Of a stretch of 44,046 nt of DNA, positions 1 to 44,046 are shown in pieces (the first letter of the stretch is position 1; each line of letters starts with the position of its first letter). Origin of the DNA: Anaerolineae bacterium (GTDB lineage Bacteria > Chloroflexota > Anaerolineae > Aggregatilineales > Phototrophicaceae). The position numbers and the translations under genes are program-made. The notes under the pieces were generated by a model. That model was not told where the DNA came from. It saw nothing but the letters and a program-made list of their open reading frames with translations, and did no database searches. The DNA is taken from NCBI GenBank assembly GCA_030950085.1, contig JAUZRW010000114.1, positions 1-44,046 of the forward strand, read 5' to 3'.

Positions 1-21
1 GTTAAATTCTTTTGGGGGCAT
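1..21 (-). CDS. Start of an unidentified gene leaving the window (partial)
   Basis: Only seven codons are visible on the minus strand (Met-Pro-Pro-Lys-Glu-Phe-Asn), running off the left edge. An AGGA-like ribosome binding site lies about 7 bases before the ATG, and a TACAAT -10 box (plus-strand 53-58) sits about 32 bases upstream. These two signals suggest a real gene start rather than chance. No function can be assigned from seven residues. Confidence 0.3.
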
Positions 22-121
22 CGACTTTTCCTGTTTGCGCTTATTTCTTTATATTGTAGCGCTTTTCTCTTTGTTTTTCCGTCAGAATATCGTCGCTTTT
101 TCGCTTGTTTCCACTCTGCCC

Positions 122-1168
122 CTATTTATTGAGGTGATACGTACCGAGTACAAATGATAATTCTGGCACAATGCCGAAGTGTTTCATGCGCTCAACGATA
201 TCGAGTGTTTGCTGAACCCCACTGCTCCCACCTTTGTTCATCATTTTCAGTGTTTCGTCATCGCCACTTTCTGCGCCCATAAAGACCATTTTCAGACCAC
301 TTTTGGCGAGTTTTTCATAGGTGTCATCAGAATAGCCCATCAGTGTATCGACGCGCCCTAATGCCCACCATGAAATATCCATGCCTATCATACGTTCGGC
401 AATTTCAGCAGAGCGCCCTTCTTTCACGAAGAAGTCCATATCATGGAATTCCATGCCATTAATATTGTGATTTTGCTTGAGATAGTGCATGACATCGGCA
501 ACCCGTTCTGGGCTTTCAGCAGACCAACGTTGTTTTGCCAATGGCACAATCGCACAGAAATTACAAGCGAAGGGACATCCCCAACTGCTATGATGCGATG
601 CTACCCGTGTTCCTAGATAACTTGTGCCAATATAGGAGTCTGTATCAATTTTGTGATAAGGATAACGGGGTAAATTTTCAAGTGGAGCAACAGGTGCTTT
701 GTTATTGACTACCATTTGCCCGTTTTCACAATAAGCAAGGGAAGGCATATCTGCCATTGAGCCGCCATTATAAAATGTATCGACAAATTTTCTGAATGCA
801 ATTTCGCCCTGACCAACTACGGCATAATCGACATAATCTTCTCGCAAGGCGATTTGATAATGATGACTGGCAAAGTATCCACCCCACAAAATCGTTAAAT
901 CAGGCAAGGCAGCTTTAATGCGTTTACAAGCAGGAACAGCTTGCATAACTTGTGGGCCCGGCATGACCGTCACCGCTAATAATTTGCATTGTGTGGCTTT
1001 CGCTCGTTCAATAATGTGCTTTGCAGGGTCTGAGATGAGATTGCCGTCAATGAGTTCAAAATCATAATCATCATGAAGCATAGCAGCAATCGACAACAAC
1101 GACATTGGCATTCGTTGTTTGTTGGGTGAGGTGCTTTTAGGGTTGTACATCAAGATAGTTTGGCGCAT
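122..1168 (-). CDS. B12-binding domain radical SAM protein, C-terminally truncated
   Basis: The N-terminal 140 residues match a cobalamin-binding Rossmann domain as seen in B12-dependent radical SAM enzymes (WGGYFAS and VVGQGE segments). The radical SAM core follows, with the cluster motif CPFACNFC near residue 200 and the later strand MGAESGDD. The family normally continues well past the FVLG strand to roughly 450-550 residues. Here the frame closes after FVLGTYHLNK at 348 residues, so the end of the barrel and the C-terminal region are missing. Substrate is unknown; relatives act in lipid, hopanoid and tetrapyrrole chemistry. The truncation may make the protein inactive. The start ATG is followed by a typical RQTILMYNP strand. 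Confidence 0.75.
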   Translation of the reverse strand: MRQTILMYNPKSTSPNKQRMPMSLLSIAAMLHDDYDFELIDGNLISDPAKHIIERAKATQCKLLAVTVMPGPQVMQAVPACKRIKAALPDLTILWGGYFASHHYQIALREDYVDYAVVGQGEIAFRKFVDTFYNGGSMADMPSLAYCENGQMVVNNKAPVAPLENLPRYPYHKIDTDSYIGTSYLGTRVASHHSSWGCPFACNFCAIVPLAKQRWSAESPERVADVMHYLKQNHNINGMEFHDMDFFVKEGRSAEIAERMIGMDISWWALGRVDTLMGYSDDTYEKLAKSGLKMVFMGAESGDDETLKMMNKGGSSGVQQTLDIVERMKHFGIVPELSFVLGTYHLNK

Positions 1169-1340
1169 AGATTGTTTCCCCTAGAATATGGATAGTATTG
1201 CATAGATTGTGACAAGGTTTGCTTTTTCTTGCAAATACGAGACCGCTTCCCATCAATACAAATTGTCATTGTAAAATCTGTTATGATAGTAAAATGCCTA
1301 TCATCGTAACTGCTCATCTATCCCGAACTCAGGATAATTT

Positions 1341-1422
1341 GAACCACAAAGTCACCAAGAACACAAAGAATCAAGCGCAAAACACCTCTGCGTCTCTGAT
1401 TCTCCGTTTCTCTGCGTTACGC
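1341..1422. repeat. Interspersed repeat with CACAAAG / CTCTGCGT blocks
   Basis: The 405-base space between the radical SAM gene and the Uma2 gene holds a low-complexity element. It starts with CCACAAAGTCACCAAGAACA and CACAAAGAA words and ends with CTCTGCGTCTCTG and TTTCTCTGCGT words. Closely similar strings occur between genes in many bacterial genomes, from general memory. I see no convincing gene here; a 74-codon frame across it is explained by the repeat. Confidence 0.5.
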
Positions 1423-1573
1423 TTTTTCTTGGAAGATGAATAAATACCTACTATCTGTACAATTACTGTCAATTTATACGGTATTTACTATCCTAAGCGA
1501 TTAATGTACGGATTTCGTCCTCGTAAAAGCGTGATAATATATAGGCAATCAGTTGTATAGATGGATGCGGCTT

Positions 1574-2119
1574 ATGGTTATTGCTGATAGAACATTTACC
1601 GAAGAAGAATTTGTGCAGTTTGTTCTGCTGCCAGAACATGGAGATATTTCATTTGAACTTATTGGCGAGAGAGCATACTCTACGGTCTCTAACAATCGTT
1701 CATCTCGAATTGCAGCATCTATTGGCATCCTAATTGGTTCGTTTGTGAAACAGAATAATCTTGGCTATGTCACGGGTGCAGATGGCGGTTACGAGGTTTC
1801 TGGACAGCGATATATTCCAGATGTGGCGTTCATGTCAAAAACAAGGCAACCGAATCCATCCAACGAAACGTACAATTCGCAAGCCCCTGATTTAGCGGTT
1901 GAGGTATTATCACCGACTGATGACCCAGCCAATGTGCGAATCAAGCTAACGAATTACCTCTACGCAGGAACAACCGTCTGGATTGTTGACCCCGACGCGG
2001 CAACTGTTGAAATTTACGTCCCGAATAAGTCAGCCATCAGATTATCGAAAGATGATACTATCTCAGGTTTGAGCGTTCTGCCCAGTTTCCAAGTGCCTGT
2101 AACAGACATATTCGACTAA
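1574..2119 (+). CDS. Uma2 family (DUF820) restriction-endonuclease-fold protein
   Basis: The protein has the Uma2/DUF820 layout: an N-terminal TFTEEEFVQF helix, an FELIGER strand, then the PD-(D/E)XK-like core with YIPDVAFMS, the DLAVEVLSP strand bearing the conserved Glu, and KLTNYLYAGTTVWIVDP near residue 135. The family is very abundant in Cyanobacteria and Chloroflexota. It is predicted to be a nuclease, but its biological role is largely unknown. I chose the ATG at 1574, giving 181 residues, because the family usually begins just before the (M/T)(T/S)xEEF segment. An ATG at 1565 and a TTG at 1553 are in the same frame, and no strong ribosome binding site decides between them. It stands alone, without an obvious partner gene. 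Confidence 0.8.
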   Translation: MVIADRTFTEEEFVQFVLLPEHGDISFELIGERAYSTVSNNRSSRIAASIGILIGSFVKQNNLGYVTGADGGYEVSGQRYIPDVAFMSKTRQPNPSNETYNSQAPDLAVEVLSPTDDPANVRIKLTNYLYAGTTVWIVDPDAATVEIYVPNKSAIRLSKDDTISGLSVLPSFQVPVTDIFD

Positions 2120-2155
2120 CCGTGCCAATGTGATGATATTTTAGGAGGGATGACT

Positions 2156-2614
2156 ATGAAACTAGCCGAAGCACTAATTCAACGGGCAGATGCCCAAAAG
2201 CGGATTGAACAACTGCGCCAGCGCCTTGCCCGTAGCGCGAAAGTTCAAGAAGAAGAACAACCACCAGAAGACCCACAAGAACTTCTGCGTGAGGTTGATA
2301 CTGTGATTGCAGAATTGACACGCTTGATTCAGCAAATTAATCGCACGAATGCCACAACGCAATTTGACGACACGCGCACTGTGACTGATGCGCTTGCCGA
2401 ACGGGATACAATCATGCTCAAACGGGGTATGCTGACAGGGTTGATTATCCAAACACAACCGCAGCAACGCTATGGACGCATGGAAATCAAAGAATTGCCA
2501 ACTGTGAATATCGCAGATATTCAAAAACAAGTTGATGGTATTTCGCGTCAGTATCGTGAGCTTGATACCGCTATCCAGCGACTGAACTGGACAATAGACC
2601 TAATTGAAGATTGA
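2156..2614 (+). CDS. DIP1984 family protein
   Basis: This 152-residue, highly charged, probably coiled-coil protein matches the DIP1984 family from its first residues: MKLAEALIQRAD, then EQLRQRL, QINRTNATT, ALAERD and REIDT-like YRELDTAIQRLNW near the C-terminus. The biochemical function is not established. A strong AGGAGGG ribosome binding site lies at 2143-2149. An ATG at 2150 overlaps it, so I start at the ATG at 2156, which has 7-base spacing and matches the family start. The structured RNA candidate at 2668-2764 follows directly on the same strand. From memory, unverified, the family has been noted near RNA-repair or Y-RNA-type loci. Confidence 0.85.
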   Translation: MKLAEALIQRADAQKRIEQLRQRLARSAKVQEEEQPPEDPQELLREVDTVIAELTRLIQQINRTNATTQFDDTRTVTDALAERDTIMLKRGMLTGLIIQTQPQQRYGRMEIKELPTVNIADIQKQVDGISRQYRELDTAIQRLNWTIDLIED

Positions 2615-2667
2615 TTGCAGTCGGTAGTCGTTTTTTACAGGGGTGAACACAAATCGCCAACGGATTA

Positions 2668-2764
2668 CAGTTGGAACACTGGCCTGAAAAGCCATCTTGG
2701 TAACGTGGGGCAACGGAGAGGTTCGACTCCTCATGCACAAATCATGCCAGTAATGTCACAACAG
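2668..2764 (+). ncRNA. tRNA-mimicking structured RNA, Y-RNA-like (candidate)
   Basis: A closing stem pairs ACTGGC (2678-2683) with GCCAGT (2746-2751) and continues, after one mismatch, with TGA (2685-2687) and TCA (2742-2744). Outside it, GTTG (2670-2673) can pair with CAAC (2759-2762) across an internal loop. Inside are two tRNA-like arms. The first is a D-arm-like hairpin, CCAT/GTGG around loop CTTGGTAAC, which carries the GG pair. The second is a T-arm, GAGG/CCTC around loop TTCGACT. There is no acceptor stem or canonical anticodon arm in tRNA order, so it is not a normal tRNA. The architecture recalls bacterial Y RNAs of the YrlA type. No Ro protein gene is visible in the window. Confidence 0.45.
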
Positions 2765-2865
2765 CACTTTACATAGTGCATTGTTATTACCAAGTGTTGA
2801 CCTGTACGCAATGACGAGGGTGGGAATGGGGTCTGCAATCACTCTCGCAATGAGGGAGGCTTTTC

Positions 2866-2873
2866 GCTACAAT
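2866..2873 (+). promoter_or_regulatory. Probable -10 element of miaB
   Basis: The string GCTACAAT lies 35 bases before the miaB start codon. It matches the GCTAYAAT element found before several other genes in this window. No clear -35 box is visible. Confidence 0.4.
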
Positions 2874-2908
2874 GAAGGCACTTCGTTAGTGAGAAGGTTT
2901 TACACAGT

Positions 2909-4297
2909 ATGGAATATCATATTTGGACGCTCGGTTGCCAGATGAATGTTGCGGATTCGCAATTGCTGGCAAGTGAACTCGAAAAAATGGGACATAGTGC
3001 CGCCAAAAATCCCGAAGAGGCGGATATCTATGTCGTGAATACCTGCGTTGTGCGCCAAAGTTCGGAAGATAAGGCGTATGGTCGGCTGGGTATCCTCAAG
3101 AATTATAAAGAGCAAAACCCCGAAAAAGTCATCGGCTTGATGGGTTGTCTAGTGGGTGTTAAAGACCCCCTCTATCTACGTAAAAAATTGCCTTATGTCG
3201 ATGTCTTCATGTCGCCCTCTATGCCCGATGCCATGACAGGTTTTCTGCAAGACCGTGTTGGCGAAAAAGAAATCCTCGAAATTGAGGCACAGCAACGCGC
3301 AACCCGTGATAACGTGCAAGATGATGGCATTTTGATTTTGCCAGAACATGAACGCGGCAATATCGTCAGCGCCCATGTGCCGATAGTTTATGGCTGCTCT
3401 CATGCGTGTAGCTTCTGCGTGATTCCTTTCCGACGCGGTGTAGAGCGCAGTCGTCGTGTGGGCGAAATCGTGAATCATGTACGAAGTCTTGCTGAACAGG
3501 GCGTGAAAGAAGTGACGCTGCTCGGTCAGATTGTTGACCGCTACGGCAAAGATGTGCCAGATGGTCCCGATTTGGCAGATTTATTGCGTGTGACCCATGA
3601 TGTTGCGGAAGAAGTCGGCATTGAACGGATTCGCTTCCTGACGAGTCATCCCAATTGGATGAATGACCGTATTTTGGATGCTGTTGCCGAATTGCCGCGT
3701 TTGATGCCTGTCATTGAAGTTCCGGTACAAGCAGGCAATGATGAGGTCTTATCACGGATGCGTCGTGGCTATACCAATGCTCAATATCGCCGTCTGGTCG
3801 AACATATTCGCAACAAAATTCCCAATGTGGCGATTCATACAGATATTATTGTCGGTTTCTGTGGCGAGACTGAAGAGCAATTCATGGATACCTACAAGTT
3901 GCTGCAAGATTTGAAAACTGAGAAAATCCATATTGCGCGTTATAGTCCTCGTCCGCAGACAGTGAGCGAACGGCGTATGGAAGATGATGTGCCAGCAGAA
4001 GAAAAAATGCGCCGCCATCATATGTTAGAAGATTTACACGCCACAATGAGCGCGGAACATAATTCGCAATTTTTAGGACAAACGCTCGAAATTCTTGTAG
4101 AAGACCAGCATAAAGGCAAATGGCGCGGACGGACTCCGCAAAATCGGCTCGTTTTCTTTGAGGCTGATGGTGAGTATAAGGGGCAATTAGTCGATGTTGA
4201 AGTGACATGGACGGGTCCATGGAGTATGCAAGCCCGTTTGCCACAAGCCCCTGTCGGGGTTTTGCCCCGCCTTACACAAAATGATGGCGTGAGATAG
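2909..4297 (+). CDS. miaB: MiaB-type tRNA 2-methylthio-N6-dimethylallyladenosine synthase
   Basis: This methylthiotransferase has the three expected parts. The N-terminal UPF0004 domain has LGCQMN, NTCVVR and GLMGCL providing the three auxiliary-cluster cysteines. The radical SAM core has YGCSHACSFCVIP (CxxxCxxC) near residue 165. A C-terminal TRAM domain covers about residues 375-440. The enzyme would methylthiolate i6A37 in tRNAs reading UNN codons. Where many MiaB proteins have LLGQNVNSYG, this one reads LLGQIVDRYG, so the closely related MtaB or RimO cannot be excluded by eye, although overall similarity favours MiaB. The last 17 residues (446-462) are encoded by an intergenic repeat that has run into the frame. 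Confidence 0.88.
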   Translation: MEYHIWTLGCQMNVADSQLLASELEKMGHSAAKNPEEADIYVVNTCVVRQSSEDKAYGRLGILKNYKEQNPEKVIGLMGCLVGVKDPLYLRKKLPYVDVFMSPSMPDAMTGFLQDRVGEKEILEIEAQQRATRDNVQDDGILILPEHERGNIVSAHVPIVYGCSHACSFCVIPFRRGVERSRRVGEIVNHVRSLAEQGVKEVTLLGQIVDRYGKDVPDGPDLADLLRVTHDVAEEVGIERIRFLTSHPNWMNDRILDAVAELPRLMPVIEVPVQAGNDEVLSRMRRGYTNAQYRRLVEHIRNKIPNVAIHTDIIVGFCGETEEQFMDTYKLLQDLKTEKIHIARYSPRPQTVSERRMEDDVPAEEKMRRHHMLEDLHATMSAEHNSQFLGQTLEILVEDQHKGKWRGRTPQNRLVFFEADGEYKGQLVDVEVTWTGPWSMQARLPQAPVGVLPRLTQNDGVR

Positions 4298-4333
4298 CAT
4301 TTGTCGATTTATCAAAGTTGCTTGTCAAACAAG
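4245..4333 (+). repeat. Family A repeat, copy 1 (overlaps the miaB 3' end)
   Basis: It begins AAGCCCCTGTCGGGGTTTT, continues with CGCCTTACACAAAATG and ends near CTTGTCAAACAAG. It matches the other family A copies, with a diverged right end. The left 53 bases lie inside the miaB reading frame and supply its stop codon. Confidence 0.85.
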
Positions 4334-4393
4334 CTCGCAAAACAGATATGCCAATTTCGGTCATATCGAGTTGACAAAAACTGAAGATGATTG

Positions 4394-4430
4394 CATAGTA
4401 GATTGTGTTGGCGCAGTCTATTATGTTTTA
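4394..4430 (+). terminator. Possible intrinsic terminator in the miaB-V4R space
   Basis: CATAGTAGA (4394-4402) can pair with TCTATTATG (4417-4425), including one G-T pair, around a 14-base loop, followed by TTTTATG. It is AT-rich and weak. The rest of the 362-base space holds the end of the family A repeat, AT-rich DNA and the promoter at 4560. Confidence 0.3.
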
Positions 4431-4559
4431 TGTCATTAAAGGCAAAAAATACCCGAAAATTAATTTGCCTTTACGCACAAGTACCGATACAATACAATTG
4501 TTTTATTCGTGTAGTCTTGCGGAAAATCGCATATCAACTACATAGTGTAGATAAACCTG

Positions 4560-4590
4560 TTGTAACATATCAAAACTTTATATATATAAT
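4560..4590 (+). promoter_or_regulatory. Probable promoter of the V4R gene
   Basis: TTGTAA at 4560-4565 is followed by a run TATATATATAAT ending at 4590. The -10 box is TATATA at 17-base spacing or TATAAT at 19. The start codon is 70 bases further on. Confidence 0.5.
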
Positions 4591-4659
4591 AACCGCTACC
4601 AATCAGCCCAAACCGATGATTGCTGATTCTGCTGATTGACCGATTGGAGGTCAGGTAAA

Positions 4660-5298
4660 ATGCCACCTGAGAGAACAAAAGCTGGATATTATTATCCAAA
4701 CAAATTTGCCCGCATTACCATTGAAGCGATGGAAGAAGTGATGGGTGAGAATGGTCTAAAAGCTATTCTCAACTTGGCGGGACTCTCTGAACTGATTGGT
4801 AACTACCCCCAAGATAACCTTGAAAAAGAATTCGACTTTGCGGACTATACCGCGTTGAATATCGCGCTGGAAGAAATGTACGGTCCGCGTGGTGGTCGTG
4901 GTCTTGCCTTGCGTGCTGGACGTGCAACATTTGCACAAGGCTTGCGTGCGTTTGGTGCGTTGGCAGGTGTGGGTGATCTTGCGTTTAAGGTGTTGCCACT
5001 GAATGCGAAGTTGAAAATTGGTGTACCAGCGATGGCGAACATCTTCTCCCAATTCTCTGACCAAGTATCTAATGTGTTTGATGAAGGCGCAGACAAAATC
5101 ATCTACACGCTAGAACGTTGCCCGATGTGTTGGAACAGAAAAGCTGACCGCGCTGTTTGCTTTGTGGGTCAAGGATTGCTACAAGAAGGCTTGCGTTGGG
5201 TATCGGGCGGTAACGAGTTCAAAGTCGATACCGATACATGCCTCGCAAAAGGTGACGCTATGGGGCGTTACATCATCTATAAAGAGCCGATTAGCTAA
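4660..5298 (+). CDS. V4R domain protein
   Basis: This 212-residue protein ends with a V4R (4-vinyl reductase) domain: the RCPMCWNRKADRAVCF cysteine segment, then GLLQEGLRWVSGG, and FKVDTDTCLAKGD near the C-terminus. V4R domains are small-molecule-binding or metal-binding modules found in bacteriochlorophyll 4-vinyl reductase (BchJ) and in XylR/DmpR-type regulators. Nothing here shows which role applies, and no photosynthesis gene is nearby. The N-terminal half (PNKFARITIEAMEEVMGENG, LNLAGL) is a helical region common to stand-alone V4R proteins of Chloroflexota. A GGAGGT site at 4646-4651 selects the ATG at 4660 over an upstream in-frame start at 4636. It is monocistronic, with its own promoter and terminator. 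Confidence 0.78.
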   Translation: MPPERTKAGYYYPNKFARITIEAMEEVMGENGLKAILNLAGLSELIGNYPQDNLEKEFDFADYTALNIALEEMYGPRGGRGLALRAGRATFAQGLRAFGALAGVGDLAFKVLPLNAKLKIGVPAMANIFSQFSDQVSNVFDEGADKIIYTLERCPMCWNRKADRAVCFVGQGLLQEGLRWVSGGNEFKVDTDTCLAKGDAMGRYIIYKEPIS

Positions 5299-5327
5299 GT
5301 TCGTTTGACCACAATTTCGATATTTGA

Positions 5328-5359
5328 AGTCTCGTTCAGTTTTCTGCCGAGACTTTTTA
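5328..5359 (+). terminator. Intrinsic terminator of the V4R gene
   Basis: AGTCTCG (5328-5334) pairs perfectly with CGAGACT (5348-5354) around a 13-base loop, and is followed by TTTTTAGTTT. It lies 30 bases after the stop codon. Confidence 0.75.
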
Positions 5360-5484
5360 GTTTGTATATTCTATGCCGCAAAGAAACAGTATACCTATCG
5401 CATATTGACCGCGAGTATCTTGTTTCGCCACATGATGATAGAATTTCAGTATGAGATATCTTTTCTACCAAAGGGGAACAAGAC

Positions 5485-6648
5485 ATGCGAAAACGTTTCA
5501 TGGGTGCAATTGGTGTGCTAATGTTGCTGGCGAGTGGTTGTAATCTCGGTTCAGCAGAGAATGAACAAGATATTCCTACACAAGCACCTGCTACGGGTCG
5601 CCCCACAGTCACAATTACATCACCACAAGCTGGCGATGAGTTTGTTGTCGATGAACAAATCTTTGTCCGCATCGTAGCCTCTGATGCAGTGGGTGTGACA
5701 CGCGCACAATTATTCACAAATGGCGAAATTGTCCGTACTATTTCATCAGAATCCATTAATGGCGATATACAATTTGAAGGCGTTTTAGATTATACGCCGC
5801 GCACAACAGGCGAATTTCGTTTACGAGTATTAGCATTTCGGGGTGCAATTGCCAGTGACCCTGCCGAAATTACGGTGATTGTCCGTGAAGATGCCAATGA
5901 AGTCATTGTGACATCGCGCCCTGATACATCAGGGGGTGGCACAACAGGCGGTACATCAGGGCAACCTGTGATTCCGAATGATGGTGTCTGCCGCGCCTTA
6001 ACCACTGTCGGACTCAATCTCCGTAGCGAACCGACGACAACTCGTGACAACGTGATTACGGTTCTTCCGAGTGGCACGCTTGCGCCGATTATTGCACGTC
6101 TCGGCGATAATACTTGGTGGAAGTTAACCTATACCAGTCGTGTGGGATGGGTCAGTGGTGACTTTGTGACACTTTACGGGATTTGTAATGCTGTTCCCGT
6201 CGAGAATTTTGTTGTTAGTACCCCGACATTCACTCCGACATGGACACCCACCGTCACACCATTGCCGACATCGACTCTTGTGCCAACCTTTACCCCCACG
6301 CCGGGACTGCCGGATTTGGTTATTGCGACGATTGTTGGCGCACAGAATGTGACGATTCCATTAGGCGCAACAGAAGTGATAGAAGAGTATGCTGTCACAG
6401 TCTCTAATCTTGGTTTTGGTGCTAGTAATCAGTTTGAAGTGGTAATGCGTGTTAATGGTGTCGAAATTGACTTAGGGGTTATCAGCAACCTCAATAATGG
6501 GGAAACCATTGTTCTGACGCAAGATGTGACATTTAACGCGAGTGGTTTCTATACGATTGAAGTCGAAGCTGACCCCGGCAATGCAATTACCGAAATCAGC
6601 GAAGTCAATAATCGCGGTAATATTTCGGTGGATGTCGTGGCAGAGTAA
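5485..6648 (+). CDS. Secreted lipoprotein with Ig-like, SH3b and CARDB domains
   Basis: A signal peptide ends in the lipobox LLASGC, so Cys19 is the likely lipidation site. An Ig-like domain follows (about 40-135: PTVTITSPQAGDEF to ITVIVRED). After a Gly/Thr-rich linker comes a bacterial SH3 domain (about 165-230: LNLRSEPTTTRDN and RVGWVSGDFVTLYG). A Pro/Thr-rich linker (TPTFTPTWTPT and similar) leads to a CARDB domain (about 275-387, ending in the NNRGNISVDVV type of strand). The protein is probably tethered outside the membrane and binds cell-wall or surface polymers; the ligand is unknown. The Pro/Thr spacer is typical of Chloroflexota surface proteins. A GGGGAA ribosome binding site precedes the ATG. 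Confidence 0.82.
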   Translation: MRKRFMGAIGVLMLLASGCNLGSAENEQDIPTQAPATGRPTVTITSPQAGDEFVVDEQIFVRIVASDAVGVTRAQLFTNGEIVRTISSESINGDIQFEGVLDYTPRTTGEFRLRVLAFRGAIASDPAEITVIVREDANEVIVTSRPDTSGGGTTGGTSGQPVIPNDGVCRALTTVGLNLRSEPTTTRDNVITVLPSGTLAPIIARLGDNTWWKLTYTSRVGWVSGDFVTLYGICNAVPVENFVVSTPTFTPTWTPTVTPLPTSTLVPTFTPTPGLPDLVIATIVGAQNVTIPLGATEVIEEYAVTVSNLGFGASNQFEVVMRVNGVEIDLGVISNLNNGETIVLTQDVTFNASGFYTIEVEADPGNAITEISEVNNRGNISVDVVAE

Positions 6649-6715
6649 GCCCCTTGCGAGATTCTGCGCTACAATAGGTTAAGAGATTGTTTCATGGCAA
6701 GCAGGAGCTAAGACG

Positions 6716-8737
6716 TTGTTTCAAGCAAAACGAGTGCTGATTATCACACGCGAAGTCAAATTCGCAACCAACGCCATCGCTACATTAGAAAAATATGGCT
6801 ACGAAGTGACAACATTCACCAATTCGCGCCCCGCATTGGATTTTTTACGCCAGAATCCGCAATCGTGTGCGCTATTGGATTTTCGTGTTAATGATATGTC
6901 AGCACCCGATACGCTTGACCATATGCGAGCCATGCAGCCCGATATCGCCTTAATCGCTGCCCCTAATCACCCCGCCGTGCATAACCTCAAAGAGAAGCAT
7001 AATATTCAGGCGATTATCAATATTCCCTATCCACTGCGGCGCTTTGTCGATGTGCTAGAAGAGGCACTGAAAAATGTACAAAAATCGCAACCTGATAAAG
7101 GTTCGGGGCAATCTTCTCAAATGCCCGACACATCACGTTCGGGTGATTTTACGGCAATTGAATTTTGGGTGTCGAATAACGAGGGCGGTGATATCGTTTT
7201 TGAGTTAGGGTCTGATGCGTCGAAAGATAAACAAGTTGCTGATGTTGAAACGACGGTGTTTGATAAATTAGCAGCCGAAGAACCTCCTATGCCCTCATTT
7301 GAGGAAGGGAGTACCATACGCGACTTACGTGACCACCTCAAAGACCCACACAATGTTCGTCGCTACCTTGAAGTTTTTTCCGATGATTCGACGGCGCGTA
7401 ATACGCAGTCTGCGGAAGACTATAACGAGCCAAATGCAGATTCGCGTTCCATTCCGGCGGCAGTCATTCTGGAAACAGCGATGGACGAATCAACCCCGAT
7501 TCGGACATTCTCTCTCAATGAGTTTATGAGCCGCGCCCAAGAAAGTGGAAAACAAATCCTTGTGCCGCCCTCATGGTTGCAGGAAGACCAGAAGTATTTT
7601 CGTGAACCCGAATTTTTGCCCGATGACTTACTCAGTATCAGTAGCACATTTGAATATACGGTGACGAGAACAACACCCAATGAAGCGCAACAGCAACAAA
7701 TCGAAACTGACCCGACCAATCTTGTCACTGACCTGCTAGAACCTGTGCAACGGTCACATCCATCAAAATCTTTGCCAGAAGAACCTACGTTGCCTGTCGC
7801 AGAAGTGCTCGATGAAGAAGAAGCGGCAGCACATACGGCAGATTTTGAGAAACTACAATCTGACGCTCAATTACCCATTACCGAAGAAGCAGAAATGGTT
7901 GTGGAAAGTGCGACAGCAAAAGGTGTTGCCTTCTCGGAATACGACAAATCTAACCCCTATGTGGCTCAACTTGCCTTAACGCTGACCCAAGTTTCGCTCG
8001 AATTATCGGTAGAGGCATCCGTATTGGTAAACGATGGGGAAATTATTGCGTATTCTGGCAACTTGCCGCGCGAAGATATTGAAGATTTGCGCGGACAGCT
8101 TGAAACTGATTGGAATGCAGACGGGGGTAAATCACGAATTCGCTTCATTACACTACCCGGTAGTGGGGCAGACTATATGTTGTTTACCTGTCAGACGGAA
8201 TCAAGCCATACTTTGTCTATGATATTTGGGGGCTTAACGCCACTACACATCATTCGTCGTCAAGGGAAGCGTCTGAGTGAAGCATTAGCAATCATACCTG
8301 AACCTGCGCCAACACCAGAAAGTTCGCCAGAAAAAGAAGCGGATGATGCGCTGCAAGTCTTAGCAGATGAAGATGTTGGTGAACGTGTTCCGCGCACGTT
8401 GCTATGGATTCTACGGAATGCTGCTACCATTATTCCAAACACAGTCGCTCAAGCAATCATCAAGAAATTGAATGCGGAACTCAAGCAACAAGGTTGGCAG
8501 GTTCATGAAATGGAAGTTCATCAAGATTTTGTCTATTTCTATGGTGATATGCCTGTCAGTTATGATGTAAAAACCGTTATCCGTGACTTGATGCAATCTA
8601 CCGCCACATTAGTTAGCCATGAATCCAACAATGCGGATACTGCAACCCTTTGGGATGATAGCTACCTTGTATTACAACCCGGACGAAAGATGGAAATCGA
8701 AGAAATTCAGCGTTTCATCAACTTCGCCCGTGAATAA
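6716..8737 (+). CDS. Pseudo-receiver / roadblock-like / Y1-transposase-like fusion protein
   Basis: The start is TTG, placed by an AGGAG site at about 6702-6706. Residues 5-125 look like a response-regulator receiver fold (VLIITREV, LLDFRVND with Asp55), but the acidic pair after strand 1 and the Lys-Pro are absent, so phosphotransfer is doubtful. Residues 130-410 are an acidic, low-complexity linker. Residues 412-525 resemble a roadblock/LC7 domain (ASVLVNDGEIIAYSG, TPLHIIRRQGKRL). Residues 556-673 resemble the IS200/RAYT Y1 fold (QQGWQVHEMEVHQDFVYF, VIRDLMQSTATLV, LWDDSYLV, EEIQRFIN). The His-x-His becomes Phe605-Val-Tyr607 and the catalytic Tyr appears to be Phe667, so this domain would be catalytically dead. 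Function is unknown. Confidence 0.65.
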   Translation: MFQAKRVLIITREVKFATNAIATLEKYGYEVTTFTNSRPALDFLRQNPQSCALLDFRVNDMSAPDTLDHMRAMQPDIALIAAPNHPAVHNLKEKHNIQAIINIPYPLRRFVDVLEEALKNVQKSQPDKGSGQSSQMPDTSRSGDFTAIEFWVSNNEGGDIVFELGSDASKDKQVADVETTVFDKLAAEEPPMPSFEEGSTIRDLRDHLKDPHNVRRYLEVFSDDSTARNTQSAEDYNEPNADSRSIPAAVILETAMDESTPIRTFSLNEFMSRAQESGKQILVPPSWLQEDQKYFREPEFLPDDLLSISSTFEYTVTRTTPNEAQQQQIETDPTNLVTDLLEPVQRSHPSKSLPEEPTLPVAEVLDEEEAAAHTADFEKLQSDAQLPITEEAEMVVESATAKGVAFSEYDKSNPYVAQLALTLTQVSLELSVEASVLVNDGEIIAYSGNLPREDIEDLRGQLETDWNADGGKSRIRFITLPGSGADYMLFTCQTESSHTLSMIFGGLTPLHIIRRQGKRLSEALAIIPEPAPTPESSPEKEADDALQVLADEDVGERVPRTLLWILRNAATIIPNTVAQAIIKKLNAELKQQGWQVHEMEVHQDFVYFYGDMPVSYDVKTVIRDLMQSTATLVSHESNNADTATLWDDSYLVLQPGRKMEIEEIQRFINFARE

Positions 8738-8779
8738 AATGTATGGAGGCGTGAATGACACTTCACGCCATTGTCTGTA

Positions 8780-9727
8780 TTACCTGTCTGCGTTGATGGT
8801 GATTTGGTCGATAACATAACCCTCAACAGTAACAGAGATAAATCGCATCGTCATGGTATTGTCATCTGCATCAACCTGTATAGCACCAAAATTACAATTA
8901 TCTTGGATGATACTGCCATCTTCCAAGACATCTTGGAAATCATAAAGTGGTATATGTCCCCCTGAGCCATTGACAATATAAGGTATGCCATCCTGTTCAA
9001 ACCGTTCGTAATGATGGGCATGACCTGTGATGACAGCATCAGCACCCCATTCAGCAAATGGCCAACGTAGTGCTGGTGTCGCATTATCCTCACTTGATGA
9101 ATAAGGCGGATGATGAGCAATGACGACTTGAAAAGGGCTTGTTGATGTTGCTAAGACACTTTGTAGCCATTGAGCTTGTATTGATTCGTCATCTATACCA
9201 TCAGGTTCTAAGCGATGGCTATCGAGCATAAAGAAGTGGATGGGACCCCGAACGAAATCATAATAACGCTCATTGCCCGGTAAGGTGAAATACTCAAAAT
9301 ACGGACCTGCCTCACCAGTACGCCAATCGTGATTGCCTAAGATGGGGTAGAAATTATTCAGCGCCGAGCCGTTACCGAAATTGCCGTTATAGTTGCCGAT
9401 GTAATCGCCATATAATTGACCAATATTATCATCAATGGTTTCCTCTGCTCCTGATGGATAATTATTATCGCCAACCGTCACAATGAAATCTGGATTCCAA
9501 CTTGTCACCATATCAGCGACACGCTGAGAAAAATAGCTTAGTGTTCCGTAATCGCCAATCACTGCAAAGCGGATACCATCTTCGGGCTTTACTTGAGAGG
9601 TGTAGGCTTCTGTAGATTGCGAGCAAATCAATTTATCGTCTGCTAATATATGATTGTGTGGTAACAGAATGATTGTGATGAAAAGTAGTGATAATACAAT
9701 ACGTGGAAGAATGAGTCTGGATTTCAT
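8780..9727 (-). CDS. Secreted metallophosphoesterase (purple acid phosphatase-like)
   Basis: An N-terminal hydrophobic signal segment (about residues 8-29) is followed by all calcineurin-like metal-site motifs in order: IGDYG, VGDNNYPSG, LGNHDW, AHHPPYSS and TGHAHHYER. The order and the GHxHxYER ending fit the tartrate-resistant/purple acid phosphatase branch. The predicted role is metal-dependent phosphomonoester or phosphodiester hydrolysis outside the membrane; the substrate is unknown. The length of 315 residues is normal. A GAGGA ribosome binding site precedes the ATG. It converges with the fusion gene at 6716-8737 and has no operon partner. Confidence 0.85.
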   Translation of the reverse strand: MKSRLILPRIVLSLLFITIILLPHNHILADDKLICSQSTEAYTSQVKPEDGIRFAVIGDYGTLSYFSQRVADMVTSWNPDFIVTVGDNNYPSGAEETIDDNIGQLYGDYIGNYNGNFGNGSALNNFYPILGNHDWRTGEAGPYFEYFTLPGNERYYDFVRGPIHFFMLDSHRLEPDGIDDESIQAQWLQSVLATSTSPFQVVIAHHPPYSSSEDNATPALRWPFAEWGADAVITGHAHHYERFEQDGIPYIVNGSGGHIPLYDFQDVLEDGSIIQDNCNFGAIQVDADDNTMTMRFISVTVEGYVIDQITINADR

Positions 9728-9965
9728 GAGTCCTCAGCTTAAAATAAGAGTCTGTCAACGACAATTCTATGTTGCAACTATGTATCATGATAATCCTATT
9801 TGAATGAGAAGTTGTCAAGATTTCTATACAGAATCATTATAGAACTATAATAATGTATCCAATGTTCATTTTGATGAGATATGATGTTCGTCAGCAACTA
9901 GACACATGCTTAATTTCAATATTTTTGCTCACTACAGAAGTAAGAATCGGTAAATAATTAAAAAT

Positions 9966-10030
9966 AAAATCTCGGTTTTGTAGGGGCGCAGCGCGCTGCG
10001 CCAGTACGACGGAATTCTAAAAACTTACCG
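9966..10030 (+). repeat. Family B repeat, copy 1
   Basis: The element reads AAAATCTCGGTTTTGTAG, then an 18-base perfect palindrome GGCGCAGCGCGCTGCGCC, then AGTACGACGGAATTCTAAAA and CTTACCG. The flanks match a reverse copy at 16346-16408. It sits in the 396-base space between the divergently transcribed phosphoesterase gene and polA. The remainder of that space is AT-rich and holds the polA promoter. Confidence 0.7.
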
Positions 10031-10068
10031 AAGGTTACTAGAAGCACCAATAAATAGGCAAATTTCTC

Positions 10069-10097
10069 TTGACTGTGTTATAATTCGCTCATATGTT
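10069..10097 (+). promoter_or_regulatory. Probable polA promoter
   Basis: TTGACT (10069-10074), a 17-base spacer and TATGTT (10092-10097) lie 27 bases before the start codon. A TATAAT inside the spacer is too close to this -35 box but could act with another. Confidence 0.6.
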
Positions 10098-10123
10098 CGT
10101 AGAGCAATAATTTAAGGATTCTT

Positions 10124-12988
10124 ATGGCAAATCGTCCTCTTTTATACCTTGTTGATGGTCATGCGGTGGCATATCGACAATTTCATGCCTTACCGGAAGC
10201 CGCCTTTAGTACCAAAAGCGGCGAAGTCACCAATGCTGTCTTTGGCTTCACGCGCATTCTGATTGATATATTGCTTGAAAAAAGACCAAAATATTTAGCG
10301 GTCTCCTTTGATGCCGGTCTCAGTGGTCGTGAAAAAGTTTATGAAGATTACAAAGCCACCCGCGAGAAAATGCCAGAATCGCTCGGTCAGCAACTCAAGC
10401 GTATTTATCAAGTGGTCGAAGCCTTTAATATCCCCATTTTACGGATAGATGGTTATGAAGCTGATGATGTGATAGGGACGATTGCAAAACAGGCAGAAAC
10501 ACAAGCTGTCGATGTGCATATTATCACGGGCGATAGGGACATTCTACAACTCTTGTCTGACAATGTGCGCGTACAATTGCCCGCCTTCAAAAGCCGCCCC
10601 GATATCATCTACGACATTCCTAAATTCATCGAAAAATATCAGATTCGCCCTGACCAACTGGTAGACCTTAAAGCCTTAATGGGCGATAGCAGCGATAATA
10701 TTCCCGGTGTACGGGGTGTCGGCGAAAAAACAGGGACTTCATTACTGCTGGAATATGAAACACTTGATGGCATTTACGACCATATCGAACTCATTAAAGG
10801 GAGTAAGCAAAAGAAACTAATCGAAGGTAAAGATTTAGCCTATCTCAGCCAAAATTTAGCCCAAATCCAGTTTGATTTGCCGATTCAACTAGAACTGGAA
10901 AATTGTGTCACACAAGATTTTGACTTTGATGAAGTGTCTTCGATTTTCCGTGACTTGGAGTTTCGTAGCTTATTTGACAAACTCGAAAGCTACAATATCT
11001 CGTCTATGCCAGAAACATCTCAGAGTTCATCGGATGAAATGAAACAGTTGGAGATGTTCGGTAGTACGCCATTTGATGAGGGTGCGCCTCCGCCGGATGA
11101 ATTATTTGAGACCGTGATTGTCCAAGATAAGGCGACATTAGATGACCTTGCGGAGACACTCATGCAAGCCAAAAGTATCGTCTGGGATGTGGAAACGACC
11201 AGTATTGACCAAATGTCAGCAAAACTTGTGGGGGTTGCTTTAGCAGTTGATTTTGAAGTTTATGATGAGGAAAATGATAGTCAAAAAAGCAAAGGCTACT
11301 ATATCCCTGTTGGGCATCATAGCGACCAAGACCAGATTGAAACCTATTTTGTGATGGATGCAATTGCGCCTGCCCTGACAAACCCTGATATCGAAAAAAT
11401 TGCTCATAATGCCATTTATGACCTTGTGGTGACGCAGCGTTATGGCTTGGATGTAAAACCTGTTGCCTTCGATACAATGCTGGCAGAATGGGTGCGTGAC
11501 CCTGTCAGTAAATTTTTAGGACTGAAAAATTTCGCACGTCAGTATCTTGAAATCCATATGACAGAAATTAAGGAACTCATCGGTAGTGGCAAGAATCAGC
11601 GCACAATGGATGATGTTTCGATTGAACGGGCTGCTCCTTATGCGATAGCCGATGCCATTGTGACGATGAAAGCGGCTCATTATTTGCGTGCAGAAATGGA
11701 AAAGAACGCACAAGAAAATCCCCCTAATGCGGGTAAATTGACTCCCTTGCAATTGATGGAAGAAATCGAAATACCAATTGTGCCGGTGATAGCTGATATG
11801 CAGCGTAAAGGGGTTCAGATTAATGTGCCTTTCTTGCAAGCAATGAGTGGCGAACTGGAATCACAGATTAACGCCTTGCAGCAAGAAATTTATACATTGG
11901 GCGAGTCGGGTGAATTCAACATCAACAGCCCTAAGCAATTGAACGAAATTTTGTTTGATAAACTCAAGTTGCCAGTTGAAGGTTTAGACAAGACAACACA
12001 TGGATTTTCGACCAATGCTGCGACACTCGATAAAATCAAAAATGAACATCCAATAGTCGAAAAAATTACCCATTATCGGGAATTGACCAAGTTAAAAAGT
12101 ACCTATGTGGATGCACTGCCTGCATTGGTCAATCGCAGTACGGGACGTGTTCATACCAATTATAATCAAACAGGTTCTTCTACTGGACGATTTAGCAGCA
12201 GCAATCCTAATTTACAAAATATCCCGATTCGTACAGAATTAGGACGCGCTGTTCGTAAGGCATTTATCGTGCCAGAAGGGTATGTCTTGTTAGCTGTCGA
12301 TTATAGCCAGATTGAATTGCGTGTGATGGCACATATCAGCCAAGACAAAACACTCATTGCAGCTTTTGAAGCCGGACAAGATATTCATCAGGCAACAGCC
12401 GCCGCCGTCTACGGGGTTGGTGTGGATGAAGTCGATTATGGGATGCGCGACTTTGCGAAGCGTGTTAATTTCGGTTTGATGTACGGCATGGGGCATTTTC
12501 GTTTAGCGCGTGAGAGTGATTTGACATTAGGCGAGGCGGAAAAATTCATCGAGCGTTATTTTGAGCGTATTCCGGGTGTCAAGCGTTATATCGACGAAAC
12601 CAAGAATTTTGTCAAAGAGCATGGCTACGTTGAAACATTATTAGGTCGTCGTCGCAATTTTGCCGCTTTACAAGGGGGACGAATCAGCAGCCAACGAGTC
12701 GGCGCACAAGAACGGGCGGCAATCAATATGCCTATTCAAGGTACAGCCGCCGATATCCTCAAAATTGCGATGATTAACTTGCATAAGGCACTGAAAGATA
12801 GTGATTCTGGTGCAGTGATGATTTTGCAAGTACACGATGAATTGGTATTAGAAGTGCCGGAAGACGAAATTGAAACCACGATAAAGCTGGTTGTCGATAC
12901 GATGCAGAATGCCTATGAATTGCGTGTGCCATTGGTTGCCAATGCTGAAGTCGGCAAAAATTGGCTCGAAATGGAGTCTGTTTCTTAA
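10124..12988 (+). CDS. polA: DNA polymerase I
   Basis: This 954-residue protein has the full three-domain plan. A 5'-3' exonuclease comes first (about 1-290: YLVDGHAVAYR, YEADDVIG, GDRDILQL, MGDSSDNIPGV). A 3'-5' exonuclease domain follows (about 325-535) in which acidic residues remain: WDVETTSID, HNAIYDLVV and YAIADAIV. Proofreading may therefore be active, unlike in Taq or Bacillus Pol I. The polymerase domain has motif A DYSQIELRVMAHIS (near residue 726), motif B RDFAKRVNFGLMYGMG and motif C QVHDELVLE. It fills gaps in replication and repair. An AAGGA ribosome binding site precedes the ATG. It is monocistronic. Confidence 0.96.
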   Translation: MANRPLLYLVDGHAVAYRQFHALPEAAFSTKSGEVTNAVFGFTRILIDILLEKRPKYLAVSFDAGLSGREKVYEDYKATREKMPESLGQQLKRIYQVVEAFNIPILRIDGYEADDVIGTIAKQAETQAVDVHIITGDRDILQLLSDNVRVQLPAFKSRPDIIYDIPKFIEKYQIRPDQLVDLKALMGDSSDNIPGVRGVGEKTGTSLLLEYETLDGIYDHIELIKGSKQKKLIEGKDLAYLSQNLAQIQFDLPIQLELENCVTQDFDFDEVSSIFRDLEFRSLFDKLESYNISSMPETSQSSSDEMKQLEMFGSTPFDEGAPPPDELFETVIVQDKATLDDLAETLMQAKSIVWDVETTSIDQMSAKLVGVALAVDFEVYDEENDSQKSKGYYIPVGHHSDQDQIETYFVMDAIAPALTNPDIEKIAHNAIYDLVVTQRYGLDVKPVAFDTMLAEWVRDPVSKFLGLKNFARQYLEIHMTEIKELIGSGKNQRTMDDVSIERAAPYAIADAIVTMKAAHYLRAEMEKNAQENPPNAGKLTPLQLMEEIEIPIVPVIADMQRKGVQINVPFLQAMSGELESQINALQQEIYTLGESGEFNINSPKQLNEILFDKLKLPVEGLDKTTHGFSTNAATLDKIKNEHPIVEKITHYRELTKLKSTYVDALPALVNRSTGRVHTNYNQTGSSTGRFSSSNPNLQNIPIRTELGRAVRKAFIVPEGYVLLAVDYSQIELRVMAHISQDKTLIAAFEAGQDIHQATAAAVYGVGVDEVDYGMRDFAKRVNFGLMYGMGHFRLARESDLTLGEAEKFIERYFERIPGVKRYIDETKNFVKEHGYVETLLGRRRNFAALQGGRISSQRVGAQERAAINMPIQGTAADILKIAMINLHKALKDSDSGAVMILQVHDELVLEVPEDEIETTIKLVVDTMQNAYELRVPLVANAEVGKNWLEMESVS

Positions 12989-13060
12989 TTTAGGAACATG
13001 ATAATCATCTCTAGCGTCTTGCAGGGACTATCGACTTGTTTCGCGTTTCTAACGCTTGTG

Positions 13061-13069
13061 CTATACTGC
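13061..13069 (+). promoter_or_regulatory. Probable extended -10 promoter of argF
   Basis: TGCTATACT lies 48 bases before the argF start codon, with the TG dinucleotide of an extended -10 element. No good -35 box is seen at 17 bases. Confidence 0.5.
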
Positions 13070-13117
13070 AAATAGTTCCGAATACTCAAATTTCACATAG
13101 AAAGATTCTGTCACTTC

Positions 13118-14041
13118 ATGAAGCATTTTCTGGATTTGGCGACTTGGGAAACCAATGAACTAAAACATATCCTCGACCTCGCTGTACATCTCAAAAAAGA
13201 ATGGCAAACAGGAGGCAATCGTCCGGTTTTAAGCAACAAAATTCTGGGTATGATTTTCCAGAAGCCCTCGCTTAGAACACGGGTCTCGTTTGAAGTAGCG
13301 ATGAAGCATCTTGGCGGGAGTGCCATTATGCTGGGACCCCAAGAAATTGGACTCGGCAAGCGCGAGAGTATCCCTGATGTAGCACGGGTACTCAGTGGCT
13401 ATGTCGATATCATCATGGCACGGGTTTTTGACCATGCTCATGTGACTGAATTGGCAGAATGGTCACGAGTTCCGGTGATAAATGGTCTCAGCGACGATAC
13501 GCATCCTTGCCAAGCGATGGCTGATTTGCTGACAATTTATGAACGTTTCGGGCGTGTAGAGGGTCTGAAAATAGCCTATATTGGTGATGGTAATAATGTC
13601 GCTGTCTCATTGCTTTATGCCTCAGCACATTTTGGGCTAAATTTTGCTATCGCTACACCAGAAGGTCATGAACTCCCTCAAACAGTCCGCGATAAAGTGA
13701 CAGAAATTAAGTCTCGTAGCGGTATTGACGTGCTTGAAACAACACATCCGCAAATGGCTGTCGAAGATGCTGATGTGATTTATACGGATACTTGGATTAG
13801 TATGGGGCAAGAGGCGGAAACGGCAGAGCGTCTTAAAACGTTTGCACCCTATCAAATTAACGCGGATTTGCTGCAACAAAGCAAAAAATCTAGTATTGTT
13901 TTACATTGTTTGCCTGCTCATCGTGGTGACGAAATTACCGATGAGGTTGCCGATGGGAGACAGTCAGCAATTTTTCAGCAGGCAGAGAATCGTCTGCACG
14001 CACAAAAAGCTATTCTCGTACATCTCTTGACACATAGATAG
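13118..14041 (+). CDS. argF: Ornithine carbamoyltransferase
   Basis: The enzyme transfers carbamoyl from carbamoyl phosphate to ornithine to make citrulline for arginine synthesis. The carbamoyl-phosphate loop appears as KPSLRTRVSFE, where many members have STRTR. Later motifs are DDTHPCQAMADL, DTWISMGQE (the ornithine-side SMG loop) and HCLPAHRGDEIT with the catalytic cysteine. The length of 307 residues is normal. SLRTR also occurs in specialised carbamoyltransferases, so a succinyl- or acetyl-ornithine variant cannot be fully excluded, but the HCLPAHRG and SMG signatures favour ordinary OTCase. No other arg gene is close. The TPR gene follows after 16 bases and is probably cotranscribed. 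Confidence 0.9.
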   Translation: MKHFLDLATWETNELKHILDLAVHLKKEWQTGGNRPVLSNKILGMIFQKPSLRTRVSFEVAMKHLGGSAIMLGPQEIGLGKRESIPDVARVLSGYVDIIMARVFDHAHVTELAEWSRVPVINGLSDDTHPCQAMADLLTIYERFGRVEGLKIAYIGDGNNVAVSLLYASAHFGLNFAIATPEGHELPQTVRDKVTEIKSRSGIDVLETTHPQMAVEDADVIYTDTWISMGQEAETAERLKTFAPYQINADLLQQSKKSSIVLHCLPAHRGDEITDEVADGRQSAIFQQAENRLHAQKAILVHLLTHR

Positions 14042-14057
14042 TGGTGGATTTTCACTA

Positions 14058-16295
14058 ATGACTAACCCGCAAGAATTCGACAAATTAATGGAATCTGGGG
14101 CTGGGGCTGGCTGGGATGGTCGCTGGCAAGATGCTGTAGAAGCATTTTCGCAGGCTGTCAAAATTAAGCCTGATGATGCTGATGCGAATAACAACCTTGC
14201 TCTTGCCCTGTTCAACACCGGAGAGTTGGATAATTCGCTCAAGTTTTACAAGCGAGCGCACCAACTAGCTCCGAATGACCCTGAACCGCTTGAACGCAGC
14301 GCCGATGTGCTTGAACGTATGGGCAAGAATAAAGAAGCGGCGGGAAATTATGTCAAAGTCTCTGATGCCTACCTTAAGCAGCGTAATCTCAATAAGGCGA
14401 TTGAAAATTGGGAACGGGCAACATATCTGAATCCGGGTATGGTGAGTGTTCATGCGAGAATGGCACAAGCCTATGAGCGCGTTGGTAATAAGGGCAAAAC
14501 CATTCGTGAATATTTGACGATGGCTTATCATTTCCAGAAGATGAAAGAAGACCAACGGGCGGTTCGGGCAGTCAACCGAGCTTTACGTCTGGATAAAACC
14601 AACGCACAGGCGCTTAATTTCTTGCGTTCATTGCAATCAGGTCGCGCTTTACCAGATGATATTATTAAGCGCGAGCCACCCTCTAAGCGCGACTTGCTTG
14701 ATGACCCTGCTGCCTCTCACGATGATGATAGACGCAATGTGGGCGAGGCGCATCCATTAGGTCCCATTGGTGAGGCGTTGGATGAAGCGATGGAGCTTTT
14801 GGCGCAGTATGTCGTTGAGAGTGGTCTCAATGAGTATGTTATGCACGCTATGCAGGGTATGACCTGTCAGCGTCAAGGCGATAATCAAGAGGCAGCAGCG
14901 GCTTATGCACAAGCTGATGAAGCCGGACTTCAACATCCATCACTCAAATTAGCTCTGGGTGGATTATTGGTGCTAAATGAACAAGCTGCGGAGGCGATTC
15001 CTCACTTAGAACAAGCCATCCCCAATGAAACTTTGTTACCCGGCGCTTTGCATGGTCTCGGCTTGTCTTACTTCAAACTCGGTAAACATAAGGATGCCTC
15101 ACGTTACTTGATTCAGAGTTTGCGTGCGGTGGATACTAACCTGACAGAAAAACCCAAAGAGCAAGAAGATCTTTCCAAAGTTTACGATAGCTTACTATCG
15201 GCATTGGATGGACGAAGCCCCGAAGTGTTGAAAACGATTAACGAACGCTTCATTGGGATGTTAAGTGGTAAGGATTGGAAACAGAGTATTGCGGAAACAC
15301 GCCGTCATTTGGATGAAACGTTGCGTGATGAAGGTGGTCAAGGGGTTGTCGATATTCTTGTGGCACGCGGCGGCGATGACCTTGCAGATATGGTGACGGG
15401 TGTTGACCGTTATATTCGTAATGGCTTGTATACCTTAGCCATGGATGAAGCTCACCGTGCTGTTGAGAAATCCCCTTATTATTTACCTATCCATGTTCGC
15501 ATGGCAGAAGTCATGATGAAGGAAGGGCGTATACGACAAGCCATTAACAAGTACAACATGGTTGCGAAATCGTACCTCGTTCGTGAAGAAAATGACCGTG
15601 CCGCCGCAATTTTGTATGAAGTGCTAGAGATGGCACCACTTGATACCGATGTGCGTGTGAACTTAATCCACTTACTAGAAGGGGAAAAGCGGCTTGATGA
15701 GGCACTCGACCAATATATTGACCTTGCCGAAACATTCCAGCAATTAGGTGATTTTGAACATGCCAGCCAAACTTTTGAAGCGGCAGGTAAAATGGCGGCT
15801 GAAATTAACGCCTCTGCTGATAAAGTCGTGCAAATCAAGCACTATATTGCTGATATTAACCAGATGCGCTTGAATACCCGTGAAGCGCAACGCATCTATG
15901 AAGAGATTTTGACAGTTAAGGCTGATGATGAGAAGGCGCTGCGCTCTCTGATTGATATTTACTTTACCCAAGACAATCGGGTGGAGGCGGTCAAGCGATT
16001 AGATGTGCTGCTCGGCTTGTACGCGAAAGCCGGTGATGTGAAGAAAATCGAAGGGCTGTTAAGCGATTTGGTACTGACTAATCCAAATGATACGGCATTA
16101 CGGCAGCGTTTGGCTTCGATTTATCGGCGCTTAAATCGTACCCGCGAAGCGATTGAACAACTAGATGCGCTGGGTGAGTTACAGCTTGATGCTGGGTTGA
16201 CGCAAGAAGCGTGTCAAACTATCAAGCAGATTGTTACGCTAGGTCCAGAAAACCTTGATGATTATAAGCGATTGCTACAACAACTCGGTTGCTAG
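14058..16295 (+). CDS. Large TPR repeat protein
   Basis: The 745-residue soluble protein is built of tetratricopeptide repeats through most of its length, for example WQDAVEAFSQAVKIKPDDAD and TREAIEQLDALGELQLDAG. There is a less regular stretch at about residues 205-245 and another around 375-450. It has no signal peptide or membrane segment, so it is a cytoplasmic scaffold or adaptor; no partner can be named. Similar long TPR proteins are common in Chloroflexota. It follows argF by 16 bases and may share its transcript, although a functional link with arginine synthesis is not evident. After it, a 297-base space contains one family B repeat and one family A repeat. Confidence 0.82.
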   Translation: MTNPQEFDKLMESGAGAGWDGRWQDAVEAFSQAVKIKPDDADANNNLALALFNTGELDNSLKFYKRAHQLAPNDPEPLERSADVLERMGKNKEAAGNYVKVSDAYLKQRNLNKAIENWERATYLNPGMVSVHARMAQAYERVGNKGKTIREYLTMAYHFQKMKEDQRAVRAVNRALRLDKTNAQALNFLRSLQSGRALPDDIIKREPPSKRDLLDDPAASHDDDRRNVGEAHPLGPIGEALDEAMELLAQYVVESGLNEYVMHAMQGMTCQRQGDNQEAAAAYAQADEAGLQHPSLKLALGGLLVLNEQAAEAIPHLEQAIPNETLLPGALHGLGLSYFKLGKHKDASRYLIQSLRAVDTNLTEKPKEQEDLSKVYDSLLSALDGRSPEVLKTINERFIGMLSGKDWKQSIAETRRHLDETLRDEGGQGVVDILVARGGDDLADMVTGVDRYIRNGLYTLAMDEAHRAVEKSPYYLPIHVRMAEVMMKEGRIRQAINKYNMVAKSYLVREENDRAAAILYEVLEMAPLDTDVRVNLIHLLEGEKRLDEALDQYIDLAETFQQLGDFEHASQTFEAAGKMAAEINASADKVVQIKHYIADINQMRLNTREAQRIYEEILTVKADDEKALRSLIDIYFTQDNRVEAVKRLDVLLGLYAKAGDVKKIEGLLSDLVLTNPNDTALRQRLASIYRRLNRTREAIEQLDALGELQLDAGLTQEACQTIKQIVTLGPENLDDYKRLLQQLGC

Positions 16296-16345
16296 TGCGC
16301 TCCTGATGCAAACAACAACGGGCGACCACATAGGGTTTGCTCTTG

Positions 16346-16408
16346 CGGTATGTTTTAGAATTCCGTCGTAGTGGCACGATATATCATACCACTATAAAAC
16401 GAGATTTT
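16346..16408 (-). repeat. Family B repeat, copy 2
   Basis: Read on the minus strand it gives AAAATCTCGTTTTATAG, a hairpin GTGGTATGATA / TATCGTGCCAC, then TACGACGGAATTCTAAAA and CATACCG. The flanks are nearly those of copy 1 at 9966-10030. The hairpin arms are entirely different yet still pair, with two G-U pairs. Confidence 0.7.
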
Positions 16409-16417
16409 TTCTGAATA

Positions 16418-16507
16418 CTTGTTTAACAAAGTGACTATGTTGAACCTGTAGACACTCGCTCACCTTGCCATTTTGTGTGAGGCGCGGTGAAACCCTGAAA
16501 GGGGCTT
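16418..16507 (-). repeat. Family A repeat, copy 2
   Basis: This is a full-length copy read from the minus strand: AAGCCCC(T) at the 16507 end through CGCCTCACACAAAATGGC to TTTGTTAAACAAG at the 16418 end. It lies 85 bases before cdaA and directly beside family B copy 2. Confidence 0.88.
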
Positions 16508-16592
16508 ATCCGTTCTTTACTTAATGAGGCACGCGACAAACGTGCCTTTGCGATATAAATGCGGTTCGTCAAACCTTGTCAAAGGATTTCTC

Positions 16593-17459
16593 GTGCAACA
16601 GTTCGTCTGGATTATTACCAATATCCAACCCACCGACTTCATTGATATTCTCATTGTAGCTCTTTTATTCTTCGGTTCGAGTTTCTTGTTTCGTGGGACA
16701 CAAGCTGTCGCTCTATTACGGGGGATGCTCATTATTGTTGTTGGCTTGCTCATCATTGCGGCTATCTTACAATTGGAAGCCTTGAGTTGGTTATTAACGA
16801 ATGCCTTAACGGTACTTGCTGTCGCTGTTCCTGTTGTCTTTCAGCCGGAATTGCGGCGTGCGTTGGAGAAAATTGGACGCGGCGGACAATTCTTTAGCAA
16901 ACAAGCCCCTGATGATGTTCGGGTACAGATTATTAATGAGATTTGTCGCGCTGTCGAAAAATTATCAGAACGCAAGCACGGTGCTTTAATCGTCTTACAG
17001 CGCAATAGTAATCTTGATGAATTTATTCGCACAGGCATACGGCTAAATAGCGATGTGACAGCAGAGATTTTATTGACGATTTTTTGGCCTAAAACAGAAC
17101 TCCATGATGGCGCAGTGATGATTGATACCAATGGACAGATTGCAAGTGCGGCGGCTGTACTGCCCTTAACTGCGGGTCGTAATTTGCCCGATGCCAAAAT
17201 GGGAACGCGCCATCGGGCATCTCTTGGCATTAGTGAAGTGAGTGATGCAATTTGTGTTGTGGTCTCCGAAGAAACAGGGAGAATTGCAATTACCAATATC
17301 GGACGTATGATTCCACGCTTAGATTTAGACCGCTTGCGCCAAGTTCTGAATGCGTTGTATGGTCCGACTACGATTGAGAATCGTTCTTGGATGACACGAA
17401 TCCGTGAAAGTTTGCAGGGAATTACTGAACGCTTGCAACCACAACGTAAGAGAGTTTGA
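16593..17459 (+). CDS. cdaA: Diadenylate cyclase CdaA
   Basis: The enzyme makes cyclic di-AMP from two ATP at the membrane. Three hydrophobic segments occupy about residues 12-80. The DAC domain follows, with the catalytic LHDGAVMI (near residue 170) and GTRHRASLGISE (near 205) motifs, both intact. I start at the GTG at 16593, which follows an AAAGGA site and gives the usual CdaA N-terminus (QQFVWIITNIQPTDFID) and 288 residues. An in-frame ATG at 16524 would add 23 residues untypical of the family. The stop codon lies 3 bases from the start of the YbbR gene, so the two form the well-known cdaA-cdaR pair. The third usual member, glmM, is not here. Confidence 0.92.
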   Translation: MQQFVWIITNIQPTDFIDILIVALLFFGSSFLFRGTQAVALLRGMLIIVVGLLIIAAILQLEALSWLLTNALTVLAVAVPVVFQPELRRALEKIGRGGQFFSKQAPDDVRVQIINEICRAVEKLSERKHGALIVLQRNSNLDEFIRTGIRLNSDVTAEILLTIFWPKTELHDGAVMIDTNGQIASAAAVLPLTAGRNLPDAKMGTRHRASLGISEVSDAICVVVSEETGRIAITNIGRMIPRLDLDRLRQVLNALYGPTTIENRSWMTRIRESLQGITERLQPQRKRV

Positions 17460-17461
17460 AA

Positions 17462-18739
17462 ATGTCACAGGCGACACGACAAAAAATTTTCACTAATCTG
17501 CTGTGGTTTTTTGCCTCATTTGCCTTGGCTGTGCTGGTATGGTTTGTCGCATCAGTCGAGGCTAATCCGGTGAGCGAGGCGGGTTATCGGGTGGCTGTTC
17601 AAATCCTCACAGATGACGGCATGATTATCACCAATAATCCACGCTCTTCAATTCAAGTATTCATAGAAGCACAAGCCAACGTCATCAATCTGCTAGATGA
17701 TGAAGATATTGTTGTAACGGCGGATGTACGTGGACATGAAGCGGGTACCTATACTATTCCGCTTGAGGTGACAACATCACGTCCTGCGCGTGCGGATACA
17801 GTTCCGGCTCAGATTACTGTGATATTGGAACAACTTGTCTCACGCCAGAAACCCGTTGAGGTGGAGATGATTGCACCATCGGCAAATTTTATTACTGAGG
17901 AACTATTGCAGTCGATTGTTCAAGCTGAGGTGAGTGGTTCATTAGAACGAGTATCGGCTGTAGAAGCCCTGCGTGCAGAACTAGATTTGAGTGAACAGCG
18001 CGAAGGCACAGTTGATAGAACGATTCAACTTGTTCCCGTCAATGCCGATGGCAATCTTGTGAGTGACGTAACAGTGACTCCGCGAACTGTTGATGTTACA
18101 GTGAATGTGGCGCAACGTGACGATGTGCGTGAAGTCAACGTGCGACCCTTTATCTTGTTCAACACATTACCGGAAAATTATGAATTTGATAATTTGAATG
18201 ATTGGGAACCGCGTGTTGTCTTGATTAGTGGTTCACCGGAAGATTTGCAACAATTAGGTAGCACTGTTGATACTGTGCCGATTAGCCTTGATGGACGTAC
18301 TAGCAACTTTGTAACGGAAGTGCCTTTGGATTTGCCCAACGGTGATTTCATTGTATTGAGCGGCAATGGCACAATTACAGTCGATATTGCTGTTCGTGAA
18401 GAAGCTACCACCATTTCACTCGAAAATATCCCTGTGAGTTTAATCGGAATCGCAGATGATTATACAGTACAAGCATCGCCGCAGGTGATTTCTATTGTGT
18501 TAAATGGACCCCTATCATTGTTAGACGACCTCACAGCAGAGGATATTCAAGCAGTGGTTGATGTGAACGGCTTAACAGAGGGTATCAGTGACATTGTTCC
18601 ACAAATCAGTATCAAGCAAGGGCAGGTCAATATTGATGTTATCAATGTAACACTCTTACCCTCGCAGATTAGCGTCACTGTGATGACTCCGACCCCCGAA
18701 ATAACTGCCGAAGCCACCGACGTATCATCCGAACCCTAG
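17462..18739 (+). CDS. cdaR: YbbR-like CdaA regulator CdaR
   Basis: One N-terminal transmembrane segment (about residues 10-32, LLWFFASFALAVLVWFVASV) anchors a large extracytoplasmic part made of about four YbbR repeats. Their typical strands include PVEVEMIAPS, RTVDVTVNVAQRD, VVLISGSPEDLQQL and ISLENIPVSLIGIADDYTV. CdaR is known in Firmicutes as a modulator of CdaA, and the direct adjacency here argues for the same role. The ATG at 17462 follows AAGAGAG at good spacing. The C-terminus is a short Thr/Glu-rich tail. A hairpin 50 bases downstream may end the transcript. Confidence 0.85.
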   Translation: MSQATRQKIFTNLLWFFASFALAVLVWFVASVEANPVSEAGYRVAVQILTDDGMIITNNPRSSIQVFIEAQANVINLLDDEDIVVTADVRGHEAGTYTIPLEVTTSRPARADTVPAQITVILEQLVSRQKPVEVEMIAPSANFITEELLQSIVQAEVSGSLERVSAVEALRAELDLSEQREGTVDRTIQLVPVNADGNLVSDVTVTPRTVDVTVNVAQRDDVREVNVRPFILFNTLPENYEFDNLNDWEPRVVLISGSPEDLQQLGSTVDTVPISLDGRTSNFVTEVPLDLPNGDFIVLSGNGTITVDIAVREEATTISLENIPVSLIGIADDYTVQASPQVISIVLNGPLSLLDDLTAEDIQAVVDVNGLTEGISDIVPQISIKQGQVNIDVINVTLLPSQISVTVMTPTPEITAEATDVSSEP

Positions 18740-18767
18740 TTGCCTCTCTTAAATCCGACTTTCGTTT

Positions 18768-18775
18768 GCTATAAT
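18768..18775 (+). promoter_or_regulatory. Possible der promoter (-10 element)
   Basis: GCTATAAT preceded by TTT gives an extended -10 (TGCTATAAT). Its predicted start would fall at the base of the hairpin at 18789-18819, about 95 bases before der. No -35 box is seen at 17 bases. Confidence 0.4.
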
Positions 18776-18788
18776 GATAAGACTCAAC

Positions 18789-18819
18789 GGGACGGGGTAA
18801 CATACCTCGTCCTTTTGTT
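18789..18819 (+). terminator. Hairpin with T-run between cdaR and der
   Basis: GGACG (18790-18794) pairs with CGTCC (18808-18812) around GGGTAACATACCT, within which GT/AC can extend the stem. It is followed by TTTTGTT. It may terminate cdaA-cdaR, or act as a leader attenuator for der if the -10 at 18768 is real. Confidence 0.5.
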
Positions 18820-18875
18820 GCTATCGAAAATTCAAGATTGTTGTTTCAAGACACAATCATATAGAGGAAAATAAA

Positions 18876-20255
18876 ATGGCACGGAAACCGATTGTCGCAA
18901 TCGTCGGGAGACCGAATGTTGGCAAAAGTACGATGTTTAACCGCTTTGTGGGAGAGCGTGTGGCTGTCATCCATGATATTCCCGGCACAACACGCGATAG
19001 AATCCAAGGCGAAGCATTCTGGAATGGCATCACATTTCGCATCATTGATACAGGTGGTATTGAAATTTACCAACCCAAAGGGGTGCGTGATGAATCACCA
19101 CTCGCTGAGGGCAGTAAACAATTTGTAGATGAGATTCGCTCTCAGGCGATGATTGCCATTGATGAAGCCGATGTCATACTCATGATGGTTGATAACAAGC
19201 ATGGCGTAACGGCTGCTGATGAGGCGATTGCCGAAGTTTTGCGGCGTTCGTCAAAACCTATCATTGTGGTCGCTAACAAATCCGATACCCATAAAACAAG
19301 CGAAGATGCCCTTGATTTTTACTCGCTCGGCTTAGGGCAAGTTGTGCCTGTCAGTGCGATTCATGGTGGGGGTGTTGGTGATATGTTGGATATCCTCATT
19401 GAAGAATTGCGCGAAGTGCTGAGTCATTTCCCTGATGATGAAGGCGACGATGAGCATATGAAAATCGCCATCGTAGGTCGTCCGAATGCGGGTAAAAGTA
19501 CATTGCTCAATAAACTTATCGGCGAAGATAGAGCGATTGTTAGCGAGATAGCCGGAACAACTCGTGATGCCATTGATACGACGATTAAGTGGCACGGTAA
19601 TGATGTAACAATCATTGATACCGCAGGGATTCGTCGGCGCGGACGTATTCAACCGGGAGTCGAACAATTCAGTGTCATTCGTGCTATGAGTGCCATTGAA
19701 CGGGCAGATGTGGCGATTCTGCTTGTCGATGGCGAATTGGGTGTGACTGACCAAGATGAACACATTGCAGGCTATGTCCTAGAGCAATACAAAAGCATTG
19801 TGATAGCGGTCAACAAGTGGGATGCGGTAGAAAAAGACACATTCACGATGAATGAATTTGTTGAGAAGGTTCGTGAACGCTTGCACTTTATCCCATGGGC
19901 ACCGATTATCTTCATCAGCGCCAAGACCGGACAGCGCATCCACACCGTTTTGGATACTGTGCATCGCGTGTGGCAGAATCGTTCAGCGCGTCTCTCAACA
20001 TCGGATGTCAATCAAATTATCCGCGATGCTGTCGAACATCATGCCCCACCGACAAAAGGGCAACGGCGCTTGAAGATTCTCTATGGTTCACAGGTACGCA
20101 CCGACCCACCTATTTTCTTGCTGCATGTTAATAGTAAGAAATTGATGCACTTTTCGTATGAGCGTTATCTCGAAAATCGCTTCCGCGAGAAACATCCATT
20201 TGAGGGAACACCGATTCGCATTAGTTTGCGTGAGCGGCGCAATAAAGACATGTAA
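18876..20255 (+). CDS. der: Ribosome biogenesis GTPase Der (EngA)
   Basis: Two tandem GTPase domains identify Der. The first has GRPNVGKST, the DTGG element and NKSD; the second (from about residue 190) has GRPNAGKST, DTAGIRRRGR and NKWD. A C-terminal KH-like domain (about 360-459) includes the PPTKGQRRLKILY and THPPTF-like TDPPIFLLHVN strands. Der acts in 50S subunit maturation. Its length of 459 residues is normal. An AGAGGAAAA ribosome binding site precedes the ATG. It converges with the cyclase gene at 20308, with a GGGAGTG/CGCTCCC hairpin between them. Confidence 0.96.
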   Translation: MARKPIVAIVGRPNVGKSTMFNRFVGERVAVIHDIPGTTRDRIQGEAFWNGITFRIIDTGGIEIYQPKGVRDESPLAEGSKQFVDEIRSQAMIAIDEADVILMMVDNKHGVTAADEAIAEVLRRSSKPIIVVANKSDTHKTSEDALDFYSLGLGQVVPVSAIHGGGVGDMLDILIEELREVLSHFPDDEGDDEHMKIAIVGRPNAGKSTLLNKLIGEDRAIVSEIAGTTRDAIDTTIKWHGNDVTIIDTAGIRRRGRIQPGVEQFSVIRAMSAIERADVAILLVDGELGVTDQDEHIAGYVLEQYKSIVIAVNKWDAVEKDTFTMNEFVEKVRERLHFIPWAPIIFISAKTGQRIHTVLDTVHRVWQNRSARLSTSDVNQIIRDAVEHHAPPTKGQRRLKILYGSQVRTDPPIFLLHVNSKKLMHFSYERYLENRFREKHPFEGTPIRISLRERRNKDM

Positions 20256-20307
20256 TTTGTGTCTCACTTGGCTTGGGAGTGTCTGTGTGCGCTCCCGAAT
20301 CGGCAAC

Positions 20308-21870
20308 CTACTTCAACTCTAGCAATTCATAGGCTTTTGAAGGTTTTGACCGACCTTTAACAGTAATCTCTCCCAATAGTTTGGCTTTAACTTGTGCGCC
20401 AAGCCGTTTGACGACTGATTCATCAACCAAAATTTGATTGGGAGCAGCCGTTTCTTGCAATCGTTTCGCAAGATTCACAGTATCACCAATAGCAGTATAG
20501 TTCACAGCATAACTTGTCCCGATGTAACCGACAACAGCTTCACCCACATGGACACCGACACTATACGCCAATTCATAACCATAAATCTGATTAATTTCTT
20601 GCGCGGCTTGAATAATGGCTAAAGCAGATTCGGCAGCACGATGTACGTAGTCAGCTTGTTTATTGGGCGCATTAAAAATTGCCATGAGACCATCACCGAA
20701 GAATTTGTCGAGCGTCCCTTCCCAGCCAATGATGATACCGCCAGCAACATGTAGATAATGATTGAGCATTTCAAGGACTTTTTCGGGTTCTGCATTTTCA
20801 CTAAAAGCGGTATAGCCACGAATATCTGCGAAAACCACACTGATTTCTTGGCGTTTGCCGCCGAGTTTGACATCATCTGATAGAGCCTGTTGGACGACTG
20901 ATGGGGCAACAAAGCGTTCAAAGGTATCACGCATTTTTACGCTAGAGTCGCGGATGGTATTATAGTTGCGCGAGTTTTCAATCGCAATCGCCGCATAGTC
21001 GCTGAGAGCGTTCAGCATCACCATATCATTTTTACCAAATTTCCCGGCTTTGTCACTATAATTTGCTGCCGTTAGCGCCCCAAGTACGCGCTCATTGATG
21101 ATTAAGGGTACAGATGCCACTGAAATTGGCAGACCGGGTTTGTTGTTTCCACGCCGCAACTGTTCTTCGCTTAATAGCAGCGCCTCATTTTTCATAATGA
21201 CACGTCCAGCAACGCGGTCTTTAACTACTTTTTCAACAGATTGCGCTCTATCAAGACGCGGTTGCTTATGAGCGCGTCTTACCAATTGCTTGTTTTCCAG
21301 CAAAGTAATATAACCCTCTTCTGCATCTGTGATTTGAACAGCAGCATCGACAACTTGCGGTAATAGCTTGCTCAAATCCATGGTAGAAGTAACCACTTTG
21401 CCGATATTATAAAGTGCCTCAAATTCTTTTAATCGCCGTTGCAATTCTTGGTTGGCTTGCAGAATACGATTGGTCAGCTTATCTTTTTCATGGCGCAGTC
21501 GCGTTTCGGATAGGGCGCGTTCCATAGCATCCAGCATTTCGTCAGGATAATAAGGCTTTTTGATATAATCTTTAACACCCATACGATAGACTTCAATTGC
21601 AATATCTTCTGAGCCATGAAATGTCATCAAAATAACAGGAATTTCAATATTTCGTATCGCAAGATGCTCTAACACTTCTTTGCCATTCATGCTTGGCATT
21701 TGTAAATCGAGAAGAATCAAATCGGGCTTATGTTGCACCGCTAACTTTAAACCTTCTTCACCATCTTTAGCTGTTAGGTGACGAAAACCATGTGGTTCAA
21801 GAACATATTCAACTAGGAAATCTCGATTGTCTTTGCCGTCATCAACAACCAGCACTGTTTCTTTAGCCAC
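20308..21870 (-). CDS. Receiver-GAF-adenylate cyclase (class III)
   Basis: The order is a receiver (1-120, phospho-acceptor Asp55 in LLDLQMP, Lys-Lys-Pro at 104-106), a coiled-coil linker, a GAF domain (about 160-310) and a class III cyclase domain (about 335-520). The cyclase has both metal aspartates (FADIRGYT and GDGLMAIFNAP) and the Asn/Arg pair (TVNLAKR). Substrate-selecting positions appear to be Lys (LDKFFGDG) and Thr (YTAIGD). That pairing is found in cyanobacterial CyaC-type adenylate cyclases, so cAMP is the likely product. It would be a one-protein output for a phosphorelay whose kinase is not adjacent. A close paralogue lies at 24459-25502. Confidence 0.88.
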   Translation of the reverse strand: MAKETVLVVDDGKDNRDFLVEYVLEPHGFRHLTAKDGEEGLKLAVQHKPDLILLDLQMPSMNGKEVLEHLAIRNIEIPVILMTFHGSEDIAIEVYRMGVKDYIKKPYYPDEMLDAMERALSETRLRHEKDKLTNRILQANQELQRRLKEFEALYNIGKVVTSTMDLSKLLPQVVDAAVQITDAEEGYITLLENKQLVRRAHKQPRLDRAQSVEKVVKDRVAGRVIMKNEALLLSEEQLRRGNNKPGLPISVASVPLIINERVLGALTAANYSDKAGKFGKNDMVMLNALSDYAAIAIENSRNYNTIRDSSVKMRDTFERFVAPSVVQQALSDDVKLGGKRQEISVVFADIRGYTAFSENAEPEKVLEMLNHYLHVAGGIIIGWEGTLDKFFGDGLMAIFNAPNKQADYVHRAAESALAIIQAAQEINQIYGYELAYSVGVHVGEAVVGYIGTSYAVNYTAIGDTVNLAKRLQETAAPNQILVDESVVKRLGAQVKAKLLGEITVKGRSKPSKAYELLELK

Positions 21871-21940
21871 ATTGTATCCTTGTTAAATTACGCGATAATT
21901 ATGATAATCATTATACGTGAAAGAGGCTTGATAGGCGAAA

Positions 21941-22030
21941 AAGCACCTGTCGGGGTTTTACCGAGCCTCACACAAAATTGCAAAGTGAGACAGGCGCTAG
22001 AGCATCATCGTAGATACTTTGTTAAACAAG
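21941..22030 (+). repeat. Family A repeat, copy 3
   Basis: The full-length copy starts AAGCACCTGTCGGGGTTTT, which carries one change in the first palindrome. It continues through CCTCACACAAAATTGCAAAG and GGCGCTAGAGCATCATCG to TTTGTTAAACAAG. It occupies much of the space before the first signal peptidase gene. Confidence 0.88.
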
Positions 22031-22125
22031 GTAGAGACTACTCTATGTTGTATGGTCTTCTCACAATACAGAGGCTCATGAAATGTCTATAATGCCTATA
22101 TTTTGTAAGCAAGTTACAATCACGT

Positions 22126-22677
22126 TTGATAATTGCACACTCCTATCTCCCAATTGTACAGTCATTTTTTGATATGTTGCGTAAAATCTTGCTGATTATA
22201 GTGATAGCCATTGTCGGATATATCCTCATCAACCGGATGACGGCGCGTGTGGTGGTGAATGGTGTCAGTATGGAATCGACTCTTTATAGTGGTCAACTAT
22301 TGCTTATCAGCCGCTTTCACTATCAACTGGGAGAACCGCAGCGTGGCGACATTGTTGTTTTTTATCCCGAATTTGACCCGACGCAAGAATATATTAAACG
22401 TGTGCTAGGATTGCCCGGAGAGACGCTAGAATTGCGAGATGGACGGGTATATATTAATGGGCAGCTATGGGATGAACCCTATGTGACTGAAGCCTGTGAG
22501 GATTCCATCTGCTACAATAGCATTTGGCAAGTCGGCACAGGTGAATATTTTGTAATGGGGGATAATCGCAACGCGAGCCGTGATTCGCGTTCGTTTGGTA
22601 CAATCCCACAAGATGCAATCATAGGCAAGGCTATCTTACGCTATTGGTCTTTGTCTGAAATGGCTTGGCTAGACTAG
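22126..22677 (+). CDS. lepB: Signal peptidase I (first of two)
   Basis: One N-terminal membrane segment (about residues 19-36) precedes the type I signal peptidase catalytic region. GVSMES carries the nucleophile Ser48, YIKRVLGLPGE the general base Lys91, and the conserved GDNRNASRDSR box sits near residue 145. It would cleave signal peptides from exported proteins outside the membrane. The start is uncertain: a TTG at 22126 gives 183 residues, and an ATG at 22174 gives 167 and would still keep the membrane segment. Neither has a clear ribosome binding site. Two tandem family A repeats separate it from its paralogue at 22874, and its stop codon overlaps the first of them. Confidence 0.88.
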   Translation: MIIAHSYLPIVQSFFDMLRKILLIIVIAIVGYILINRMTARVVVNGVSMESTLYSGQLLLISRFHYQLGEPQRGDIVVFYPEFDPTQEYIKRVLGLPGETLELRDGRVYINGQLWDEPYVTEACEDSICYNSIWQVGTGEYFVMGDNRNASRDSRSFGTIPQDAIIGKAILRYWSLSEMAWLD

Positions 22678-22755
22678 CCCCTATTGGGGTTTCATCGCGC
22701 CTCACCCAAAATGACATGCTGAGGTAGAATTGACTGTCTTAACATAAAGTACGCT
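22676..22755 (+). repeat. Family A repeat, copy 4 (right end diverged)
   Basis: It starts AGCCCCTATTGGGGTTTCAT and continues CGCGCCTCACCCAAAATGAC, after which the match fades. The right palindrome is not recognisable. The left edge overlaps the lepB stop codon. Confidence 0.75.
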
Positions 22756-22764
22756 CGTCAAACC

Positions 22765-22857
22765 AGCCCCTGTCGGGGTTTCATCGCGCCTCACACAAGA
22801 TTGCAACGCGAGTGGGAGTTACTAGGTTCAACATGGTCAATTTCTTTGTTAAACAAG
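22765..22857 (+). repeat. Family A repeat, copy 5
   Basis: It starts AGCCCCTGTCGGGGTTTCAT, contains CGCGCCTCACACAAGATTGC and ends CTTTGTTAAACAAG. It lies in direct tandem with copy 4. Its right end borders the AAGGA that may serve as ribosome binding site for the second signal peptidase gene. Confidence 0.88.
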
Positions 22858-22873
22858 GATGGTTCTAATTTCA

Positions 22874-23458
22874 ATGATAGATGAAAAACTCAAACCGCAG
22901 TTTCGACCCAAGCTGAAACGCCCCAGTCTGATGGACGAAATATTCCGCACAATTATTTTTGTGATTGTTGTGACGGTATTGTTTGATATGGCGATTCCAC
23001 GTTCGCTAGTTGATGGCAGCAGTATGTTGCCCACCTTTGTTGACGGGGAACGCTTAATTGTGAGCCGTGTGAATTATATGGTCACAACGCCTCAGCGCGG
23101 CGATGTGATTGTATTTAATACCGTTAGTGCAGGCGAATCAGATATTATGCTTATCAAGCGCGTCATCGGCGAACCCGGTGATACGATAGAATGGCGAGAC
23201 CATCAATTGTATGTGAATGGGCAATGGGTCGAAGAAGATTATATTCGTGAAACTTGTACGTCGTGTCCCAACGAAACGTGGGTTTTGGCATCGGATGAAT
23301 ATTTTGTGATGGGCGATAATCGCAATCATAGCCGAGATTCGCGCTCATTTGGACCTGTTCCTATTGACCACGTTGTTGGACGAGTCATCTTTCGGTATTG
23401 GCCTCTGCCACGTCTCGGTGTTATCGAAGGTTTAGCCTATGATGGTGTTGATTCCTAA
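22874..23458 (+). CDS. lepB: Signal peptidase I (second of two)
   Basis: The layout matches the neighbour at 22126: a cytoplasmic N-terminus, one membrane segment (about residues 24-42), then DGSSMLPTF with the nucleophile Ser50, LIKRVIGEPGD with Lys95, and MGDNRNHSRDSRSFGPVP. The pair is probably an old duplication, since the two differ throughout outside the motifs. I use the ATG at 22874 (194 residues). An ATG at 22859 in the same frame overlaps the AAGGA. A pair of cysteines in the ETCTSCPNE loop matches EACEDSICYN in the paralogue and may form an extracellular disulfide. It is followed by a small CxxC protein gene after 57 bases. Confidence 0.88.
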   Translation: MIDEKLKPQFRPKLKRPSLMDEIFRTIIFVIVVTVLFDMAIPRSLVDGSSMLPTFVDGERLIVSRVNYMVTTPQRGDVIVFNTVSAGESDIMLIKRVIGEPGDTIEWRDHQLYVNGQWVEEDYIRETCTSCPNETWVLASDEYFVMGDNRNHSRDSRSFGPVPIDHVVGRVIFRYWPLPRLGVIEGLAYDGVDS

Positions 23459-23515
23459 TTTGTAGGTTCGCATATTGTTGTCGCTGTTGATTGTTTTTGA
23501 TGAGGATAAACACCT

Positions 23516-23821
23516 GTGTATAAGCAAGAAGATAAAGCTGATTCGAATCATATCTGTCCACGTTGTCAGATAGGGCGTATACATCTGCGTTTTCGCCCCT
23601 ATCTGGAATTGCATCAAGGTCACTTATTCACTATACCTGATGCTATTTGTTATGAATGTGATGTCTGTGGGTATGTAGAATTTGATGAAGCGATTCTTGA
23701 AGTTATTGAGGCTATCGTTTTGGGCGTATCGACTCAAGTTGATAAAATCCCAGATGAAACCATTTATCATCAAGCAACTACAAAAGATGATAAGTTAACG
23801 ACAAAACCGATTCAGCCATGA
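23516..23821 (+). CDS. Small two-CxxC (YgiT-type) zinc-ribbon protein
   Basis: The 101-residue protein has CPRC near residue 14 and CDVCGY near residue 48, separated by a short strand region. This is the YgiT-type (MqsA N-terminal-like) zinc ribbon. The C-terminal half is charged and lacks the helix-turn-helix of MqsA antitoxins, and no toxin gene is adjacent, so a toxin-antitoxin role is not supported. The start is a GTG with GAGGATAA upstream at suitable spacing. It follows the second signal peptidase gene by 57 bases and may be cotranscribed with it. Confidence 0.65.
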   Translation: MYKQEDKADSNHICPRCQIGRIHLRFRPYLELHQGHLFTIPDAICYECDVCGYVEFDEAILEVIEAIVLGVSTQVDKIPDETIYHQATTKDDKLTTKPIQP

Positions 23822-23902
23822 TCTTGTTTTCTTGTCCATTGAATTTGGAACTATTCTCATGTGCATTTCAATATTTTGGCAAAATGGATTTAGTACGCTA
23901 AA

Positions 23903-23937
23903 CTCCTACGATAAGCAAGGCGTTTTGAACGTAGGAG
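23903..23937. other. Inverted repeat in the 23.8-24.1 kb space
   Basis: CTCCTACG (23903-23910) and CGTAGGAG (23930-23937) form an 8-bp perfect inverted repeat around a 19-base loop. Just beyond it is a CAAGATGTATCTTG palindrome. No T-run follows the stem directly. It may be a weak terminator or a structured element; otherwise I see nothing in the 261-base space. Confidence 0.35.
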
Positions 23938-24082
23938 CAAGATGTATCTTGTCCAATTGAGAGTATGCCACTTTTCTGAAAAGCAGCGATATTCTTATTT
24001 ATCTGCGGATTTCTCGAACCTTGTGATACACTAAGACTATTGTTTGTTGTATAAGTCTTGGGATTGACAGGGAGTTCTGTTC

Positions 24083-24451
24083 GTGTCTAAAAATCGCATT
24101 CTTGTGGTTGAAGATAATCATGATAATATGACCTTGATTGTTGATGTTCTGCTTTCTTTGGATTATGAAGTTTTGCAAGCAACAGATGGCGAACAAGGGG
24201 TTACTATGGCAACTGATTTCATGCCTGACCTTATCCTGATGGATTTATCTCTACCGCGTATGGATGGTTGGACTGCGACAAAAACTATCAAGGCACAGCA
24301 ATCATTACATCATATCCCGATTATTGCGCTGACAGCCCATGCGATGATTGGAGACAGAGAACGGGCGCTGGCAGTTGGATGTGATGACTACATTTCTAAG
24401 CCACTCAATCTTCAAGAACTTGCACGCAAACTGTCAGACTACACGGAATAA
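24083..24451 (+). CDS. Single-domain response regulator
   Basis: The 122 residues form one receiver domain and nothing else. It has the acidic pair (VVEDNHDN), phospho-acceptor Asp54 in LMDLSLPRMDG, Thr in ALTAHA and the Lys-Pro of SKPLN. It resembles DivK/CheY-type relay receivers. The start is a GTG with an AGGGAG site upstream. The receiver-cyclase gene begins 7 bases after the stop, so the two are almost certainly one operon and may work in one phosphorelay controlling cyclic nucleotide production. Confidence 0.85.
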   Translation: MSKNRILVVEDNHDNMTLIVDVLLSLDYEVLQATDGEQGVTMATDFMPDLILMDLSLPRMDGWTATKTIKAQQSLHHIPIIALTAHAMIGDRERALAVGCDDYISKPLNLQELARKLSDYTE

Positions 24452-24458
24452 GTGACTC

Positions 24459-25502
24459 TTGAAAATTCTAGTTGTTGACGATAATCGAGAAAATATCGAG
24501 CTTGTCCGCGATATTCTGGAAATGGCAGGGCATACCGTTAGCGAGGCGTTGGATGGTTCTAAGGCACTTGCCATGCTCCCGCAAGATAATCCTGCTCTTA
24601 TTTTGCTGGATATCAATATGCCGGGCATGGATGGCTTTGAAGTTTGCAAGCGATTGAAAGCTAATGAAGAAACCCGTAATATTCCCGTCATCATGCTGAC
24701 AGCGCAGTCTGATGTTGAAAGCCGTGTTGTGGGCTTATCGACGGGGGCTGATGACTACCTAGCGAAGCCCTTTAGCCCCCGCGAATTAGTTGCACGAGTT
24801 GAGCGCAGCCTACGGTCTAAAAGCCGTACTGACGACTTAATCTCCAAACAGGAACAATTGCGCCAGACATTCTCGCGTTTTGTTGCAGCACCAGTGGTTG
24901 AACAACTCCTCAAAAATCCTGACCAAGTTAAACTCGGCGGAAGTCTGCAGCAGATAACAGTAGTTTTTGCAGATTTACAAGGTTTTACGGCGCTATCTGA
25001 ACATACTGAACCAGAAGATTTATTACATCTACTCAATAGATATCACACCTTCATGGCGAAGATTCTTTTGCAATACGGCGGCACAATTGATAAATTTCTC
25101 GGTGATGGATTGATGGCATTATACAATACCCCCGTCAAGCAAGAAGACCATATTGCGCGTGCCGTGAAAACGGTTCTTCACATGCAGGATGAACTGTATT
25201 GGTTCTGGCAAGATTTACCAGAAAAACACCGCACCAAGATTAACTTTGGCATTCATACGGGTAAAGCGATTGTTGGCAATGTGGGGAGTGAAAACCTGAT
25301 GGATTTTACAGCCATAGGGGATACGGTGAATATAGCGGCTCGTTTGCAGGGTGTGGCGGATAATGGCGAAATTCTTGTCAGCTCGGCGGTATACGAAGCG
25401 ACAAAGGGCTTTGTTTTTGGACGGTCACGCGGCGAAATAACGGTAAAAGGTCGAAAAACTCTTGTCGATACTTATCAGATTTCTAACACTTACTTTGAAT
25501 AA
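24459..25502 (+). CDS. Receiver-adenylate cyclase (class III)
   Basis: A receiver (1-120, Asp51 in LLDINMP, Lys-Pro in AKPFS) is joined by a short helix to a class III cyclase domain (about 160-347). The catalytic set is complete: FADLQGFT and LGDGLMALYNTP for the metals, and TVNIAARLQ for the Asn/Arg pair. Lys (IDKFLGDG) and Thr (FTAIGD) at the substrate positions suggest ATP. It is a shorter version of the enzyme at 20308-21870, without the GAF domain; the shared FVA..VV..(8-10)..VKLGG linker shows their relationship. The start is a TTG 7 bases after the single-domain receiver gene. Confidence 0.87.
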   Translation: MKILVVDDNRENIELVRDILEMAGHTVSEALDGSKALAMLPQDNPALILLDINMPGMDGFEVCKRLKANEETRNIPVIMLTAQSDVESRVVGLSTGADDYLAKPFSPRELVARVERSLRSKSRTDDLISKQEQLRQTFSRFVAAPVVEQLLKNPDQVKLGGSLQQITVVFADLQGFTALSEHTEPEDLLHLLNRYHTFMAKILLQYGGTIDKFLGDGLMALYNTPVKQEDHIARAVKTVLHMQDELYWFWQDLPEKHRTKINFGIHTGKAIVGNVGSENLMDFTAIGDTVNIAARLQGVADNGEILVSSAVYEATKGFVFGRSRGEITVKGRKTLVDTYQISNTYFE

Positions 25503-25540
25503 TCTGCAATCATTTTATAGCTTATTGCTCCAAACTTCCC

Positions 25541-25569
25541 TTGACTCTATGCCATGTTTTTTATATACT
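25541..25569 (+). promoter_or_regulatory. tRNA-Glu promoter
   Basis: TTGACT (25541-25546), a 17-base spacer and TATACT (25564-25569) lie 19 bases before the first tRNA-Glu. This is a near-consensus housekeeping promoter. Confidence 0.8.
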
Positions 25570-25588
25570 TTCGAAGGTTAAATTTTGA

Positions 25589-25661
25589 GGTCCGTTCGTC
25601 TAGTGGCCTAGGATGCCACCCTTTCAAGGTGGAGACACGGGTTCGAACCCCGTACGGACTG
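25589..25661 (+). tRNA. tRNA-Glu (UUC), first copy
   Basis: The 73-base cloverleaf has a 7-bp acceptor stem (GGTCCGT/ACGGACT with a G1-U72 wobble), anticodon stem CCACC/GGTGG around CTTTCAA giving anticodon UUC, T-arm ACGGG/CCCGT with loop TTCGAAC, and discriminator G. CCA is not encoded. Confidence 0.95.
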
Positions 25662-25693
25662 CAATAACTTATTGACCCAACAACAACATTTCT

Positions 25694-25766
25694 GGTCCGT
25701 TCGTCTAGTGGCCTAGGATGCCACCCTTTCAAGGTGGAGACACGGGTTCAAACCCCGTACGGACTG
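25694..25766 (+). tRNA. tRNA-Glu (UUC), second copy
   Basis: It is identical to the first copy except for one T-loop base (TTCAAAC). It has the same UUC anticodon and G1-U72 pair. The upstream spacer of 32 bases lacks the repeat that is present in the following spacer. Confidence 0.95.
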
Positions 25767-25771
25767 CAATA

Positions 25772-25840
25772 ACTTGTTTAATAATCCTGTTTCACCGTAC
25801 AATTTTGTGTAGAGCGCGATGAAACCCCGAAAGGGGCTTT
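25772..25840 (-). repeat. Family A repeat, copy 6, inserted between tRNA-Glu genes
   Basis: Read on the minus strand it starts AAGCCCCTTTCGGGGTTTCAT and CGCGCTCTACACAAAATTG, then jumps to a short form of the right end (TTATTAAACAAG-like). It is about 20 bases shorter than full length. The spacer before it shows the same flanks without this insert. Confidence 0.85.
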
Positions 25841-25862
25841 TTGACCCAAGAACAACACTTTT

Positions 25863-25935
25863 GGTCCGTTCGTCTAGCGGTCTAGGACACCACCCTCTCA
25901 AGGTGGAGACACGGGTTCAAACCCCGTACGGACTG
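25863..25935 (+). tRNA. tRNA-Glu (CUC)
   Basis: It has the same body as the two preceding copies, but the anticodon loop reads CTCTCAA, giving anticodon CUC. The D-loop and one stem region differ by a few bases (GCGGTCTAGGACAC). Acceptor and T-arms are the same and CCA is not encoded. It clearly arose by duplication within the array. Confidence 0.95.
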
Positions 25936-25942
25936 CAACATG

Positions 25943-25975
25943 AAAACCCCTCACAATTGAGGGGCTTTTGTTTTG
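25943..25975 (+). terminator. Terminator of the tRNA-Glu array
   Basis: CCCCTC (25947-25952) pairs with GAGGGG (25959-25964) around ACAATT, then CTTTTGTTTTG follows. It lies 7 bases after the last tRNA, facing a convergent gene. Confidence 0.85.
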
Positions 25976-25987
25976 TAGGGCTAGGCT

Positions 25988-27157
25988 TCAATTTTCTGTC
26001 GTGAGATAGAGGATTTCTGCTTGTAGAGGACGCTGTTGTCGCACAATGTAAGTAATGATGTGTGGATTATCATTGCTATCAAGTGCAATTTCAACCAATG
26101 TCCCCAACAATGCTTGCTCGTCTTGCCCATTTAATATCTGCTGTTGTGACCATGTGCCATCTATTCCGCGAACAGCATACATCAGCTTAAGATTATCGCT
26201 GTACACGATATGCACTTGACCTTCCGAATCCATTGCAAGCGACGTGATTTTCCGCGCCGCACCGGGGTTCATTCCACTTTGAAGATTTTCAATAATCCCG
26301 ACATCTTCAATGTTCCATTCATTATCATTATTGCGCCACCCATAGCGAATCGTGCCGCTTCGACCTTCGCTAAGATAATATGCGATATGCGGATTGCTAT
26401 CAGCATCAAAGACAAGCGCGGCATAGCGTCCGACATCGCCATCACTATCAACAACTTCTTGCAACCATTCGCCATCTATGCCAAGACTACGTTCTGCATA
26501 AATTAAATCTTGTCCCTCACTATCCCAATAAGTGACACCCGCAGTGCCATCGTCTGCAACGGCAATGCTGGTTGCAAATTCATAAGGCTGTGCGCCCTGT
26601 GGAATATTTTCTACAGTATATGAACCATCATCCGAATAAGCATTGGTCGCGTATTCTGCGCCGTTTGAATTGGGATTGAATTGTACTGGGTCAATAGATG
26701 CTGTGTGCCAAAAACCGTTATTATCCACCGCAATTGAATTATCCCATCCATCATGACCGGCATCTTCAATGGTGTTGAGAACCCATTCACCATCGGCTAA
26801 TATGGCAACGACTTCATCACCTAATTCTTGGTCAAAACGCTCTGATTGATGGTCGTGATAGGCGATAAACGGCTGTCCTTCAGGACTGACTGCGACATCT
26901 AAGGGTCCATAAAAATAGCCTTGACTAACAGTGCTTGTTTCCCAGTTGCCAGATGCGTTAGTCACATAAAATACCCCACCCATCTGTTCCTCAGTGATAT
27001 ATGCCGCATGAACGATATCATTCGCATCAACAGCGAGGGCGGGCTTGATACCTTCGCCCAATATTTCGCGTGTCCATGTCAAATCTAGCTCATCTTGTGC
27101 CTGTAACGGGATAGATAAAATAAATAGTAACAGTAAGAAAATGCTTCGTTTTACCAT
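25988..27157 (-). CDS. Secreted beta-propeller-like protein
   Basis: A clear signal peptide (RSIFLLLLFILSIPLQAQ) precedes about 370 residues of repeating units. Each unit carries phrases such as AVDANDIVHAAYI, VSPEGQPFIAYHD, FDADSNPHIAYY, MDSEGQVHIVYSD and ALDSNDNPHIITY. The spacing of roughly 50-60 residues and the D-x-x-G/N-x-P/V-H-I-x-Y pattern suggest a six- to seven-bladed propeller, exported and soluble. Ligand and role are unknown. A strong AGGAGGG ribosome binding site lies upstream of the ATG. It is convergent with the tRNA-Glu array and follows the MFS gene by 98 bases on the same strand. Confidence 0.75.
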   Translation of the reverse strand: MVKRSIFLLLLFILSIPLQAQDELDLTWTREILGEGIKPALAVDANDIVHAAYITEEQMGGVFYVTNASGNWETSTVSQGYFYGPLDVAVSPEGQPFIAYHDHQSERFDQELGDEVVAILADGEWVLNTIEDAGHDGWDNSIAVDNNGFWHTASIDPVQFNPNSNGAEYATNAYSDDGSYTVENIPQGAQPYEFATSIAVADDGTAGVTYWDSEGQDLIYAERSLGIDGEWLQEVVDSDGDVGRYAALVFDADSNPHIAYYLSEGRSGTIRYGWRNNDNEWNIEDVGIIENLQSGMNPGAARKITSLAMDSEGQVHIVYSDNLKLMYAVRGIDGTWSQQQILNGQDEQALLGTLVEIALDSNDNPHIITYIVRQQRPLQAEILYLTTEN

Positions 27158-27254
27158 CTTACCCTCCTGTGATAGTTAAATGCTGCCTTTATTGTGCGCG
27201 TGATTTATTGCCTATCCATGACAGGGTGATATTGAAACATTGACTATTCTTCGC

Positions 27255-28544
27255 CTATTCTCCTTGGAGAGGCGCGACATGGATGGTTTCTACAAGTTCC
27301 TCTGATTGTTCAAGTTGTGGTACTGCCCAGAACCATATCAATGCTGGAATCAGACCGACTATCATCGTTCCCCAGATAATCCAATTGATACGCTCAATGC
27401 CTAAAATATCGAGCAATGCGCCATGTGCAAGTGTTGTAATCGCAAATGCCACATGAAAGCCAACCCAATCAATGGAGAACATACGCCCTAATTTGGCATT
27501 CGGCGCTGTTTTTTGGATAATGACATTGCTATACGTCCAACCAATAGACCCTCCCATTGTGCGAACTAGAATTGCGAGTGCAACAAACCATAGGCTCTTC
27601 GATAAAGCTAACATCGGGAAACTAATGATTATCATCAAAAAACCTACGCTGATGAGATGCCGCATATGCCGAATAGTGCCATTATTGACAATATTGGTCA
27701 AAACGGGACCAAGGATTGCCCCAATTCCTAGCGCACTCCATAAGATTGCCTGTGAAATTTCGCCGCGTGTCCCGATAACGAAGAGTTGCGTAGCAAATAC
27801 TGTCAATAAGGTATCGACTGTTCCCAGACTTTGCGCGAACTTCACGAATAGCGCGGCTGCCATTTGTGGTGTATGGCGAATGAAGCGTAACCCTTCTAAG
27901 AAAGATGTATTCTCTTCAGTATTCGGCTCTGTACCAAATTGTTTAGCCAGTTTGCGTCCTTGCTCTGGATTATAATCAATCCAGCCTATCATCAATGCGG
28001 CAACAGCGAAGGTAGCAGCATCGGTCATGAGGGCAGCACTCGCACCAAAGACGAAAGCAAATATTCCCCCGATAATTGCGCCGACTGCCAGCATCACCGA
28101 CCATGTAATGCTGAATAAAGTGTTGCTCTCAATAATATCATCAGCATGTACCAATGATGGAATGATTGCCGTTTGACCCGGCTCAAATAGGGCAGACAGT
28201 GTGAACTGTGCGATAGTCACAACATAAATCACCCACAAGGTATCGGGTGAATTTGATAACAAATAGAAGGGGACAATCAGCGCCCGTAGGATATTGCTCA
28301 TGAACAATAAATTTTTACGATTGAGACGGTCGAGCAATACTCCCGCGATGGGTGCGACAATCAATGGTGGGATAGCACGCAATAATAAGAAAATGCTAAT
28401 GGCAATGCCTGAGCCATCACTGTATTCATTGACCAAGCCCAACAGCACAATCGTATTGAACCAATCCCCCATTAGGCTAATAACTTGTGCGACCCACAAC
28501 TTGGTAAATTCTGGATTGCGGCGCAAGAGACGAATGTAATTCAT
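27255..28544 (-). CDS. MFS transporter
   Basis: The 429-residue integral membrane protein has about 12 hydrophobic segments. Its opening is typical of the EntS/MefA-like drug and siderophore exporter branch: LLRRNPEFTKLWVAQVISLMG. The cytoplasmic loop GVLLDRLNRKNLL is the MFS motif A (G-x-x-x-D-R-x-x-R-(K/R)). Later features are FEPGQTAIIPSLV and a central loop (GRKLAKQFGTEPNTEEN). It is likely a proton-driven exporter, but the substrate cannot be read from sequence. A family A repeat lies 35 bases upstream of its start. Confidence 0.85.
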   Translation of the reverse strand: MNYIRLLRRNPEFTKLWVAQVISLMGDWFNTIVLLGLVNEYSDGSGIAISIFLLLRAIPPLIVAPIAGVLLDRLNRKNLLFMSNILRALIVPFYLLSNSPDTLWVIYVVTIAQFTLSALFEPGQTAIIPSLVHADDIIESNTLFSITWSVMLAVGAIIGGIFAFVFGASAALMTDAATFAVAALMIGWIDYNPEQGRKLAKQFGTEPNTEENTSFLEGLRFIRHTPQMAAALFVKFAQSLGTVDTLLTVFATQLFVIGTRGEISQAILWSALGIGAILGPVLTNIVNNGTIRHMRHLISVGFLMIIISFPMLALSKSLWFVALAILVRTMGGSIGWTYSNVIIQKTAPNAKLGRMFSIDWVGFHVAFAITTLAHGALLDILGIERINWIIWGTMIVGLIPALIWFWAVPQLEQSEELVETIHVAPLQGE

Positions 28545-28578
28545 TAATGAGACCTATCTTTCAGTGGCTATAGAAATA

Positions 28579-28667
28579 CTTGTTTAACAAACTATGTGTG
28601 ATAATGCTCTCACATCTGTCTTATCTTGCAATTTTGTGTGAGACGCGATGAAACCCCGAAAGAGGTT
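28579..28667 (-). repeat. Family A repeat, copy 7
   Basis: This is a full-length copy on the minus strand. Its left palindrome is slightly altered (AAACCTCTTTCGGGGTTTCAT), followed by CGCGTCTCACACAAAATTGC and ending TTTGTTAAACAAG at 28579. It lies between the divergent MFS and crcB genes. Confidence 0.85.
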
Positions 28668-28828
28668 TGTGTCGCTACAATAATTTCAATAATCCCTATA
28701 TCATAACTGAGAGATACACCAAGCAACAATGTCCGCTATGGCAACTTTAATGAAGGCATCCGTTGACAACGAGGCAAGTGAGGATTACGATATGCGACGT
28801 TTTTGTTAAAGCGAAGGATAATTTGTGC

Positions 28829-29233
28829 ATGTCGTGGCAAGCCTTTTTTTATGTGGGGATTGGTGGTTTTTTTGGCGCAAACACGCGCTATTTTCTTTCT
28901 CTGGTAGTCACAGAGCGTTTTGCAAGTGTAACAGGCGTGGCGCTTCCATATGGCACAGCATTTGTCAATATCACAGGTTCGATGTTGCTGGCAATGTTGA
29001 CTTATTGGGTGGCACAACGTAGCGGATTTGTATCTGATACAGCAAAGTTGGTCGTTGGAACAGGTTTCTTCGGTGCATACACCACATTCTCAACCTACGC
29101 AAACGAGAGCATCAACCTCATTCGTGGTGATAATGTGCTGCTGGGATGGACTTATGTTATTGGCACAAATCTGTTGTGTTTATTAGGCGTTGTACTGGGA
29201 TTATGGTTTGCAAATCGATTATGGGCGGTATAA
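28829..29233 (+). CDS. crcB: Fluoride channel CrcB/FluC
   Basis: The 134-residue protein has four membrane segments and the Fluc signatures: GGFFGANTRYFLS, GTAFVNITGSMLLAML with the conserved Asn, and GFFGAYTTFSTYANE with the phenylalanine box. It would export fluoride as an antiparallel dimer. I start at the ATG at 28829, preceded by GAAGGA; a frame opening at 28763 adds residues foreign to the family. I see no fluoride riboswitch in the upstream space, which instead holds a GCTACAAT -10-like string at 28674-28681. The uppP gene follows after 9 bases. Confidence 0.9.
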   Translation: MSWQAFFYVGIGGFFGANTRYFLSLVVTERFASVTGVALPYGTAFVNITGSMLLAMLTYWVAQRSGFVSDTAKLVVGTGFFGAYTTFSTYANESINLIRGDNVLLGWTYVIGTNLLCLLGVVLGLWFANRLWAV

Positions 29234-29242
29234 AAATAGCTG

Positions 29243-30052
29243 ATGGCTGAGTGGTTATATGTTATTGTATTAGGCATTCTTGAAGGTATCACCGAGTTTT
29301 TGCCAATTTCGTCAACGGGGCATTTAATTGTCGCTACACAATTTTTGCCAATACGTGATTCGCTGACCGGTACGTTTGAAATCTTCATTCAATTGGGAGC
29401 AGTTCTGGCAGTTTTGGCACATTATCGCACCGAATTGTGGCATCAATTTAGAACCGTTCAATCTAACGATAATACACAACAACTATGGCTGGGTATTGTG
29501 ATTGCCTTCCTTCCTTCGGCAATGTTAGGTCTGCTATTTGAAGAATCGATTGCTGCATGGTTATTTCGCCCCACAGTAGTAGCAATTGCTTTGATTTCAG
29601 GCGGGCTGATGTTCATCGGAGTAGAACGCTATGTCACGGCAACACCGGATGACGAAAGTTCTGTCGATGATAGACCCTTAACCATGCAACAGGCGCTTAT
29701 CGTTGGTGTATGGCAGGTATTGGCACTTATTCCGGGTATGTCGCGCTCTGGTATGTCGATTATTGGTGGGATGATGGCTGGGGTTGACCGACAACGGGCG
29801 ACTCAATTCTCGTTTTATCTAGCCTTACCCACACTTGGCGCAGCAACCATATATACACTTCTGAGGAATATCAGTCATCTTAATAGCAGTAGTTTAGGGT
29901 TATTGTTTCTCGGTACATTGGTCTCTGGCATCGTCGCATGGGCTTCAATCGGCTGGTTGTTGCGTTATGTGGCTCGCAACAGTTTCATACCATTTGGCTA
30001 TTATCGGATTGTGATTGGCTTCGTTATCCTTATTCTGCACTTCATCCTTTGA
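29243..30052 (+). CDS. uppP: Undecaprenyl-diphosphatase UppP (BacA)
   Basis: The enzyme recycles undecaprenyl pyrophosphate, the lipid carrier of cell-wall synthesis. Both family motifs are intact: GILEGITEFLPISSTGHLI at the N-terminus (Glu-rich with the catalytic Ser-Thr-Gly-His) and PGMSRSGMSIIGGM near residue 170. About eight hydrophobic segments are present and 269 residues is a usual length. It sits 9 bases behind crcB and so is probably cotranscribed with the fluoride channel gene. A functional reason for that pairing is not obvious. Confidence 0.94.
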   Translation: MAEWLYVIVLGILEGITEFLPISSTGHLIVATQFLPIRDSLTGTFEIFIQLGAVLAVLAHYRTELWHQFRTVQSNDNTQQLWLGIVIAFLPSAMLGLLFEESIAAWLFRPTVVAIALISGGLMFIGVERYVTATPDDESSVDDRPLTMQQALIVGVWQVLALIPGMSRSGMSIIGGMMAGVDRQRATQFSFYLALPTLGAATIYTLLRNISHLNSSSLGLLFLGTLVSGIVAWASIGWLLRYVARNSFIPFGYYRIVIGFVILILHFIL

Positions 30053-30178
30053 TAATTCTTAAAGCAAGGTCTGGAAAGAAGTAGCAAAAGATGACCGACT
30101 AGCGGACACAGAGCTTCCTGTTTTATATCTTTGTGTTAAGCGTATTATAAAAACATAGCAAAGGTTACGCTGCCTTCA

Positions 30179-30207
30179 TTGAGTTTTGAAAAAAATCGCT
30201 CTATACT
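30179..30207 (+). promoter_or_regulatory. Promoter of the receiver-histidine kinase gene
   Basis: TTGAGT (30179-30184), a 17-base spacer and TATACT (30202-30207) lie 45 bases before the start codon. Confidence 0.6.
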
Positions 30208-30252
30208 AAACTCATGTGATGAGCAGCTATAGGTATAGTTTGAGGAAGCATA

Positions 30253-31341
30253 ATGACCAAAATTCTTGTGATTGAAGATGCAAAAGACCTGCGCGAAGAT
30301 GTGGTAGAAATGTTGAATCTTGAAGGGTATAATGCCTATGGTGCCGAGAATGGTCTTGTGGGTGTTGATGTGGCGCAACAAAATCGACCAGATTTAATTG
30401 TTTGCGATATTATGATGCCCAAACTAGATGGCTATGGTGTCCTAGAGAAACTGCGTGCGGACTCGGAAACTGCGACAATTCCCTTTATTTTCTTAACCGC
30501 AAGGGTAGAACGTGTCAGTGTTCGGCAGGGGATGGTCTTGGGGGCGGATGATTATTTAACAAAGCCATTCGCGGTGACAGAACTTCTGAATAGCATCCAA
30601 ACCCAATTAAAAAAACGGTCAGATTTGAACGAAGTTGCCAGCAAACGTATTGAAGATATTCGAGAGAATATTACAACAGCTTTACCGCACGAACTACGGA
30701 CTCCATTGAATACCATTATCGGCTTTTCTGATATTTTGCTATCCGAAGCACAACGTCTCAAACCCGACCAAGTTGCATCTTGGGCTGGACATATTAACAC
30801 AGCGGCGTTGCGGCTTTATCGCCTGATTGAGAATTATCTCTTTTATGCCAAATTTCAGGTGGCAACAGAGAACGAGATTCTGCTGCGTGCGAGTGAATCA
30901 TTTAGCGACCTTCACAATATTATCGAAGCAGAATCTTATCGCATAGCGGCTGAGGCAGAGCGCGAAGACGATTTGACCTTAAATATTGAGGCAGCGCCTG
31001 AATTGTATATTACACACCAAGATGCCACAAAAATCGTGACAGAGTTGGTAGATAATGCTTTTAAGTTCTCAGTGGCAGGACAGCCTGTCATCATAACCGG
31101 AACAACGTGTGCTGCTGGTTATGAACTGCGAATCGAAGATAAAGGACGTGGGATGACAGAGGAGCAAATCTCGGCGATTGGTGCTTTCATGCAGTTTGAA
31201 CGCTATCTCTATGAGCAACAAGGCTTGGGCTTAGGTTTAGCTATCGTGCAGGCTGTGGCAGAAGCACATGGCTATGATTTTGAGGCTAAAAGTGACCTAG
31301 AAAGTGGCTCTACCATGACTTTTCGGTTTAAGACAAGTTAA
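30253..31341 (+). CDS. Receiver-histidine kinase hybrid without a sensor domain
   Basis: A receiver (1-120; Asp52 in VCDIMMPKLDG, Lys in TKPFA) is followed by a HisKA helix pair with His146 in ALPHELRTPLN and an HATPase domain with ELVDNAFKFS (N-box), EDKGRGM and GLGLGLAIVQA. The order Rec-HisKA-HATPase, with no membrane or PAS/GAF sensor, means the kinase is probably controlled by phosphorylation or partner binding at its own receiver. The catalytic residues are present, so it should be active. No cognate regulator is adjacent. The downstream LysM lipoprotein gene has its own promoter. Confidence 0.88.
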   Translation: MTKILVIEDAKDLREDVVEMLNLEGYNAYGAENGLVGVDVAQQNRPDLIVCDIMMPKLDGYGVLEKLRADSETATIPFIFLTARVERVSVRQGMVLGADDYLTKPFAVTELLNSIQTQLKKRSDLNEVASKRIEDIRENITTALPHELRTPLNTIIGFSDILLSEAQRLKPDQVASWAGHINTAALRLYRLIENYLFYAKFQVATENEILLRASESFSDLHNIIEAESYRIAAEAEREDDLTLNIEAAPELYITHQDATKIVTELVDNAFKFSVAGQPVIITGTTCAAGYELRIEDKGRGMTEEQISAIGAFMQFERYLYEQQGLGLGLAIVQAVAEAHGYDFEAKSDLESGSTMTFRFKTS

Positions 31342-31357
31342 GAAGCCAAATTACTTT

Positions 31358-31386
31358 TTGCTGCTTTGCTTGTTATTGCGTATAAT
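31358..31386 (+). promoter_or_regulatory. Promoter of the LysM lipoprotein gene
   Basis: TTGCTG (31358-31363), a 17-base spacer and TATAAT (31381-31386) lie 58 bases before the start codon. GGAGG is present 10 bases before the ATG. Confidence 0.65.
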
Positions 31387-31443
31387 AGCGGATGAGTTTA
31401 TTCATCAATCGAGTATAGCTCATACTCGGAGGATTTTTACCTT

Positions 31444-32442
31444 ATGTTCAAATTGAAATCACGCTGGCAATTAGGTGCTGGTTTATTGTGTGTTGTCTTA
31501 GTCGCCACTGCTTGTTTCCAATCAGTGGGCGATGTGCCGCAAAGCACTGTTGTATCGCAGCGCAGTACCCCTATTCCACCCACACTTGTACCCACACTTG
31601 TACCCACAGAAGAAACAGAAGAAGTCTCGGCGCAAGTTGTTGACCAACCGATTGCAGAAGTGGATACGAGTACGCCCACACCGACATTAACGTCAACAGC
31701 AACGAATACATCTACGAGTACACCTACGGCAACCCTTGAAGCGACACAAGTTGCACAGTCTGGCGAAGGAGGCGATGGAGATAAGCCACCTGACCCATTC
31801 CAATTGACAGCGACTGAGTTAATTCGGACGGCGACAGAAGGGGTTAACCTTCAGAATACAGCAACAGCCGCAGCATTGGGAATCGTTGCTAATACGGCTA
31901 CACCCACTTTCCCCCCGACGATTGACCCACTATTTCTGAGCTTGACACCACAGCAGAACGTCCAGCCGACAACGGCTTTTGTGAGTGGGGCAGATTGTGT
32001 GCATGAGGTACGGGCAGGAGAAACAATGTACCGCTATTCACAAGCATATGGTTTGCCCGTAAGTACGATTGCTGCCGCCAACGGGATTGTGAATGGCAAT
32101 GTGATTATCATCGCCATTGGGCAGCGCATTGTTATTCCGGGTTGCGGTACAACAGGCTTCAGACCACCTGCAACATCGACACCTATTCCAACATCGACCC
32201 CATTTGGTTTTGGGACAGGTGGTTTTGCAACACAAGACCCCGGTACAGGTGGCGGTTTTGCAACTACTGTTCCTGTTACAACTAGCACATGTGGCGGACA
32301 GTATGTCGTGCAACAATATGAGACGCTGTTCCAGATTTCGTTAGCCTGTAATGTGCCAGTCCAGAGTATCGCCAATGCCAACGGTATCATAGATATTAAC
32401 CGCATTGAGATGGGAACAACACTGGTCATTCCGCCGGGATAG
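31444..32442 (+). CDS. LysM-domain lipoprotein
   Basis: A signal peptide ends with a lipobox-like VVLVATAC (Cys24). A long Pro/Thr/Ser-rich linker follows (about residues 40-180, with TPTPTLTSTATN-type runs). Two LysM domains come next: HEVRAGETMYRYSQAYGLPV at about 188-235, and YVVQQYETLFQISLACNVPV at about 285-331. They are separated by a second Gly/Thr/Pro linker. LysM binds peptidoglycan or related glycans, so the protein probably links the membrane with the wall. Each LysM is flanked by cysteines, which suggests disulfide bonding outside the cell. A terminator follows directly. Confidence 0.85.
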   Translation: MFKLKSRWQLGAGLLCVVLVATACFQSVGDVPQSTVVSQRSTPIPPTLVPTLVPTEETEEVSAQVVDQPIAEVDTSTPTPTLTSTATNTSTSTPTATLEATQVAQSGEGGDGDKPPDPFQLTATELIRTATEGVNLQNTATAAALGIVANTATPTFPPTIDPLFLSLTPQQNVQPTTAFVSGADCVHEVRAGETMYRYSQAYGLPVSTIAAANGIVNGNVIIIAIGQRIVIPGCGTTGFRPPATSTPIPTSTPFGFGTGGFATQDPGTGGGFATTVPVTTSTCGGQYVVQQYETLFQISLACNVPVQSIANANGIIDINRIEMGTTLVIPPG

Positions 32443-32473
32443 CACCATCAAAGCCATTAGAATAGTCACATCA

Positions 32474-32496
32474 GGCGGTCATTGTACCGCCTCTTT
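32474..32496 (+). terminator. Terminator of the LysM lipoprotein gene
   Basis: GGCGGT (32474-32479) pairs perfectly with ACCGCC (32486-32491) around CATTGT, followed by TCTTTC. It lies 31 bases after the stop codon. Confidence 0.6.
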
Positions 32497-32529
32497 CATT
32501 TGGGAAAGCAAGTGGGGAAAACAAGCATC

Positions 32530-33060
32530 ATGCGCGAAGATATCCTCAGCACTGAAACAATTTTTGATGGGCGTATCGTTCATTTGAAAGTACACACCGT
32601 TCGACTGCCGGATGGTAATGAAAGCAAGCGTGAACTGATTCATCATCAAGGAGCAGTCGCTATCGTTGCTGTAGACCAATACCAGCATGTTTTATTGGTC
32701 AAGCAATTTCGGCTCGGTACAAATGATGATACGATTGAAATTCCAGCCGGAATCCTTGAACCGAATGAAGACCCACAAGCAGCCGTTGCCCGTGAACTGC
32801 GTGAAGAAACAGGGTATCGCCCCCTGAATGTTGAATCGCTTGGTGGCATGTATGTTGCGCCGGGCTATACCACCGAATATATCCACCTCTATTATGCGAG
32901 TGGTTACGAAAAAGCCCCATTAGAGCAAGATGCTGACGAATTTGTTGAAGCGTTACGAATCCCTCTAAAAGATGCAGTTGCTATGGTCGAACGTGGCGAA
33001 ATTGTTGAAGGCAAATCTATCGTCGCTTTGCTAAAAATTGCCCGAAAATTGGGTATCTGA
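32530..33060 (+). CDS. NUDIX hydrolase, ADP-ribose pyrophosphatase type
   Basis: The full Nudix box GILEPNEDPQAAVARELREE plus TGY (GX5EX7REUXEEXGU) is present near residue 75. The layout matches ADP-ribose pyrophosphatase: an N-terminal strand pair (ETIFDGRIVHLKVHTVRLPDG), VLLVKQFR, the box, then YVAPGYTTEYIHLYYA. It would hydrolyse ADP-ribose or a similar nucleoside diphosphate derivative with magnesium. I start at the ATG at 32530 (176 residues), which follows a GGGGAA site. An upstream in-frame start at 32482 would run into the terminator hairpin of the previous gene. Confidence 0.88.
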   Translation: MREDILSTETIFDGRIVHLKVHTVRLPDGNESKRELIHHQGAVAIVAVDQYQHVLLVKQFRLGTNDDTIEIPAGILEPNEDPQAAVARELREETGYRPLNVESLGGMYVAPGYTTEYIHLYYASGYEKAPLEQDADEFVEALRIPLKDAVAMVERGEIVEGKSIVALLKIARKLGI

Positions 33061-33065
33061 GTCGC

Positions 33066-33094
33066 TTGACAAATCGAAGTAATAATCCTACACT
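33066..33094 (+). promoter_or_regulatory. Promoter of the frameshifted VOC gene
   Basis: TTGACA (33066-33071), a 17-base spacer and TACACT (33089-33094) lie 47 bases before the likely start codon, immediately after the NUDIX stop codon. Confidence 0.7.
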
Positions 33095-33141
33095 GTAATT
33101 AGAATTTATGTTCTATTTAATACAGGAAGATGTTTCGGATT

Positions 33142-33520
33142 ATGCTAATTCGTCCAACGTGGGTAGAAATTCCAGTCACAAATCTTGAACGAGCTATGAA
33201 ATTTTATGGGCTTCTTCATTGACAAAAAACTTGAAATTGTCGATGAAGGTGTGCGTCGCTATGCTAACCTCGTTACTCCCGATGATGGGCGTGCAGGAGC
33301 TTCTATCAACCAAACTGAAAATTTCTCACCAAGCGATAGCGGAACGTTGGTCTATTTCCAAGCCGATGGTCTTATATCAGAAATCTTAGGAAAAATTACG
33401 GCTGCGGGGGGAGAAATCATCATCCCCAAAACCGACATTAGCCCAACTGAGAATATGGGCTACTATGCGACCTTCAAAGATACAGAGGGCAATATTCTAG
33501 GCATCTTCGCTACCAGTTAA
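33142..33520 (+). pseudogene. VOC (glyoxalase/bleomycin-resistance fold) gene with a frameshift
   Basis: The first 26 codons (start MLIRPTWVEIPVTNLERAMKF) give the classic first strand and helix of a VOC protein, ending at a TGA at 33220. The rest of the domain continues in the +1 frame from about 33206: DKKLEIVDEG, NLVTPDDGRAGAS, GTLVYFQADG, GGEIIIPKTDI and TFKDTEGNILGIFA. Joining the two at the Phe-Tyr-Gly junction near 33206-33215 restores a complete protein of about 125 residues. The span is 379 bases, one more than a multiple of three, which fits a single-base insertion. A good promoter and ATG remain, so the lesion is recent, or it is a sequencing error. Confidence 0.75.
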
Positions 33521-33592
33521 TCACAAGGTAATCGTGCTAATCTCCAGTATTTGCTTGCAATAACAGGGTGCAGCACCTCACACGATGCGCCC

Positions 33593-33622
33593 TTGTTGTG
33601 CTTGATAGTCACATGCTATAAT
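33593..33622 (+). promoter_or_regulatory. rplS promoter
   Basis: TTGTTG (33593-33598), an 18-base spacer and TATAAT (33617-33622) within TGCTATAAT (extended -10). The predicted start at about 33629 leaves a 60-base leader. Confidence 0.65.
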
Positions 33623-33649
33623 CATTGTTCGTTTGAATAGGAAAATTAG

Positions 33650-33673
33650 AATACGCTGCGAGGCGTATTTTTT
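33650..33673 (+). promoter_or_regulatory. Terminator-like hairpin in the rplS leader
   Basis: AATACGC (33650-33656) pairs perfectly with GCGTATT (33663-33669) around TGCGAG and runs into TTTTTGAG. It lies between the promoter and the ribosome binding site of rplS, where an attenuator or autoregulatory site for L19 would be expected. Confidence 0.55.
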
Positions 33674-33689
33674 GAGAAAGGCTAGTCTC

Positions 33690-34037
33690 GTGAATGAGTT
33701 GATTCAATCTCTGCAAGCCAGTATACCCGATAGAACTCCGGTTGAAGTCGGTGATACAGTTCGTGTTTATGTTCGTATTATCGAAGGCACTCGTGAGCGT
33801 GTACAGCCCTTTCAAGGGGTCGTTATTCGCGCTCGTAAAGGGGCTAACAATGCTAATTTCACGGTGCGTCGTATTGCTACGCATGGTGTCGGTGTCGAAC
33901 GGACATTTTTAGTGAATAGTCCACGCCTCGAAAAAGTTGATATTTTGCGTCGGGCTAAAGTACGTCGCGCACAACTATACTACTTGCGTGACCGTCGCGG
34001 TAAATCGGCTCGTTTGAAAGAACGTCGCCGTCGCTAA
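33690..34037 (+). CDS. rplS: 50S ribosomal protein L19
   Basis: The 115-residue protein matches L19 end to end: [54 protein letters not shown] and the basic tail [22 protein letters not shown]. It lies at the 30S-50S interface. The start is the GTG at 33690, with GAGAAAGG upstream; the reading frame is open further upstream through the leader hairpin but would add residues foreign to L19. The usual rpsP-rimM-trmD neighbours are absent, so it is a separate transcription unit here with its own promoter and leader. Confidence 0.95.
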
Positions 34038-34080
34038 ACGGCACTTGCCGAAATTGTCGGCGCAGTTGCAAAAAACCACG

Positions 34081-34110
34081 AAACAAAAATGGGCGTATCA
34101 TTTTACGCCC
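34081..34110 (-). terminator. Terminator between rplS and the histidine kinase gene
   Basis: GGGCGTA (34091-34097) pairs with TACGCCC (34104-34110). On the minus strand the stem is followed by ATTTTTGTTT, a good intrinsic terminator for the kinase transcript that reads through the family A repeat. On the plus strand it may also end rplS, though with no T-run. Confidence 0.7.
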
Positions 34111-34140
34111 AAAAATCCCTCAACACTCATACATCTAAAC

Positions 34141-34230
34141 AAGCCCCTTTCGGGGTACCATCGCATCTGACACAAAGTTACAAAGTCAGGCAGGCGTTAG
34201 AGCATTATCGCAGATAGTTTGTTAAACAAG
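34141..34230 (+). repeat. Family A repeat, copy 8
   Basis: The full-length 90-base copy starts AAGCCCCTTTCGGGGTACCA, passes through CATCTGACACAAAGTTACAA and GGCGTTAGAGCATTATCG, and ends TTTGTTAAACAAG. Its right end is 3 bases from the stop codon of the histidine kinase gene. Confidence 0.88.
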
Positions 34231-34233
34231 AGT

Positions 34234-36630
34234 CTAGCGTGATGGTGGAATCCGTGTATTCGCTTTGTTGACCTCATCACTGCGCGGACGTTCTTCTAAT
34301 TCGCGCAAATCGGGGATACCTTGTGTCGCATCTAAGTCTTCACCTTCAAAGGGGAGAACTCGCCGTGTACCGGAAGGCGGCTCAAGCGGTAACTGAATAA
34401 AGAAAGTCGAGCCGGGCGGATTTTGCATATCGTGTCCGGGACTCTCTGCCCAAAGTGTGCCACCATGCCCTTCGATAATGCCCTTAGCAATCGTTAAGCC
34501 TAAGCCGGGACCTGCTCCCATAAACTTGTAAATACCTGTCGAATGTAATTGCGTATCGAAGCCACGATAGAATTTGTTAAAAATGAATTCAATATCTTTA
34601 GATGCAATGCCGACACCTGTATCAAGCACCTTAAAGAGAATATGGTCATAATCAATGCCCTCGCGCTTCTCGACCAATTCTGCCCAAATATCAATGCGTC
34701 CGCCATCAGGTGTAAATTTAATCGCATTGAGGATGACATTGCGGAAGGCTTGTGTCATGCGTTGCAAATCAGCTTCTACGTGTGGCAGACCATTCAAACC
34801 ATGTCGTTCAACGATGATTTTTCGCTGGCTTGCTGGGTCACGCAAAGGTTCTAATGCCATCTTCACAATTGTTTCCGGTGTTGTACGGATAAATCGTAAA
34901 TCCATCGAATTGACATCAATCTGACTCACATCCAACATGGCGCTAATCAGTTCTTCCATGCGTTCGGTAGATTTCCGCAAATTTGAAACCATCGGTGACA
35001 TTTGCTCTGGCTTTAATGAGCCAATTTCTGCCAAACTGTCAATAATATCGGTATAACCACGGATTTGTGCCAGTGGCGTTCGTAATTCATGGCTGGCAAT
35101 AGTGATGAAGTCAGTCTTAATCGTATCAAGTTTTTCCAACTCCATTTTTGCCCCCTCAAGCCGCTTATTGAGGACGCGCATACTATCATTGAGGTGTTGT
35201 AAATCATCAATGAGTCGGGCGCTACGCAATGCTGTGCCGACTTGCTGACCGATAACTGTTAGCATTTCGACATCTTGGCGATGATAAGGCGTATCATTGA
35301 TTTTCGCACCACTTGCCAACAATCCAATCAGGCGACTATCCGCAACAACAGGTACAAAAGCACCCATTTTCAGTGATTTGAAAAAAGCCCGTTCTTCATC
35401 AGATGCTTTTAGAAACGCTGGTCCATACTCGATGTCAAATTGACCCAGTGGTACTTTTTCGACAGCGAGTGAACGATAAATCGGACTGTGCTTGGAGATA
35501 TAGCCGCTACTGGTAGGATTGTTTGGGGTTGCACCTGCTTCTAATACAATCAGTTCCACAGCTTCCGGCACACGAAAGGTGTTATTAATCAAGATAAGGG
35601 CAGATTGGCGCACACCCATCACACGATTGAGAACCTCTGTTGTGGCATTAACCACATCTTCAAGGCTGGCAGCACGCGCCACACGCTGACTATATTGGGC
35701 TGTGGCGGTAGCGAGATTGGGTCGTGAGCGTGCCATCACCGTGACAAAGATAATATCAATGGTTTGGCGTGCAGGGACAATTAAAACAGCAATACCAAGT
35801 GCCAGACCCGCGATAATCAATGCCCCTTGTCCATCGCTGCGAATATCAAATTGTGATAGAAAATCAATTCGAGCAAGAAAATATAATGCTGCGAAAATGA
35901 AAGACCACGAAATCAGCACCACAGCCATCGTCCGAGCGATAAGCATTATCGTCTCACGAATATCGACAAGGCGATAATTGCGGATGCCGTAAGTGGCAAC
36001 CGATAGCCCTGCCAGCAAAATGACTGTCGCGGACAGCATCAATGGGGTTGAACTACTTGCCAATAGAGTGACAGAAACCAACATAATGCTCGTTGTGACA
36101 ACCCAGAAGGCACTCCGATTCGCAACCTCTGGCATGGGAGCAATATAGAAGTAGTAGAATCCCAATCCTAAAATAAAAATACTATAGATAATACCGCTAA
36201 TGACGCTGATAACGGCTGGAATAAGGGGAAAATCAGTTGACCAAGTTGTCCAGCCAGCGAATGGCGGCGTGGTCAATAGGGCAGTCAGAACAAAGCCCAG
36301 CAACCAGATTATCGACAGTCCAATCCATATCTGGCGCAATTTTTCCAGACGTTCATCACGCACGACATCAAATAATACCATGCCACCATATGCGATAGCC
36401 GTCACAATGAGAGTAGCCCAGATGAAAATATCCCGATTGAACCTGTCGCCAACTTGCCAATCAACAGGCAGCAATTGTAGGGCAGTGACAACAATCATGG
36501 GTATCAATGTCACAGTCAACCAAGTCGTTCGCGCATGGTCAGGAATACGACGTATGAGATTAAAACCCAATAGGGCAACTTCGGCAAATAAGATGACAAA
36601 AATGATGCCAATATTTAGCTTTTCAATCAT
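34234..36630 (-). CDS. Membrane histidine kinase with GAF domain
   Basis: About ten hydrophobic segments fill the first 290 residues, giving an integral-membrane sensor of unassigned type. A GAF domain follows (about 300-465), then a coiled coil and a HisKA domain with His514 in IASHELRTPLAQI. The C-terminal HATPase (about 620-745) has NVILNAIKFTPDGG, VLDTGVGI and GAGPGLGLTIAKG. A Pro/Arg-rich tail ends the 798-residue protein. It should autophosphorylate, but no response regulator gene is adjacent. The AlbA_2/ATPase gene lies 15 bases upstream on the same strand, so the two form one operon. The signal sensed is unknown. Confidence 0.86.
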   Translation of the reverse strand: MIEKLNIGIIFVILFAEVALLGFNLIRRIPDHARTTWLTVTLIPMIVVTALQLLPVDWQVGDRFNRDIFIWATLIVTAIAYGGMVLFDVVRDERLEKLRQIWIGLSIIWLLGFVLTALLTTPPFAGWTTWSTDFPLIPAVISVISGIIYSIFILGLGFYYFYIAPMPEVANRSAFWVVTTSIMLVSVTLLASSSTPLMLSATVILLAGLSVATYGIRNYRLVDIRETIMLIARTMAVVLISWSFIFAALYFLARIDFLSQFDIRSDGQGALIIAGLALGIAVLIVPARQTIDIIFVTVMARSRPNLATATAQYSQRVARAASLEDVVNATTEVLNRVMGVRQSALILINNTFRVPEAVELIVLEAGATPNNPTSSGYISKHSPIYRSLAVEKVPLGQFDIEYGPAFLKASDEERAFFKSLKMGAFVPVVADSRLIGLLASGAKINDTPYHRQDVEMLTVIGQQVGTALRSARLIDDLQHLNDSMRVLNKRLEGAKMELEKLDTIKTDFITIASHELRTPLAQIRGYTDIIDSLAEIGSLKPEQMSPMVSNLRKSTERMEELISAMLDVSQIDVNSMDLRFIRTTPETIVKMALEPLRDPASQRKIIVERHGLNGLPHVEADLQRMTQAFRNVILNAIKFTPDGGRIDIWAELVEKREGIDYDHILFKVLDTGVGIASKDIEFIFNKFYRGFDTQLHSTGIYKFMGAGPGLGLTIAKGIIEGHGGTLWAESPGHDMQNPPGSTFFIQLPLEPPSGTRRVLPFEGEDLDATQGIPDLRELEERPRSDEVNKANTRIPPSR

Positions 36631-36645
36631 TCAGCAAATCCGTCG

Positions 36646-38229
36646 TTATTTGAGAATATAATGAGTGCCTTTTTTCGACCCCACTTTGAGTAAGATACCT
36701 TTTTCGACCATATCCACAAGGTCAAGCCGTAGTGTCTCGGCGGAAACACCTTCGCACAATTGCCGATATTCACGATTCGTAATCGAGCCTTGCTCCCGAA
36801 TATATTGTAGAGCTTTTGCTTGGCGATGATTAGTGTTTCGCATCCATTCGGGCGGCTTGGGTTTTTCACGTTCATTGAATAATGTTACAGCAAAACTATA
36901 AGGACGTGCATCAAAGTTTGGCGGTTGATGCCCTGCTTGCTCCATGACTTCCATCATGCGGTCAATACCAAGCCCTAATTCTTCAATGTAGCCCCATTGA
37001 AATAAGCCATTCACAATGCGCGGATTACGACTAAAGTGTTCATCTTTGATATTTTCTACGGTGATGAAACCGGGTAAACCACCGGGCGAAATGACTTCTA
37101 AACGGTCAGAGTACATGCGAAGTTCAATCCGCCGCCCTCGCAGTCGATAATCACGATGGCAAATCGCATTAACAATCGCTTCACGGACTGCAAACTGCGG
37201 ATACTCTGTTTTTTCTTCGCGCTCTAAACCTTTGACTACCGCACTGACCGCCATCTCACTCCAAATGATATTCCATGCGCTTTCAATGAGACGTGGTAGG
37301 GGACCTGTCAGTTCTTCACGGCGCGTATATCCGGCAAGACCGCTTTCTCCGCGTGGAGTTGTGCCGACGAATTTCGCAAAGACAACACTGCTCTGTGGTA
37401 GCCATTGCTGAGGATATTCACTAAACAGCAAAATGCCAGCGACTGTGGGCTTGCCTTCGGGGGTGATAGCACCAATCTCTTGTAGTAAATCATCCACCTT
37501 GCCATTATAAGGGCGCTTTGTACGCTCGGCACGTTTCGTCAGATACTCTTCAATCATATTACGACTGAAATCTTCTTTACTGGTACCTGGGACAATCTCT
37601 GATTCAAAGTCGCCTGTGCTTTTGGCACTCGCAAGACGCAATATCTCTTGTCCGCCAAGTGGACGATTTTTATCGCCACTGCGAATCAATACACGCCCAT
37701 CAGACAAAGCATGGAGTTCGATACTTCGTGGCACACGCATTGCATAAACTGTGAAGGCGTTGGGGTCTTCACCCGTATCATCGTCATTATCGTCGGCTGT
37801 GGCATCATCAGATGATTTATCGTTAGGCGGCGTAGCGGTGTCTAATTTATCTGCAAACGAGGTCTGGACTACGCCCTCCGTACTATCATCATACTCGTTA
37901 ACACTTGTAATGCGCGGAGCGGCGAAACTGTGGTCATCATCTAATGGCATAACACGTCCATTGTTTTGACTCAGTTGAATTTCTTCCCACTTATCGACAA
38001 CAACCGGTGGATTATACAATTCATCGGCTTTTTTCATCGCTTGCTGCATGGCTTCCATATGAAGGACGCTATCGGACTTTGTGCCATCAGCTTTTAAGCC
38101 AATGACAATCGTGCCGCCCTCTGTATTCGCAAAGGCAACAAGTGTTTCAGCAATTGATTTGGGGTCAGGGGTTAGCAAGAACGCCATACGAGGCCCTTGT
38201 CCCTGTTTAATAAGGTCAGGATTAATCAT
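36646..38229 (-). CDS. AlbA_2 (Schlafen-like) / ATPase / winged-helix protein
   Basis: The N-terminal AlbA_2 domain (about 1-210) has the family's AETLVAFANTEGGTIVIGL opening. It is interrupted by a very acidic insert (about 110-155, DDNDDDTGED type). The C-terminal half holds the HATPase_c_4-type region (FAVREAIVNAICHRDYRLRG, RLEVISPGGLPGFIT, LGLGIDRMMEVMEQAG), and a winged-helix ends the protein (about 455-527, ITNREYRQLCEGVSAETLRLDL). Proteins of this layout are described as ATP-binding transcriptional regulators; targets are unknown. The true start is probably the ATG at 38229 (527 residues), because the 17 codons before it look non-coding. It is cotranscribed with the histidine kinase. 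Confidence 0.8.
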   Translation of the reverse strand: MINPDLIKQGQGPRMAFLLTPDPKSIAETLVAFANTEGGTIVIGLKADGTKSDSVLHMEAMQQAMKKADELYNPPVVVDKWEEIQLSQNNGRVMPLDDDHSFAAPRITSVNEYDDSTEGVVQTSFADKLDTATPPNDKSSDDATADDNDDDTGEDPNAFTVYAMRVPRSIELHALSDGRVLIRSGDKNRPLGGQEILRLASAKSTGDFESEIVPGTSKEDFSRNMIEEYLTKRAERTKRPYNGKVDDLLQEIGAITPEGKPTVAGILLFSEYPQQWLPQSSVVFAKFVGTTPRGESGLAGYTRREELTGPLPRLIESAWNIIWSEMAVSAVVKGLEREEKTEYPQFAVREAIVNAICHRDYRLRGRRIELRMYSDRLEVISPGGLPGFITVENIKDEHFSRNPRIVNGLFQWGYIEELGLGIDRMMEVMEQAGHQPPNFDARPYSFAVTLFNEREKPKPPEWMRNTNHRQAKALQYIREQGSITNREYRQLCEGVSAETLRLDLVDMVEKGILLKVGSKKGTHYILK

Positions 38230-38374
38230 TGTTTTTCGCGTCAAGAAAATGTCTATTCTAGGTTGATGATTGTAACACATCTACTGCAAGAATGGGAAAA
38301 TCCTCGCCTATCTTCTGGACTTATTGTATTATGATAACGCATTTGCTCGCTTGATGTAACAGGATAACCGTCAT

Positions 38375-39400
38375 ATGCTGTATCGTGCAAAACGTTTGTT
38401 GAATCTCGCAGGAGACAAACTATTCTCTATGCCACTACTCGTTTTGTACTTAACGGATGGTTGCAATAGCCGTTGTCAAATGTGCGATATTTGGCAGAAT
38501 CCGCGCCGCAATATGCCTATGCCCTTAGTTGAGAGTATTGCTGATGTTTGTTCAGAACTCGGTATACGCTGGATTTTGCTGAGTGGGGGTGAGGCAATGC
38601 AGCACCCACAATGGTCACAAATTGCCCAACGCTTTCGGGCGGAAGGGGTGCATATGATGTTGCTGACAAACGGGCTATTCTTGCGAAAACAAGCCGAAGA
38701 AGTGATTGCAAGTGTGGATGAAGTGATTCTCAGTCTTGATGGTGGTACTGCCGCGACCTATGCTACAATTCGTGGTGTGGATGCCTTTGATGTGATTCTT
38801 GAGGGAGTCGATAGTGTGCGTGCAGGGGGTGTCCCTGTGACGACACGCACGACAGTACAGCAGGCGAATTTTCGTGAAATACCGCAAATTATTGATGTTG
38901 CTCTTGCCCATGATGTGACTACGATAAGTTTTCTCGCAATTGATGTCAGTAATCCCTTTGCCTTTGGAGACCGCGACCTTTTAACCCCTGATGGCGCACT
39001 TTCTTTAGCCGAAATTGTTGAATTAGAGCGTATAATAGAGACACTAGCGATACAATATGCTGATGCTTATGCTGTCGGACGGATGGCAGAATCGCCCGAT
39101 AAATTGCAGCGTATTCTGGCACAATATTTTAAGTCCGTGATAGGCGAGGGTGATTTTCCGCGCCCACCTTGTAATGCACCCCATTTTAGCACGGTTATAG
39201 AAGTTGATGGTCGCTTACGTCCCTGTTATTTTTTGCCGACTTATGGTCGCTTACAACCCGACGGCGAAACATTGTCAGAGGCGATTAATTGGGATGCTGC
39301 ACAAGAATTACGGCGAGCCTATCGAACGGGACAAAGACCAGAATGCGCGCGGTGTGTGTGTCCGTTGCATAAAGGGACTCGTGCATTGATGAGGATGTAG
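38375..39400 (+). CDS. Radical SAM / SPASM-like protein
   Basis: The radical SAM motif CNSRCQMCDIW lies near residue 29, followed by LLSGGEAMQHP and LLTNGLFL. In the C-terminal region cysteines form an auxiliary-cluster pattern: PPCNAPHFSTVIEVDGRLRP with CYF following, then CARCVC. This resembles SPASM or twitch domains of peptide-modifying and cofactor-maturing enzymes. The substrate is unknown; no small precursor peptide gene is evident in the 145 bases upstream or within the operon. The stop is 4 bases from the next gene, which overlaps the third, giving a tight three-gene operon of radical SAM enzyme, membrane protein and methyltransferase. It is divergent from the AlbA_2 gene. Confidence 0.85.
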   Translation: MLYRAKRLLNLAGDKLFSMPLLVLYLTDGCNSRCQMCDIWQNPRRNMPMPLVESIADVCSELGIRWILLSGGEAMQHPQWSQIAQRFRAEGVHMMLLTNGLFLRKQAEEVIASVDEVILSLDGGTAATYATIRGVDAFDVILEGVDSVRAGGVPVTTRTTVQQANFREIPQIIDVALAHDVTTISFLAIDVSNPFAFGDRDLLTPDGALSLAEIVELERIIETLAIQYADAYAVGRMAESPDKLQRILAQYFKSVIGEGDFPRPPCNAPHFSTVIEVDGRLRPCYFLPTYGRLQPDGETLSEAINWDAAQELRRAYRTGQRPECARCVCPLHKGTRALMRM

Positions 39401-39404
39401 CCTG

Positions 39405-39875
39405 ATGTACTTTCTTTTAACGATGTCGTTTCTCACATTAATGATGACACTACGCTCATTTTTAATTGTGCTGGGAACTTATAAAGACCCGGTACTTGCC
39501 AGTTTTGAGCATTATGGCGAAGAGAAAGTTTCTAGCCCGATTTTTACACTCATCGTTTGGGCAACTTTATTCCTCTATTTCGCTTTGTTTTTATATTATC
39601 GCGCCGGAATTTTGTTTATTCTTGGCTTGGTGACTGGCACAATGCTGGCATCTATGCGCGATAGGCTTGATGATTGGCGGTCAAAATATCATGCCATATT
39701 CCGTATGTTTCCACGTTGGTACTTTGAACTGGTGCAGCGAACAGACCGTGAAGAACGGCGGCGCATCGCTTATTTATGGCTGCGGCTGCCTTTACAGACA
39801 CGCTTACTCTACAATGCCCACAGTGAGTATTTTCATCAATGGGTTGACCTTGTACTGCTGTCGATAACCCGATGA
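39405..39875 (+). CDS. Small integral membrane protein of the radical SAM operon
   Basis: The 156-residue protein has two or three hydrophobic segments (about 1-24 and two between 45 and 82). A cytoplasmic, Arg-rich second half follows: RDRLDDWRSKYHAIFRMFPRW, then TDREERRRIAYLWLRL. I do not recognise the family. It starts 4 bases after the radical SAM gene and overlaps the methyltransferase start by 4 bases (ATGA), so translation is probably coupled. The context suggests a membrane anchor or partner for one of the two enzymes. Confidence 0.72.
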   Translation: MYFLLTMSFLTLMMTLRSFLIVLGTYKDPVLASFEHYGEEKVSSPIFTLIVWATLFLYFALFLYYRAGILFILGLVTGTMLASMRDRLDDWRSKYHAIFRMFPRWYFELVQRTDREERRRIAYLWLRLPLQTRLLYNAHSEYFHQWVDLVLLSITR

Positions 39876-40522
39876 GATTGCTTCGACGTTTGTTACGGCG
39901 CTCACCCCGTACACTATCGAGTACCGATGCCTACGAAAAATGGGCAGATTCTTATGCGGCTCATGCTCATAATCCCCTCATGGCAATTGAAGAAAAAGCC
40001 ATGCTTGCATTATCACCTAATCTACAAGACAAAATTGTGCTGGACTTAGCCTGTGGGACAGGGCGTTATGCTGTGATTGCACAAGAGCAGGATGCCGCGC
40101 AAGTTGTGGGTGTTGATAACAGCTTGGCAATGTTGCAATCGGCAAAAATCGCGCAGGTCGGGTTATCGACAACAGAGGCGTTACCCTTAGCTACCGCTTC
40201 TATTGATGTGGTTTTATGTGGACTTGCACTCGGTCATCTGCCACAAATTGACGATTCGATGCGTGAAATTAGCCGCGTCCTGAAACCTAATGGTATTGCT
40301 CTCATTAGTGACTTTCACCCGTTTCAATATTTATCGGGCGCACGACGGACTTTTCATGCTGCCGATGGCAAGGTTTACAATGTCGAACACTATGTTCATC
40401 TTGTAGCAGATTATTTTCGCATCGGACAGTCGCTTGGCTTATCTATGACAGGCATTTTAGAACCAAGCATTGCAGGTAAAATGCCTGTTGTACTGGTCAT
40501 GCGCTTCCAAAAATCGAGTTGA
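39872..40522 (+). CDS. Class I SAM-dependent methyltransferase
   Basis: The glycine-rich SAM site is clear (VLDLACGTGRYAVIA near residue 57). It is followed by the acidic loop VVGVDNSLAML and the post-I motifs LPLATASIDVVLCGLALGH and REISRVLKPNGIALISDFHP. This is the UbiE/Methyltransf_11 type, acting on a small molecule or lipid rather than nucleic acid in most relatives; the substrate here is unknown. The N-terminus is basic (RLLRRLLRRSPR). Overlap with the upstream membrane gene ties it to the radical SAM operon. It ends one base before the convergent small membrane gene. Confidence 0.85.
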   Translation: MRLLRRLLRRSPRTLSSTDAYEKWADSYAAHAHNPLMAIEEKAMLALSPNLQDKIVLDLACGTGRYAVIAQEQDAAQVVGVDNSLAMLQSAKIAQVGLSTTEALPLATASIDVVLCGLALGHLPQIDDSMREISRVLKPNGIALISDFHPFQYLSGARRTFHAADGKVYNVEHYVHLVADYFRIGQSLGLSMTGILEPSIAGKMPVVLVMRFQKSS

Positions 40523-40523
40523 A

Positions 40524-40718
40524 TCACCGCGTCAAGAAGTGATAACCAAGTGCGAGAATCCCAATGACCAGAATCGGCACAAAGAATGCTGTAAATAATC
40601 GGGCGGGTTGCTCCATATCTGCGAGCGCAACAGTGAAGAGAAACACGAATAAACCAATGCCGATGATGCCAGCAACTGCGCCGAAGACCAATCCGCGCAT
40701 TAATTTTCCTCTGTCCAT
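40524..40718 (-). CDS. Small two-helix membrane protein
   Basis: The 64-residue protein has two membrane segments (GLVFGAVAGIIGIGLFVFLF and LFTAFFVPILVIGILALGYH) joined by a short acidic loop. An AGGATA ribosome binding site and a TACAAT -10 box (plus-strand 52-57 within 40.7 kb, inside ATTGTAGC at 40752-40759) support expression. I do not recognise the family. The stop lies one base from the end of the methyltransferase gene on the other strand. Confidence 0.65.
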   Translation of the reverse strand: MDRGKLMRGLVFGAVAGIIGIGLFVFLFTVALADMEQPARLFTAFFVPILVIGILALGYHFLTR

Positions 40719-40894
40719 AAAATATCCTGACTAATCCTACAACATGCCGATATTGTAGCGGAATTAAGGCAATTATGGGATAGCAGGTTCAACAGATGGC
40801 ATGTAGAGTTTTGCTTCAGTATCGCTTTGTGCAGCTTTGCAAGATATTTCGGAGTAGGTGCGTCATTGTAGTGGAGAAATGAGTAGCTCTTTAG

Positions 40895-40922
40895 GAATCA
40901 AAACGACCAACAAAAATGTTGG
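40895..40922 (-). terminator. Possible terminator of tRNA-Gln
   Basis: On the minus strand, CCAACA and TGTTGG (plus 40907-40922) form a 6-bp stem around TTTT, followed by TCGTTTTGAT. It lies 40 bases beyond the tRNA 3' end. Confidence 0.45.
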
Positions 40923-40961
40923 ACGGAACGGACTTGAATGTTCGAGTCAAGTCTTGTTTAG

Positions 40962-41033
40962 CTGGGAGACCTGGACTCGAACCGGGAACGATGGAACCAG
41001 AATCCACTGTTTTGCCAATTAAACTATCTCCCA
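40962..41033 (-). tRNA. tRNA-Gln (CUG)
   Basis: The 72-base cloverleaf has acceptor stem TGGGAGA/TCTCCCA with U1-A72 (a known GatCAB recognition feature), D-arm GTTT/AAAC, anticodon stem GTGGA/TCCAT around TTCTGGT giving anticodon CUG, and T-loop TTCGAGT. The T-stem CCCGG/CCAGG carries one C-A mismatch. Discriminator is G; CCA is not encoded. Confidence 0.92.
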
Positions 41034-41044
41034 ATATGGAGAAC

Positions 41045-41073
41045 ATTATAGGAATAATGCTCTCTAAAGTCAA
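41045..41073 (-). promoter_or_regulatory. tRNA-Gln promoter
   Basis: On the minus strand, TTGACT, a 17-base spacer and TATAAT end 11 bases before the tRNA. It fits between the gltX stop codon and the tRNA, so the tRNA need not depend on gltX transcription. Confidence 0.85.
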
Positions 41074-41079
41074 GACTTT

Positions 41080-42576
41080 TCAGTTGGATACGATTTTTTG
41101 TAGCTGGTCAATTGCCAATTTGATACGACGAATAGCTTCGTCTTTCCCTAGAATTTCAAGCGTTTCAAAAATCGGTGGATGAACACGCTTTCCGGTAACA
41201 CTGATACGGAGGGGGGTGAACAAGACACTGTTAGAAATACCCATTTCTCCTGCTAACGCTTTGAAAGCATCATACTGTGCCGTCGGCGAAAAATCTTCTA
41301 GTGATTCGATAAGTTCTATTACACGTTGGAGTATCGTGACTGATTCGGCAGCCGTCGATTTTTTGTGAATCATCCACTCAGCAGGTGGCGCTTCAAATTT
41401 TGCCCAATCAGCAAACAAGAAACCAGCAATATTCGGCGCTTCCTTAAGTTTTTTGAGGCGCGTGTTGATGATAGGAACAACTTGTTCCATTAATGCTATA
41501 TCGACAGTGTAACCTGCATCTTCAAAAACTGGCTTGAGTAGATTTGCAAGTTTGGAAGTCTCCATTGCTTGAATATAATACTGATTAATAGACTCTAGTT
41601 TTTCAATCGGATAAGCAGCATTAGCCTTGTTGATATCTGTAAGGTCAAAGCGTTTCATTGCTTCTTCGCGGCTAAATATTTCTTGATTATCGCCAAAATT
41701 CCAGCCAATATTAGTGATGAAATTCGTTACCGCTTCGGGTAAGTATCCCGCATCAATAAAATCATGGACAATCACCGGAACATCGCTTTTACCACCCTCA
41801 ATCGTTTTACGCTTGCTCAGTTTTTGCCCTTTATCATCCATAATCAGGGGCAAATGCGCGAAGATAGGTTTCTCCCAACCGAATGCTTCAAATATATTCC
41901 AATGAAGTGGTAAAGAGGGCAACCACTCAACGCCGCGTGTAATATGCGAAATTTCCATAAAATGGTCGTCAATCACATGCGCCAAATGATAAGTCGGGAA
42001 GCCGTCCGATTTGAGGATAACAGGGTCGTTCAGTTGGCTATTATCAAATTCAGTGATACCCCGAATCATATCAGAAGTACGAGTTTTACCCTCACGCGGC
42101 ATCTTAAAGCGTAGAACCGGTTTGCGTCCTTCAGCCTCGAATTGTGCAATCTCATCCGTAGTGAGGTTGCGAGCGCGTCCGTCATAGCCCGCCTTACCCA
42201 TTTTCTCACGTTCTTCACGAATTTGAGCGAGTTCTTGCGGTGTTTCAAATGCCTTGTACGCATGACCATTTTCTAATAACCAATTTGCCCATTGCTGGTA
42301 CAATTCCAATCGCTCAGACTGAACATAGGATCCAAATTCGCCACCTTGACGGGGCCCTTCATCTATATCAAGGTCAAACCAATCAAAAGCCTCATAAATG
42401 AGATTAAGCGACCCTTCAATGAAGCGCTCTTGGTCAGTATCTTCAATTCGTAAGATAAATTGACCGCCATGCCGACGAGCATATAACCAACTAAACAGTG
42501 CTTGGCGCATTCCGCCGATATGAATTGACCCAGTAGGACTAGGGGCAAATCGCGTGCGTACAGGTTTATCAACCAC
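41080..42576 (-). CDS. gltX: Glutamyl-tRNA synthetase
   Basis: This class I synthetase has the HIGH-like HIGGMRQALF near residue 18 after FAPSPTGSI, and the KMSKS-like KLSKRKT near residue 252. RIEDTDQER is also present, and the C-terminal anticodon-binding part ends at residue 498. It charges tRNA-Glu. In organisms lacking GlnRS it also misacylates tRNA-Gln for GatCAB, which fits the U1-A72 tRNA-Gln encoded just downstream, but GlnRS status cannot be judged from this window. The start is a GTG with GAGGAG upstream and a promoter at 42639-42666. Confidence 0.96.
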   Translation of the reverse strand: MVDKPVRTRFAPSPTGSIHIGGMRQALFSWLYARRHGGQFILRIEDTDQERFIEGSLNLIYEAFDWFDLDIDEGPRQGGEFGSYVQSERLELYQQWANWLLENGHAYKAFETPQELAQIREEREKMGKAGYDGRARNLTTDEIAQFEAEGRKPVLRFKMPREGKTRTSDMIRGITEFDNSQLNDPVILKSDGFPTYHLAHVIDDHFMEISHITRGVEWLPSLPLHWNIFEAFGWEKPIFAHLPLIMDDKGQKLSKRKTIEGGKSDVPVIVHDFIDAGYLPEAVTNFITNIGWNFGDNQEIFSREEAMKRFDLTDINKANAAYPIEKLESINQYYIQAMETSKLANLLKPVFEDAGYTVDIALMEQVVPIINTRLKKLKEAPNIAGFLFADWAKFEAPPAEWMIHKKSTAAESVTILQRVIELIESLEDFSPTAQYDAFKALAGEMGISNSVLFTPLRISVTGKRVHPPIFETLEILGKDEAIRRIKLAIDQLQKIVSN

Positions 42577-42638
42577 GTATTATCTCCTCATTTGATGCAC
42601 AATAGTTTGAATCTATAAATCGAAATCAGGCAAGGGGT

Positions 42639-42666
42639 ATTATACTGAAAAATACTTGGGTTACAA
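42639..42666 (-). promoter_or_regulatory. gltX promoter
   Basis: On the minus strand, TTGTAA, a 16-base spacer and TATAAT lie 63 bases before the GTG start codon. Confidence 0.65.
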
Positions 42667-42680
42667 GAGGTCACAATAGG

Positions 42681-43793
42681 CTAAACTTCAAGGCGACGGC
42701 GACGCACGATGACGCTTTCAGCTAAACCAACCCCAATCATCGTGAATAACAACGATGTACCGCCAGAACTCACGAAAGGCAAAGTTAAACCAGTGACCGG
42801 CATCAGATTCAGGTTCATGCCGATAGACACCACTGTTTGGAAGAAAATCATGCCTGCCACACCATAACAAATCATGCTTCCTAATGGGTCAGCAGCGTAA
42901 CGTGCGCCACGTAAGATTCGATAAATGACAAGTCCAAGCAACGCCATCGTGACAACACCGCCCACAAAACCGAATTCATGGGCAATCACACTGAAAATAA
43001 AGTCAGTATGGCGCACACGTAAAAAACGCCCTGAATTTTGTGAACCAGCCGTGTATCCTTTGCCGAATAATCCGCCAGAGCCGATACTAATCCGCGCTTG
43101 TTCAATATTATATTGCGAACCAAACTGTGCCTCTAAATCTTCTTGTGGGAATAAAAAGTTCGTAATACGTTCAAGTTGATAGGCTTGGAGTTGGGTTAAG
43201 GCAATTGGCATCAAGAGCAAGCCAGCAAAGCCAAGCATCGCTATGTGTTTTAACCGCAAACCCGCGCCCCATGTAATGGTTGCCCAAATAACGACAAAAA
43301 CGATGGTTGTCCCTAAATCCGGCTGAACAAAAACCAAGCCTGCAATCAAACCCAGATGTAGCATCGACTTGAATACTGTGAGGATACTATCCATCTGTTT
43401 GTAGCGTTCATCATAAAATTGAGCCAATGTGATGATGATAAACAACTTACAGATTTCGGAGGGCTGGATGAGAATGCCGACATTTAACCAACGCTTTGCT
43501 CCTGCATCGCCTTCTGTACCCACGAAAACGACTGCTAGCAGCAAAACAACCATTGTGCCGTACAACCAAGAATGGATGCCACCCAACATTCGGTAATCAA
43601 TTGCGGTAACAGCGAATAGGGCAATGACACCAAAAATACCGAAGCGAATCTGGTCAGGAACACGAGTTATCAAGGTCGGGTCAACGGCATCTTGTGTCGC
43701 ACTATAGATAACCATGACACCAAAGACCACTAAAATCAGCGTAGCACCCAACAGGATATAGTCGAAACGTTCCCAGATACGACCTTCGTTCAT
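42681..43793 (-). CDS. rodA: RodA/FtsW (SEDS) peptidoglycan polymerase
   Basis: The 370-residue protein has about ten membrane segments and SEDS signatures: QPSEICKLFIII in the middle, FVQPDLGTTIVF, SVIAHEFGFVGG, and the C-terminal GLTLPFVSSGGTSLL. SEDS proteins polymerise glycan strands from lipid II with a class B PBP. RodA (elongation) is favoured over FtsW by the short length and lack of an extended N-terminus, but no mreB, mreC or PBP gene is in view to confirm it. I use the ATG at 43793; a TTG directly before it is also possible. A GCTATAAT -10 string lies 35 bases upstream (plus 43828-43835). Confidence 0.88.
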   Translation of the reverse strand: MNEGRIWERFDYILLGATLILVVFGVMVIYSATQDAVDPTLITRVPDQIRFGIFGVIALFAVTAIDYRMLGGIHSWLYGTMVVLLLAVVFVGTEGDAGAKRWLNVGILIQPSEICKLFIIITLAQFYDERYKQMDSILTVFKSMLHLGLIAGLVFVQPDLGTTIVFVVIWATITWGAGLRLKHIAMLGFAGLLLMPIALTQLQAYQLERITNFLFPQEDLEAQFGSQYNIEQARISIGSGGLFGKGYTAGSQNSGRFLRVRHTDFIFSVIAHEFGFVGGVVTMALLGLVIYRILRGARYAADPLGSMICYGVAGMIFFQTVVSIGMNLNLMPVTGLTLPFVSSGGTSLLFTMIGVGLAESVIVRRRRLEV

Positions 43794-43917
43794 CAAATTG
43801 ACTCATCTATCATGTGCAATCGGGCAGATTATAGCGGAATGAAACCCAACATGGCAGGGCAAAGACATAAACGGAGGGCAACGAACACTTAGCGTAACTT
43901 AGGGGATTCGTAACTGC

Positions 43918-44046
43918 TCAGGTAGGTATAAAGGGTCGTCCAAGCAGAGCCTCATAAATAACTTGGATGACATTTTGCCCCTGTTTACGGGCAGTTGAGA
44001 TATAACTGCGAATATCACAGAAAGTTTCAGCACCGAGACGAGTACG
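43918..44046 (-). mobile_element. IS66-type transposase, C-terminal fragment (continues beyond the window)
   Basis: The last 42 codons of a minus-strand reading frame enter from the right edge and end at 43918. The phrases TFCDIRSYISTARKQGQN, VIQVIYEALLGRPF and the following stop match the conserved C-terminal tail of IS66-family TnpC proteins (RxYxSTxRKxG followed by a short hydrophobic helix and xGxPF). I cannot see whether the element is complete. The 120 bases between this stop and rodA may contain its terminal inverted repeat. Confidence 0.75.

What the first reader, a model, noticed from the sequence alone, without database searches (positions are those of the whole stretch)
2640..2770. 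tRNA-mimicking RNA candidate beside a DIP1984 gene, possibly a Y RNA
The 294-base space after the DIP1984 gene is not empty. It contains a T-arm with a canonical TTCGACT loop, a D-arm-like hairpin with a GG-bearing loop, and a closing stem ACTGGC/GCCAGT that wraps both. There is no acceptor stem, so the element looks like a tRNA mimic rather than a tRNA. This matches the general plan of bacterial YrlA-type Y RNAs, which carry a tRNA-like module on a protein-binding stem. The pairing with a DIP1984-family gene of unknown function could define a two-part RNA-protein system without a Ro gene nearby. The stems are read directly; the Y RNA identity is inference.
Basis: partly seen in the sequence, partly recalled or inferred. 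Interest (0 to 1): 0.78.

Follow-up and report, generated by a model that had tools for sequence, protein, structure and literature searches.

The report
Widespread tRNA-mimicking RNA beside DIP1984 genes
Directly after an uncharacterised bacterial gene (DIP1984 family) sits a structured RNA of about 215 bases with tRNA-like arms; the same RNA follows this gene in at least six bacterial phyla, sometimes inside tRNA-gene arrays or beside RNA-repair genes, so it is probably an unrecognised RNA-protein partnership.

Summary
A covariance model finds it in exactly the 14 of 61 related genomes that carry DIP1984 (0 of 47 without), in 79 of 80 named DIP1984 loci (Chloroflexota, Cyanobacteria, Bacillota, Acidobacteriota, Gammaproteobacteria) and 6 of 6 further plasmid loci, four of them actinobacterial. 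On 45 alignable copies 34 of 38 pairs, two pseudoknots included, change on both sides. No Rfam family reaches its threshold.

The T-arm is real and recurrent (32 of 93 copies; 7 of 3720 shuffles); an anticodon-arm-like hairpin also occurs. It is not YrlA, and no Ro gene was found in this genome.

Some copies lie near rtcB (8 of 80 loci; also an Acinetobacter rtcB-X-DIP1984-RNA-rtcA order) or in long tRNA arrays; most do not. Best reading: a trans-acting tRNA mimic that works with DIP1984 in a Ro/Y-RNA-like particle for damaged tRNAs or translation stress. RNA and linkage are shown; transcription, binding and function are inferred.

The parts
2150..2614 (+). DIP1984 family gene (PF20935 DUF6847; likely start ATG 2156, MKLAEAL), presumed protein partner
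   Evidence: Pfam E 3.6e-52, NCBIfam NF038048 E 1.5e-54; AF2 model of four helices, pLDDT 95; PDB 3kdq is a homologue
2618..2832 (+). Whole structured RNA (R1 model hit, model 1-203)
   Evidence: 143.8 bits, E 2.4e-40; this sequence is one of the 45 in the model. Alignment A3
2623..2626 (+). Conserved GGUA, could pair with UACC 2788-2791
   Evidence: 91.7% of cells pair but no compensatory change, so untested by covariation
2627..2632 (+). P1 5' strand GTCGTT
   Evidence: pairs with 2810-2815; 5 of 6 pairs with two-sided change in the family
2810..2815 (+). P1 3' strand AATGAC
2635..2641 (+). P2 5' strand TTACAGG
   Evidence: opposite 2801-2807; 7 of 7 pairs with two-sided change in the family. 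In the window the outermost pair (T2635-C2807) is not standard
2801..2807 (+). P2 3' strand CCTGTAC
2642..2645 (+). Internal-loop motif GGUG (family RGYG) opposite GA 2799-2800; U2644 pairs G2799
   Evidence: the pyrimidine covaries with the purine opposite: CG 35, UA 8, UG 2 of 45
2646..2650 (+). P3 5' strand AACAC
   Evidence: pairs with GTGTT 2794-2798; two-sided changes in the family
2794..2798 (+). P3 3' strand GTGTT
2652..2666 (+). PK1a: AATC 2652-2655 with GATT 2663-2666
   Evidence: 3 of 3 pairs with two-sided change in the family; window letters, as this row is shifted by a gap in the alignment
2657..2674 (+). PK1b pseudoknot: CCAAC 2657-2661 with GTTGG 2670-2674
   Evidence: 5 of 5 pairs with two-sided change, 70.6% of cells paired
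2680..2694 (+). Anticodon-arm-like hairpin TGGC-CTGAAAA-GCCA (loop reads as GAA)
   Evidence: such hairpins in 19 of 93 copies against 126 of 3720 shuffles
2704..2715 (+). P6 hairpin CGT-GGGGCA-ACG (3 bp here)
   Evidence: 5 of 5 family pairs with two-sided change, 88.3% of cells paired
2709..2711 (+). PK2 5' strand GGC (P6 loop), pairs with GCC 2746-2748
   Evidence: 95% of cells paired, 2 of 4 pairs with two-sided change
2746..2748 (+). PK2 3' strand GCC
2718..2732 (+). T-arm GAGG-TTCGACT-CCTC
   Evidence: sequence; 98.5% of cells paired in the 33 of 45 rows with letters there (two pairs counted, one with two-sided change); enrichment
2816..2831 (+). Conserved 3' tail GAGGGTGGGAATGGGG
   Evidence: GAGGG.GGG downstream in 14 of 14, 18 of 19 and 14 of 15 Chloroflexota loci; absent from the two Acinetobacter copies read
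2842..2858 (+). Possible weak terminator after the RNA
   Evidence: consensus scan only, 3 found in the region against 0.7 expected; in the family 25 of 92 copies have a terminator-like hairpin within 120 nt against 45 of 460 shuffles

Best explanation
The DIP1984 gene and the RNA right after it form a two-part system. The RNA is a separate, trans-acting non-coding RNA of about 200 bases. Its ends make a long stem with a conserved asymmetric internal loop; its middle carries a tRNA-like set (pseudoknotted D-side hairpin, sometimes an anticodon-like arm, a variable-arm-like hairpin whose loop pairs with GCC, often a T-arm) without an acceptor stem. DIP1984, a helical protein, most likely binds the RNA, probably through the conserved stem or loop. 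The particle would act on damaged or non-functional tRNAs when translation is under stress: the tRNA-like part lets it be recognised by, or compete for, enzymes that handle tRNAs (ligases such as RtcB, nucleases, modification enzymes), as proposed for Ro-Y RNA particles. SHOWN: RNA structure by covariation, linkage to the gene, distribution, tRNA-like arms, occurrence of some copies in tRNA arrays and near RtcB. INFERRED: transcription, trans action, binding, and function.
For: Mutual information on a sequence-only alignment: 17 of the top 20 column pairs, among them all of the top 11, belong to P1, P2, P3, P6 or PK1. 91.4% of cells paired, 310 two-sided cells against 39-85 in slid controls, 0 of 500 shuffles. 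RNA in 14 of 14 DIP1984+ and 0 of 47 other relatives; in all 17 genomes with a DIP1984 match (16 over the cut-off) of 251 in the phylum, adjacent in 16. 79 of 80 named loci, same strand, median 7 nt after the stop; 6 of 6 further plasmid loci. T-arm and anticodon-like arm enrichment; ARAGORN calls one copy's core a tRNA-Cys (L079; 1 of 30 loci, 0 of 53). RtcB in the fetched flanks (up to 3.5 kb each side) of 8 of 80; rtcB-X-DIP1984-RNA-rtcA in a record labelled Acinetobacter phage (RNA E 0.0028). L081: 20 tRNAs, RNA ligase with tRNA-binding domain, DIP1984, RNA, RtcB; L092: DIP1984, RNA, RsgA, RtcB. 11 of 80 loci have 2-27 tRNA calls, all on the strand of DIP1984. Copies with no DIP1984 nearby, a tandem pair and an extra copy argue for trans action. 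PMC7652931 (passages): rtcB and the gene directly after it are the most tigecycline-induced genes of A. baumannii AB0057 (252-fold). PMC10272220 (passages): the Anabaena tRNA operon, rtcB and rsgA share a repressor released by translation stress.
Against: No expression or binding data here. DIP1984 is acidic in 5 of 6 examples (window pI 5.1). RtcB does not co-occur with DIP1984 among the relatives: 8 of 14 with, 31 of 47 without; it is absent from the flanks of 72 of 80 loci, and neighbours sampled elsewhere include an arsenic pump, a glycosidase and a transporter. 69 of 80 loci have fewer than 2 tRNAs nearby. T-arm in about a third and anticodon-like arm in about a fifth of copies, of which 11 of 19 at the same place, so tRNA mimicry may be optional. 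Folding energy is unremarkable. The expression papers, as far as read, did not test this RNA or DIP1984.
Confidence: 0.58

Rival explanations
1. Decoy: the RNA itself is a sacrificial tRNA mimic that ties up anticodon nucleases or tRNA-modifying enzymes, and DIP1984 only stabilises it.
For: Anticodon-like loops, most often GUU (5), then GAA, GUA, GCU (2 each) and others, on stems of 4 bp or more; T-arm; some neighbourhoods with tRNA arrays and ligases. PMC7790460 (passages) proposes a competitive-inhibitor role for YrlA's tRNA-like domain.
Against: Anticodon-like arm in only 19 of 93 copies; the best conserved parts are the basal stem, the loops and the G-rich tail, not the tRNA-like arms.
Confidence: 0.18
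2. Cis element: a 3'-UTR structure or tRNA sensor (T-box-like) that controls DIP1984 mRNA stability or downstream genes.
For: Co-oriented and close behind DIP1984 in the 79 named loci with a hit (median 7 nt); terminator-like hairpins follow in 25 of 92 copies against 45 of 460 shuffles.
Against: Downstream genes differ (MiaB type in the window, RtcB, RsgA, RtcA, YcaO elsewhere); a tandem pair (L063), an extra copy (L106) and copies with no DIP1984 nearby (L154, L155) exist.
Confidence: 0.13
3. Plasmid or island maintenance module (RNA-protein addiction pair).
For: 372 of 72,556 plasmid records match DIP1984, 343 of them Acinetobacter; patchy distribution, 25 of 298 genomes in the class.
Against: Some named copies are on chromosomes (L089 and L135 by title); no toxin-like feature noted; unlike the repeat RNAs of type III toxin-antitoxin pairs (recalled).
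Confidence: 0.05
4. A decayed tRNA, or an ordinary YrlA RNA of a Ro protein.
For: T-arm; weak tRNA-Sec score, 15.4 bits.
Against: Extensive compensatory change across phyla; no Rfam tRNA or YrlA match at threshold on the element in the loci scanned; TROVE in only 3 of 14 DIP1984+ genomes and not in this one.
Confidence: 0.02

Closest known systems
YrlA-type bacterial Y RNA with Rsr (Ro60/TROVE), Rfam RF02553
   Same: Non-coding RNA next to its presumed protein gene; tRNA-like part on a basal stem; encoded with rtcB/rtcA in some bacteria (PMC7790460, PMC8394870, passages)
   Different: No YrlA model match; two pseudoknots, extra 3' domain and G-rich tail; protein is DIP1984, not TROVE; 11 of 14 DIP1984+ relatives have no TROVE match
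tmRNA-SmpB
   Same: tRNA-like RNA with a dedicated small protein, translation stress (recalled)
   Different: No acceptor stem; no tmRNA called by ARAGORN; a tag reading frame was not looked for
Long tRNA arrays (L-arrays) of cyanobacteria and their stress regulon
   Same: Some copies lie beside or inside tRNA arrays with rtcB nearby, one further copy has rsgA and rtcB
   Different: The RNA is not a tRNA, and 69 of 80 named loci have fewer than 2 tRNAs
'Novel tRNA-like molecule' of SPFH/Band-7 RNA-repair systems (Burroughs and Aravind 2016; abstract recalled, paper not held)
   Same: tRNA-like RNA as partner of a non-catalytic protein in RNA-repair contexts
   Different: Partner there is Band-7; no SPFH domain among the 20 neighbour proteins tested from 12 loci. 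Whether that RNA is this one could not be checked

Membership tests
YrlA / bacterial Y RNA | Matches the Rfam YrlA covariance model | tested here: not met
   No hit on the element at E<=10 in the window, nor in 14 loci at E<=5 (one of them the window's own copy) or 9 loci at E<=10; the YrlA hits listed there overlap tRNA genes
YrlA / bacterial Y RNA | Encoded with a Ro/Rsr (TROVE) protein | tested here: not met
   No PF05731 match in the home genome; 3 of 14 DIP1984+ relatives have one
YrlA / bacterial Y RNA | Bound by Ro/Rsr | not testable with these tools
   Needs a binding experiment
YrlA / bacterial Y RNA | tRNA-like module with D, T and acceptor-type arms | tested here: inconclusive
   T-arm in 32 of 93, anticodon-like arm in 19 of 93; D-side is a pseudoknot; no acceptor stem found
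YrlA / bacterial Y RNA | Ro-binding stem motif (GNCGAAN0-1G, recalled) | not tested
   The RGYGARYRC loop-stem looks alike in some copies (e.g. GGCGAACG in L006), but the motif is recalled and was not scored
YrlA / bacterial Y RNA | Neighbourhood with RtcB/RtcA | tested here: inconclusive
   RtcB in the flanks of 8 of 80 loci and an rtcB-rtcA order in one Acinetobacter-labelled record; none among the 6 window proteins tested by Pfam, and the home genome's RtcB is on another contig
tRNA | Recognised by tRNA models, acceptor stem present | tested here: not met
   one exception among relatives, L079, called tRNA-Cys by ARAGORN
DIP1984 family (NF038048 / PF20935) | Scores above the curated cut-offs | tested here: met
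   184.2 bits against 70; 176.5 against 27
The RNA family described here (model R1) | Full-length covariance match directly downstream of DIP1984 | tested here: met
   Window 2618-2832, model 1-203; the window copy is in the model by construction

The most novel reading that the evidence does not exclude
A previously undescribed class of bacterial RNP, present in at least six phyla: a double-pseudoknot, tRNA-mimicking RNA with DIP1984 as dedicated partner, serving as a Ro-independent counterpart of the Ro-Y RNA machine that recognises cleaved tRNAs and feeds RtcB or other ligases during translation stress.
Probability: 0.4. Interest if true: 0.93.

Novelty: categorically new. Interest (0 to 1): 0.86.

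Why it matters
It gives a first lead to the function of a common protein family without known function (annotated 'septicolysin' in some plasmid records; solved structure 3kdq) and describes a structured RNA that no Rfam 15 model matched at threshold in the 23 copies scanned. If the partnership is real, bacteria have a second tRNA-mimic RNP besides Ro-Y RNA, with ties to RNA repair, tRNA arrays and perhaps the response to ribosome-targeting antibiotics. DIP1984 is on 343 Acinetobacter plasmid records, so it may matter in clinical strains too. The prediction (a discrete RNA of about 200 nt bound by DIP1984) can be tested directly.

Tried and rejected
Decayed tRNA and plain YrlA: rejected. Folding energy of the single sequence: uninformative. 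RNAalifold on 90 divergent copies gave only P1-P3 because the middle was misaligned; I then chose 45 alignable copies of 123 by hand for A3, so pair counts describe the alignable part of the family. The 123 come from 135 downstream regions; 12 were dropped before counting because my end anchors failed (L025, L031, L045, L047, L050, L052-L055, L067, L085, L102), of which 8 do have a model hit. Viral contigs: 3 pattern matches, none a DIP1984 relative. Phage records: 18 matches; 13 Vibrio phage hits cover only 36 residues and the one read shows no RNA; H1, H3 and H5 were not followed. An obligate partnership with RtcB: rejected for these relatives. GGUA/UACC pairing cannot be tested by covariation. 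Defence library: for DIP1984 only weak matches (HEC-07 E 4.6e-5, ZorA E 6e-4). Foldseek: only 3kdq is significant. Literature: 'DIP1984' is in 1 paper, 'septicolysin' in 24 (20 listed, titles only, none on an RNA); other searches. Not held: the Y RNA and RNA-repair papers and the L-array paper, so prior description there cannot be excluded.

Full report
What was asked. The gene is confirmed: 2150-2614 matches PF20935 (E 3.6e-52) and NCBIfam DIP1984 (E 1.5e-54). The next gene (2909-4297) has Radical_SAM, UPF0004 and TRAM domains, the MiaB type (label recalled).

The T-arm GAGG-TTCGACT-CCTC lies at 2718-2732. No tRNA is called, and Rfam finds nothing here at its thresholds; at E<=10 it lists tRNA-Sec with 15.4 bits (gathering 47) and a snoRNA family. 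Folding energy is unremarkable (z -1.09 for 2640-2770; -1.47 for the whole spacer). From the window alone the finding would be weak.

Relatives make it strong. PF20935 occurs in 14 of 61 related genomes. In all 14 the sequence after the stop codon carries a conserved segment ending GAGGGTGGGnnnGGGG (13 exact, L014 with GAGGGCGGG). The class search gave 25 of 298 genomes: of its 19 new loci, 18 show GAGGG.GGG downstream and one ends 5 bases after the stop. The phylum search gave 17 of 251 (one, G342, is a 24-residue match below the cut-off): of its 15 new loci 14 show the motif and one has a run of N. Beyond the phylum I read the element by eye after DIP1984 in Picosynechococcus, Streptomyces and Paracoccus, and without the full G-rich tail in Acinetobacter and Enterococcus. 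A scan of 84,980 species with one pattern (MKLAEAL[IVL]xR) gave 538 DIP1984 relatives, of which the best 80 were kept; this favours close relatives of the query. By title they include Chloroflexi, Cyanobacteria, Bacillota, Acidobacteria and Gammaproteobacteria.

Structure. From 123 extracted copies I chose 45 alignable ones and aligned them by sequence only (A3). In APC-corrected mutual information 17 of the top 20 column pairs, and all of the top 11, belong to P1, P2, P3, P6 or PK1; three of the 20 are unexplained (130-251, 213-242, 185-219), and PK2, which varies little, is not in the 60 listed. Written out as 38 pairs, 91.4% of cells pair, 34 pairs have changes on both sides, with 310 two-sided cells; slid controls have 29-41% and 39-85 cells; 0 of 500 shuffles reach the observed values. 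The structure was derived from these sequences and they are related, both of which favour it; pair types (103 against 50-70 slid) point the same way. The pair across the internal loop is C-G 35, U-A 8, U-G 2 of 45. PK1b is the weakest helix (70.6% paired), probably because some copies have an extra base.

tRNA mimicry. In 93 non-redundant copies, 32 have a T-arm of 4 bp or more with a TTCRANY loop (7 of 3720 dinucleotide shuffles) and 19 have a YUNNNRA seven-base loop on 4 bp or more (126 of 3720, so about 3 expected); 7 have both, the window among them. 11 of the 19 loops start at positions 63-70 of the copy, the place of the window's; the rest lie elsewhere and may be chance. The window's loop CTGAAAA (2684-2690) reads as GAA; over the 19 the readings are GUU 5, GAA 2, GUA 2, GCU 2 and eight single ones. 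ARAGORN takes the core of one copy (L079) for a tRNA-Cys (1 of 30 loci; 0 of 53). The order is D-side pseudoknot, anticodon-like arm, variable-arm-like hairpin, T-arm, without acceptor stem.

Linkage. Model R1 (203 positions) hits exactly the 14 DIP1984+ genomes of 61. In 251 phylum genomes it hits 19: all 17 with a DIP1984 match (in G557 the RNA found is on another contig); G435, a draft genome, with an RNA (E 7e-16) beside a short-chain dehydrogenase gene and no DIP1984 found; and G357, a weak hit (E 0.005). Of loci L001-L055, 52 of 55 have a hit at E<=0.1; the misses are the contig end, the N run and the partial Vibrio phage hit; several hits are weak (L032 0.0015, L033 0.019, L050 0.0003, L054 0.0028). 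Of the 80 named loci 79 have a hit; L102 has none in the 220 bases before its contig ends. In these 79 the RNA starts 2-279 bases after the stop, median 7. L063 has two tandem copies and L106 a second, shorter match. All 6 further plasmid loci have it: Streptantibioticus, Streptomyces, Mycobacterium, Mycolicibacterium, Psychrobacter, Enterococcus (E from 3e-26 to 4e-7); the Streptomyces and Enterococcus ones are close to loci seen before.

Not a Ro system. TROVE has no match in the home genome; it occurs in 3 of 14 DIP1984+ and 11 of 47 other relatives.

Neighbourhoods. In a record labelled Acinetobacter phage MD-2021a the order is rtcB, a 166-aa protein without Pfam match, DIP1984, RNA, rtcA. 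RtcB lies in the flanks of 8 of 80 named loci (tblastn; Pfam confirms the three tested): shortly after the RNA in L072, L078, L079, L081 and L094 (gaps 87-348 bases), after RsgA in L092, before DIP1984 in L096, further off in L116. 11 of 80 loci have 2-27 tRNA calls, all on the strand of DIP1984 (L079's 15 include the RNA itself, and a few calls have no clear anticodon). L081 reads: 20 tRNAs, an RNA ligase (PF09414) with a tRNA-binding domain, DIP1984, the RNA, RtcB. Against a strict partnership: RtcB is in 8 of 14 DIP1984+ and 31 of 47 other relatives (the home genome has one, on another contig), and neighbours sampled at other loci are unrelated (arsenic pump, glycosidase, transporter; 20 proteins from 12 loci tested).

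Literature context. PMC7652931 (passages): tigecycline induces rtcB and the gene directly downstream 252-fold in A. baumannii AB0057; I did not check that this gene is the one seen in L054. PMC9741440 (passages): minocycline raises an RtcB family gene. PMC10272220 (passages): TrcR represses the Anabaena tRNA operon, rtcB and rsgA, and translation stress releases them. The passages read mention neither DIP1984 nor this RNA. Joining these reports to DIP1984-RNA is my inference.

Protein. AF2 gives four helices, pLDDT 95; the only significant fold match is 3kdq from Corynebacterium diphtheriae, function unknown. Invariant residues in 32 sequences include R10, R23, Q31, N62, N65, R83, D84, E110, R134, Q141, N144. 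The protein is acidic in 5 of 6 examples, which does not favour broad RNA binding but allows a specific site.

Mechanism and verdict. Shown: a structured RNA family tied to DIP1984, with optional tRNA-like arms. Inferred: transcription (terminator-like hairpins follow in 25 of 92 copies against 45 of 460 shuffles), a DIP1984-RNA particle, and a role in tRNA damage or translation stress. It works most like Ro-Y RNA but fails membership (no YrlA match, no Ro). I rate it categorically new at the level of the RNA-protein pair, with the reservation that key papers could not be read.

Noticed in passing
window 2909-4297: A MiaB-type gene follows the RNA; a homologous gene lies downstream in 5 of 80 named loci (L062, L069, L084, L093, L110; L062 copy checked by Pfam). 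MiaB acts on A37 next to the anticodon (recalled), which is curious beside an anticodon-arm mimic.
   Followed up: partly
L154:1767-1962 (-), L155:1939-2129 (+): Copies of the RNA without a DIP1984 gene nearby, the L155 copy with a T-arm-like GGGTTCGAATCC; possible stand-alone trans-acting copies.
   Followed up: partly
L063:1613-1818 and 1855-2052; L106:3976-4162 and 5281-5411: Two copies of the RNA in one locus, tandem in L063.
   Followed up: no
L081:2006-3415: RNA ligase (PF09414) with a tRNA-binding domain (PF01588) between a 20-tRNA array and DIP1984; looks like a tRNA-repair island.
   Followed up: partly
L054:981-1481: A 166-aa protein without Pfam or NCBIfam match between rtcB and DIP1984.
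   Followed up: partly
plasmid records: DIP1984 is on 343 Acinetobacter plasmid records of 372 matching records; the one checked (L050) has a weak model hit (E 0.0003). PMC10889530 (passage) lists a DIP1984 gene on OXA-24/40 plasmids.
   Followed up: partly
L116:5618-7456: RtcB with an intein-splicing domain.
   Followed up: no
window 2623-2626 and 2788-2791: GGUA and UACC are almost invariant and complementary; a third pseudoknot is possible but covariation cannot test it.
   Followed up: yes
window 1565-2119: Uma2 family gene (PF05685; PADLOC PDC-S03 E 5e-15) just upstream of DIP1984; a Uma2 gene is also near the pair in Streptomyces L164.
   Followed up: no
window 25589-25936: Three tRNA-Glu genes in a row (TTC, TTC, CTC).
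   Followed up: no
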